From Kappaphycus alvarezii (Eukaryota > Rhodophyta > Florideophyceae > Gigartinales > Solieriaceae): a stretch of 64,000 nt of DNA. The number at the start of each line of letters is the position of its first letter. The stretch's first letter is position 1. The stretch spans positions 744,001-808,000 of the forward strand of contig NADL03000639.1 of NCBI GenBank assembly GCA_002205965.3. Direction: 5' to 3'. The notes under the pieces are model-generated. The model worked only from the letters and a program-made list of their open reading frames with translations. It did not search any database and was not told the DNA's origin. Shown piece after piece: positions 1 through 64,000 of the stretch. The position numbers were made by a program, and so were the translations under genes.

Positions 1-672
1 TTGATGCAATTTGAGCCTCCAACACAAGTTTATCAAATGGCCAGACTCTGAAGAGATAGCAACGCTCTGTTCTGATATTAAGAGAAATTACGGGTATGAA
101 TGGGCCTTTTTTGTGACAGACGGTACTACACATAACTTTGCATTCGTTCCCGTATTTTAAAAGGAAACGTTCTTTGATCGCAAGTCAAACTACAGGATGC
201 AAGCTTTGGTATCTAACGACCACAATCTAATCATTCGTGATATTGTGGTGGGATGGCCTGGATCTGCTCACGACGCACTTGTGCGAGATCTGCGTCATAT
301 TTGGACCCAAACAAGGCGAATGAGTACTTCACTGGACATCAGCACGGCCTCTGTGATGCAGCGTTCGGAATTTATCCGAGGCTCATCCCAAATTATAAGG
401 CTCCACATACAAAATTCGCAGATAACCTGGCATACAACCATTACCATAGTACTCTCCGTATTAAGTCTGAACACGTTATTGGGCACGTTAAGAGCCGTTT
501 CCAAGGACTGCGATCCGTGAGGGTTAGACTGCGTAAGAATACTCTCCTATTGACTCTCGGCGGCCGAGGCCGCCGAGAGTCAATAGAGAGTAGCAAAGAG
601 CCAAGCGTCATCATGAAGGTCTCGATGGATGGCTTCGAATGCTCCTCGCAGTTCCAGGTCAAACCTTGTTGA
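1..672 (+). mobile_element. PIF/Harbinger (HARBI1-like) transposase, 5' part outside window, broken
   Basis: This is the catalytic half of a DDE transposase of the PIF/Harbinger DNA transposon superfamily, which cuts and pastes its own element. Three family signatures are visible: a first aspartate in VTDGTTHN (near base 115), a second in GWPGSAHDALVRD (near 250-290), and the glutamate in SEHVIGHVKSRFQGLR (near 465-510). The stretch PRLIPNYKAP before the last motif is also typical. The frame changes once near base 290-300, and a TAA at 158-160 interrupts the upstream part, so the copy is dead. The N-terminus lies left of the window. The Myb/SANT-like gene on the opposite strand at 1.7-2.9 kb is the usual partner protein of such elements. 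Confidence 0.8.
541..591. repeat. near-perfect long palindrome (hairpin)
   Basis: Two 17-base arms (548-564 and 569-585) are exact reverse complements around the 4-base loop CGAG. Pairing continues on both sides (541-546 with 586-591) apart from one unpaired C at 547. The core is GC-rich. It lies just past the last conserved motif of the Harbinger transposase, where the coding similarity ends. Confidence 0.9.
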
Positions 673-1694
673 GCTAGAAAGTTTGAGTTGCAGCGGGGCA
701 GTTCGGAGAGCTCAGACCATGCGGGAGGCACTTGCGCAGTAGCAGAGTATATAGGAAAGCCGTTTGTGAGTCACGAAGTGATCTGCAAGTAGACCAAAAC
801 TTCCGTGTAGACTAAGCCGAGTGGAAATGAGGGACTCGCATGTCTCGGGATGACCAATTGGCGCGCCTAATGTCTATATAGCGCGCTGGCGATGACGGGG
901 CAGGTAGGCTTGCCGAGGTGGTGGGGTGAACCACCAAGCCTCTATTTTAGATAAATTGATAAAGACACCCTAGTCGAGCCTTCGGTTTGTATGAAGCGCA
1001 GAAGGCCGGGGCTAAGTCCTTTGGATGAAGAAGTTACCGTAGTCCGCTACCAACTCTGGAGGGAATATCAGGGAGGTGGGTAAAGAGAAGGGAGCATGTG
1101 TTTGAGGAGGGCGAGGGGGACACAGCAACCTCGACCCAAGATAGGGGGAGGAGCAGGTGCGAGGAGGGGGTAGTGAAATAGGAATGGTGAGAGAGAAAGG
1201 GGGAGAGTATCATCAGGAAGGGGAGTGAAGAAATTTCCTGTAATTCCGCATTGCATATTTTGACAGCTTACACTTGATCAAATGAAAGTGCAGCCACCAT
1301 AAATTTTTGCCATAATCCTTGCCGTACAAGCCACACGACGCCATTTACGCCTTCATCTCCTTCCCGCTGTTGTCTTGACTTGCATGGCTCAACTTGAGCC
1401 ATGTATGATGCCGAAATATATTTGAAATGGAGTTCTCAAACATCAGCACTACCTGTGGCCTGGAGCATGCCTTATATCTGAACATAAACTCTCTCGCCTT
1501 CTCTCGTTCTCCGAGATTGTCCCAGGTAATGTCTGCTTGTCTCAGGCTTGCGATCTTGTCCTGTTCATCCTCTCGCGGGCTTCGTTCTTCTTCATTTCAA
1601 ATTTCTCTTTTTCTATGTCAACTTTGGTCTTGATAACATTAATCTCTGACTCCCTTAACCTAAGAGCGCTCGCGAAGGGCATAGTCTTTCTCCT
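673..1694. other. no recognisable gene
   Basis: This kilobase separates the transposase from the opposite-strand Myb/SANT-like gene. Short open frames are present but none resembles a known protein, and a purine-rich tract occurs at about 1070-1215. It is probably interior sequence of the Harbinger element. Confidence 0.4.
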
Positions 1695-2900
1695 TTAGAG
1701 CGAGGTCAGCTCATTGATTGAAACATCCTCCCTGCGATAAACTAGTTCCTGGTCATAAACTTTCGCTGGTGTGCATCTGCTCACAAGTGGCCTTGCTATC
1801 TCCTGCTGAGCATTGTTAATTTCGTTAAGACTTTCATCTAATTGCGTAATTGATTTAACGCGATCATTAACTTTGCGACGCTTAGTACTGTCTCTATGCT
1901 TGCTCTTATTCCAAGCATTATCATCACCAGTCGCTTCGTCAAGATCTTCGTTGATCACTGCGGCACCACTTGGAACCTGCCCTAAATCTCTTATCTCCTT
2001 TTCTCGTCTAATTTCGGCCACAGATTCCATAGTAGCACAGTTTGGCGTTTCATTCACTGGACAATGTCCATGTCATCAGCAGTGCCATCGCTATCTGGGA
2101 TTTGAGCTGGTTCCGGAATGATGTGGCCCGAAGAAAGCGTCCTTGAACTCAATTTCGCTTGCTCCAGCATCAGTTACGGAAATAATCCCTGCGCAAACGG
2201 CCGTTGAGTCCTATAACTGCATTAGGATCTCTCCTGGTTTCAGAATCTCTTATGTGACCCAGAGTTATGTTTTCCGCATATCCAAATAAACGGTGGCGAG
2301 ACATCAGTCTTGTCAGATAAAAATCGATGACATGACTCGAAATGGATGAACTCTCGCGAGATGTGTGAGGGTAAAGAATTTCCGTCCCCAACTGCCAACC
2401 CGGCGCCTGAGCTCGAGTATTTGTCAAACACCTCCTTGTAGCGTCTGAACCAATACTGCAGTTTCGATGTGACTCGCGAAGTTTGAACTTGCACTGTGTT
2501 GTCTCCTCTCTTCTTGAAAACTCTCGATTTAAGTGAGCCGCAGCCTGCCTTCCAAAAGCTCTTTTGAGAATTTCTTGTAGTCGGCATAGTGCTTTTCCCA
2601 GTAGTCAATCAACAGGTACTCGTCCCTCGACAGTCCACTTGTAAAGTGATTCGGATTGCTGCCTTATCCCTTGCCCCTCTTTGACCTGGACCCTTTCTTT
2701 CGCTGATTATGTTTAACAGAGGGCTTTCTTACGACATAAGGGTTTTTGGTAGTTCTCCTTCAGAGGTGGCCTCATAGAAGCGTCAACGTTCACATCAGAG
2801 ATCCTCCCTGCCTCAGCGCACCGCTCCACCCATTTGAAGTAGCGTCCTGCAGCCCTTTCATGATATGTCATCCCCATTGTAAGGTCCGAAGGCTTGTGAG
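1695..2900 (-). pseudogene. Myb/SANT-like (trihelix-type) DNA-binding protein, probable Harbinger partner
   Basis: The minus strand encodes pieces of a Myb/SANT-like protein. Upstream, near 2600-2650, reads DEYLLIDYWEKHYADYKK; next comes SQKSFWKAG, then VTSKLQYWFRRYKEVFDKY (near 2430-2480). These are the FW and YW/RRY signatures of the SANT-type domain in PIF/Harbinger accessory proteins and related trihelix-like families. The C-terminal part (1695-2057) is charged and lacks the domain. Several frame changes and stops separate the pieces, so it is decayed. Its nearness to the Harbinger transposase, tail to tail, supports its being the second gene of the same element. A stand-alone host gene is the alternative. 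Confidence 0.55.
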
Positions 2901-4220
2901 ATGATGGATAGAACTAGGGCGAGACCTTGGATCAGTTAACAAAACCATGCCATTTGAAGGCCTTGGCAATATAGGAACAGCGGTTGTCGTCTTGTGAGCT
3001 TGTGTTGGACAGGTTGCCGGTACATATTCTACAATGGGAGTAGATGAGTCGTGGATTCTTGGTGGGGGGACTGGAGCAGACTAATTTCGTCAGGATCTCG
3101 GGGCATATCGATTGATGTGATCGAGTAAATTCTTTTGTATAGACTGACTGCTGTCTGGCAAAGGGATGGTTACAGTCTCAAGAAATATGTGAGATATCAT
3201 GACGATATAAGTACTTTCAACAAGATTTCACCACCTGTCCCGTTCAAGGACATTTTCCTTGAATAGCAGAGGAAACAGGATCCCATGATCCTCCCTTGGT
3301 CTGTAACCCCGCTTAGACAGATCTACTTGTCCCGATCCATTGCGACTTTGCCGATGCTATGGTTTTGAACTTCGTTTATTCCTTATAGACGCTTTGTTCA
3401 TCCCCCGCCTGATCTATCTGGAGTACCTGTTTGTGGTGTACCGGAGTTTTGGTACCGCTTGTCCCGCCATTTCAGAATAGTTCAGTTGAGTTAGCAGTGA
3501 TAGAATTGCGTTTGCTGCATTCCCGCGAATTCAGGTTGTTGATCGGCTCTGAACTTGTCTGTGGTATGGACGTCGCTTACGAAACTCTTTAAAGATCAAA
3601 TGTATTCGGACTTACCGCTTGATCGGGTAATTCGGCAAGTTGAAGAGGGATCAGGATCATGCTCTGGGCTCAAGTCACCTTCAAAGGTAACAAAGGTAAA
3701 AGAATACCTTGATCACTGTACATATTTTTGGCCTCCAGAGACAGCACAATGCTTGTCTGAATCCAAACCCTCTTAGACAGCCCGGCAGAAAGGGTTGCCT
3801 GAGTCAGAACTCCCTGACCTGTCAAGTAAGGGGCTTCGCTCACTGCTGTTACGGAACAGCTCTCTATCCCTTAGGGAACAGCTGACCATATTTTTCATGC
3901 ATTAAAAACACCCCAAATTTCCCCCCAGCTCACAGTGAAGCCACCAAGCGATTAGGTCCAATCATCCGAGCATTACAGTCCACGTGTAGCCCTTCTCTGC
4001 AATTCTTGACGGCTCCACCTGAAGTTGCTAGAGACAGTCTGTCATGCCTATCTGGCCATCATGTGTTCAAAAAAAAGGCAATAATTTCTTGGCTCAAAAT
4101 GCGCCTTGCCATGAATACCCTTAGCATTCCCTGAAGCACTGCCTTGAAAAGCAGAGGCTGAGTGTGGGATGGCTTAATTTCGAAAGATATTGTTGTGGCT
4201 CACAGTGGCCGGTGTCCTGT
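2901..4220. other. no recognisable gene
   Basis: No open frame in this stretch resembles a known family. It probably contains the right flank of the Harbinger element, but the terminal inverted repeats cannot be tested because the left end is outside the window. Confidence 0.4.
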
Positions 4221-4350
4221 CCACAAATTATGGTCCCGAGAGCCATGTACAGTACCGTACATGGCCACAAATTCGGGATACGAGAGCCATGTACAGTACT
4301 GTGCATGGCTCTGAGCCACAAATGGCGTGTACTGCACAACAGTACAGTAG
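4221..4350. repeat. 44-bp tandem repeat carrying GTAC palindromes
   Basis: Two and a half units of about 44 bases begin with CCACAAATT at 4221 and 4265, then a degraded third. Each unit carries a hairpin of the form CCATGTAC - loop - GTRCATGG, containing the GTACAGTAC motif found elsewhere in the window. The array sits roughly 100 bases upstream of a TATA box, so a role as a regulatory binding array is plausible but unproven. Confidence 0.75.
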
Positions 4351-4451
4351 AGGCGCCTCAAAACAGGCGAATAGGGGGGTCTAAGGGCTACTTTTTATGT
4401 TTTGCTAGGAATTTAGTAGCAATTTGTGCGTTTTAGTAATTTGCGAATCTC

Positions 4452-4459
4452 TATATAAA
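4452..4459 (+). promoter_or_regulatory. TATA box
   Basis: TATATAAA lies between the GTAC palindrome array and a C/A-rich leader that runs into the zinc-finger gene. The spacing fits a core promoter for the plus-strand transcript. Confidence 0.5.
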
Positions 4460-4630
4460 GGCTGGTCGACCGGGGTGTGAGCCTCGACCGACAAGAAAAA
4501 GCCAGTACCACATCCAAACCTCCCACCCAAAACCTCCACACTCCAAAACCCCCCACACCCAAAACCTCCACATCCAAAAACCCCACTCCAAACGTTGCCG
4601 TCCGACTCCTTGTTGTCCTTTAGGCAGTGG

Positions 4631-4759
4631 TGTCCCTTGTCTCCTTGGACTTACGGTGTGCATACCGAAGTTCAAGGGGGCAATACCCATTATACTGCAG
4701 GTGTCCCTTGTCTCTTTGGACTTTCGGTGCTTAGCTCGAAGTTCAAGGGGCAATACCCT
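4631..4759. repeat. 71-bp tandem duplication in the zinc-finger gene leader
   Basis: A segment starting TGTCCCTTGTCTC at 4631 is repeated at 4702 with moderate divergence. Both units contain GAAGTTCAAGGGG and CAATACCC. It lies between the TATA box and the coding part. Confidence 0.8.
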
Positions 4760-4799
4760 CAGTGACTGCTATACTCTAAAAACCTTCCTGGAACTTCGG

Positions 4800-5453
4800 G
4801 AATGGTTGGAGGGTTAAGAAGCCACTACGCACCCCGAAGGATCATCAAAGGTATCAGGAACTCCGTCGGAGGGAAGAAAGGGAAGGCCTCGTCAACAGAT
4901 CTACCGAAGGGGAGAGCTCTGCCATCACAGCTTACCCTAGGCATCCCCTTATTGACGACGAGGCCGAGGAGGGGTCCGAAGAATCCGAACAGGTCTCCAT
5001 CCGGAACGGGTCTCCTTCCCAAGCCTCTAGCTACTCAAGACAACCCCCTCGCTCTGCACAGCCTTCGTCCCGTCCGTCGCACCGTACAACCGCCCTTGGG
5101 TCCTCTTCCGTGGCTACTTCCTCCCGGGCCCAGGCCCGCATTGACCTTGTCTGTACCACAGCTTTTAAAGTCGCAACAGACAGGAGAGAAGGGAGAGGAA
5201 TAAGAAAGGCAAAAAGCCTAAGTTTCACTGTCGCATCTGCGACATCGAGTTCGTCAGTTCCGGACAAAAAGCTGTGCACGAGGCTGGTGGGAGGCACCAA
5301 AGGGCAGAACAAAGGTTAAGGGAAAGCAAGGATCCTCCGCGGTGTACTGATTGCGACATTACCTTCGCCCAGGAGATCGACCTAGAGACTCATCTGCGCA
5401 GTAACAAGCACCGTAGGAGAGCTTCCTTTCTCGGCGAGAAGAGACGTAATTAG
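4800..5453 (+). CDS. two-finger U1-type C2H2 zinc-finger protein (frame-changed)
   Basis: The C-terminus holds two zinc fingers of the U1/matrin spacing C-x2-C-x12-H-x5-H: CRICDIEFVSS...H...H at about 5230-5300 and CTDCDITFAQ...H...H at about 5343-5415. The second ends in a basic tail before a TAG at 5451-5453. Such fingers bind RNA or double-stranded nucleic acid in splicing and ribosome-assembly proteins. The upstream part, in another frame, is acidic and serine-rich (DDEAEEGSEESEQ, then many Ser/Arg/Pro). One frame change near 5150-5190 separates them, and no GT-AG intron there explains it. The start codon is not certain. The gene lies after a TATA box and is followed by an A-rich tract, which suggests a retrocopied gene or a mobile-element ORF. 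The specific function is unknown. Confidence 0.5.
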
Positions 5454-5467
5454 AGTATTTTATTGAA

Positions 5468-5546
5468 CTAAAAAAAACAAGAGAAAAAAAAAGAAAACAA
5501 AAAAAAAGAAAACAAACAAAAAAAGAAACAAACAAACAAAATAAAA
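5468..5546 (+). repeat. A-rich tract after the zinc-finger ORF
   Basis: Fifteen bases after the stop codon begins a run of about 80 bases that is nearly all A, broken by G and C. This is what a degraded poly(A) tail of a retroposed transcript looks like, although a simple A-rich repeat is possible. Confidence 0.6.
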
Positions 5547-5652
5547 TTAGAAGCCCTCAAATAGAGGTGCGAAAGAAAAACAGAACCCCTTCAGTGCTTA
5601 ACAGAAAAATAGCACTATTAGATATCGTGACTGTTGTCCTGCGTCGTGGTGT

Positions 5653-5671
5653 GTACAGTACTGTACTGTAC
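5653..5671. repeat. GTAC palindrome cluster
   Basis: The sequence is GTACAGTACTGTACTGTAC, an overlapping run of the motif GTACWGTAC. It is one of at least nine clusters in the left half of the window. Confidence 0.85.
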
Positions 5672-8600
5672 ATAGGAAGAAAGGGGGGGCTACAAAAGCT
5701 TCTCAATGCACTAGTGTGGAACGCATTAGCCGCGTGGATGTAACCGACCACATCCTCCATGTATTAAAATAACCCAAAAATTCCCCCCCCCCCCCAGTAG
5801 AAAGCAATCCACACAGCACGTTGAGCATGCTGTGGGCTATGGATTGTCATCGACCGACTGTACGATTGCCGGTTGTAGTTTGCAAAAAATAACCCGTATT
5901 GTCCCATACAGTACAAGCCCGCATCAACCCACAGCGCGCGGTAGGTTACCGCGCACACACACCATGACGTATGCATGATCATCACCAATTGCAAGACGAT
6001 CAGTACCATCGAGAAATGATCACGTGCCCAATTCCATCATGCATTGCAAAATGCGCACGTTCATACCCAACCAACCCAATTCATTGTTTTAGAAACGACA
6101 CAAAAGTACCGACCCATCTTCACCCTCCGCATACAGTCCACCGCAAACAACCAACCCCCACCCGGTCCACACCTTCACCATCCACAAAACAGAAACAAGC
6201 TTCTGTTATCCAAACAACCCGCAGCAGAGTCCCCAAGCGCCAGCATGGCCACCCCGCAAGCACGGCCCATGAAACGAGGTAGCGAAAGGGCAGTAACGTA
6301 CCACCAAGTTGCGACATGAACCCAGGGCAAGTGACGTCTGCCTCCGAAACTTCCATGATAGCACCGGCCGTGCCACGTGTGGTACCCGGCGGGGCAAACG
6401 GTGGGCTCAGGGAGAGTGGGTGCGGTGCGGGCGGGCGGGTATCGCAAGTCGGGTTTCGTGATTCTTGCGGCGTTGTATTGGCTACGGTGTGTTGGGGCAA
6501 AAGGGTCGGGGTGTTTTTTTTTGCTGGGGTGTTTGGGCTGGGGAATGGGCGGAGGGGGATGGGGTGGGGAGTCGCAGGTGCTGGACTCCGGGATGGGCCC
6601 TTGTTTGATGGGTTTTTTGGTGGCCAGGTGTCGTTGGCGCGGTGTGATTCGTTTGGTGTGAGGTTGATGAGGGAAGATGAGATTTAATCATTGAATGATC
6701 GTAGAATGCGGGGCGGGGAGAATGATTAGAAAATCCACACTAACAATTGCTGACAAATTGCATGGGCCCAATCCATCCCCCCTTTGAAATATGCAGCAGA
6801 AGTGATTATTTCAATTCCCGTTTGTTCAACTTGAGACCGTTTTGATACGGTAACGTGTGACTAATAACGTATTGTATTGTGCATGCTGAAATGAGATGCA
6901 GTTGTAAGTTACGTATGATTGGATTGTAGGAATTATACCGACGGAAAGACTTTCAACATCATATTCTTGTTATCCAGTGCTTTACAGCAGTCTAGAGAAA
7001 TCTACAGTGACAAAGGTAATTCTGGGAGTGAAAGGCGAGGCTGGCTGATGAGGGGGTGGTTAACTGTTGGTGGTACGCAGCCTGTGTTTGTTCAGGGCGA
7101 AACAGACACCTGAGCCATCAGGAGGTGAACGGCCGAATAACAGCGATGGGCTGTTGAGAGCATAGCAGAGAGCTTAATTGCCCCTGGATGCCATTCCATA
7201 TCGAATCGAATGCGCCGGCGATCGACATGGAGGAAACATCGCAGACTGAGACCTTCCGTTTTTGCAAACATCACTGACATGCAAGGACATGGCGTGATGA
7301 TGTCGACTGATCAATGGACACTAGGAGAACACCTGCCATGGGGCGCATGCCATGAGACAAAAGGGAGATATGTTAACCCACAGGATTTGAGAAGATATTT
7401 AATCAGTTCACATAGCAATAGTATGCTATGCAATGTGCTTATATTAAATAGGGAATACCTTGGTCGGCTCCAAAACCGTGATCCGTCTAAATGCGTCGTC
7501 ATGTCTCGATCGATGCCCAACTTTCTACGTCACTATTTCTCGTCTCTTTCCTGCCATGTTTGTCAGGCTGGCAGACTCATCTACTTTCTCACATGTGCCT
7601 CTTCTCAATTTATGTCGCACTCACCTTTGCGGCATCGAGGAATGAGCGTTTCCGCTATGAGTATCGTCAACAATCGAGTGCGCACTTTCCGCGTCATGCG
7701 CAGAACCGACTTGTAGAAAGCGTGGTGTCCATGTACAGCGCAACAGTATCAGCATAGATCGAGACTCGTAGAGAGAATTAACATTTACTATGACATGCGA
7801 GAACGGCAGAAGATGCGTGGACTATGCTTCGTAAGCCTTGTAGAGTGAATTTCAAGTTGCTTTTATTGTCTAGTGGGTATTGGAAGAACCGGGTATGGTG
7901 TTGGTTTTACAAAAGACGGTAAATAACGGTTTTAGAGCCGAAGCGCAGTAAACTTGAGAAAATCACGATTAAGGAGAGCCGTTTGATAACTGTAGTTGAT
8001 CTTCCACAGGACATATTTTATCCGTTAACAAGAATGTGGGAGATACTTGATTTTGCTTCAACCAATGTGGAGAAACACTTTCGGAAGTGGGAATTTCTTC
8101 GTTGGAAGAAGAAGAGCTCGGAATGACTCGTCCTGCTTGAAGTAAGTTTCCATTTGTTGACTTTGCATGGAGCAAACAAAGTGGCACAATGCAAATTCAA
8201 TTGATTGGAAGATCAAGACAGTGCCAATAGAAGAGGTAGAGAACTGACAGAGCTAGAAAATTCGTGGACAACCTGCAGGGGCTTTTACTTGGCAAGTATT
8301 TGTGAGGTCAAGTACAAAACGCACTGAAGCATAGCATGCCTGTGTGAACTTTCATAAGTAGTCGTGACAATGATGCAAGGTTCGTGACGCAAAAGCGGGG
8401 GTAGGTTTTATTGGACGTGGTGTGATGCTGAGGGTGATAATGTGTCTAATGTGTCGCTAGCTGGATATCTGTTGAAACGCACTGATCGAACGACTGTATG
8501 TGTTGTATTCCAAAGGTAGGAAAGAAGAGATATGTGTCCCTTGAATACGCAAAGATCGATGGGTCGCCAAAAGAGAGTTAATCCGGACCTTGGAAGGATT

Positions 8601-8740
8601 GATTATTTAAAGGGGGGCTTTTACGCACTGCTGCGGATGTCAGCAGCAGCACTCGAAATTGTCAACAATCAGCAGAGGTTTAGACGTCTTTTGGCATTGG
8701 CTTGGCGATAGCGCAAGAGACATGTTTGGTCATTGTTTCA
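5672..8740. other. no recognisable gene; low-complexity stretches
   Basis: A poly(C) run occurs near 5785-5796 and a G/T-rich stretch at about 6370-6670. Several frames of 60-170 codons are open on both strands, but none shows a domain, a hydrophobic pattern or a repeat that I recognise, and overlapping frames on opposite strands are equally long. It is probably intergenic or decayed sequence. Confidence 0.4.
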
Positions 8741-8775
8741 TACTGTACAGTATACTGTACTGTACTGTACTGTGT
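8741..8775. repeat. GTAC palindrome cluster
   Basis: Overlapping copies of ACTGTAC and GTACAGTA run for about 35 bases. No gene is recognised nearby. Confidence 0.85.
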
Positions 8776-9028
8776 AATAATTTAGTGTGCCAGGAAAATG
8801 TGTAGGGTACTTTTCGACGCGTCATTATTAGGCACAAACAGGACACTTGGAATACGTTGTGACTGTTGACAGTAATCAGATTGCATTGCGAGAGCTGTTG
8901 AAAATACACGAGTACAAATCTGTTGTAACATGTTGGTGATACAGTGTAAAACTTGCATCAAGAGCAAGAATAAAGGCAAGCTTGTTATATGTACATTATA
9001 TCGTATTGCTCTCCCACTTTACTATGCA

Positions 9029-9073
9029 GTACTGTACTGTACTGTACTGTACATTAATGTACTGTACTGTACA
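9029..9073. repeat. GTAC palindrome cluster
   Basis: Two runs of the ACTGTACTGTAC type (about 9029-9053 and 9058-9073) are separated by a few AT-rich bases. Confidence 0.85.
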
Positions 9074-9271
9074 ATAATGAACATGAAGCAATATTCAATG
9101 GTCATGTGCACCTTGCGTGATGGGCTACTTTTTTTCCTTATTTGCATTAGAAACCAGGCAAAATAAAGGGGTCTACTGTATAATACTACTGAATATGCGT
9201 ATGCGTACAGTAAATGTGTGGCACGTGAAAGAGTCCAGCACACTACTGCTACTACCCCACTGCACGGTAAT

Positions 9272-9297
9272 GTATAGTACAGTACAGTACAGTACAG
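9272..9297. repeat. GTAC palindrome cluster (opposite phase)
   Basis: The run is written as AGTACAGTACAGTACAG, the reverse complement of the run at 9029-9073. The two clusters therefore form an inverted pair about 200 bases apart. Confidence 0.8.
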
Positions 9298-9574
9298 CTG
9301 CACTGTATATCTGCTTGGACCGCGCGGTATGGTTGTTTCCCAATCGCACCAAATGTTGATTTTGTGACATCGTTAAAATCACACCACACTATATACGGTA
9401 GCGTACGACAGCCCACGAGGACAAGCACGACAAGAAAAGCACAAGGCATGATGGAGGCAACATGTCTCACAATAGCGCACAAGGGTAACGGGCAATCAAA
9501 CGTCCCGAACAATTCTGAGCCTATTAACCTGCCCCCCCCCGACACATGCATACACACATAACGCGCCTCTACGC

Positions 9575-9600
9575 CTCGCTCGCTCGCTCGCTCGCTCGCC
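9575..9600. repeat. CTCG microsatellite
   Basis: About six perfect tandem copies of CTCG. A run of Cs precedes it at about 9531-9540. Confidence 0.9.
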
Positions 9601-10867
9601 CGCCTCCCAATTGAGCAAATTGCACAGGACGCCTCACCCCAAACTACACCATCCATACAACGGCCAGCGAAACATTTTCTTCAATTCCTACTCTCCTATG
9701 TCTTCGCTGTTGTTCATTATGTCGCACGTGCCTCATTGTGGCAACCATCAAAATCATTGGGCTAACGTCAATCGTGCTCGCAGAAACCAAAGGTCCCATG
9801 TTGCAATACCAACAGGCATGATTCGAATCAACCAGTGATTCAAAGTCGCCAATAGCTTTGTTACAAAAGAGCAAATGCTTGGTATATACATTACCAAAGC
9901 CGTTCTGTTTCGCCTTTCCAATCCTGCCCGAGACACTCTGCCCTCGTCATCGAGCCAACAAACACACCGTTGTTCGCACCCAATTGCCCATAACGCGTTG
10001 CGTGTGCCCACCCTTCATTTCTTACTGTACTCGTACTACCCAGACGCTAGCTGGACGATCGAGTGTGGGCAACAATTAAAAGTTTTACCCTTTGCCCAAC
10101 ATTTCACAAAAACTGTACAGTAGGTCCGGCCCGACCCATCCACAACCATCCGTACCAATCGTTCACTATTCGCATTCCACTTTTTCCCACCCCCAACTTT
10201 CGACATTTTTCCTTCCTCCCCAACTCCCTGTTTCATCTCCTTCACCTTCACCACTGCCCCATCACTTCATCAAGAGCCTCTTGCGAACAATTAAAGGCTA
10301 ATATCCGCCACATCCACCCACCTCTAGGGCTTGTGTCCCCGAGCTCTCTCAAATATCTTCATTGCAACGTCCCTGCTCCCATCCCAATACAAAAGGCAAT
10401 TTCTTTCAATCACCACACTCGCTCATTGATTATCCCTCCAAGTCAGCCCTTACTAAATCCGACAATCCATGCCCCGCATCAAACATATGAAACCAAAAGA
10501 GCCCGCCCTTCCCGTTACTCTCCCTTCCCGCCATTCACTGACTTCCTCCCCCTCGCTTCCACACTTACAAATCCCCCGCCCCCGATAACAATAACCGTCA
10601 ACCAAATCACCCCATCCCTTTGTATATATAATCATAACTTCCCCTATCTACTCCCACTCTTTCACCACTGTCCCCCCCTCCTCCCACCCACCCCCTTAAC
10701 ACCATAGATCACTCTCCCCCTCTCCCAGTTCCCCGTCCCATAACAATCCCCTACCCCCTCATCCCTTTCCACCTCCACTCTCCATTTTCATACCATCCTT
10801 CACCCACCCACATCCTCCCTTCTTAAAACCCGCCCCCCTTCCCCACCTTTCCCAACTCAACCCCAAA
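9601..10867. other. C-rich upstream region, no recognisable gene
   Basis: Bases 10,130-10,860 are strongly C-rich on the plus strand with few G, resembling a long promoter and leader rather than coding DNA. Proline-rich open frames here follow from base composition. A lone CTGTACAG lies at about 10,113. The tract ends in a leader of the form CAACCCCAAAATG at the ORF starting at 10,868. Confidence 0.45.
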
Positions 10868-11356
10868 ATGTCCATCCCGTTACCTCCGCCCCGAAACGGC
10901 GTCGCGGTCGTCAACCGCGTCCCTCCCTCCTTCCCCCCCGCTCAAATCCGCCGTCACTCATTTCGCTCATCTCGTCGGTCAACCGCGCGTTATCGAGCCC
11001 GCCGGTTTTCGCGACTTCGCGGCTGGCTGCACACATTGCAGCCCTGCTGCATCCCCCTATTGGGATCCCCTGGTCAATGCCGTCATGTATGATGTGCTGG
11101 CGACTTGCGTGAGGTCCATCGTCTCAAGCCGGATCTTGTTCGGGAGATTGTTAAGGCTGTTGTTATTCCGAGGGAGGGCGAAAGTTCCAAGTTGGTTAGC
11201 ACGAATTGTGGACGGCAGTGTGCGAGGCCGGCCTCTGGTGTTACGTTGATGGTCATTTTGGATCGTGTTTTTGGAGATCGTGAATGGTTTGATAGGTTGG
11301 AACGAAAGGGGGTGGTAGACAGGCTAGTGTCTGGGGATGGAGCCCGCGACTGTTAG
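10868..11356 (+). CDS. unidentified protein, frame-changed
   Basis: An ATG at 10,868 follows a C-rich leader like that of the dynamin gene downstream, so I take it as a real start. The protein-like sequence moves between frames: the N-terminus MSIPLPPPRNG, then VTHFAHLVGQPRVIEPAGF near 10,950-11,010 and SPYWDPLVNAVMYDVLA near 11,055-11,105. It continues with LREVHRLKPDLVREIVKAVV to a TAG at 11,354-11,356. The pieces look like one moderately conserved soluble protein with at least two frame changes. I do not recognise the family. Confidence 0.35.
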
Positions 11357-12018
11357 GGTTTCCAGAGGGAAATCTCATCCCAGTGGCGTAAAGCGCACAT
11401 TGCCTCTGTCATGTAGTGACGGCGGAAGGGAGAACCGAAGGGAAAGGGCGTGGGATGGAGATCACGGGAGGTGGTCGGAAGGCGGAGGCGGAAGAACGAG
11501 TATGTCCTTACCCTCGTTTCGAGAGTTGGAGGACTCGTTGAGCAAGGACCCCTACCTCGGCAAGCTAAGGAGGTAATAGAGTCGGAGGGGGTGGGGTAGG
11601 AGAACTTGCTAAGAACCTGGTAACAATCCTGGCGTTCGCTATCTGGCTATGCGCCATATTGAAGCAGATTACATATTATTACTAGTAATACTCTCTCCGC
11701 TCCTCACTCCACTCCGACGCTTGCTCTTTCCTAAAGAACTCGGTTGCGTTGTCAGTGTGACGTCAGTTTTCCTACTATTGCGGCAGAACCAGAGGCGGTC
11801 TCCGCGACAATCTCGTACAGAAATCCTAGGTTTTACAGTTAGATAACATCAGGCTCCGTGATACCACAACTACTGGATGCCAGCATCTGGGCGTTGTTGT
11901 GCGTCTTGCGCGTTCATCATATCTAAGACTGTCCCACGCCCGTAGATATCACGTTCCACATACGTAAAGTCGGCCTCAACTGGGCAATCACACCTGTCGT
12001 GGCAAACAGTCCTAGTCG
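11357..12018. other. no recognisable gene
   Basis: This lies between the 10.9-kb ORF and the 3' end of the minus-strand receptor gene. Bases 11,360-11,580 are purine-rich and could be 3' untranslated sequence. Nothing else is recognised. Confidence 0.4.
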
Positions 12019-15000
12019 CTATGATCCACGCCCTGAGATAGACAATAACACCAGTACAAACACGAGAACAGTGACGCCTGCTATTTCCGCAGCGAGCAGC
12101 AGCAGCCCTTCAAATGAGAATGTTGCCGAGGCCCATGCCAACCTTGTACCAATGGTAAAGACTCCTGTCGTTGACGTTGTCAATGTGGCGGTGGTGAAGT
12201 CTGTATCCGCCGTTACTGAAGAATCGCTAAATGAAGTCGTAATACCTGAGAAGTCTGGCACGTACAAAACAGTCGAGTTGTCTTGTCCCACTGCTTGATT
12301 GGCGCAAACGACAATCCCATTGGAACTTCTTCCTCGGGGGTCTCATTCGAGACTACCGTCAAGTTGCGTGGCAACGACACTCGAACTTGGTAACAGTCTT
12401 TGATGGAGCCCAACATCTTGTACCTCATTTCCATTTAGAGTCGCGACCATGGTTGATACCAATCCGTCAGTCAACGTCGTGTTTTGGTGTAGCCTGACAG
12501 GTAAATGTAATCAGGGGTCCACCGCAACCGAAAAGTACAGTCTCTTGATGGAATCTTCAAACAAGTCTTTGCACCAAGAGAACTGCACTTCCCCTTCAGC
12601 ACCGCCGTTGACTGAAAGCCGTGATCCTTGCTCAGAGTTGCAGAAGTGACCGGCCTTAATAGTCACTTGACTTATTCTCCCTTGATTAGGGTTCTCGTAA
12701 GATGCAGCTGCAGATTGCCTTATATCAATTGGCATGCGGTCACGTGCTGAGAAGGGTATTGAAGATGGAAAACGAATGCCAGTCGTGACTTCCTCCACAC
12801 ATCCGCAAGTGCACCTTTTCAGCAAGGAGATTGCAATTTGTTCTTTCATGACCTCGTAAAGGTCCAACCAAATGTCAATCACTTCAGACTCTGTATCCGT
12901 GGCCTGCCGCAGCAATCTTCTTCTTGTTGTTCCTTGCGGGTAAGAGGCCAGCACCAATGCAGGAGTTAGATCATAAAACTGCAGTAGTTCCTCAATGACT
13001 TGAAGCGCCCCGTTGTCCGGAACACGCTCAATAGCACTCACGGTAATGTTAACGAGGTAATACAAGGTTTCCATCCCGTACGTAATTCCAAGGGATGGAG
13101 TTAAACTCGCAAGCGCCGCTGCAGTGCTAACATAGCCGGCACTTTGAATTGCATTCGGCACCGCATTTGCCGCCACCTGATTCATTCCCTCGGTAAAATT
13201 TGCGAGGACTTCAGAGTCTAGATCCATTGCGTTACTGCCACCAAGAGACCAAATGAGTTTCACCATGTCCCACCCAAACTGCTGATAAGTAGCGTGATCC
13301 CCAGCTTGGAATGCACCGTAAGCCTCATCGTACATTCCTGCTAGGTCTGTAGGAGTCGCTGCAGTGCTTGTGACTGTTATGTTACCTCCTGTTGCCGAGC
13401 CTAGTAATGTAAACCCAATCCAATCATACACATCGCATCTCACAATGTAGCTCCCGGCAGTGGCCAGCCTAAACTTCACAACATTCTCTCCCTGACAACC
13501 GCCAACACATGACTCTACTCCAAACTCATCAGTTAGGATAAAGAAAACTTGAAGTCTCCCTCGTAGCTCGTATACGCTGAAAGTGCATACGTGTCTGCAG
13601 TACTACCAACAGGTGTTGCGAGACTTCCAAGAATCACTCTTGGTTGTTCAACTGTGGTGATTGAGATGATATTTTCGTTAACGGCAAAGTCAGGGTGAAA
13701 GGTCGATATGAGAATTCTATATTCTGTCGCGGGATCCAGGACATTTGACTTGAAACCCAATGACAATCTTCCAGCACCGGAGCTTGAGGTGTAGTACCCT
13801 GGTAGTCAGTAGATTATCGTCTGAGGCTAGCAAGGTGCGTGCTTGCCCTGCAGGAGAGATGATTTCATATGTCCAAGTCGTGGCTGTAGTCTCAGAGACA
13901 GGAGTGATAGTTATATCTTCGTAATATTTCACTTGAGAAGTATCGACGGAAATTGTTTGATTGTTTGTAACCAGAATGTCTACCAAGGCTTGGAATTCCT
14001 GGTTCTGCTCTTCACTGAGAATATATGTAGCCGTGACTGCATCTGATACCCGAAGAATCTCGTCCTCTGTGGCGTTCAGTGATGTTTTCGAAATTTGCAG
14101 CGTATACTCGATGAAAACAGCAGTGGTATTCTGGACGGCAGCCAGACTTGAGGAAGACACTGTAAACTCTACATTCGATTGAAGTGATGAAGGCATCAGC
14201 CCATTGCCGCATGTCAGGGCATCTTGCATCGATTCATCCCACGCATAGCGACAAGACCATGCGTAACTAAGACCAGCTGCCCCATCTCCAACCAATATAT
14301 CGGGGTCAATAGATCCTGCTGCCGAGACAACAAGATCCTCGGTTTCCGAAACGAATCGCGAGTACTCTCCACCGTTTATCTGTGGTCTTAGCGGCGCCGG
14401 AGAGATTACGACAAAGTTCCATCTGATCCCCTTATCGATTCTCCTCCGTTAGATACGCTGTTAAGGATAGACCAAACCTGCCGTATTCCATTAGACTTTG
14501 CGGAATATGAAACTCACGACCGAGGAGGTCGGGCTTATCTCTTCCTCTGGGGCAGTCGTGTTTGTGTAAGAGAACACGAAAGTTTCCTCTCTGAATCTCC
14601 ATTCATAAGTTATCTCTGTGGAGTTTATCACGAGAGAACTTTCTGAGCAGCCCGGGATAAACAGCTCTGCAGGGACGGTTAGCGTAACATTTGGGTCTGA
14701 AATTGACCTTAACTGAGGGTCATTGATAAATACTCCAATTCGCTGGACACTCAACTGAACAACAGTCATTGTCTGTTGCAAGGATGCGAACAATGTCTCC
14801 ACCGTGACTGTGAGTGTGTATGGAACATTTTTCTCCGGAAACGCGTTGTACGGGATGAAGAGCACCTCGCTAGTTGAAACAATACCGACGAGGAGAGAAT
14901 ATTCGTGGTGCTTCCGACTGCAGTCATGGTCCACTGATACGCAGCGTTTTGAAAGCGTGCTCCGTTCGATATTGAAGCTCGATAAAGGCTGTTGCTGCAC

Positions 15001-17289
15001 ACACCAACCTGATAAGAAAAACTCTCGGAATCAAATGCACCCCCGCTTCCCGTGATGGAAACAGTTGAAGCGGTGTCTTCATACGTGAATTCTACCTCGT
15101 TCGAGGCAATCTGACCAATCGTCACATACACAGTCTGCGTATAAGAGGAGCCAACCTCAGAAAGAGGAGGAGTTGTAAACGTGATGGTAGTATCATTATA
15201 CTGAATCTCGGAGGACGGGAGCTGTAAGACTCCAAAATGCACCACGGATGTTGATGGGTCAAATCCCCAAATGTACCGGTCAAAGTCACTTCTGTGCCAC
15301 CGCTCTCAACGCCAGAGGACGGTACAATTGACGTAATTACCACGGTGACTCATAAGTAAATTGCAGCGTGTTAGAAGATGCCCCTGACACTTGGACGGAC
15401 ACTGCGTAGGAGAATTCAGAGTCAGCACCGACAGATGTTTGAGGAGGGCTATTAAACACGATTCGCGACGTGTTGCTAAATATAATCAGTTCGGGATCAA
15501 TCCGCATGTTATCAAAGAAGATTCCTGAATCTTGTGATGACGGATCAAAGTCGGAAAACTGCCACTTAGGGTCACCTGGTCCCACCTTCCACCGGCCCTG
15601 TGGTAGGAGACATCGATTCCAGGACTGCGAGGTCACATAAGTGAAGATAACTTCGTTCGAGGTCAACCCGCCACTCGTTACTACACACCGCAACGTTAAA
15701 ATCGGACCCAATTGCGCCATGGGCGGTGTAAGAAACGAAACGTGTGGTGGAGGACACCTCTCCGACTAACGCGGGATCAATGGCTACTCCATTAAGCGAA
15801 ATGCTCAATTCCTCAGCATCCGCTCCCGAAAACGTCCCCAGCAGCACTACTGTCGTCCCCCCTTCTTCTGGTCCAAACGCAGGCTCAATACTTGTTATCT
15901 GAAGCTCATTCCCAAGCACAGGCTCATCCGCAAATGAAAACAAATACGTGGGGCTCGTCCATCTGCCGCCTGTAAGACTTCCCCTGTGGGTTTGGTAACA
16001 TTCAAACCCCATTCCAAATCAAGGCCCGTTCCCGGCGGCAACGCAAACGTCAGTCCCGCGCTACCGTTTCCGTACAAGACGGCGTTACCACGACTATTCC
16101 GCCTCTTTTCTTCCCCGCAAACTCTATTCCCAATGAATACTCCCACTCCTCAATCCCCTGCACACTCCCTGGCAGATTCCCGACTTCCAACACGACCAAC
16201 TCCCCGCCACTACTTCCAAACACCCCGCCCGGAACAATCGACCACACTACGGGCACAACTTCTCCCTCTATCAGAATCTCCAAAAACATGCCATAACCTT
16301 CCTCCTCCAAGTCAGTCTCTGCCACGATATCACCCCATTCAAACAAACTCTACCACCGCGGTCCCATTGGAATACTTTTCCACATCCAACCCAAGGGACA
16401 CTCCCCCTCCCTCCAGGACAGCAAATCCAACAGCGCAGCCCTCTGCAATGTTACATCTCCAGCAGCAAATGTGGCCACGCTTGCGCAGCCTTCAGCTTGC
16501 TGCAAAATTCCCCCGAGGTCGCCCCCAATACTGACTCCATCCAAACCAACAGTAATCGTATTATTCGAATTGGTACCATCAATATACTGAATAAATACGC
16601 CTAGGTTGATATTCCCTTCTTCTTGCTCCACCTGCTCCGTACTGACAACCAGTGGATAATTTGAACCACCCAACATCAGCGACACCATCGTCATTAATTG
16701 TAAAAAACGACATACCAACGAGAACGATCTCGACGGAATCAGATGTATAGACGACTTGAGATGTAGAGCTATTGAGTGCTTGTAACGAGAAGGTAGTAAT
16801 GCCGGACCATTTGTTGAAGTCCAGATCGACAGTAACGTTGTAGGCCAGACTAGACTCGGGGGAGTCTACCTGCACGGTTACTATGTCGACATCATCGGGT
16901 TGCAGATTTGTGGGTTTGAGATTAGAGGAACGAGAAGAAAGTCTTCGAGGGTGGTGTTTTCTGCGGGGACAAAAACAAAGGACAGCTTTGTGTCGGATTG
17001 GAGGTTGATGTGTGAAATGTGAAGTGGAGAAGGGTTTGAGGAGGTGATGAAAGGACCGGAGAGTTGACGAAAAGTAGAGGAGTAGAGGGATGGAGAATCG
17101 GAAGGGGAGAGTGGAGGAAGGGATTGAAAGGAAAGTGGATAGGGGGTGTGGAGGAGAGGACAGAGGTGGAATAGAGAAGCAGAAGGAGGAGAGGAATAGG
17201 GGGGTGGAGCATAGTGGGACAATGCTGAGGAAGGGAAAGGAAGATGCAGGACAGAACAGATGGGACTTGAAACCAATTTGCAGAGCCAA
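12019..17289 (-). CDS. large surface protein with IPT/TIG and REJ/PKD-like regions and a C-terminal membrane helix
   Basis: The minus strand encodes a long extracellular-type protein. From the N-terminus come a Ser/Thr-rich part with many N-glycosylation sequons, then IPT/TIG modules recognised by ITSIEPAFGPEEGGTTVVL (about 15,900), ESMSPTTGPVEGGT (about 15,620) and TSIVPSSGVESGGTEVTLTG (about 15,335). A REJ-like stretch follows (14,490-15,000, with ELFIPGCSESS and ITYEWRF), then PKD-like beta-rich sequence. A 320-residue region (12,511-13,479) contains a Cys cluster CTCGC. A hydrophobic helix near 12,050-12,120 is followed by SGRGS and stop. REJ and IPT modules occur in egg-jelly receptor and polycystin-type proteins, so adhesion or gamete recognition is possible, but only one membrane segment is seen and no channel. 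The frame changes about ten times while module sequences stay intact. The start is uncertain. Confidence 0.6.
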
Positions 17290-17851
17290 GAGAGAGAAGC
17301 GAGGTTTATGGAGTTGGGGGATGAGAGGGAGGAATTAAGAGGACTGGGGGTTGTTATGTGAAGTTGCAAGGGTGAATGAATTCAGCGAGCGGGCGGAAGG
17401 AGGGGATTAGAAGGAGCGCTTGGGGAGGCGAGGAGGGGGAGGGATGGAAAGGAGGTGCTAATGAAGAAGTGCATGATGATGGGAAATTGGTTGGGTAAGA
17501 TTGGTTACGGAGCGGGTGCGACGGTTAATGCCAGGCCTTGGGTTGCATTGAGAAGATGAGAATGCGTGCAGATAGGCAGTTTAGTGGGAACTGCGATGAA
17601 GGAGGAGGGTTGGGAAAACGGGGGAGATGGGCGACGGGAAGGAAATGAGAGCAGAGACTGCGGTGTTTGACATCAAAATAAGGATGATTTTGTTTCGGTC
17701 GAATGAATGCATCGATTCAGATGACGAGCGTTTTGTATATCTAGCAAACAGCTGTTTCATTCTAAAATGTGAAACGCGAATGTAAAGCGGAAAACGTTGT
17801 AAGGAAACACATGCGTGGCAATCTGCCAAACACAAATTGGTTTTGAATGTT

Positions 17852-17864
17852 GTACTGTACAGTA
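17852..17864. repeat. GTAC palindrome
   Basis: The sequence is GTACTGTACAGTA, about 560 bases upstream of the presumed start of the minus-strand receptor gene. Confidence 0.7.
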
Positions 17865-18050
17865 GTAGTAGTGGCGGCTTTGCATTCCAAGAAATGGCAC
17901 GTTTAAACATTATTTTTGTAGCTCTAAGAGGCTGTATCTGTGCCTTTTTGGGTGTATCCGAGAAAATGCAAGCGATTGATTTTAACTGGATCAGATTATT
18001 TATGTACTGTATTACGTAAAGTAGGTTTTTTGCGTTGTACCTATGGAGAT

Positions 18051-18064
18051 ACTGTACTGTACTG
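18051..18064. repeat. GTAC palindrome
   Basis: The sequence is ACTGTACTGTACTG, with single ACCGTACGG and CTGTACAG sites within the next 370 bases. Confidence 0.7.
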
Positions 18065-19128
18065 CGCAGTGCTGGACTCATCTGACTCTGCTGTGTCCCT
18101 GCCATACCGTACGGTTTTCAGAAGATGCTTTTGACTATGGCAAAAATTTCATTGAAATAGGATAAAGCCACAAGTGCGGTACTGGAGAAACACGATCCGG
18201 CCTCCTGTGAATGAAAATTCATAAAACCCTCAACCTCGGCACAACTCGCAGTAAATAAACCCCATTCACCCACCAAGGCTGCCCAAGAGTACGCCCCACA
18301 CAGGTGCAATCCACACCATTTGCAAACAGTTTACATCAAATAGTTTCCATGGAACTCCTCTAGAACAATCCCCTCACCGAAAGACAGCTTCTGCAGCTAC
18401 GAGAAGCCATCACTGTACAGTTCTATGCCCCCATCGCTTATGTTTCGCTGTCTTCGACCACGCCACCACATGCATCTTGAAAGGCTATTATGATGCGTAT
18501 TCAATTTCGCCAAACAAGGCCGTTCTTTTATTTGCATTACAGTATCCATTCGCAAGATTACCCTGACAATATAGGCCTGAGAAGAGGATCTTACTCATTG
18601 CTTATCTTGAGTGTGCACAACTGAACGACTATTCAGTTAAGAACTAACTGAATGGACCAAATCAGTCACGTGCAGTGGAACACGCGATATGATGGCCATA
18701 GGCACTGACGACCACAAAGCGCAACTATACGCTGGTAGGATGTATGTGCGAATAGGGGGAAAAAGGTTGGGTTCTTCAATAATTGAAAGATGTGGGCGTC
18801 TGTGTCCCAGTATATTCCGTCAGATAGCTAATATTCGTACTGATATCTACACTGTAACCTTCTCTAAAGTAGCGGCTCAAGACCAGCCATCAAGCATGCC
18901 GGTTGGACATTACAGCAGTTGCAGCGTGCCTGTGAGAGCACTGCTCGGACCTTTCCGTAGGTCTCCATCGCCTTCACAGCGACACCCCGGGCGATGTCGG
19001 TAAGCACTGAGTAGGCATCGGGTGCCAGCCTCCTAGGGTAGAAATTGGGATAGGCACAAGCCGACTTCTGGTCGTGGTGGCAATGAAGGACTGTATCTCT
19101 TCCTCTTTGCGGATATTGCAGCGCTGAG

Positions 19129-20744
19129 CTAGGTGAGCGGGCTAAACGTGCGCACTCTCCTGTTGGAGGGCGCTAGAGGGTTAACGAATGTAACGTCGAA
19201 GAAATCTGTGCCTCCATTGCTTCCCATGCACGAATATCCGGTCTTGTGCGGTGGAGTCCATTCCGGGGCTCGACGGCTGGGTGGCGTGCTGCCTTTTGCA
19301 AGTCCTGTGCGAGCAGGACGACCTGCAGTCATGTCGCCGGATGGTGCCCTCCATGCAAGCAATGCATGAGATTGCCAAAACAGTCGAGAATCTCTGGGCA
19401 GCGGCGGCGAGGGCACGGGGTACCAGGGGAGAAAAGGGGGATTGAAAGTAGTATTGGAGCCACACCACGAATTCGCGGGGTCAATACTGGTCTTGAGTCC
19501 GGGGCATGGGGCACAGAAGACCCAGTCTTTGGCACCTGGGAGAGCCATAGAGCCCGGAATGCCTGTCTCCTTTGGTCCCGAGAGGAATTCCTTCTTGCAC
19601 TGCTTCATGGATGGACTCTGTTAGTCTGCTGCGATGGTGTTTTAGTTGAGCAAAGGCACTAAAAGGGAGAACTGATGAGCGCAGGCAGGAATGGGACCAC
19701 CTCCATGAGCATCTAGCGATTCATAGGTTGTCAATTCCCTGATTGGCGCAGGGAGAATAGCGCGCAATACACTGTTGGCCGTCGAGCTGGAAGCAAGGAA
19801 GGCGGCGGCAGCGATGTTTCTGGCCGATGTGAAGCCGATCCCAAGGGAGGGCTTCTTAGGATCCTTTGGTTTCACTGGGAGTTGTAGCTCGCGAAAAACC
19901 TCAGAGTCCAGGACTCCCCCTGCTAATGTCCTGAGACACTGCTCCATCATATCATCGAAATGTGTTGCACCTGGGCGGAGGACGATGTCGGCACCACGCG
20001 CAGCAAGTAGCCAATCTTGCAGACCCCGAAGCAGTTCCGCAGGAGCTGAAAGGCTACTTGCGTATTCTCCAGGTTAACGATGGCCTCGAGAAATGGACGG
20101 AGTGATTGGACGTGGGCTGTGAAGTGTTGCGTGGTGAATGCCTCTGAGCCGACAGGGGCGTTAAGCACAAGTGTTCCTTCGCTGTATTCTTGAGTTAGCT
20201 CCATGCGGGTCAGTACAGCGCTACTGACTCCGGCGGAGCAGTAGGCCACCAGACCTTGCATTTCGGAAGGGACAGATGCAGACCCTGCTAGTGGCGTCCA
20301 GCGAAGAAAGGATGTCGACGGCTCGGGAAGTTGTTCGTGACGCGCGATGATGTACCCGTCATCGTGATACCATAGTTGGAGCAACAGTTGGCCCATGGTC
20401 TCATCTTCCCCAGAACCAGAGCCCAAGAGCTCCTGGATTTGAGTATGAGGGGGTGCGAAAACTAAGTCGAAAAGGAGCCCGCCGAGATTGTCCCCCTGTT
20501 GTGTTCCTCGCACGCTTCGGAGAACATGGCGACCAATCCACATATACGCCGGCGCAGTTGCATAGCAGTACGAGACCCAATATGTGAAATAACAGGGTGC
20601 AACGATTTGGACTTCCTCTTCGTTCCACGAGACCCACGGAAACAGTTCTTTGCGAATAATGGCGTCTGCCAACCTGGCTTGGCATTTCCTGGCTACACGT
20701 GGTAGAAGCTTTTCGTCAGGAGTCAAATAATTGTTTCTCCACAC
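19129..20744 (-). mobile_element. LINE-like reverse transcriptase with restriction-like endonuclease tail, 5' truncated
   Basis: The minus strand carries the C-terminal half of a non-LTR reverse transcriptase. GTQQGDNLGGLLFDL (about 20,500) corresponds to the palm motif before the active site, and LWYHDDGYII (about 20,360) holds the catalytic DD pair in the family's YxDDG form. RNCFGVCKIGYLLR (about 20,010) is the thumb-side signature of this algal and plant group. RNIAAAAFLASSS (near 19,800) follows. Near 19,200 DFFDVTFVNPLAPSNR matches the restriction-like (PD-D/EXK) nuclease that these elements use to nick their target. The fingers region is missing: coding similarity stops at about 20,744, next to a GTAC repeat cluster, as expected for a 5'-truncated LINE. 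One or two frame changes separate the RT and nuclease parts. Confidence 0.8.
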
Positions 20745-20762
20745 CTACAGTATCCAACTTCC

Positions 20763-20793
20763 AGTACAGTACTGTACAGTACAGTACTGTACA
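20763..20793. repeat. GTAC palindrome cluster at LINE 5' junction
   Basis: Overlapping GTACAGTACTGTAC motifs run for about 30 bases and begin about 20 bases beyond the truncated end of the LINE coding sequence. Confidence 0.85.
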
Positions 20794-21414
20794 ACCTACG
20801 GTGCATTACTGTGGTATGTGGACAAGGAGGTAGCGAGGAGGTAGCGAGGAGGGAGCGGACAGGAGGAAGTTGGAGTTGGTGGAGGGTAGGATCAGGGAGT
20901 GACGGGGAAAGAACGGACGGGTACGTCAAATTACCCTCGCGGGAACTCCCCCGATTGCGCCGGTCAGAGCTCCTTTTATTCCCCCATTTCACGCCGTCGA
21001 AACTTTTAGAAATTCCAGATTAGTTTATATCAATCACACTCCCCCTGTTGACGGCGGTCACTGCTCCCTTCGCTTCACCGGCGACATGAACTGTACGAGG
21101 ACTCGAACCGGATATCGCGGACGTTTGCAGCCGGAGGGGCTAACGGTGAGGCGCGCGAGGTTGAGGTTAACGCTGACATTTCTTTGACACTTGATGAGCA
21201 GGACTGGAAGCTGTTGGGTTTAGGCGGGGGAATCTCTTAATGTGTTAAAAAACCTGAACCGTACAGGTAGTGGTTAAACTAGAAGACTAAGAACATCTCC
21301 AGGCGACGGCTGAACCATCACCCACTCCAACAAGGACAAAGGGGGGACTAGAAGAATTCCACCATCTAAATACGGGATCAAGACAGCTTGAAAAACATCT
21401 AGTGTAAGCATGAC
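20794..21414. other. no confident gene
   Basis: The plus-strand frame at about 21,085-21,235 reads as a plausible acidic exon (for instance DISLTLDEQDWKLLGLGGG) and might be the 5' part of the ORF that follows. No start or splice site could be fixed. Confidence 0.3.
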
Positions 21415-22100
21415 AACTTACAGACGACGACAACCAAGACGAAGAAAACTCCGGACGAGTTTAGGAAACGTGATGACACAGATGGGGGAAGGTACTGCGC
21501 AGACCGAAATGGCATTGTGATGGATGAAGCGGACGTTGGATGGGCGATGGGCAGGGGCCAAACAGGACCGACCATCCCATTTCGAAGAGGTTCCGTTCTT
21601 CGCCATTTGGACGAGGACTCTACCGCAGGAAGTTGGTACCACGAGTCGTCCGGAAAGGTTCTTCAACGAAAATCATATTTTTGCATCTGGGTTTCAGATG
21701 GCCGTAGTGGATGAGGTAGAGTGCTTGCAGAGGTTGTTCCAAGATTGCATGGACCGCGTTGGAATTCCGTTGCGAGTAGATGGCCGGAGAATTGAGGTCA
21801 AACACGAAATAGGATGGGTTCCGGAGTTTGTTCACGAAGGAGTTTGCCAAGTGCATGTATGGTGATGTGCTGCGATGTTCCACAGCGAACGCTATCTTTG
21901 CGCTTACGAAGGATAAGGAGGATAGCTTCGCGATTCTGCGGAAGCCGTGGACGGGTGCACGTACTTTCGCAGAGGCGCAGCTATGGATGGAGAAGAATGT
22001 GATTATCCAGGGTGAAAGTAGGTCCCAATCCAGACGAAGCGGAGAGCTTGGCTGCATTGCATGGAAAGGTGTTGATCTGCAGACTGATGGGAATGGATGA
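21415..22100 (+). CDS. unidentified protein, frame-changed
   Basis: A continuous protein-like sequence starts in a basic part RRRQPRRRKLR (about 21,420) and runs through ARMAKNG-like and WAFFAIW-like stretches. After one frame change near 21,820 it continues with MFTKEFAKCMYGDV and FAILRKPWTGARTFAEA to a stop at 22,098-22,100. It contains no motif that I recognise. It neighbours a LINE on one side and a copia fossil on the other, so it could be a mobile-element gene rather than a host gene. Confidence 0.35.
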
Positions 22101-22135
22101 TCATAGAGATAAAGTAACCACTTTGTAGTCCTTGA

Positions 22136-23338
22136 CTACATAACTGCGATGATGATTGATTCCAGAGAAAAGACTGCTTTCAAGATGATGCTGGGGTGTT
22201 CAAGAAGTGCATGGGAGCCTCCTTTAAACATTGGTAGGTCGACCAGAGTCGAAAGTTGATGAAGCACGAGGTTGGAAAGTCGTCGAGGAAGATGAAGCCA
22301 TCTAGGAAAAAGAAGAAGCTTATTAAACAAGGGTGCACTAGTGTCAAGGTCTTAGCCGCTTAAACGGAGGCCCCATTATACCAAGAGAATCCAAAGGTTG
22401 ATGTGTTTGGCGCGATTGAAGATGATCGAGCCGATAACTCCGCGCACAATGATTTTGTTCAACTTGCGATAGGTTGCGATATTTCGCTTGCTGAGCGCAT
22501 CCGAAATTCCTGCGGTCTAGGAATCCATTGAATGGTAGCTTTTTCTCCGTTTTCGAACGAGTCACGGATGCGAGAGATGGTTGGTCTGCGGTCTGCGATA
22601 GTCGGAGCCTTCATGCAACGTTGTGATTGTAGCGTACAACCGTTTGAATCTATGGACAAGGTGAATGGTAGGGTGTTCTCAGCGTCATTTAGTCGTCGAA
22701 TTCCTTCTGCCATGTGAGCAGCACGGTCCGTACTTGTTGCTGCGGCGAGGATCTCAGCTCCGATTGATGAGAATGATACTCGAGATTGCTTGGATGAAAC
22801 CAAATCTATGACATGGTATATGCTCGCTCCCCTTGCTGGCACGAGGATACCGGAAAAGTAACCGGTTTATCCATAGGATCTAGTGCCAGTATTTGCGTCA
22901 GAAAGGCCGGGTGAGAGGGATTTGTCAATGAGCCTGGTTGCAGATACCGAAGCTTAGGTTGAAGGGAGCGAATTTCTGCGAAGAACTTGTTCGCTGTAAC
23001 AAGGTGGTGTACCTGAAGACGTCCCTTCATTTGTTGCAAAGGAAGCCTGAGGAAGTATAACGTGGCCCAAGAAGTTAAGGGATTCTGCCAATGCCTTGAA
23101 GGCAATGACTTCAGCTGTTTTGCACTAATGGGTCTGCGCTTTTCGTCGAAGGCGATAAGTGTATAGGGTTGATCTTAGAGAGGTATTCTTCCATATCGAA
23201 GACGATAGAACCATTGCCATTCCGGTGAATCTTAAGCCGGTTGAAGACAGGGTCAGCGTATATGGTGAATCTCCCTACTCTGAAACGTTTCGAAATGGCC
23301 TGATGGAATCTCCGAATATGAGTTCGAATGCCGGCCAA
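22136..23338 (-). mobile_element. Ty1/copia-like retrotransposon fossil (RT end and RNase H)
   Basis: The minus strand holds the end of a reverse transcriptase region (about 22,850-23,340) followed by an RNase H region (about 22,350-22,840) in the order usual for copia polyproteins. The RNase H part includes the motif VSFSSIGAEILAA. No LTRs or integrase were found beside it, so it is a fragment, and it is broken in several places. The sequence still reads well at protein level, suggesting moderate rather than great age. Confidence 0.65.
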
Positions 23339-25393
23339 GAGAAAGTTTTCTACTACCTTCGGACTAAGAGAGCGATGCTTACATTACTGTTACGCTGAAT
23401 AAAGAGTTGTGGAGTGCCATCTGCGCCTGCCGCAACATTTAACGTGCATGCACACTTCCATACAAGTTGACTGGGTTTCAGCCAGCACATCTGTTACAGC
23501 AAAGGAAATTGCCGTGTTTCCCCTTCTACACGGATGAAACAACCGAATACCTTGGCCATTCAAGCTACTACATGTCGCTCAATGCATATTTTGTCTCCTC
23601 CGCTTTGTTTGTTCTCACTAAACCATTCTGAGAGAAAGTTTTTCCGTTTGCAGCACTGCAAACATTGCTCAATATTGGCGTGGAATAGGCCCCAGGATTG
23701 CAGTGTTGACGCTTGTCGTGGCCATTGCTTTCGCAGTGGTTTCAAGGTTTTACTAATTGTCCACACAGATGTGAACTTCTGAGTGTACTATGTAATGTTG
23801 TTCTGCTTGACTGTTGATCGGTGATTGCATTTATGTGTGGTCTCAAGAAAATTGTGCATAATCTGATTCTAATCTGATTCTATGATCTGCAAAGATTGAA
23901 CAATGTCTACTGAGAGATGAAATTGTGTTGATGCGGATCAAAAGCATGACAGAGGATTTAAGTTTTTTTTTTTTGCTGTTTTGCTGTTTGAAAAATGGCC
24001 AGCAGCAGAAACAGCCGTGATGGAAATAAAATTAACGCAGAGGGTTCAGTATGTGACATTGCTATTTACTTTGGTGAAATGCAGTGCCTTTTGAGTGGCA
24101 GTGCTGGTGTTTTTGTTGCAAGTGACGTGAATTGGTAAATCGTCACCTGGCAGTGTTACTAGGAGGCCATAGCCATTGACTAGAGATAGTACCGAACAAT
24201 ACATTTAACTTGTGTCAAATCAGGGATGCTCAATGGATTGATCAGCATTGACAGAGGCTGCGGGACAGTAAATGATTGGTCACCCAATATCTCTCTTTGT
24301 GTATCCTTTCTCCCTAGTTGCTGAAACTCAAAGTGAGAGCAGGTAAGGGTCATAAACGGTCAATAAAACCTAGCATAGTAGACAAGGGGAGTGCAAATGA
24401 CATAAATGTAACAACGCAGTTGGCAGCTACAGTGTACTTTCAGCGATGGACCATTGCAGGGCAATCTGATGAGATGGTTGTGGACACTACCCACGTACCC
24501 TTTATCGTAGCGTAGTAGCGTAAGCTCAAATTATGGTTCAAGATACATGCAAATGACTAAACTACAGTTTACTCCACAGTAAGTAGGTATAAGTGCGACC
24601 AGAGGCTACTTTCCAGAGAGATGAGACATGACCATAGCGGATGTTGACTCAGCCTCTGGGTTTTTCCTCGGAGCATTGCCTTTAAGCTTTATTATCAGCA
24701 GTAGGTGTAGATCCCCCACTGTCCTCCCATGAAACAATGCCACCAATGACAGTATCCATTGACTACCGGGGCCCTGCTGCCTAGGACGTGTTTATTCAAA
24801 TTGAGAGTGTAATGTCCGTAAGGTCTCGAAAATACGATACCATTGTGAAGATAAAAATGACTGAAAACTGCACATTTGTGTTGCTCATTCGCCCCTTCAT
24901 TATGACTAATACCGTATTTACTCAACCATGACTAGCGCAGTATCCCCTTCAAGTTAACCTATGCTGATAACTGCTGTCAGATTCGTAAGGTTAAAACATA
25001 CCATACTGTACTGTATGTTTAAAGATATGGCAACAGCCTATAATACAATTGTATCTTGCATTCATAATTGCACCCCATCGAAAGATCTACAATTGCTGTG
25101 TAACAAAGAATCCAGGACCATGTTGCCATAGGCTTTGCCCTTTGGAAATGGTTTTGGGATGTTACCGAGTGCTTGGTTCATTTCATTATGAACGTCCAGC
25201 CCGGGTGTCAAGAAAATGTGAGTTTTGCTTGCAGCAGCTTTCCCAAAATGCTGCCGGTCGGTGATGTCAAAGTGGCAGCGGGCACGAATCGGCAGGCTGG
25301 CATGTCACGAGATGCCCTTTTGCAGTTTTGCATGTTGATCAAAATCGGTTGCGAAAAGCTGTCAACAGTGGCTAGTGGTACTGTAATGTTCGA
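23339..25393. other. no recognisable gene
   Basis: About 2 kb of moderately AT-rich sequence separates the copia fossil from the host gene island. A single ACTGTACTGTA site occurs near 25,005. No coding signal is recognised. Confidence 0.45.
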
Positions 25394-25478
25394 CTGTACT
25401 GTACTGTACATAAAGTACAGAATGTACAAAATGGCATTGTACTGTACTGTACAGTACTTTACATTACCAGTACTGTAC
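25394..25478. repeat. GTAC palindrome clusters upstream of the dynamin gene
   Basis: Three GTACTGTAC-type runs (about 25,394-25,409, 25,439-25,456 and 25,470-25,478) lie 300-400 bases before the dynamin start codon. Confidence 0.85.
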
Positions 25479-25643
25479 CAGTCAGCATCGATAGTAGCAA
25501 CAGAAAAATTTAAATGCCAGTGAAGCTCTGCTTGAAGATGTGATAACGTACTGATCCCAAACTCGCTCCATTAATGAATGTCTTCTTTGTCAACCTTCCC
25601 ATTATCCCTTCAAACCATCTTTCCTCATTCTGTCATCACTCGA

Positions 25644-25654
25644 CTTTTATACAA
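25644..25654 (+). promoter_or_regulatory. TATA-like element of the dynamin gene
   Basis: CTTTTATACAA is followed by a C/A-rich leader of about 130 bases ending in CAACCACAATGG at the start codon. The position fits a core promoter. Confidence 0.4.
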
Positions 25655-25786
25655 ATCCTCTCCACTCCCACACACCCACACACCCACACACCCAACCATC
25701 CCAGTCCCCAGTCCCCAGCCCCTGGCCCCCACTAACCCATCCACACCACATTCTGAATCCACCACCCACTCCCAAACCCAACCACA

Positions 25787-28546
25787 ATGGTTGTTCACGC
25801 AATCCACGAGCAAATGCTTCAAGGCCGCACCGGCCGCGTCCTCCACGCCATAAACAGCGCAGAGGCACTTCTCGGCCGTCAGCACATCGACTTTCGCGCA
25901 TTGCCGTTTTCGGTGATGAAAGCACCGGGAAGAGTTCCATGCTCGAGGCCATATGCAAGATTCCTTTCCCTCGCGGCAACAAGACCACCACTCGCTGCCC
26001 AACCATTCTTCACCTACAACGAAATCCACATGCCGCATGGTCCGCGACCGCCTGGGCGGGTCAACATATGGGGAAACGACGTAATGAGATTCGTGTTACG
26101 GAGCCTGCTCACTTGAGAGATGCATTGCAAGTTTGCAGAGCAAGTTGTTGGGGTGATGCTCAATTTTCAGAGATTCCTGTCAATGTCGCTATTGAGGCTC
26201 CTGATACTGTCGATTTAATGCTCGTCGATTTGCCGGGCTATTTTACACATGACGCTCTGTCTGGCGGTGACAATCATGCAATCTCTATGGTCAGTCTTTG
26301 TTGACGTTTTTGCAGGATAGGAATACTATTGTTTTGGTCGTCGTGCCGGAAACCAACTCGTTTAAAACAGTCAACATCTTTAATCTTCTCAAGGAGCACA
26401 GGAAAAAGCTGCCCTCTGAAGCAATGCTCAACCGCTTTCAAGCTCGAACTATCTATTGTTTTACCAAGGTAAGTGTGCAAAATTTGTCAGCACCCCCCTC
26501 ATATTTGGACAGTCGCTCATGCCCGTTCTGGCTGCAACTGAACGTTTCGAATCGGCGTTTATTGTTTTCTCTATCTGACAAAAGCATTGATCATTTCTCT
26601 TCACCTCTATTGTTTCATCTCTTTCATGCTGTCTCGTCCTAGTGCGATTTAGTCGCTGGTGATCCGGGTTCACAGCAGGGCGCCCCATTCGATATTGAGG
26701 AAATCCTTTCAACAAGGGCAAGTTTGCAGCTGAGCCACATGGCTGGTATGCGGTTGTGAACAACAAGGGCTCCGCCTCTCCCCATGAGAGCTTCCTCACC
26801 CGTCTTGCCCTTGATCGTGAAGCTGAGGAACGATTCTTTGATAATACCTTCCCATACAACAACCCTGACTACGCTCTCGCTGCGGGACGAGCAATTTGTT
26901 GAAAAAGTTAACAAGGTACGTTTTATGCGTTTTTTCCATCTGCGATTGGTTGTGCTTGTCTTTTTGAGAAACTTTATGTGCTCACTTTTTGATCCACCCG
27001 TAATGTTTGCCTAGTCTGCTTGAGGAGAAAATATCAGAAAAGGTTCCAACCATGTCAGCACAGACTGAAATCGCGTTATCCCAGGCAGCGCGGGAATTGA
27101 AACAGCTTGGAGCTCCTCCACCTGAGGACCGCAATGTGACTGTTGAATGTCGCACTATCATCGACGTAAGTACATTCACATCTTGACAATCCCTTTTAGA
27201 ATATTACTCAGCAAACTTACATCCAAACCTGCACTGTTCCAATCTTCTTCGCAACAGGACATCAAGACCTACTATGTAAACGCTACTGAGGGGCTGTATG
27301 GGGAGCTACACGATGAGGTTGACGATCTTGCTCAGCGCTTCTCAATGGATGACCTGGAAGAGTGCAAACTTGGCTATAAACGATCTAAAGAATGTCAAGC
27401 CTTTGCCGAAGCCATCAAGGCCGCGAGGCTCCCACTGGATGATCCCAAATATCGTGAGAGGCTTTGTCAAGTTGTAGAAAAGGCAGCGAATGGAAAGCTA
27501 GAATAGTAAGTTGCTCTCTGCGATTGCCCGTTGCAGTTGCCTGCAGGCGGGTTTTTTTCAATTTACTAACGTATGGTTTTGATCCCTTGTGCGCAGTACA
27601 ATGCCGATTCCTGAGGTAGCATTCGAGGAAGCTCGAAGATGTGCCAAGACGTGGCGCGATTTGGGTGCAGGCCTCTGCAATCAAATTGCTGATGCTGGTA
27701 AGATTTGAATGTCATGAATTTCCCTGGCGCGCTATTTTACCGACAGTTGCCGTTCTTTCTATCTAACCTTCATATCAAACGTCCGTCTCTTTCCTAGCCA
27801 TTAAGTGCCTAACTGTCCTGGTCCAAGTGAAAGCAAGTAAGTATCAAATTTACCCGGGTGGCTAATGGAGCACTTTACGAACATGATTGAGGAGCAGCGG
27901 GCAAAGGCCATACAAGGCTTGAGTGGCACTACGTTGACGAAGTGATGAGGCCCGACACGTGGAACGAATTATTTAGAAAGGAGATAGACTCTATCAAGAA
28001 CTTACCAGGCTCGGAAAGAACAAGGACGGAAATCGAGATGCGTACGTCGGCATTCTAAAGGCGTACCTCCCAATTGCTGAGGCGAGATACATCGACAATG
28101 CTGTTAGAACAGTGACTACTCACATTTTCGACGTCCCAGGCGGGAAGCGAAGATCGCGGGTACCGTCAGATGCGCGCCAAAGTACACATTTCAAGTGCAA
28201 GAAATCGAAGATGTAGAAGACATGAATGAATTGATGAAGATTCGAGACGATTTGGCAGAGAAGAGAGAAGCACAGGTAGCGAAAGTTGCTGTCTGGAGGA
28301 GCTACGTGATGCTCTCGGGCAATACCAAGCTCGTCCAGACCGAACGGCGAAGAGAATTCTAAGAATTCTGGTGAAAAGGCCAATGGGTATGGGTCCGGCG
28401 CGATGAGCTCATCAACCTCACAACCAGACGAGGAGAATTTTGAGCCAGCAACTACAACGGAGAGACCCCTTCAAGCGATGAATCTACGACAAGCGGGAGA
28501 AGCGGATGAGCTTTATGACGATAAGCAGTCAGCGGGACGTATGTAG
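25787..28546 (+). CDS. dynamin-family GTPase with about six introns
   Basis: This is a large self-assembling GTPase of the dynamin superfamily, which remodels membranes in fission or trafficking. All GTPase motifs are present: P-loop GDESTGKSS (about 25,913), switch threonine in NKTTTRCPT, DLPG (about 26,228), and TKCD split by an intron (26,466/26,643). The middle domain follows, then a GED-like end (AYLPIAEARYIDNAVRTV near 28,050; EDMNELMKIRDDLAEKREA near 28,230), and a polar Ser/Glu tail ending at 28,546. No PH domain is seen, so it resembles Mx or plant DRP-like proteins. Introns with GT-AG ends are visible at 26,469-26,642, 26,916-27,014, 27,166-27,257, 27,506-27,596 and 27,698-27,797; another begins at 27,837. 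At least four frame changes occur inside exons although motifs are intact. The start follows a TATA-like site and C-rich leader. Confidence 0.85.
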
Positions 28547-29335
28547 ATGCTTACACTCCTCCACAGTCAACACCTCACCAAAACGAGCAACTTTATTCCG
28601 CTCATGGCGAGCAGCGCCCTTCATTTCTTCAACGAATGACATATCTAGGACCAGATGGGCGTCGGGCGGATCGGCGACGTCGAAGTGGCTATCAGGGTAG
28701 TTAGTGGGTAGTGAAGGACTTGTGGTTTTGGATGGTCCGGGTCTACAAGAATCGTATCTCAGTGTGGCATATTTTTGCTGTAGTCATCATTTAAAGCAGG
28801 AGTGAGTATGCAATTATTCTGTGTAAATCCATGATGTGGATTGAAAGAGACAAAAACCTAAGGATGAGGTACCCATCGCGCACTTGGCGTGCGTTCTTAT
28901 TAGTAAAGTAGACCTCGGTCAGGGATGCGCATTTAGTGAAACGATGTCACCAAGACCCACAAGGTCGTCGCAGTATGAATATTCTGGACGGAGTGGCGTC
29001 GCGAGAAGCTTAAATTACAAAGCACATAGTGCCGGTAAAATAATGAACCGTTTCCTACCGGTGCAGCCCCGCGCAAAGACATTGGATGTTATGAAATGTT
29101 GTTTCTCATATACTGTAATCCCGAGAGGAATCGTCGGGAAAATACTCCTAACGCTTCCCATCGACGGCAACAGTCCTACTGAGTGAGTCGCTTTCAGTGC
29201 TCTTTGCAAAAGCCGCAGAGTCCGGGGGCTCCATTTATCACTCGATGCAAATGCCCCTATGGCTAGTCTAGAGGAAGCCTGCAGTGCCATCCTCACGCAG
29301 AATATTGCTTCGGAATTTTCTCTCGCCAATACCAT
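28529..29335 (-). CDS. unidentified host gene, probably spliced
   Basis: The last exon reads SHFDVADPPDAHLVLDMSFV... to a TGA at 28,529-28,531. It is preceded on the minus strand by CACTAACTACC and a TAG acceptor at 28,689-28,691, which look like a branch point and 3' splice site. Further upstream, 29,015-29,335 encodes a protein-like stretch including RSIFPTIPLGITVYEK, faintly like a mitochondrial carrier repeat, but I would not name it on that. Its 3' end overlaps the dynamin stop codon by 18 bases, tail to tail. Its 5' end lies about 85 bases from the start of the dehydratase gene, so the two may share a bidirectional promoter. Confidence 0.4.
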
Positions 29336-29419
29336 GGTCAGTTTTTATTTTAAAGCTGATACTGTATATATGGCCTTTTTTTAATCGATCCTTCCTCACG
29401 TTACATCAGCTGGTATCCC

Positions 29420-30181
29420 ATGGACTCAGACCACGCCCAACCACTCGGCTCTTTTAGAAGCGATGACTACCCCGACTGTTCCAACAACCCAACGTTAGAG
29501 ACCCTCCCGTCCTCACCATCGAACCCCAAACCAATCAAACTTCAAACAGTATACCTCAGCCTCTATAATGTCGCACAGCTCTGTCTCTGGGCACAAGTTG
29601 CCCTCCAGATCGTGTTCACCCTTCTGACTACTCTCATGCGTCGCGAAGATCCAAACCTTCTTCTTCTCTACCACTCCGCGCTTCCTCATGCACCTCGCTC
29701 AAACCCTTGCCTGGCTGGAACCCGTTCATGCTATTATCGGCCTCGCGGGTTCTGGGTTTGCCACCGCTTTCACCCAATCCCTGGGCCGTTATGTAATCCT
29801 GGTCTTTGTCGTTGAGCCAATCTCCTCTGTTCACAATTCTCCCATCACAATTGCTATGCTTATCGCCTGGGCCTTGGCCGATGTAGTTCGCTACACTTTT
29901 TACCTTGTTTCAGCGGTCACCATCCCTTCTCGGACTTTGGTTATCTTCGCTACTCTCTCTTCCTTCCCCTCTACCCGATTGGCATAGTATCTGAATGGCT
30001 TCTCTATCTTACAACCCTCGGCTATATCGACCATGCTCAACTGTACTCAATCCGGCTCCCCAACACTTGGAATTTCGCCTTCTTTGGTATCTGGAACCGC
30101 ATTGTTCTCGTTCTCTACATATATTTTGGCCCCTTCATGTTCTCTCACATGCTCCGCCAACGGAAACGCAAGTTATCTTAA
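29420..30181 (+). CDS. 3-hydroxyacyl-CoA dehydratase (PTPLA/PHS1/PASTICCINO2 family)
   Basis: This endoplasmic reticulum enzyme removes water from 3-hydroxyacyl-CoA, the third step of the very-long-chain fatty acid elongation cycle. The membrane segments of the family are visible: LYNVAQLCLWAQVALQIVF near the N-terminus, then MHLAQTLAWLEPVHAIIGLAG and the core signature AWALADVVRYTFY (about 29,865-29,910). YPIGIVSE near 29,975 carries the catalytic Tyr and Glu seven residues apart, as in yeast Phs1. It ends in a basic KRK tail, a likely ER retention signal, with TAA at 30,179-30,181. A polar N-terminal extension of about 35 residues precedes the first membrane segment. Two frame changes (near 29,640-29,680 and 29,930) break the reading frame although the motifs are intact. 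The stop overlaps that of the convergent NIT2 gene. Confidence 0.85.
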
Positions 30182-31070
30182 CTTGATTTCAAATATTGCA
30201 AGCCATAAATGTCGTTCTTCTTTTGACACCCAGTAGGAATCGCTCTACGAACCGCTTCCACCTTGTCCATCTCCACTTCTGCTACTATCATCTCCTCCCC
30301 TTTCCCGGCCTCACTAAAACCTTACCCCAAGGATCTACCACCATTGAATGCCCCCAAGCTACGTATCCCTCGCCATCTCCTCTTGCTGGTGAACATGCCG
30401 CCACATACACTTGGTTATCAACAGCTCTGGCCCGCATCAACAACTCCCAATGCATAGGCCCCGTTGTCATGTTGAACGCGCCCGGAAACAGCAACAGCCG
30501 CGCACCCAAATCGCGTACTTGGACCATGGCCAACTCTGGAAAGCGTACATCGTAACAAATGCCCACCCCTATCTTACATCCCAATTGCTTGGCTTCAAAC
30601 ACTGTCACATCCGCACCTGCACTGAGTACATCCGACTCTTTAAATTTGATCCCACCCGGTACGTCCACATCAAATAAGTGAGCCTTGCGATGCTTTGCTA
30701 CAAGCTCACCCTTCGGAGACACACTCAAGGAGCAGTTAAACACGTTGCCCTCAACGTCAACCTCCGGTACAGACCCTCAACGACATACATTCCCCCCTCT
30801 ATGGCCTCCTCTTGCAACATACGTAAGGAGGGTGACTCATGTTGATCCCCGATCACAGTACCTGGTTCCGGAGCCGCTCCGCGTACTCACGAAAGCATGC
30901 CGTATCGTAGGGGCAATTGAAACATTCTGGCAATACCGCAAGATCAGCGGCCGCAGACCCAGCACGTCGCAAGTAGTCGCGAGCGGTGTTGATGTTGGCT
31001 GCTTATCTTGTGTCACAGGTGTTTGACAAAGGGCAATTTTGAACGACTTTGATGGTGCTGTAGTCGACAT
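30178..31070 (-). CDS. NIT2: omega-amidase NIT2 (nitrilase superfamily)
   Basis: This carbon-nitrogen hydrolase deaminates alpha-ketoglutaramate and alpha-ketosuccinamate to ketoacids, closing the glutamine transamination pathway. The catalytic triad is complete: Glu in [12 protein letters not shown] (about 30,930), Lys in [15 protein letters not shown] (about 30,680), and Cys in [12 protein letters not shown] (about 30,560). The stretches [28 protein letters not shown] and [14 protein letters not shown] closely follow animal and plant NIT2. The C-terminus [13 protein letters not shown] ends at a TAA at 30,178-30,180. The start at 31,070 ([14 protein letters not shown]) gives the family's normal length. 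An in-frame ATG at 31,163 would add a basic, Ser/Leu-rich leader that could target an organelle. About three frame changes are present. It is divergent with the methyltransferase gene and convergent with the dehydratase gene. Confidence 0.9.
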
Positions 31071-31296
31071 GCGGAATGAAAGGGGTGTTTGGAAACGATG
31101 TAGGCGGGCGCGGCGAACGAGAAGAGGAGACAAGTGAGAGAAACAAAGGTGAAGAGCCTGCATGCAAGGTGACGTCGCGAATGATTTGATAACTTGAAAG
31201 GCGGCCAAGAGCTCGCGACTATCTTTGACGTAAATCACTGCGCGGGATTGCAGGGCGGTGCTTAAAAAGTCACGAAAATACAATGATATGCCCCCC

Positions 31297-31317
31297 TGTA
31301 CAGTACAGTACCGTACA
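31297..31317. promoter_or_regulatory. GTAC palindrome cluster in the NIT2 / methyltransferase divergent promoter
   Basis: CTGTACAGTACAGTACCGTAC sits in the roughly 200-300 bases between two divergently transcribed genes. A shared regulatory role is an inference from position. Confidence 0.5.
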
Positions 31318-31368
31318 ACTCACAGATTTCTTATCCCTCATCTTGCCAATACCTCGTCCCGCTAACGA

Positions 31369-32200
31369 ATGAGGTGGTATATCTCGCACCCAACCTTATT
31401 CCATCGCATAAATCTTCAAACCTTCAACTTACCTATCTCCTTTAGCTTCTACTTTAGCGCAACATCAAACTCCATCCCTGCAGTTCACAGCCATGCGAGC
31501 CCTTCTTCCTCCAACCCCCTCTCCTTGGCATTAAACCCCTCGCAGTATCTCACCCGCCCCAACTGCAAACCGTGCGGTCACATACGCCATTCAATCAGCA
31601 ACGTTACTCAACGCAAACTCATCCCCGCTCGACCATCTTAGCCATACTCGCACCCTAACCCGCACCATCTGGCAAACAGCTTCCACCACCTCCATCACAG
31701 ATCGCCATTGATGCCACCGCCGGTCGCGGTTCCGACACCTGACGCTCGCCCAATTACTTCCCCATGACGGCATCATCCATTCCATTGACATCCAAAGCAC
31801 CGCCCTCTCGGAAACGAAACAGCGGTATCAAACAACAGGCCAGTGCTACACCTCTCGCTGCTTTGCAACTCCATCACATGTCACACGATCGTGTCTCAAC
31901 ACTCTCAAACTCCAACCCCGTTCCGTCGGTGTCATCGCCTACAACCTCGGCTGTGTCCGTCTTACCATGCCGACCGGTCCATCGTTACGCTCGCCGAAAC
32001 TACCGTCAAGAGCCTTGATCAAGCGGCGAGTTGGTATTGTTGTGGTGTCATTACCGTCATGATCTACGTCGGTTCATGATCAAGGGAAACGAGAGGAACA
32101 CCATGTACTTGAGTGGGCGTCCTCATTGCAACATATTGGGGGTATTCTCGTTGGCATATCCTATCGGAGCCTCGCCCCTCGCGTGTTGATTGCGAACGTC
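31369..32200 (+). CDS. MnmM/YtqB-like SAM-dependent methyltransferase
   Basis: This Rossmann-fold methyltransferase resembles Bacillus YtqB (MnmM), which methylates the aminomethyl group of wobble thiouridine in tRNA; plants have a nuclear-encoded homologue. Signatures visible in order are ANRAVTYAIQSATLLNANSS (about 31,570-31,630, substrate-side helix), IAIDATAGRGSDT (about 31,700, SAM motif I), IIHSIDIQSTALSETKQRY (31,775-31,830, motif II), VGVIAYNLG (about 31,930, motif IV), and HDQGKREEHHVLEWASSL (about 32,080-32,135). The end is RSLAPRVLIANV near 32,190. Preceding Ser/Pro-rich sequence from the ATG at 31,369 could be an organelle transit peptide. Several frame changes interrupt it, and a short CATGATC duplication occurs near 32,060-32,080. 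The exact stop is uncertain, but the C-terminal coding part overlaps the convergent RNase H gene. Confidence 0.75.
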
Positions 32201-32661
32201 ACACGGTTGACATTTGTTATTCAAATGATCTACAAGATGATCCACACAACGCGTGTCCAGTGCGATATTGGCAAGCTTGTCTGCCATAGAGTTTTCATGT
32301 CGTGGTATGTGATAGAATTCACAGAGCTCAAATCGCTTTGCTATGGAACAAACTGCGGAATGAAGAGGACGAAGATGTGCAGAACGGACCGAGTAACGGC
32401 CGGTGAGTTGGTTGATGACAAGTTCAGAGTCGGAAAACACATGCAGCGAGGTGATGTCAAAGGAATGGGCAATATGTAAGCCGCGAAGACATGCGAGATA
32501 TTCGGCCACGTTGAGGTGGTAGGATGGGGAAGGAAAGAAGACAGCGTGGTGTGCAAAGTTCTACACGGGGTATAGAGGGCAATCCCGATGGCGGAGGGGC
32601 CGGGATTGTTGCGCGACGCTCCGTCGGTAAAAAGGCGAAAAGGGGGGACACGGGGTGGCAT
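32123..32661 (-). CDS. ribonuclease H1-like protein
   Basis: This RNase HI-fold enzyme degrades the RNA strand of RNA-DNA hybrids. The four acidic active-site positions are all seen: Asp in RLFTDGASRNNPGPSAIGIAL (about 32,630), Glu in VAEYLACLRGL (about 32,500), Asp in VFSDSELVINQLTG (about 32,440), and Asp in HENSMADKLANIAL (about 32,275). The form is the short bacterial/plant type without the N-terminal hybrid-binding domain. The start MPPRVPPF at 32,661 gives about 180 residues, the normal length. One frame change lies near 32,510-32,530. It stands alone without retrotransposon neighbours, so it is taken as a host gene. Its 3' end overlaps the convergent methyltransferase. Confidence 0.8.
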
Positions 32662-34287
32662 TATGGAGGTAGTATGGCAGTCGATGTGAAATAGCTCAAG
32701 CAAAGGATAAGGTACACATGCGACGACCTGACGAATACGCCGTGATACATGCCACGCCTTAACCATACATACAGTCAGTTTAGCAGAGACGACTACTGTA
32801 TTTTATTGACAATTTCAAGTCACTGCATTTTTGAGCTTATGCGTCCAGTCAACTGCAGCAAAGCTCCCGAAAGAACATCCTTGGTCATCAGTACGGCTAG
32901 TTTATGTTTTGTTTTGTTCCTTGCGGCTTGGGAGGTCGTGTCAGTCTCTCACAGCACTTCGAAATACGTAGCGAGCCTCGCCCACTTACGCACTGAATGG
33001 CTCATTTCTACAGGCCGTGCGGAAAACAAGCACCTCACCTGAAACCGCCAATTGCCTCTGTACAGTACGTAAAGCAGTGCCAATCGTGCAGATCACGTCT
33101 TCCTTATGCTGAATTCACGGACGCATGTGACGCAACCACCGGCGAGAAAGCCCAAGCGGCCGCCGCGTGGAGTGAGGGGAGGCGTAGATAGTACAACAGG
33201 AAATCTCAAGGAGCAAACGAGAGGCGTTTGCCTGTGCGGTTCGCAGGGTCGGTAAAGTCACGCAGCGCGTAACCAGCGGCTGCAGGCCGTGCACTTCCGT
33301 GCGATTCTACTAGAATGAAGGCAACGACACCCCACGATGAAGCATTATGTGCGGTGCATCGCCTCTGGCTACGGCGACTAAGGTACGCCTCTGTGAAAGC
33401 ATAAAGGGCGAAGCAGTGAAGTTTTCGTAAAGTCGGATGCACTGGGTCACTTGCGAAGGGGGCGAATGTCTTGGGAAAGGCGTTTGGAAGTTTGAAGAAA
33501 GTTTGAAGGAAGTCTCGATGAAACGGGAGATGGGGACGTAGGGTGAGCCAGGGGCTGTCATGGGCTCCGGAGCCCTCCTCGCATCTTGCTAACGGCTTCT
33601 CTCAGGTGCGGTTGCTATCCTCTGGGATGCTAGTACTGTACTTATGAAATGACATGGGAGGGACATCGACTAGGTACGGGTACCGGTATACGGCAAAGTG
33701 TGTTCGAAACTTCCTTGCCTAGACGCATGATGCCTACCCTATATCAGGCTCACTCTCTCTGTCCAATCATCAAGATCAAGAGGTTACAGCAGTGCTCTGC
33801 ACCCCCTCGGCCTCCTGTCCACCCATCCCATCTTCCTCCAAGGTTAGGAAGGCTCCGAAAAAGCAGACAGCAAGAATGCTTTTTTTTTGGAAATCGCTCA
33901 GCTGGTCACCTGTCGCGGCCGATACATTGCCACTTTCTTATCAACTGCTGGTCCGCAGATGGTGCCCATGTGCCAGTTGTGACATATCCTCCGCCTGGGC
34001 CCCTCGGATATCTCCCTAATCTACCGAGCGCAATTCGACGGCCACCAAAGGTAGACTGCGCACGGTCGAAACATATTCTCTGAGCTCGACGGAAGCAAGG
34101 GGAAATCCAGTTTCTATTACGCTTAGGAGCCCGTGGATTCTAAGCGATGTCGAGAACCCGTTCTTACCTCTGATGTTACAGCACTACCCTGATCTGCGAT
34201 GAAGGTCCGCGTTCCTGGTAGTAAATCCAAACGACATTTCATTCACGTCTGGATTTTGACAACTATTTTTGTTACGTGTAACGTATC
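32662..34287. other. no identified gene; weak minus-strand coding signal at 33.2-33.6 kb
   Basis: The minus strand at 33,206-33,561 reads in two frames like a small protein (TQCIRLYENFTASPF..., RPAAAGYALRDFTDPANRTGKRL), which may be another frame-changed host gene, but I do not recognise it. GTAC-type sites occur at about 33,060 and 33,633. The rest shows nothing. Confidence 0.3.
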
Positions 34288-34412
34288 ATGACGGAACAAA
34301 ACGCAACCAAGACAGGCTGTCCGCAGCAACAAAAGGTATAAAACGAGCAAGCGAACTCAGAATGCAAAAATAAACAGAGAGGCCAACGGTCTACGTTCCG
34401 TCAGGTTATGGG
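34288..34412 (+). repeat. LTR-like segment, left inverted copy
   Basis: It contains AGGTATAAAACGAGCAAGCG and AATAAACAGAG. The reverse complement of 35,743-35,872 matches it with only a few differences. Confidence 0.8.
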
Positions 34413-35742
34413 CATACGACGCTAAAACACCACTGCCAACACTTCCCGACCGCCCCGCGCACTCGACGACCCCACCCAACCACAGGCCGACACATCCCAC
34501 CACTCACAAGATCATACCAACACAGCAAGAAGCAGACGGGCCGCTCGTCGAGAAGCACAAGCCCCATTCACCGAGCTCACCCAGAGTTACTACGCCTCGC
34601 CAAGCTTACAGCACAGGACACCCAACCACCGTATCACACTCCGAACACTCACCTCACAATGGAGAACATCACTATACCAAAATCGCAAGACTGGACCGCA
34701 CAAACTATGCGCCATGGCTCATCTCTGTCCCGGTGCCGCCGCGTCGATTCAAGCCAGGATCACATCTCAAAGACGTCCACCCTCCCACGGACCCGCCACA
34801 ACTCAGCACCTTTAAGACAAACGTGACGTCTTGCTGAGCGCTCTGATAGAGTCCATCCCGGCCGAAATTCCAACCTAGTCATCCGCCCCGACACCCACCC
34901 TACCCGTATCAGCTCATCCAGTCGGTCAAATAATACCTCAAAACCACACACAGAGGCGACCACAAGTACCTCAAGTCCTCGCGAGCACATAAGGTTCACA
35001 GAAGAGATGTCATAAACGAATATGCCGCCCAGCATGAATCGGTCCGTGCCAAGATGATTGCCGCCAAATATCCAATATAACGACGCCGCCACCACTGTGG
35101 ACTTCATGATCGCTGGACTTCGCTACAACCCAACACGACACATATCGGAATGCATATGCTCACCAACAAACCCGTCAACGCGAAGGACTTCATACACAAA
35201 TACAATGAACTCAGCATGTTCACGACTCCCACACATGCGGGATCCAGCAGCCAACATCCCGCCTCCGCCAACAACCACAACGCTACATTGGCTGAACTAC
35301 TCAAGCAGATCCGTGCTATCCGACAAGACAACGCCCCAACCGGCGCCGCTTCACACCATGCCAACATTAGTCGCCCTCGGTTTCCGCAACCCCGCCACAC
35401 GATGAGAAGTGTCGTGACCCAATCACCCGCCACAAGCAGGGCAAATCGGCAGCCAAAGAAGGACCATCAACTACAATGACCTCGCCACGGAACTCCACAA
35501 ATGCTCCAACATCCACCCCGAGAATGCAGAAGACGCCCAAGGCTCCGACAGTACGTTCTTCCTTGATTCAGCCGCCCAACTTACTCTCCTCCACTCCCAC
35601 AAACCCTCCATGAAACCACTCGATTATCAACTTCCCACGACCACAGCCACTAATTCCCCTCATAATGCACCTACACTGGCCGCACATCTTTTCAGACGAA
35701 TCTGAATAAGCACATGACAGTTACCGCTCTCGCGAACACCTT

Positions 35743-35872
35743 ACTCTCCCACAACCTCCGTCAGGAACGTAAACCGTTGGCATCTCTGTTTATTTTGCAT
35801 TCTGAGTACGCTTGCTCGTTTTATACCTTTTGTTGCTGCGGACAGCCTGTCTTGGTTGCTTTGTCATATTGG
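35743..35872 (-). repeat. LTR-like segment, right inverted copy
   Basis: It is the inverted partner of 34,288-34,412 and carries the same TATA-like and AATAAA-containing core on the minus strand. Confidence 0.8.
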
Positions 35873-38800
35873 CCTAATTTTTAAATCTGCTTTAGAATAC
35901 AAAAATTTCTAGCCGCATTTTTCGGCCCTACGCACTGCTTAACACATGCAGATACTCAATCAAAAAAAATTTCGAGAACTCTTGCCAGCACAGGAACAAC
36001 TTTCCGTGACGCGGCAACTTTCGATGTCCCTTTCGATTTCCGAAAAATGAACCCATGAACCTTTCCAGGAAATCCCGTTCAATTCCGTGCTTCCCTTGCT
36101 CCACCGGCGGTGGTATTTTAGCGCCTGCTTGGGTCAGCTTGGAAGACGAAATTGGTCACTGGAATCGTTATTGCCGTCCATATTGACATTACAATTGGTC
36201 TAAGAAGTAAGGCGGTGGAAGCAAGCTAGAAGAAGCTTTACTGTCTTGAGACTGAACGCTGAATATTACCAACATCAAAGCGGGTTTACGACCAACAAAC
36301 CTTTTTTTCGGCGGTTGAACCTGCTCAATTGCCTAATGGACGTGAAATTTAAGATTTAGATGCTTCTCAATCGTCACTGTCGCCCCAGATGGATATTTAG
36401 ATAATTCCGCTGTGCATCAATTAGATCAATTGCAATTGTACACTAGCGATTTTGGACAATAAGGAGGTACTCGCACCTATTAAAGAAAATGTTTCCGAAT
36501 AAGCTGCAAAAGTAATTGGCTACTCCTGTAATCTCTCAACTGCTTGCGTGGTTCTCGATGTATATCGCCATTGGAATGCTTTATGATCATGTCCCAATTT
36601 CGTCATACTTTTCAAGTGTGAATTTAAAACAAAGGATTGGATTCCTGTAGTACAATACACAGAAACAGCCCCGGAAGGGTAACGGACTAGAATGCATACG
36701 GCAATAAAAGTAGAGGCAGTTAGTAACTGTGCGAATTCTGGGCGTCCGATAGACCAGCGTTCTCTTTGATACCTGTGAAGGGAAGTAGTTTGGTGGCCTG
36801 ACAGACCGGTTTGGTAGAGATTTGTTAGAGATTAGTCGAGTCGAAAGACACAGAGTGTCCAGTATGTAGCCAACCGCTAAGGAAAAGAGTTCGATGAACA
36901 ACAACAGGTGGCGAAGCCCAAGTAAGGGATGTCGTCCGGCGGAATAAAAAGAAACGAAGAGGAAAGTGGGAAAGAACGCATGAAGTCGGCAACCAACCAA
37001 AGAAGCGGCTGAAGCCGAGCGAGATATCGCGCGTAGCGCACAACGAGGGCGAGCGAGGCTCTACAGTGGATTTATATCCTCCCAGAGGGGATGGAGTGAA
37101 CGCCGATTTCGAATACAGTCCTCCGAGGGGGAACTTCCGCCAACCACGGGCCTGGAGATACAGTCCTCTCTGGGGAACGCGCGCAAATGGGACAGCGATG
37201 GAACAAAGGAAAAAATGGCGAAGCCTCGCGAATGATCAGTCCGAAGGGATACGAGCTGGGAACAAAGGGTATAGCTATGCTATAGCCACACACGCGGGAG
37301 GCGCTAAAAAGAATGACGGGGCGCGACGGGTGGGAGCAAAAATAGAGCCAAATATTTGGTAACTGTTTACTTTGGTGCTTAAAGAAGCCTTATAATAAAT
37401 ACAGTACTAAGTTAAAAGTCAGTCCGTTAGACTGTTAGACTGTTGTGACAGGTGTCTAAAAGTTAATGAATCACTCCAAAATAAGTATCAGGACCAAAAG
37501 TGGTCCGCGGTATGCCCCCACTATGTCCCTGCCGGATATTCCTGTAAAGACTGTAAAGTCTAAAATGTAATCTATTTTCGATTAGCAAACTCGATCATTG
37601 ATCCCTAACACAGACCCAGAGGGTCATTGCACTGCAATTACGGTGGAGTGGAGCCCATTTCTTAAGGAGAGGTACGGAAGTCCTTTCAATTTCTCATTTT
37701 TAAAGGAAAAGCAATACAGTTTAAGCCGCCCTGAAATGGGACTGGTGTGAACTACATTCCAGTCCCAAGCTTGAAAAATCATATAATGCAGGAGAGTTGT
37801 GCTGATTCTCGCAAATATGGGCTTTGTTCACACTTTTGAAATGACGGAAAGGCCCTCGGATGCCACAAGATGGTCCTTAGTGAGTATATTTTTGAAGGTT
37901 ATCAATGATTGAAGTATGTGATATGTCACTTCATCTTCTCATAGTTACGTGTCATATCTACGTGAATGCCAGTTTCAGCAGGGGGAACGGTCTTGGGGAA
38001 GATTTCATCAAAAAAGGGCTTCCATACTACTTTTGCACGACAGAAAGCCCGATTATGACTGTAAATTGAAGGCTTAGGTATGTTACCAGTCTGGATTAAT
38101 GTTGAATATGGTGCTTTTGGGCCTTAGACATGACTTTAGACAATAATTATATCACAATATCGCTCTTAAGCTTCCATAATTCAACCTTCCCTGAAGACAG
38201 ATTGTTTCGTATGTGGCGATGATTTTTTTGCATCGGTATCAAACGCGGAAGCCATGATGAGATAAGGAAAAAGATTTATTAGTGTACTGTGAAATGAGAT
38301 CTGGGACTTTTCGATGCAACAACTGTATTCAAGGAGCTAACAGAGCTCGTTGATCATGTTCCATGGCCTCGAAAAATCGCGACACAGACATATCTTAAAT
38401 AGCTGTTCTATAAATGGATAGAGAACGAATACTTTTCAAAAGAAGTTGCCATAAAACCAATCAAGGTGCCTCAATTTGCAGGAAAAGGTGGAAACTACCG
38501 AGGACGAAAATAACTGTAATTTGAGATATTCTTTCGGGATGTTTCGGAGAGATACTACAAAGTGTGCCTTCAAATCGATAGTCACAACAGATAAAAGCAA
38601 GATAGTCTTGGAATTGAGAAGAAATTGGAAATGAAAGATTTTTCGCCCAGGTAAAATTTTTCTCAGTAAAATTTATCGCTCCCATCAGTCTTAATATTTG
38701 ATTCGTGGTTTATTTTAAGCATTCTTACTGGCCATTCTATTTTATGAGATTCTTGCTGAGAAATTCATGCGTAACAAGTTTGATTCTACATATCGTAGAG

Positions 38801-40259
38801 AATCTATCTGTGCAGGAAATGAGGGTTATGATACGACATTGGATACTGTTGCAGGTACTGTCACCCATATTTCCATAGCAAAAAAGAGGAAATTAGGTAA
38901 TGGTGAATATAACATCACATATTACGTTTGTCTGCCGATCCCTATTTATCTTCTCTCTTTCATCTTTACCTTTCCCTTTTGTTTTTAATTATCCATACGT
39001 TCGAAACATCTACCTCTTCCGTTATTCACCAGTAATTTTTTAGTATCTTCTAAGAATATTTCGTCTTGCACGGCCCAAATATAGAAAGAGATATAGGAGG
39101 ATATAGGGCAAGATGGGACAGAAAATGGGAGGGATTGGGAGCTGCACGGATTTCAGAGACTGTTTCCGATGATGGAGCCTGAAGCCACAGTCTTCGACGG
39201 AAAATATACAGTAGACGAGACTGCTGATAAATAAGAGCTGTTAAATTGGTTCTATTTGGACAATACGAGCGGCTGTGAAGGTACTTAAAAAAGCTTTAGG
39301 TTATAGTTTGGAGGATGAGGTTTTGAGGAGTAGATTCGGTTAGCGTATTTTAATGATCTTTGCCGAGTCCTTTTCGTGCAAAAAGTTCATTTAAATGCAT
39401 TTTATGATATTCTTTTGTGTTATCAAGACTTACACAAGATTGGCGGAGAGGTGGGCGAACTTTTTGATCTTTCTAGTGCGGAAGTATAGGCGGAGAAAGG
39501 AGAAGGTGCAACCAGCAAGGAAGGTACATAAGCCAACCACAGCGGAGGGAGAAAAGATATAATCTCTTGCGCCAATGATGTTGCAGGTTTCAGAAAGCGT
39601 CAACATAGAATGAACGATGGCACGCCCCGAATCCGGAATGTCGAACCTTTCCAGATGGATCAGTAAGTGCATCCGGAAATTGAAAGATCGAACATCTGAC
39701 CAAACGGAGCCAATTCAATTACGCAATTTAACCCTAGAATTTGGCTCCACATAGCTAAATCTGGCGTTCACAATAGTCCATTGAGAACGGCAAGCCATCC
39801 TCCAATTTTTGATCCTATGCAGCTGATGTTCTGGCATCCACTCTACAGAGCGAATAAAGGCCACAAATGCATCGATTACATTGCGTTAAACCGCACTCTG
39901 CATGTCAGTGCTCCGAAAAAGAAATGACAAGCCAAATTGTCAAATTAATATTGCATTGAAGCACTGCTCGAGGATTCTTGCAACTTTAAAACGCGAAGAA
40001 GTACAGTTTTTGGTGTCTTGTGCTCTGAAAAGGAACTGAAGCCGAGCTTTTCTTCACATTTGATATAATCAGAGTTTTCTTAAACACATAATTCACCTTT
40101 TATAGCAGAAAGACAAGGTACTTACTTTAATGATCCAAAAAAAGCAAAAGTGACCGTGGGAAGAAATTAATTAATGAGCTATGTTAATGTTCTCAATTTG
40201 GCTATTTCAAATATAAAAAAGTTGCAATTAGTATCATCTTCGCACATTTCTCGGAATGA
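35873..40259. other. AT-rich sequence, no recognisable gene
   Basis: Four kilobases with many stops in all frames. A less AT-rich island at about 36,850-37,340 holds three imperfect copies of a TCCTC...GAGG hairpin-like unit near 37,075-37,185. A faint retroelement-like gag signal occurs near 39,180-39,300 on the plus strand. None of this supports a gene. Confidence 0.4.
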
Positions 40260-40700
40260 ATCATTCTAAGCTAAGCACATTGTCGGGCTATGCCCTCTAT
40301 GTCCTTCAGAAAAGAAAATTATCCCAGACGCTGTGTGCTTTTCAAGGTGAAAGGGAACACCAATATGTAATTGTTGCAGAACCAATTCTGAATTCTTGCA
40401 GGATGCTGGTTCATCTGGGGCTATCTTACCCAGCATGGAATGCTATTTTAGCAGTTAACGACTGTAGTACGCTCTTTTCGAGTAGAGTAACAATTGTGCA
40501 TAGTGCGTTTATGACCATAAATAGCGCTTCGAGATAGGAGGATAATTATCTCCATTCGAAATCGCAACACGGCGGACGAAATATCTCTCTTCCTTCTCCA
40601 TTTTCTCACTCATCCCCCTCGGGCTACTCAAATCTCCTACGTTCAACCAGCTCCAACCTCAGTGAATCTACCGGTCATGTTCATGGTACTCATAAGAGGA
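40260..40700 (-). mobile_element. Tc1/mariner-like transposase C-terminal remnant
   Basis: This segment is similar in nucleotide sequence to 55,640-55,930, the C-terminal part of the Tc1/mariner-like transposase further right. Shared blocks include the surroundings of AGAGTAAC and CCAACCTCAG. No open frame of useful length remains, so it is an old truncated relative of the same family. Confidence 0.5.
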
Positions 40701-43007
40701 TCGAAACTCCATCACTTCCTTTCCTCTCTCCTTGTTCTATAATCTACTTTTAAAATTAATTCAGTGTGGACCAATAAAATCTTATTTTTGCTTTTCTGAA
40801 ACGTTGAGAAAACTTAATTCTTTACTAGAACCGTTTCATAGCTCCCTGAATGCCGAATTCAGACTTTCATTCTTTTTTGTCAATGGAGAGAATTTTCGAG
40901 AGCTTAAAACCTAAAAAGAAGCAAAAATTTTGTCATTTCTTGATATAAGGGCCTTTAACTGGTTATAACACTTTTTTCAAACATTTTGGGCTCAGTAAGG
41001 AAGTTCATATCCACTAATCCAAAAAAGGTACAAAAGAGAGAAGTTTGAGTATATAAAGAACCCTGAGGGCAACGTAAGACGAGCCTTCAAGGTTGAGCTC
41101 CATTCAAACAACTTTCTTTGATATTTTAGTGATATTTACCGAGAATTTGATAAGGGTTTCCTCAATGAGGACTCTATTTCCGGATCTCTCGTAATACTCT
41201 CATTGCTGCGCCGGACTGTGTACATTTTTCATCTAACAAGGTGCTGCTTACTACAAAGCCCTCTTCAAGATTATTTATAAATAATAAATAGGTCTCAGCT
41301 TGTTTTACCAACAGGTAAATCTAGGCAGATTCTCTCAGAAGTAGAATATCAGCATAGTGGGCAATTTTATGCATCGAGATGCAAGATTCGCTCAAATTGA
41401 GTAGAAACTCTACGATCTGGCTGCCAATATGGCTAGTATAACTCTTCGTGTGCTACGGGATGCGGAAAAGAGTGCTCGAAGCTCCTCTTAAAGATTAAAT
41501 AAGAGGCCAATTTCTCATATTGCTAGAAAATTGGATATGCTGCGAATAATTGCGAAAAGAACCATCACTTTGACAAGAAATGCGAAAGATTAGGCAAGAA
41601 TAATCACGGCATAAGCATCTATTGGGCTTCCCCGAAGGCTACGGCCTCAGCTCCGGCGCTTGATCCTCAGGCTGCAGTGACTTTTTCCCTTGTCTTAAAA
41701 CGTGTGCAACAGCCAGCTGCCTCTCTGCTGTTGTCTTTGAGGCTATACAAGCAGCCGCAGATGGAGCCTCCCCCATTCATCCCAAGCGACGGTAGTGAGG
41801 GGAGTTCCGGATCCTGTCACGGCAGCTAGACGTAATACCGCTAGAGAGTCACTCATGAAATATTTTTGGGCGCTTGGGATTGATATAGAACCTGCCTTAA
41901 CCCTGTACACGCTTTCATGCAGAACTTCATCAGTGTATCAAACCAACTTGCGAAGAAATTCAAGCGTAAAGAGAAGAGGGAGACTGATCGTAAAAGGATC
42001 TATTAACAGTATTAGGTTTTGTAAGATGTCGTCAGAGAACTTACGAAACTTATAGCTGGCGTTCGCGCAGTGGGCTGCTCGGTGCGGCACTTGTCGGTTG
42101 AGTGGCGAAGGCTGTGCTGGGGTGTGATTGTTGCTCTGCGTACGTACCTGATCTAGCTGTTTCTTGTCAAACGGCTGTCTAAACAGTGTCTTCTGCTGGT
42201 TTGGCTGAGTTAATCAAGTAGCTTCTTTGCTATGATACCAGGGCTTCTTGGTACCTAGTCTGCAGCTGTGGTAGGTGTCGCTTCGTTTTCGTTTTTCTTT
42301 TTCCGGGTCTACTTCACGGAGTGGCCGTTACCGTCTTTTTATAGCACTTCACCTTCGGCCGATTGCCGGCTGTCACTGGCCGCAATGGTTGGCAGAGCGC
42401 CAATATTTCCACTAGCACTGATGCTGGGCATAACTTTCATCGCGTGGAGGCTGTCTAGTGCCGTATCAGACCCTCACTGTCAGTTGCCGGCTACTTCCAC
42501 TGGACATCTGGGTTGGCGGAGCCACAAAACCTTTTACTGATATTGGGCCACCAATGACGAGCGTCACTGACATCGAGTGGATGTTCCCTAGCGCGGTATC
42601 GAAACTTACCTATCGATCTGTTTGTCGCGTGAATATTCCGCCACCATTCGATACAGTGGGCGAACAGAGTACAGTGTCGTGTGATCTGTACTGTACGTGT
42701 CTGTGCCCACCTACAGCAAACCAATAACGTCTGCGTCACCTTCATTTCATAGAACTTTCCAACGCTTTGATGGAACTATCTTGGTGTCAGATACCCCGGG
42801 AGATAATCGAGATATTGAGGTTGGATTACGTCTTCTCTTCACACCCTCGAAAGCTTTGCTAATCCGAAGAAATCACTAAGAGCAATCCAGCCGTTTTCCC
42901 GCGATGGTCATCCTACGCTTATAGTTTCGCCTGCGAAGATATGTTGCACGATTTGCCAGGCCCTCTTTGATACGGGACATTTCCGAGCCTCATCTCTAAC
43001 GGGCTCA
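40701..43007. other. AT-rich sequence with a possible gag remnant
   Basis: At about 41,520-41,830 on the plus strand a Cys/His-bearing basic stretch (NNCEKNHHFDKKCERLG) followed by a Pro/Ala-rich part resembles a decayed retroelement gag nucleocapsid. This is weak. Otherwise no gene is seen. CTGTACTGTAC occurs once near 42,687. Confidence 0.35.
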
Positions 43008-43012
43008 CCAAG

Positions 43013-43245
43013 TGAAAGCGGCGATGCGTTCCACTTTGCTACTGCGCCCTCTTTCGCAAAAGTGAAAAGTCAAACAAAAAAACTCCCCTCAATTATCTGG
43101 ATAGTCATCCTATTCTGTCTCCTCTTCTTTTCCTTTTCTCTAGCCTCATATGCCTCCGCCCCTACAATCAAATAAAACCAGCGTGTAAACATTAAATCTA
43201 ACGGTAGAGAATAGAATTATTACAAGTGTACACGTGACGCCCACA
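43013..43245 (-). repeat. LTR of the Ty3/gypsy element (left; 3' in element orientation)
   Basis: It begins TGAAAGCGGCGATGC and ends GTGACGCCCACA. It is a direct repeat of 49,293-49,529. Confidence 0.9.
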
Positions 43246-44000
43246 TCACCCCCAATGAGGACACGCTGCGCCCTCGCAGAACAAGCCAAAAAATTAAATG
43301 CAAAACACGGAACCAAAAAAAACACACTAAAAAGCGTTAACTACGCAATTTCCGCACTGGAACCCCGATGGTCCCATTTACCGGAAATGTGGGGTATAAA
43401 TAGCCACATGTCACCATTTCCCCCCTTACATATCCATTGTAAGTGTGGGGTGTTGAGCGCACAAAAGGTGATCGATGGTTGAACTGTTGGTTGATGCTTC
43501 CGGTAAACAGGCCGAAACATCAGACTAGGAATTTATATAGAAAAAGTACTCAACACCAGCAGAGATAAATTTTAAGCAAACGGTACTGAATTCAAAGGTA
43601 TTCTAGAAAAAGCGACCCCAGAGTCATCAAACTATGGGGTTCTGAAGGCTCAAGTAGCAGCCATCAGTGTAACCGAGAGCAATACACATCATGGCAAAGT
43701 CCCGTTGGTCCAATTGGCAAGGAGGCATAAAGTAGTTGCTGATTGGTGGGTCCGAAATGTTTCGAGAACCACGCGAGATAGCCACGATGGCTCCATGTCA
43801 TTGGCTTGGTACAAAGAGGTATGATCTTATGTTTTACACTGGTGCGTGGGTACAGTGCACAAGTTGCACTGATGTCTTCTTACAGTGTAAATCCTTGGTA
43901 TAGGTTACTAGATGGATACTGTCACGGTATTTGGTGATTTATGGGCATAATCGCAACAGTAAGCCAAGTGATCCCGCACGTGTCGAAGCTGTAATCCCCA

Positions 44001-47000
44001 GGACTGGCCAGTCCTCGAACCCGGGCCGGCTCAACACATCGCACAAACTGCTTCTCATTGAAGAACACGCAACCTTGATAAACTATAACAACGAAAGAAA
44101 GCTCAAACAGAAACATATAAAAAAGCCACGGTTGAAAAGACGAGAACCTCCGCGTCAGCTACTTAGCTCTTCTTATCTTCTCTTTCTTTGACACGGACGG
44201 CACCCGGCTCTGTCCTGGCTCTCCACTTTACCAGACCGGTCCGTACCACACCACACGTACGGCACAACTCAGACGAAACTTCCAATCGATTTTCCAGGAC
44301 AGCCGCCGACTCATCGCATCTCATCACTTCCGAGGCACGTATAGCCTCAGTCGCCTCGCGTGAATCCGACCACGCGTCCCCTCGCCGTCCTGTGACCTAG
44401 GATGGTACACAGACTGCTTGGCTACAGTCACCTCGTACATCCCAAGCACGAGCCACTTAGGTTCTAAGATCGTTTCTCCCTCGTTTTCCTCAGCAACACC
44501 TGATCTCCCGCATCATACCACCGACTCTGCAGCTCGGCCACGTCTGCAAGGAAACCACGCGTCTCCCTTTCCACGCGCATGGCCGCTACCTCCACCAACT
44601 CCACAGCACTTGCGTCATCCGACATTCGTCCAGGCCCAACATCCAACAACGGTACATCCCCTACATTCCACGTTGGCTCCTTCCGAACATCAACCAGAAT
44701 GGGGAAAGTCCACCCCTCCCCTTCCAAGCCCTGTAGAAGCTCACAATCCGTGAAATTTTATCATCCCAATCACTCTTATCGACCATGCGACCTTCGCGAT
44801 TGCCTCTTCATCGTCCCAACCATTCGTTCGGCACGCCCATTCGCTTCCGGTGCATAGGCGCTTAACGGCCTCCACATGACACTGTTCTCTCTCAAGAAAT
44901 CACCGAAAGCGGTCGCCTTAAAAGCGGGTCCATTGTCTGTTACCAACACACACGGTCTGCCAAACACCGACAGTATTTCCTCCCTAACGAACAGTATCGC
45001 CTCCTCGCAGGTCTCGTTCCTAGTCGCCCTCACGACGTCCACCCACACAAATGCTCTACACCAACCAATAGAAATCTATTATCCCTCTCGGTTTTCCTGG
45101 AAGGTCCCGTGAATTCAATCGAGAACACCTCCAACAGTCCGGTCATCAGCTGCCTCAGGCCAGAAACATACACGCTCAACGGCGCCGCCTTCTGGCACTC
45201 GTCACACGAACGCACAAATTTTTGTGCACATCGGGGATCAACCTCGGCCACCAGAAGCGCTCCTTCACAAACTGTTTCGTCACCACTGCATACAATGCCC
45301 TACTTTGTCATGCACGGCATCCAGTATCTTCCTCCTTTCCTCAATCGGCGGCACAACTCGCAGTCCTCCATTTAACCTCCGAAATAAAACCGACTTTGAC
45401 ACCAAAAAGACCTTTGCCTGAAGCCGGTATTTTTTGCTCGGGACTGGCCAGTCCCGCATCTCCAAAAACTTTTTCACCGCCCACAAACCTTCCTCGAACG
45501 TACCCCCATCCTCCGTGACATCTATGACCATCACGCGTTCACCAACCAGATAATTTTCCGCTTCGTCTCTCTGCGTCCCCACTTCGCCGGTCCCCTCTAC
45601 ATTTTCGACCATGCTCGCGAAAAATAATCCGCCGTCGCGCTCTGGGATCCCGAGCAGTGACGCACTTCAAATTCGTACTCTGCCATGATATTAACCACCT
45701 TACCAACCTTTCATGCATATACGTCGTAGAGAATGTCGTGCGAAGGGCCTGATAGTCCGAGAACACAACAAACCGCGAGCCAAGGAGGTACGACCTGAAT
45801 TTCTTAAACGCGAATACAACGGCCAATGCCTCCCTTTCGAACTTACTGTACTTCCGTTCTGCCTCCTACAACGTTCTGCTTGCGAACTGCGTCGAATGAT
45901 CCCTCCCATCCTCGTCCTTCTGCAACAACACCGCCCCGACTGCAGCCTTCGTGGCATTTGTGTGCAGGACTTAGAGAAGCTGTATAAAAAGCTTCTCTAA
46001 GTCCGGCAATAGCAGCACAGGAGGCGTCGTCATAGCCTTGTTTAGGGTCATGAACGCCTTCTCTTACGCCGCTCCATTCCATTCAAACCTTCCACCAGGG
46101 CTCGTTAGCCCATGGAGGGGTGACACTATGTGCGCAAACCCCTTTCAAAACCTCCGATAATACGAAGCCATACCAAAAACGAGCGCAGCTCCTTAGAATT
46201 CGGCCTTGGCGCGTCAACGATCGCTCCGATCTTGCGCTCGTCGGTCCGCACCTCCTTACCACTGACCGCATGGCCTAACATCTCCACTTCCAATGCACCA
46301 AACCTACATTTTTCAACTACAGCTTCAAATTGACCCTTATCAACGCGGTCGAGTACCACCTTCACGTGGTCCAGGTGCTCCTTCCAAGTCTTTGACTTGA
46401 TGAAAATTTCATCGCCGTAAGCAACGACAAACTGTAAGTCTCCAAACAACATGGCCGCAACCCTCTGAAAACACGCCATTCCATTATTCGCCCAAAAGGC
46501 ATAAACACAAAGCAAAAGGCCCATACTTACATCTGAACGTAGTCATCTCCTGTACGGATTCATCCAGATGTACATTCCAGTAGCCAGTGAACAAGTCAAG
46601 GGTGGTGAATATCGAGCACCCTTGCATCTCGTCTTTAAACTCCTCGGTGTTCGGGATGGGCCACTTGTCTGCCTTCATCATGTTTTTCAATGGACGGACG
46701 TACACGCAAAACCGAGTTTCACTGCCCTTCTTCGTTTACATTACCACCGCAAATCGCACGGCGACTGCGACGGACGAATAATCCCTCCTTCCAACATGCG
46801 ACCAACTTCTCCTCGAATTATCTTATTGTATTTCGATGGAACCCTCCGAACTGGCTCGCAAATGGGCGTTTTGTCATCCAGCTCAATCATATGGGTGAAC
46901 GGGACCTTTCTCGGGTGATTTCATTGATACTACACGCAGTGACCTTCTCCCCTTCCAAAGGCATCCTCGTCATCTTCCCCTGCACCTCTGTCGGCACGGA

Positions 47001-48544
47001 CGCCAAAGCCCCAAAAAAAACCTCAGTCTACTCGTCACCGAGCCTCCGAAACTCCTCGATCTCGCCCACCTCTGCCTCATCGCCTCAAAGTCTTCCCCGC
47101 GCGTACAACCTCTTTTTCGCCATTATCACCAAAGGAGTGCTGGAGGTCCTCATCCTCCACGCCCTTCACGCAAATAAAATACTTATTCTCTGACTCTTCG
47201 TCCGTCGAGTCAACACGTGTAATGCTAGCACTGGGATTGGGCAGTCTCCAATCTCGAGAACCATCAACACCCGGACTGGCCGGTCCTCCACCAACCACCA
47301 CACTAATTTCGTCATCTTTCGAGTCCTCTTCGTCCTGTATCTTCGCTTCGTCTTCCGATGACGACGTGAACTCGGCTTCTTCTTCCCCCACTTTCTCAAC
47401 GCTTTCAGAATACAAGGGAAAAGTCACGGATATCCCTGCCTCGCCGCCAACTGTGAATATCACCGACAGACGACTCATATCCTACCGCGCACCAAGGACC
47501 TCCATGGTCGGCGCCCGAATGATTAAATCAAAAGGAGAGTCCGCCAGGACAAGGAACGTGAAGAGCGCCGTCAAAGTATCGAACGTCACAGGTACCCCCT
47601 TCACCTCTCCCAAAACCCTTGCTGTAGCTCCGTCCGCTACTGAAATACGGCGCGACGTCTCGCTCAGGCTGAGATGCAACTCCTCACACCACCTCCGCTG
47701 CATAATGTTCTGCAACGCTCCGGTATCCAGCAAGGCCCTGACATTACTCCCATAGACTTTTACGGAAACCATACGCAACTTAAGACCCTTCACCGCGGCT
47801 GACGCAGCTTTCTCGGCTCCAGCCGATACGAACGATTCCCCTGACTGGCCGGTCCCGCTATCAGAAATTTTCACCTTACCGCGATCCTGGACTGGCCGGT
47901 CCTGCGCTCCCTCTCTTCACCGACCCCACTTTCTGCGCCCTCATGTACAGCTGAAACTCGACCTTTTACACTCCTCATCAACCTCTTCAACATCCTTTCT
48001 GCGTCCTTCAAATCACCCTCCAGAATCAGGCCAAACGAAAACCCAAGATTGGCTTGCGCCAAACCAGCCTCAACGTCGTACCTCTCCACGAATACCTTCA
48101 ACCTCTTGGCATTACAAGCGCCTCCTTTCTTGTTCTTCTTGGCCTCGGCGTTCTTCTTCGACAGTTTCTGCATCGGCTGCGACGAGGGAACCTCAATGAC
48201 CCGGCTAATGTCCATCGGGTTCGGGCGCTCTGATATCGGCACCTTCAGCAGGAGCTCCCCATCCCTTCCGCGGCGAACTGCCGCCACATGGGACTCCTCC
48301 TCCCGAATCACCGTGACATTCGCACCTACACCCTTGCTGGCTTGTTCCTCCTCGCGCCTCTTCTTCGTCCAACAATCATCCTCCCCGTGCCCACGCTTAC
48401 ACCACAGAACACACCTGGGGAGCCTCGTTTCTCTAGCTCCTTCTTCCAACACTCGCGTTCGTCATGCCCAATTCTGCCACAGTACGCACAACGCGGAATT
48501 TCGCCTCCGGTACCAAGCCCAGGATGGGCAGGACAGGCCGGTCC
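44001..48544. repeat. recurrent 14-bp palindrome GGACYGGCCRGTCC inside the gypsy element
   Basis: Copies lie at 44,001-44,014, 45,441-45,454, 47,273-47,286, 47,842-47,855 (first base changed), 47,889-47,902 and 48,531-48,544 (one internal change). The first two extend to 16- and 18-base perfect palindromes. I found no copies outside this element. The coding copies fall in three different codon phases. Confidence 0.85.
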
Positions 48545-49292
48545 CGCTGGCCCAGCCCGATCACTCCCATCCTTTCCTGTCTTCCGAACCAACAGCGAAA
48601 TCTGCGCCAATTGTGGTGCAACGCGTAGATCTTATCGCCATCTTCCTTCCTATCCAGGCGCCTTGCCTCGCCGTGCAGAATTGGATCCTCAGATACTATA
48701 AACTTTACTCCCTCTGCGGCCCCCTGCTGCAATCCAAACCGATCAATTGACTCTCTGATACCTCCTCAACGACTCCTTTAATTAACTGCACGACGTCGGT
48801 GTATGCAGCTAGATGAACGAGCGAACGGCTTCTCCAACAACTACAGCCTTCGTCAAATGGAATAATTTCTGCTCATCAGTGAATGCAGCCGCCCTGTGCG
48901 CCTCATCGGCCTACTTTACGAAGTCAACGAGATCTTCTCCCTCGCTTAACTTCAGCGACAACGCCTTCTCGAAGGCAGCTCGGGGATCTTCTTTCGGTCG
49001 GAATCTTCTCCCAAGCGCGGCGCACACCTTTTCGTAACTCTTGCCATCCTCGTTCAGTTTCCCTCCTTCGGTGGACTCCTTGTACAGGAAATGAAATGCA
49101 TCTCCTCGAAAGAACTTAATGAGCGCACGAGTTTTCTCCTCTTGAGATCCCTCTTGCTGCACCACGTTCTCGAAGTAGAACAGTAGATATTCGATTGTCG
49201 GTCCCGGCTGACCCGTCGAAAAATAAGGCGTTTTCACTCATGACTGCTTACCGCCACGAACATACACAAAAGCCCCTCGACAGAAGTACAAA

Positions 49293-49529
49293 TGAAAGCG
49301 GCGATTGCCGTCCGTTTTGCTACTGCACACTCTTGCGCAAAAGTAAACACTCAAAGAAAAAACAAGACACCCCTTTACTATCTGGCTAGTCATCCTCTTC
49401 GGTCTCCTTTCTCTTTTCTTTTATCTAGCCGCCCGTGCCTACCCTTCTACAATAAAAAAAGCCAGCGTGTAAACATTACATTCAAGGGTAGAGAATAAAG
49501 TGAGTACATGTGTATACGTGACGGTCGCA
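49293..49529 (-). repeat. LTR of the Ty3/gypsy element (right; 5' in element orientation)
   Basis: It begins TGAAAGCGGCGATTGCC and ends GTGACGGTCGCA, followed directly by the second CCAAG. Gag coding sequence begins about 55 bases inside it. Confidence 0.9.
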
Positions 49530-49534
49530 CCAAG

Positions 49535-50470
49535 CATCAAAACTTTGTCCTTAAACAGTACTCATTCAAGAAGAAGAATTTCCAGGGTAGACTGGAAATT
49601 TGGCTTGTCTTACTCCCTGAGTACGAGTTTGACGTCTTGATTGTTATTTTTTCGGCAATGGTACCGCCTATTTCCTCTCTCAAAAGCGCATAAGTAGCTG
49701 CCCCTTGGCGCAAGTGAGGAGGATGCGCGTTGCAGAGGAAATAATCTCGTGTAAAGTCGACCTCGAGCCCTTACTTGTGAATCTGAAGCAATATCTTTTG
49801 GAAAAGTCCATCCTCGCGGATTATCTTAAGTACCGCAAGAAAATACGCCGTGCCTGTAATTCTTTCGTTTTCTTTCGTTTTGAAATCCTCTGAACGACTT
49901 TGGGCAACAAAATTGTGCTCTCCCGCCCCATACGCTACTAGGCTCTGATTTTCCTGAACTAATTGGAAACTAGGACGCCGATTCAATCAAACAGCAATTT
50001 TTTTTGTTATTAGTAGCCTGTATCTATCTATGAGACCCTCACGTATGTTTGATTCATGTAATTTATGCTTGCATGCTTTCCTAGTGCAGAAGCACAAGAC
50101 AACCTTTCGCATGACCTCACTGGAATCTTCCACGATTACTGCATTGAGTTCGCAGGCCGTTTTTCCTCAGACTCCTACTTCGGCGGCACCACCTCGTTGT
50201 TGTAGAGCATTTGATCTAATACCATTTGATTGGGGTCACAACGAATGCCACTGCCGACGTGGTGGTCAAGTTCTTCGAGCAACAGATCATCCATTACTTT
50301 GGCCCCCTGGGATTAATATCTTATTATCGGATAATGTCCTTTGATTCGGGGACTAGCGCACCTCTAGACTCCCGAAGGCTCGAAGATTACATCGGAAGAC
50401 CTTGGCGGAAAATGTTTCGATGAGTAACTGTGTCGCCGAGCACATGATGGGAACAATTTAAGGGTACATT
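49535..50470 (+). mobile_element. Ty3/gypsy pol fossil (RNase H end and integrase), opposite orientation
   Basis: The plus strand carries an RNase H C-terminal stretch (about 49,540-49,640, motif LLPEYEFDV) and, after a gap, degraded integrase core sequence (about 50,210-50,460). It abuts the right target duplication of the complete gypsy element, so the younger element may have inserted into this older one. It is heavily broken. Confidence 0.6.
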
Positions 50471-51969
50471 GCTATTATTGTCTCAGATGAGGACACCAAA
50501 TCTGTTTAGGCGGTCCCTTTGATCTTTTTTGGGTGCCATAGTTGTCGCATAGCTGGAGATTTGCCGAACTTTTGCCTCATGTACGGCTTGATGCTGCTTT
50601 TTCCTCCAAACCTCCCTTACAACTCTTTGACCAGCCATTCGACTCTCAATCCCCATCGGTGGAACCCCTCGCCATAGACTTTGCTCAGTTCCCAAGGACA
50701 GACCATGCAAGCCGCAAACCTCCCATGCTTTTTCCTTTGTTCCGAGATATTGGGTGCCGGTCTCCAAGGGTTTAATCTTCGGCGTAGTGTATCCATCGTT
50801 GCTGGCCAATAATGTGATCGACCCATGCGCTACTTTATTCTCCGAGCTCCTGGCTGTGTGACCAATTCTATCAATGGAAGATCTCAGATTGTCCGTGCAC
50901 CCACTATACATGCTTCTGTTTCACGCCCGCTCTTAGTTTTATTCCTATTGCTCCCTTCCCTTTCATTGCTTCTTTTCTGTCTTTTTTGTTCTTATCAATT
51001 ACATGGTTCAATGTTTTATCTCCACTGCCATTCTTTCGTGTTAATACAAGCCTTCAACACAATAACATCTTTGGAGCCCCCCGCACAAGACGGAGGGATT
51101 ATGTAGTCAAAGAGAGTGGGGTGGTCCCCCCCTCTCGAAAATCAGTCCTCGCCAAACTCATTCACAAACGACGTGTTTTATACTCCTTTATCTGGCTCGT
51201 AAGATTAGAATCCGATCATCCGCGGCTGCATGGCCCGAAAGGTCGCCGTCGCTTAAAATTCGTGACTTGAAGCCTCAGCTTAACTTTCTCCACATCTTCT
51301 CCGTATGAACCAATGGAACCAATGGAACCTGCCACCTTTTGGACCTCAAAAATACATATCAACGCATGAAAAGCAGCATTTTACCTACCTTTCTGGGGCG
51401 GGCATTGTGGTACACCTTTCAGTTCAAATGGAAGATTCTCGATACTTCTGGCTTTAATTTAAAAACAAATCTGGCCAAATCAAAGCTCTTGACTGCTCTT
51501 ACAATCCCCAAGAGTATCACAGCAAACAGAACTATCAAGCATGAGCAACACAGAAATCGCTGACTGTCGTCGACTCACACCGCCATTCTCGAAATCCAAC
51601 TAATGTGGTACATTCCCGAACTTGGGAACAAGACTCCAATACTTCCAGTTTGGATCTTCCATGCACTCCTGATTCCCAACGGATTCCGCAAACACAACCC
51701 TATGAGTCTTAAGAATGGCTGTATCGACGTTATGCAGCTTTAGCAAGACACGGCCGCCTCATCGTCTACATCGCTTGCATCTTGAGAAATCATGTCCTCA
51801 CTCAATATATTCCTTGCGCAATCGTTCTTCTTAATAATTTCATCCTGAATATCAATCTAGTCCTTCTTGAGAAGCTCACCATCTTTGTTTTTACTCCGAG
51901 AAATGCCCAAAGAGGGAATGGAAACTTCTACAGCCTTTGTGAAAAGTACTGTACATTAAGCGTTTTCCT
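50471..51969. other. no confident gene; possible extension of the gypsy fossil
   Basis: Weak plus-strand similarity to the region after a gypsy integrase core continues to about 50,600. Beyond that nothing is recognised. Confidence 0.35.
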
Positions 51970-53850
51970 TGGTTAATAATCGACTTTTGAACCTTATTCC
52001 TTAAGCTCAGCCTCTTCTTCTCGGCTCTCTCCGCGGCTTTCCTCGCGCGCTCACACGCTAGGGTCTCTTTACGAATATGGGCTTCGGCCGTCTTCTTGGC
52101 CTTCTCCTCAGCCTTACTTTTTTCTGCAAATCGGCATTGATTCTTTTCTGTTCTATAGCTGTAGCTTCTTTCGCTTTTCGAGGAGATATCTCTTCCTTTT
52201 CTTTCCCTTGCGCAGTCGCGCATTTCCTTCCTCTTCTTCCTGCTTCTGTCATTTCTCTATTAACTTCCCGTGGGTGAGATACACTGCTGGGGCGGCGCGA
52301 TTGAGTGGAACGGTCATAGAAATCTGGAGGATTCTTACAGACTTTCTTTTTCGTAGGGGTGCGCTTCTCAATGATGACCTCTACCGCTTCATTCCAGACT
52401 CCATGAGCATCTGCAAATTGTGCATTTAAACGTTTTGTCGCCCTTCTTCTTCGTCGCCTGAATAATCTCCTTCTACTGTCTCTGAAGTTCCAATCGCATA
52501 GAACGTCGCTCCGCCTCGGTATGGACATTCTTAACCCCGTCCACTTTTCTTTAGCCCGCGTCAGAAATTAAAAGTCCATCAGCCACAGGCCAATCGCAGT
52601 GAAGGCCTTTTGAACAACATCGGTTGTCAGGGATCTAAACCCGCAGCGCCAAGCTTGAGCTTGTTGCTAAAGTCCCCGAAGTCCAAGAACAATATCCTTG
52701 TAAAGAATTGGTACGTTTCGCGAAAAAGTTTTTTGAACTGCTTACTGACTGACTGATCGCATGCTTGCAAGAAGTGAGACGTATTCGCGGGGCTCCGAAT
52801 GACTTCTATATTGGCTTCTTTCCCATTCGAGAGCATTTATGTCCGTGACGCGACTTATGGCCGTCAAGGAGGAGCAGCATCTTTTTTCCCTTTGTGTACC
52901 TGGGATCATAAGCTTTGATATGCTCGATTACAACAGGAATCAATTCTTTGGTCTTTGACCCATTTTTGCTGCAGGTTACAAACGCATCGTGAGGAAACAA
53001 GTTTTCCGTTGCCAGAAAATGTGGGACACCTGCGCTGTCCTTGAACAAATCTGGTGACAATGGTTATACCATCGATTCATTTCGTACTGTCTGGCAAAGA
53101 TGAAGAATGGAGGTAACACATTACCCGCGTCGGAAGCAATTACGACGACTGTTAAGTGCTTGCCTTGGTTGTCGCACATCATTTTGATTCCGCCGTGTGT
53201 GTCTGTCCGCCGACACATACCACTTTTCGGTTTCTGCGACGTTAATGGATACCTGGGTTTCATCCATGTTCCACAAAGTGTAGGGGTCTTCCGCAACATG
53301 TGGGTTATGTTTTTCGCAGAGTTTGAGTTTCTCTACAAGTGTTCAAACATGCTCTGGATTCTGAGCGGCAATCTTTGCTTCCTACCTGGATTCCATTTTT
53401 CGATATGTGATGTCGCGGTGGCGAGCACGGAAGCAGCGAATCCATTCATCGCTCGGGTAGCCGTTTGTAAAACATCGTCGTCCATCATCAGCAATCTCGG
53501 CCGCAATTGCCTTGACTGTGTCATTGGATGCGGCGATGCTCCGAGATTTCCTTTACTCGAGCAACCATGGCTCTCTCTTCGAGATAGGAGTGAATAGTAG
53601 GCGTTCCTCTTTTCAGGTTGTACTCAGAGTCATCGTATTCCTCTCCGTTTTGTTTCGCTATGTCAACGATTTCTTCAATCTACCAATTGTGCCAACTGAA
53701 AGGCCTGTAGCACCAGCTATCGCGAGATAGGGCGTTTTAATGTTGAGAAAGATCTATTGCTCTGCTTCGCTTGGCTCGGAGAAGCTTTTCGGCCTCCTTT
53801 CGCTGTTTGTGTTTGATCGTTTGGCGGCGCATAGATTTAGTCTCCATGAA
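51970..53850 (-). mobile_element. pogo/Tigger-like DDE transposase, frame-changed
   Basis: This is a DNA transposon of the Tc1/mariner-pogo group with a CENP-B-like transposase. From the N-terminus: a pipsqueak-type helix-turn-helix (YLAIAGATGLSVGTIGRLKKS, about 53,680-53,740), then a CENPB-type second HTH (near 53,420-53,520). The catalytic core has aspartates in LWNMDETQVSINV (about 53,260) and KMLLLLDGHKSRHG (about 52,870). SPANTSHFLQACDQSVSKQF (about 52,750-52,800) holds the third acidic position. The C-terminus is a long Lys/Glu/Arg/Ala coiled coil (KAEEKAKKTAEAHIRKE, about 52,080), typical of this group. At least five frame changes or stops make it inactive. Terminal inverted repeats were not found by eye. 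Confidence 0.8.
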
Positions 53851-55589
53851 GAGGTTGAGGGATTTTGGGGAGAGATATGGTGGCAATAGAGGTCTGGAAT
53901 GGACAGTTGTGTATGTGACGGATTGTTGCGTTCCTTTTTGGCGCGGTTTGTAATTTTAATGGTTTTGTCATAGCTCAATTGGAAAAAAGTATTGTACTGC
54001 TTGTTTGAGAGGAATGCAGAGCAATGTGACGAAGAAGCGCGCGCTTTTTGTTTGAACGAGGTCGGCGTTCATGAGAGAGACATTCGGGGGAATTTTTTGG
54101 GTTCTTTTAATGTATGGAAATTTGGTCGGTTGTCTTCATGCCGCTAGTATGTTGCGCGTGATAAGTCGCCACTGATACGTAACACTAAATGACAGTCCTT
54201 ACAGATCCAGCTCAACGAGACATTCGGAGATTCAGTTGGTGTCATTTTAATCACCATTGACTCAATCTGTGGCTCTTGGGGCTGGCAACCGATGATGTAG
54301 TTTACGTGTACCACTTTACCCCGGTGTACCATATTGCTCGCCCCAAAAAGGTAAATATAAGCTCAAATTATTCTTAATGAAAGCGCGGACGCACGGTGCA
54401 CCATCCTTGACTACCATATGGTGTCTGCATCGTGGCGCAAGGTCTTCTTCAGGTCAGTCTCCCATCGCAACTGGTTCATCTGTGAGCATTTTGAAGCGCA
54501 GATTCTTGAAATATCTTAAATGTCAATCGAAGACCCGATCTGCCAGCTCCTGTCCCTGTTTCTCAGTCAGGATCCCATGCACACAATACTTAATAACCTG
54601 ACTATATCTATGTTTATTTAATATCGCTTTCGAGGATTCTGTGACCGCCCGGAACCATAAATTGGACCTTTGTGCCCTTATTGGTCCGCAACTGGAGTCT
54701 GTGGATTTGGATTGTGTTACACCAGCTTGGGAGGAATTCAAAGCCTCTGGCAATCATGACAACTGCTTTTTCGTTGGTTTCATACCTTCCGCGCTCAATA
54801 AGCTCTACAGCAACCCTACTTTTATAACACTCTTCCCTTTGGCGCGCTGCGACCCGAGTCGGTAACCTTATTCACGCTTCTCAAGCGAGGGTTAAGTATA
54901 AGTGAATCCGGGCGGGGAGGGGCGGGTGCTTCTCCTTAGGCAGTAACAGAGCTTCCGATGACTCTGGACCAAACGCGAGCGGCCACAGGAGAGGGCCTGT
55001 TCGTAGAAGCTGTGAAACATTTAATGCTGAGCTTTATATTTACAGAGGTAGTGTATATAGGCTTAAAAGTTGATAGAGTTTACTAGGATATTTGTGTGTT
55101 TTTACTTAGCACCTTTGGGCTCTATTGCGCAACTTATTTTTCCATTAACCCCTTGATTCTTATTCACAACCCTTCTTTGTAGGTCCCTGTTCTGAGAACC
55201 TACAGCAGCGCTGCTCTAACCAAGAGCGATGTTCGAATGTTGTAAAATTGATGATCAATTCTTGTAACAATCCAGAACCACCTGGTTTGTTCTGGAGGGC
55301 TCTGGGGGCTCTAGCGCGCATGAAAGGAAGGCAATTTAACGTGAAAATTTTATTTTGGATTTTATTTTGGCATGCTGCGCTGGCTGCGCTGGCACTGGGA
55401 TGCAAGTTTTATTTTCGATTACTTTTAGATAAATGCTTTGCATTGAACTGTAGCGGTGCAGAGCTGGCAAAGGTACTGCGCAGGTGCCACAAATTTCGGC
55501 AGTTCGGAACTGTATATAAGGAGGGGTACAAGTGAAATTTTAGGGGCACTAAGAAAAAAACTCAAAGTTATGAGTTTAGTCTGCCAGTC
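53851..55589. other. no recognisable gene
   Basis: The left part may be 5' sequence of the pogo-like element. Frames at 54,370-54,870 are open on both strands but show no known domain. GTGTACCA occurs twice close together near 54,305-54,330. Confidence 0.35.
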
Positions 55590-56873
55590 TTCCTTTGCCC
55601 CAACCACTATTCCGTTTCAACTCATGCCGGAAAGAAGCTGGTCTGAGGCTTCCGTATTAAGCATGGAGCGCTACTTTACGGCTAGCGGATGTATTTTCCG
55701 CCTTTATAGTAAGGGAATACTTGTATTCAGTATGCGTTTTTTGTCCAAAAGAGCGCGTCGAGATCGTAGAGTAACCATTCACGTCCATAAGCGCAGCAAT
55801 AGGGACGATAGCCCTCCCGTCTGCTTCTTTCTCATATTTATCCCTCGGACTCCCAAAGGAGCCACATCTAATCGATCCCAACCTCAGCACCTCTACCGGC
55901 TACGCTCAGGGGTTTGGAGGCAATCCTACTTTGCCTCTTCTTCCATCCTCCATCCAGAATTCTCGACATTTCAGATCATACCATTGCTCAACAACTTTTT
56001 GAACTTTCAGAAGCTTGCAAAATAATTGACTAATGCGAATAAAATATTGTACTGTAATGAAATTCTCATGCGCCGTACGGCTCCTAAGGCCAATAAACTG
56101 CAATATGACGGAGCAAAAACTGCTTTCAATATTTAATTTCCCCTCTACGAGCCTCTGAGACATCTGTGCACTGAAATATTATACTTTGAACGAGGTGATA
56201 CCAAATTTCAATGCCTTTGCGAGCCCACTTCTCCGTAATACATGATGTGAAATCCAATGTAGTGCAAAAATGACGACAATTCGCCTAAACACGTGGCCAA
56301 AACCCGCCCCCAATATTTCTATGGCATTTAGATCCATGCTGCACGCTGGCCAGCACATGAACCTCTTGATTCTTCCTTACATCATACAGGTAGGAGTCGA
56401 AGCCGTCTGGATCATCTAAATTAATGTTTTCCTCATCTGAGAACACTAGTTGCCTCCAATTCCGTCGCGACCAGGCATGGAGATAACTTTACCATTCTAA
56501 ACGACTTTTTCTTGGTTTACAGTCAGTAACCGTGCGTTTTTTGAAATCTGAAACTTTAAATATCGCTGTGTAGACAGTATTTCCTGCATCTGACGATATT
56601 AAAGTGGTACGTAAAGCGACTTACGGGGCTGAGGTGCAGAGCTTTGCCCTTTTGCTGCTTCGCGAACTAAAAATCTACGAATTTTGTCAGAAATGTTTGT
56701 GTTTCCGGCAGTTTTCGTACGCTTCTCATATTTTTTTGTCTACTGCATATCTTTTGATAAATTCTCGGTGCTTTTCTTATGCTTTGAGCAACCGCATGCA
56801 GGCTCAAGCCATCCGTCTGCAGGACATCAATTTGACCTCGCTGGTATTCAGTTAGGAATCGACCTTGGGACAT
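55590..56873 (-). mobile_element. Tc1/mariner-like transposase, broken
   Basis: The N-terminus (56,667-56,873) has the homeodomain-like HTH of Tc3/Tc1 transposases: RFLTEYQRGQIDVLQTDGLS followed by HAVAQSIRKA. The catalytic start QLVFSDEENINLDDPDGFD lies near 56,400-56,450, where SDE holds the first Asp and the rest matches the family's W...VVFSDE...NLDGPDG block. The C-terminal part (55,657-55,890), with IVPIAALMDVNGYSTISTRS, matches the region in which Tc1 transposases carry the ALMDAI...W..I helix. Stops and frame changes separate the parts, and the middle catalytic Asp block is poorly preserved. Possible terminal inverted repeats are AAGTGAAATTTTA near 55,530 and TATAGGAATTTCGCGCACTT near 57,163, but this is weak. 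Confidence 0.7.
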
Positions 56874-59389
56874 TTTCGGTCAGGAAAGGTGCTGCAGACG
56901 GATTATGTGTTGAAATGGATCGAGTAGAGCAATTACAGGCGTTTATTGTGCTTTGAATAGGCACCAATATTTTTTTTCGTCAGATTTCGGTATAGGAAAT
57001 TTTGCACCTTGGAGGAGCCTTATTTGAAATTTTTGGCTAAAAATTTCCGGATTAAACTGAAAACCTGCTCCTACATTCAGTTTTATGAGAAAAAATACTG
57101 CCCAATAATCAGTTCAATCGCGTCATTTTTTCGGAAAACTTCAACAAAGGGGTAGCGACGTATAGGAATTTCGCGCACTTCAGGTTAAATTAAAATGGTT
57201 AAAAATTGATTAGCGAGCGTAATATTGCGCAATGGATTGTTATCTGCTATTTTTAACCTTCCTCCCCTCTTTCGGCTAACAAAGAATATATGTACCCTTT
57301 GTAGTTGGATCAGATGTATCTAGGGACATACACCGTGAGGTCCACAAAATAAAAGATGACTGAGAAACAGTAGAAAATAACTGAAAGTAATCACATAGTA
57401 CAGTAGATGAATACAGTAGGTGTAGTACTAAAAAATAATTGATGTAATCAAAATAACTGATGGTCATACGGAAAGAAGCGCCACCGCCACCAACATGGCC
57501 CTTTCCTAGGAACCGTAGGACGGCATAATATTTAAAGAGTTTCTGAGTGCATCTGAAGAATTCCACGACCCAAAATAACCTATCCTCTCCTGCTACTTTG
57601 TGCCGCGTGCACCGCTCCGCGCTTTTCAGCATTCAACTTCCGGGTTCAGTGTGCCGTCCTTCTCCATTTCGTATCATCATCACTGGAAACCATTTAAATT
57701 GAAGTTAAACATGAGATTATGGACTCATACTGTCCTTTGTAGTAAAGAAGAATGTATAACGGTGTTATGGGTCCTGAAAATTCCTGCGAGATCCATTGAA
57801 TTGACGAAAAGGAAGCAAATACCACAGAACTCGACAGTTGGAAGAGCAAAATATGATGTAAAGTACAGCAAGAAAGCGGCAGTCTAATGTCCTCCTTACT
57901 GCATAAAAACTTCGATGACTAGAAGCTTCCCTGAAGTCTAATGAGTGCTTTCGAGTTTTCAACCCTGGTGCTGAGGTCAATAAAAAGGAAAATAATCCAT
58001 ATAAGCCCATACTGACACCAATAAGACCATAAAGTCCCTCTATTTCAGGGAAGAAAGTCAAAACGTCCTTTTAAGAGTGTACGTCAGAGGGTACGCACTG
58101 GGTAAGTTTGAAGCGATAGGGCTTAACTACTTTGAGGTCCGATTTCTTTACGGCATCTGTATCGTGACCTTCATCTCACCTCGGGAGCTATCAGAATATG
58201 TAGATCAGAAAATATCTTTTCGCCTCAGCCTTCCGTAGTATATCATAGATATGGGTACTTATAAAGAGTGCTCTAAAACCCATAATGGGTTATTTTCGAA
58301 GCGTTGAGGCTACTATCCAAAGGTGTGAGTGACTCTCTGTATGTAAATTACTTCAATGTTCATTAGTGGACCAACAAGGGGCATCGGATTGATCTCTACA
58401 CCTTCACTGTCAAGGGGCCGCCTCCGGGATATGGAATTCAGAACTCACCGAATTGGAACGCACGAAAAGGGAAAAGAGATGATTTAGTAGTAAATAAGGT
58501 CTGCTGAATAGAGCTCAACACCCTCAACGAGCCTACACTAAATGGAGAAAAGCCAGTCTAACTCTGCGATCGGCGGCGGCTATTGATTTTATTCTCTTCA
58601 AAGTCTGGAGATTTTTGCAGTGTTTCGGACCCAAACAATGGATCTATGCGACAGCGACCCAGATTTATCTGCTACAGATCATCATCAACTTTTTAGAGGT
58701 CGTCTGGGCTTTGTTCCCCAAAAATCGTTTCAAGGAAGCTTCCGTGAAATGCATCTCGCACTTCTCGTCAAAATCTAAAATGATCACCGATCCGTGCGCA
58801 CGTATAGAAAAATGGCGTGCTGCAAACCAAAACCTTCTACTACTACTGCCGCAACGAATAAACCTTTTACATAATAGTCCGTAATTTCTTCCATATATTA
58901 GGTATCTACTTATTCTTTACCCCTTCATGAAGAATTTTCTTGAACCGGTCGGTTGTCTTCCATTCGAGACGGATGTAGAGAACTGCCATAATGGCCAGAT
59001 GAAATCACGAAGAGTGATGATCTGCGACACAAAACTGTGCATAGCTATTATAGTTTCATTGCGTTCTTTCAAAGCACTATACAACCCTACAGACTTAGAA
59101 GAAGATAACCATAATTTGAGATACCGCTTCTCCTTCCGATGAAGGTTCGTGCAGAAGCGTTTCCCGACCCTCTTGAGCTTCTTGTTCCGCAATTGTGTCT
59201 TTCCTTTAGATTTTTATCTTTGGTGGCTCTTTTTATCTTCCCAGTCTTTTCTTTATTGAAACATGTACTCAAAATATCAAAGATACTTCAGAAATCATTA
59301 TGAAAACTTGTAATAAAGAGGTAAAGGAAAACGAAAAGGGTAGCTGAATCTTCAGCACCCTTAAAATTTAATTTTGGAAAAACATAGGA
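56874..59389. other. AT-rich sequence, no recognisable gene
   Basis: Two similar blocks TATAGGAAATTTTGCAC (about 56,991) and TATAGGAATTTCGCGCAC (about 57,163) form a direct repeat, possibly the duplicated end of the Tc1-like element. Short open frames up to about 118 codons occur, none recognisable. Confidence 0.4.
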
Positions 59390-62300
59390 CCAAGTATTTA
59401 TGGTATCGCCCGCCACGTATGGATGGATCGTAGACAATGCATACCACTGGCAGAAATTGTCCAGTGCCAAGGACAAGCGACTTTCCAAATGCAGTAGGAT
59501 CCCAAGAAACGTGGCCGGAAAGTAGTCACGTTATCCTCGGGCGCTAGGCCCTTTTCATGGGCTATTAGGATCCGGTCACCCATACTAAGCTTTAAGGATT
59601 GCTGCGCCTTACTTTCATCAACAGAAATCTGCAAATACTTATCTATCTGTGTTGTAAAAACTTTTAGCGAAGCCAAAATCTCCAGGCGGTGAAGATCTCC
59701 TGAAGTGTTCAATACCAATGCGAAGATATCGGACGGATAAATGTGTGATACTACTACGAGAAATAGTTTAGAAGGCTATGCCACCGGTTTCGGTAGCCAT
59801 ATACAATTTTAGAAAAGCACTAATCCAGTCGACTCCATATCCAATTACGATTTTCTTCATTTCGTTCCCAATAGCGCATGACATCCTTTCGATGCTACCA
59901 TATGATATCGAAGAACAGGACAGTACGGTGCTCCACTTAACTAAATTCTTCTTCATGAACTCAAAGGGGTAAACTGTGGTAAAACATCAAGCGTTGTCAG
60001 ACACAACGGTCTTCGAAGGATCAAAAAGAGAAAACATATCCTTTTCAACGAGTCCGATCACTACCTCAGCTGAATAGATCTTTGGAGCCGCTGTAATTAT
60101 CCAGCGAGGTGCTCGAGGACAATGAGTAGGATTTCTTGTCCTGTTTTAGACGTTGAAAATGGTCCAGCGAAGTCAATTTAAAAGAATTTTCTTAGCATTT
60201 CGGTCAACTATATCCAACACAGAATCTTAGTATTGACCTTTAGGCACCAATCACAAATTATGAAGTTTCTCTGAATGTCTTGATAGAATCGATGCTACCA
60301 AATTGGTCTAAATCGAACTTTTTAGTGGTCAAAATAACATAATTTATCATGAAAGGTCCTTAGTATCTACGGCTTATCATTGATGCCAGATATAACGCGG
60401 AGAACATTCTTTTTATGCCTCAGCAACTTTCTTTTTCATAAACTTTTTGAAGCAGACTTTATCAAATGTTCCTTAACTTTATCTTGTTCTAAAATATTCA
60501 GCCCTTAAGTGTAGCGGGTGAGGTCAACCAAGTATGATTTCATCACGAGATTCTCTGCGTAACTAAAGGGACTCATTATGGAAACTAGACCTACTTCAAT
60601 AACATCCGGTTAGTTTGAGGTCTCGGCTTTTATCACATGAGAAGGTTATTCGGTAGCGCTACTTCTTGACGAATGGCAATATACGACCTCAAATTCGTAT
60701 TCAGCCAGAAAATAAAGCCAGAACGCCAGCCTTACATGGACAAAACTTATCTTAAAAGCAATATAAGTACTTTATGTTTAGTATCTTGCTTTACTTACTT
60801 TGTCATTATCAATTACAACCGTGAATTTTTACGCGTAAATAACGGCAAGAGCTTCCCTCTTGGACGTATATATTTTGGATCTGCTTAATTTATCGTGTCA
60901 TCCGCTCCTATGAAAAGTTACATCAACTATATTCTTTCATCTAGGAGAGTACTGCCCCAAGGCGACGTTCGAGGCATATTTCCCGACGACTAAATCCGCA
61001 CTGAAATTGAGAAATGATAACACTTATTGTGATGTAATTCTCCCTTACAAATTCCGAAATGCTTCTTTTATCTATTCTGTCCGGGTGAAATTCTTATTTT
61101 TGGAGTAATTTTGCGGTATATCGCTACGGGTAACGTTCTAAATGACTTCAAACCCCTTGGAGAAGCGCGCTTATAAAATGATACCCAAAAAAGCTTCGTA
61201 AATTCTCTTTTTTATCGTAACGGGTTCCTTTTTGATATTAATAATCTTCCTTTTATCGTATTGGCGTCCATTCCTATCCAATAAATGGCAATAAAGCTTG
61301 AAAATAGATTCCGAGATGGCTCATTTCGTAATAATCAACTTAAGCCCGGCCTCTTCGATAGCTTTGAAGAACATTCGAATACCTTTCACGGGTTTTTCGA
61401 TCGTACTTGAGAACAAAAAGCATTCCAGATATACTGGAGAGAAGAGCAAAAGTAATCAATTGTTCGCTGTGATTTGGACTGCGAATTAATCATACCAAAG
61501 TGCATCATCCCGAACTTGAATGTGCCCAAAGTATAAAGCAAGTTATTCCTTTGAATTGCATTCTTCGCTCATGTAAATCATCCAATATTCTGCGAAAAGA
61601 TCAATGTTTATATAGACCAAGATTCTCTTCAAGTAATTGACTATTTCTTCAACCTTTGGCAGCGGTCAAAGTTCGAACTTCATTTGTTAGTTCAGCGTAA
61701 GGCAGGGTGTGGTGTATTCTTTGTGAAGATTAAGACCGGAAAGACCAAGCTGAGGATGATAATTCTAGGATCCTGGCATAAAGGGTAACATCGATCTCCT
61801 TACGGGAAATTTCGTTCTAGCAGTGAGAAATTCGACGAGCCCTGTGATGAACTGGCGTCCTGTTCTGAAGCTCTAATCCATTTTTTGTCTGTACCAATGA
61901 GAATTGTAGCCCTCCGATTATTTATGCCTACATCCCTGATTCCTAGAGTAAACTTTTTATCTTCTGCTGTGTTTCTTTAGGAAGATGAGTCAGTCTGTCC
62001 CTGAGTTCCCGTTTCATCTATTCCTCGTTTATTTTACCTCCCTCTTCGACGGCGGCTGTAAACTTGCCAGCTAGATCTTTATCATACTTATCGGTACTTT
62101 CATAAACTTCTTCTTGGATTGATATAACCATTTCTTCTTCTGAGTTATCCGTTGAATCTGTAACAGCATTGGAGTCAGAGGTAAGGTCTTCGATAGTCAT
62201 CACAATTTCCTCACACTTCATAAGCTGCTTCTCGGCGACTTTACCTTGTTTCAATGGAAACAGGACTTCTTAGAAGCCAATTTGTAGGCGAACACTTTCG

Positions 62301-62690
62301 GTTCCGAAATACCAAATTTTGCGCATGGCCGGGAAGGTTGAAAGACCTCAAATGAATTCAAATAGAGACTTAAAAACAAGATAGACCAGCTTGAACTCTT
62401 GATCCCCGAAATATGTTTTAACTTTTGAGAAAAGATCCAACGTGGGAGGCTCTACCATCATTTGCGGCGTTAATCTCCTTTGTAGTATGTTTCGGTGAAA
62501 GGTAGAGGCTGTGGAATAACTCCGCGCAAATGAATTGCAGCAACGCTTCTGAGTCCAATAATGACCAAAACACATTGTCATAATCCTTTAGATAAACAGA
62601 CTGCAACGGAAATGGCCCCTTGCCTGTCAAGATGGCTACCAAGAGCGTTTTCTCTTTACTCAGAATTATTCTCATTTCCTTCGTAGCGTT
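59390..62690 (-). mobile_element. old AT-rich Ty3/gypsy fossil (protease to integrase)
   Basis: On the minus strand, in the order expected for Ty3/gypsy: an aspartic-protease-like stretch (about 62,420-62,680), reverse transcriptase palm sequence (about 61,600-61,300, with DLFAEYWMI), an RNase H end (about 60,680-60,720, motif LAEYEFEV), integrase core sequence (about 60,200-59,800, with DFAGPFSTSKTGQE), and an integrase C-terminal block (about 59,480-59,600). It is heavily broken, with many stops and shifts, and strongly AT-rich, which suggests considerable age. LTRs were not identified. Confidence 0.65.
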
Positions 62691-64000
62691 ACTTGCTCCT
62701 CGATATTTTTTTGCTTAAAATTTATGTAGAAGTGAGCTAAGGAGGTCGAGAGGGAAATTTGATAGAGACGACAATGATGAAAGAAAATCAGTACAGTTGA
62801 TATATAAAACCATGAGTTTTTTACTGTTATTAATGTCCATATATAAGCTGAGCTTTTATATAATCAAAGGACTACCAGCCGAATATCTGCATCCTATATG
62901 GAAGAGTTTGCCCAAATTTGAGGAGGTTACTATAGCGCAAGGGATATCTTGAGCTTATCCAAATTAAAATAATATGGTACATTGTTGTTAAAAATCCATG
63001 TTAAAATTCATACTGCACTAAAAACCAAGATCAATAAATAATGAAGGGAATGGATTGGACCATTGGCAGTATAATATTACACAAGCCAAATTTCTTAAGT
63101 AAATTTAATCGTTTCGTCTCAATATCATGTATATTTTTATGTTTCTTTCAAGAGATGCACCCGGGTCTTTCCTTAAATTATTTATCCCATTTATTGGGCT
63201 TTTTTAAAACTTTTAATAGTGATCTTCTAAGACCCATTGAACAGGATTAGACAACTAGCCTCTATTAGAGGAGAAATTTCTCAGCATTCATTTGGAAATA
63301 TTTAGTCTAGAGGAGAAAATAGGAGGTTGAACAGCTCCAAAAAAAGAGTTAAAATACTTTACTTCGAAGTCAAATTCCGAAATTGAAGCTCTCAGGTACA
63401 TTGTCCTCCGTCAATTGTTATTTTGTGAGCTAAACATTCCATCGAATCAGTTTTTAGATACCACTTGAGATCCGAGATTTTTTACACCTTTTATTTTGTA
63501 GTCTCCATATGTGATATGTTGATTTTATTTTGGAAATACATAATATACGATTGCTATGCTTCTCTCAGCAAAATTTTGTAGGGAAAGGTTTCAAAGTTTG
63601 TGTTCCATTAGACTTGGGATATTTTTCCCGTGTATCCATGGATCATAAAGATTATACAGTAGATATTTACTCCTACTGACTAGTGGTTAAATGAACAAAA
63701 TCGAGGGTTAAATTGAAATGGGAAGTTTCATAGGTCTATTATATTATGCATTAAAACTCAGTTAAGTAAAATGAAAATTGAGCTATCTTCCGGATCATTA
63801 TTCTAATATTGTGGGCAAAAAGTTGTGCAATAAAATAAGCAACACCAAATCCCCTTATGGTGTCATTGTAAACCATAATTGCCTGATTAGGAAAATCTAA
63901 AGCAGCGAAAATTATCAAATGAAGTTATTATGATCTTGTAAGATATTTTCGTAGTATAAAGCGTATTTTCGCTCCCTTCATGGCTTTTGTCTCAATAAAT
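62691..64000. other. AT-rich sequence, no recognisable gene
   Basis: Very AT-rich with no coding signal. It may contain the 5' part and LTR of the gypsy fossil to its left, but I could not find a matching repeat. Confidence 0.4.

Follow-up and report, generated by a model that had tools for sequence, protein, structure and literature searches.

A 14-base word, GGACYGGCCRGTCC, is common to a Ty3/gypsy family of the red alga Kappaphycus alvarezii and to an unrelated mobile element bearing a PIF1-like helicase; this sharing is new in the present analysis. The word stands at fixed sites, falls in three reading frames and in noncoding DNA, keeps a set spacing between its half-sites, has a strand polarity and is found in two unrelated elements, for which a sequence-specific reader common to both is the simplest account. 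We propose, with a probability of roughly 0.4, that the word is an oriented nucleotide-level site, putatively bound by one factor that would read it on sense transcripts. That two unrelated classes of mobile element use one oriented near-palindromic code in six to fifteen copies per element and have a putative reader in common, with one class possibly exploiting the factor of the other or of the host, we put a little below even odds.

The window, i.e., the whole 64,000-base stretch of DNA analyzed, contained six matches to GGACYGGCCRGTCC at up to two mismatches, four of them exact and two with one mismatch, and all lay within 44001–48544. The shuffled expectation was 0.44, and none of 100 shuffles reached six. 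The earlier note had seen about six copies in 4.5 kb and none elsewhere in the window and had proposed a comparison with shuffled sequence; the counts and the comparison bear it out, no further match at this threshold being present across the 64,000 bases. Its description of a 14-bp palindrome held in part: the recurrence is real, but only the sites at 44001 and 45441 are strict palindromes. In the other four, the inner pair is broken (C opposite A, or C opposite T at 48531), and at 47842 the outer pair is broken as well. The motif is oriented and not a strict palindrome. On the coding strand, it is read as DWPV, as GPAS or GPAC and as TGQS, i.e., in three frames, just as had been noted.

All six sites belong to a single old copy of an element (Table 1), which is a Ty3/gypsy LTR retrotransposon, as had been recognized from the start: protease, reverse transcriptase, RNase H and integrase follow one another in that order between flanking terminal repeats, the reverse transcriptase and integrase matches of this degraded copy falling under their curated cut-offs. 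At up to two mismatches, the motif was absent from both terminal repeats of the window copy and from the terminal repeats of five elements, and an Rfam scan of 42800–49700 was empty up to E = 0.1. In most gypsy copies inspected, a G-run lies just before the 3′ repeat. The window copy also carries an inverted repeat at 45963–46008, between the reverse transcriptase and RNase H fragments (19-nt arms, 95% complementary, 8-base gap). Elsewhere in the window, a 265-aa minus-strand frame at 19947–20744 resembles, by eye only, a piece of a non-LTR reverse transcriptase.

Table 1. The gypsy element of the window, its recognizable parts and its six motif sites (positions in the window; motif letters on the coding strand).
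Feature	Positions	Strand	Description
Old, degraded Ty3/gypsy element	43009..49523	-	Terminal repeats 79% identical; PR-RT-RH-IN order
5′ terminal repeat (coding sense)	49289..49523	-	About 230 bp, 79% identical to partner
3′ terminal repeat (coding sense)	43009..43239	-	About 230 bp, 79% identical to partner
Open frame with aspartyl protease	47482..47916	-	Pfam Asp_protease_2, 3.9e-08
Reverse transcriptase fragment	46126..46542	-	RVT_1, 1.3e-06, slightly under curated cut-off
RNase H fragment	45539..45865	-	RT_RNaseH, 1.8e-15
Integrase core fragment	44776..45075	-	rve, 9.4e-05, under curated cut-off
Motif site 1	48531..48544	-	Linker 5′ of Gag zinc knuckle; GGACCGGCCTGTCC, GPAC
Motif site 2	47889..47902	-	5′ of protease; GGACCGGCCAGTCC
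Motif site 3	47842..47855	-	5′ of protease, 47 bases past site 2; GGACCGGCCAGTCA, TGQS
Motif site 4	47273..47286	-	Linker 3′ of protease; GGACCGGCCAGTCC, GPAS
Motif site 5	45441..45454	-	RNase H/integrase linker; GGACTGGCCAGTCC, DWPV
Motif site 6	44001..44014	-	3′ of integrase frame, 5′ of 3′ terminal repeat; GGACTGGCCAGTCC

The 336-Mb host genome contained 93 exact sites, 66 with C opposite A and 27 perfectly palindromic, against 2 for the reversed pattern; at up to one mismatch, there were 257 against 41. The genome-wide count that had been suggested as a check thus came out well above its control. Seventy-eight of the 93 exact sites lay in examined loci matching this gypsy family, and 5 lay in or beside the PIF1-helicase element (three on C759, one each on C592 and C627); the 83 sites examined thus include none in ordinary host DNA, the other 10 falling outside the loci covered (C52, 5; C742, 3; C458, 1; C802, 1). 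At C52:448129–486148, exact sites repeat six times at intervals of about 7.6 kb, as if one gypsy copy stood there in a tandem array, of which the sequence was examined for the first unit in part only (L032).

Relatives of the window element were sampled from the genome as twenty stretches plus smaller pieces. Sixteen close copies, whose flank letters differ from the majority in 1–4% of cases, share the motif places, with single sites lost or mutated in several; that is, aligning the family, as the earlier note had advised, gave homologous fixed places with some losses. In these copies, the site in the linker 5′ of the zinc knuckle reads GPAS (phase 0), two sites 48 bases apart 5′ of the protease read GIGQS or GTGQS (phase 1), the site 3′ of the protease reads GRPAS (phase 0), the RNase H/integrase linker site reads DWPV (phase 2), and two to four sites lie in 3′ noncoding DNA past the integrase. 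The window copy is 57–72% alike to them in reverse transcriptase protein; five of its six sites are at their places, and the sixth (unaligned) is likewise 3′ of the integrase. Site 1 has homologous sites in other clades, the 14 letters of site 2 are identical in L013, L019, L032 and L044, and those of site 5 are the same in L022 and L019. Distant copies (L008, L011, L002, L031, L033–L035, L039, L040 and L001) have partly different site sets, and variants changed on both sides occur among distant gypsy copies (GGACAGGCCTGTCC, AGACCGGCCGGTCT and AGACTGGCCAGTCT). A short gypsy copy at L009 1910–6369 measures about 4.5 kb with its repeats, which are 98% alike; it retains the gag- and protease-region sites, is without the RNase H/integrase and 3′ noncoding sites, and may be a non-autonomous form of recent origin.

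Five gypsy relatives, L025–L029 (4.9 kb each), had no site at up to two mismatches. The earlier expectation that a true signal should be present in other copies of the family was thus satisfied by the 16 close copies but not by these five. Their reverse transcriptases are 70–75% alike to that of L021, and in a midpoint-rooted tree of 28 reverse transcriptase pieces they form one clade (support 0.996) amid motif-bearing clades, indicating either loss of the motif in that clade or more than one gain of it. Searching the five for another repeated word, with two shuffles of each, gave none that clearly exceeded its shuffles; purine-rich strings reach scores close to that of the motif even in copies that carry it.

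The same relatives bear on the idea of a minute selfish palindrome spreading by insertion into mobile elements, which the earlier note had likened to those of organelle genomes. Presence in two unrelated elements would suit such a palindrome, as would the 39- and 48-base segments that come and go, motif to motif, between neighboring sites across clades (L022 3439–3500, 48 bases; window 47234–47286, 39 bases). These segments are multiples of three, and their presence or absence is what copying errors between direct repeats would give. At the RNase H/integrase site, however, three motif-less relatives aligned gap-free and two carried three extra bases, i.e., none showed a 14-base gap, the remaining sites being too gapped to judge clean insertion. 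Furthermore, we found no vacant site from which the motif alone was missing, the same places are kept across deep divergence, and none of the exact sites examined (83 of 93) lies in ordinary host DNA. We consider a spreading palindrome very improbable, and the organelle-type suggestion is not supported here.

We compared clades at sites where at least one clade has the motif. Clade-to-clade identity averaged 87% in the 14-mer and 57% in the flanks, and the motif was higher in all 32 comparisons; together with the fixed homologous sites, this agrees with the earlier suggestion of a DNA- or RNA-level signal of the element. Within the main clade (13–16 close copies per site), the 14-mer was at least as variable as its flanks, indicating that copies, once inserted, decay freely; no protection of the motif at that stage was seen. 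Five open frames of L021 contain four sites at up to one mismatch, whereas 2000 synonymous permutations gave 0.41 on average and 3 at most. Several coding sites lie in G/P/A/S-rich linkers, as they would if chance and repeated peptide linkers, through coding selection or low complexity, had produced the word. This account is refuted by the three frames and the noncoding sites, the permutations, the shuffles and the genome count of 93 to 2, and we give it almost no credence. A repeat at the protein level is ruled out by the several frames and the synonymous permutations, and the earlier statement that protein selection cannot explain the repetition therefore stands.

The half-sites are held at a constant distance. 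In 18 pieces that total 68,761 bases, some of them from related copies, GGAC and GTCC were separated by six bases in 44 of 64 pairs over spacers of 0–20, other spacers occurring at most 4 times each, and GGAC-N6-GTCC was absent from the five motif-less relatives (24,505 bases). The center letters vary while the half-sites stay, giving GAAC, GGTT, TTCC and TGCT cores. We also considered a longer palindrome and rejected it: flank pairs 2 and 3 exceeded shuffles in 61 gypsy sites, which are related (p = 0.0055 and 0.0015), but not in 21 helicase-element sites, and in a one-copy-per-clade set of 38 only flank pair 3 was above shuffles (p = 0.02, six pairs tested).

The second mobile element encodes a PIF1-like helicase and a 553-aa frame, and its two copies, on C759 and C592, are 91–92% alike over aligned stretches. 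Six pieces of it gave no match to the gypsy set by blastn or tblastx, and neither reverse transcriptase nor Gag was found in the frames scanned. The 553-aa frame had no Pfam match, and the remaining frames scanned had no clear Pfam or PDB relative; one block may resemble KDZ-type transposases. At up to two mismatches, there are 13 motif sites in C592:66568–75486 and 15 in C759:170217–182764, 13 of the latter within the pieces examined; the outermost pieces, L042 and L036, are unaligned to the other copy and are assigned to the element by neighborhood. Sites cross the 553-aa frame in phases 1 and 2. A 307-aa frame in L042 is crossed in phases 0 and 1, and four sites fall within about 310 bases at its 5′ end, on either side. 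RGAC-N6-GTCY occurs 22 times in this element, other spacers from 0 to 12 occurring at most 4 times each. C627 (L038) contains one site and a relative of one helicase-element gene (56% over 55 aa); over 53 bases, L038 also matches by blastn the DNA next to two gypsy copies.

The motif has a direction along both elements. Of 38 one-per-clade sites, 24 are informative (C5/A10 or T5/G10), and 23 of these are C5/A10 in element orientation, 15 of 15 in gypsy and 8 of 9 in the helicase element. The exception, L048:1950, is inside an opposite-direction 182-aa frame, on whose strand it reads C5/A10. In a fuller list of 82 sites, the polarity was 42 to 2; L045:3840, an exception in that list, sits in an opposite-direction helicase frame and therefore agrees with the polarity, its C759 counterpart being symmetrical, and L001:2480 (gypsy) is an exception without explanation. 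The local gene strand was not established for the sites at C759:182649, 182751 and 178338 and in L038, and at some coding sites C5 or T5 is partly fixed by amino acids. The polarity fits a transcript signal, with few opposite-strand sites behind it and a coding constraint that may contribute.

RNA folding was predicted for 36 sites in 50-base contexts. The mean stem probability was 0.27 in sense and 0.28 in antisense, compared with 0.22 and 0.25 for implanted controls, and the sense value reached at least 0.5 in 10 of the 36 sites. Therefore, a hairpin is not the general rule, 26 of the 36 sites being below 0.5. In L022, two sites of the 3′ noncoding DNA and the one in the RNase H/integrase linker fold well (0.98–1.00). 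These results bear on the packaging or dimerization stems put forward in the earlier note, i.e., dispersed hairpins of gypsy RNA that would be bound by Gag. Such hairpins would explain the many dispersed copies in one orientation on the genomic strand, and the 10 sites with a strong sense stem, the three in L022 among them, are what they predict. However, the lack of a consistent hairpin and the recurrence of the word in the helicase element, whose scanned frames yielded neither reverse transcriptase nor Gag, weaken this reading, and L022 and L008 have no sites in the leader or first half of gag. The nucleotide-level signal is thus retained from that suggestion, and packaging or dimerization as its purpose is unlikely.

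The dispersed packaging signals of RNA viruses are stem-loops read by the coat protein. They occur as multiple dispersed, degenerate copies in genomic RNA (PMC6281560, in excerpt), a likeness to the present motif; in contrast, the present sites show no consistent stem prediction, and the word is shared by a helicase element in which reverse transcriptase is not known.

Reading of the word as duplex DNA is a close rival of the transcript reading, since it explains the symmetry, the fixed spacing and the variable center. The word would then be a double-stranded site for a dimeric DNA-binding protein, and gypsy would have acquired the same site. The protein could be a regulator of the host, or the helicase element could encode it as a factor for anti-silencing or transposition. 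Near-dyad symmetry suits a dimeric DNA-binding protein better than a linear RNA motif. The exact 6-bp spacer between half-sites in both elements, the variable spacer letters beside unchanged half-sites, the pairing of A5 with T10 beyond expectation (Fisher p = 0.0096, related sites), the four sites around the 5′ end of the 307-aa frame and the inconsistency of the RNA hairpin all argue for it. The polarity along the elements speaks against it; moreover, the sites pass through coding DNA, and none is present in the terminal repeats of the five elements, where promoters lie. We regard a duplex-DNA site as possible and as only a little less probable than reading on the sense transcript. Reading on the sense transcript is favored because it explains both the polarity and the position within transcribed DNA, and it is consistent with sites in codon phases 0, 1 and 2 and past the integrase stop. 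Against it are the five close relatives that live without the motif, the stem probabilities near those of controls, the variability of the 14-mer within the main clade, the gypsy exception L001:2480 and the coding sites at which amino acids partly fix C5 or T5.

In the reading we prefer, the candidate site would be kept in about six to ten copies per element and recognized by one sequence-specific factor common to both elements. This factor may come from the host, or one element may provide it and the other make use of it; it would most likely read the word on the sense transcripts of the elements. Its role is a matter of guesswork: it might serve export, stability, translation or escape from silencing.

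The earlier note knew of no such motif in gypsy elements, a statement now qualified by a copia case. Sireviruses (Ty1/copia) carry repeated palindromic boxes (RM boxes) in their LTRs, which are proposed to be regulatory; the boxes lie in the LTRs and beside env, mostly have a CGG-CCG core and differ between elements (PMC2829016, in excerpt). Going by that excerpt, the likeness is in short palindromic words with many copies per LTR retrotransposon. Unlike the RM boxes, the present word has a GGCC core and belongs to an element of gypsy order, is absent from the LTRs of five elements, lies in coding linkers and 3′ noncoding DNA and also occurs in an unrelated element. VANC proteins of the VANDAL transposons of Arabidopsis read short motifs and counter silencing, and they target noncoding tandem repeats belonging to particular VANDAL families (PMC10398659, in excerpt; see also PMC5735166). 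There, too, a short motif is repeated within a mobile element; here, however, the copies are dispersed and oriented, lie in coding and noncoding DNA and are found in two unrelated elements with a putative reader. As far as the two excerpts go, Sirevirus boxes and VANC motifs are each private to one element family, whereas the present word is in two elements. No mention of the exact word was found in the open-access literature, and among the matches listed (titles and beginnings of abstracts) no similar case of a repeated motif appeared except the Sirevirus boxes. CAR-E elements, known from animal mRNAs, are short, repeated, orientation-bound RNA words in the coding regions of intronless mRNAs; their sequence is different, and the likeness is by description alone.

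Selection on nucleotides within coding sequence is usually hard to see. In this case, one word is forced into three frames and into noncoding DNA of an LTR retrotransposon and a helicase-bearing element. The shared word suggests that mobile-element DNA or RNA has a common reader in this organism, and the recruitment or escape of host factors by mobile elements is thereby directly testable with a short oligonucleotide bait.
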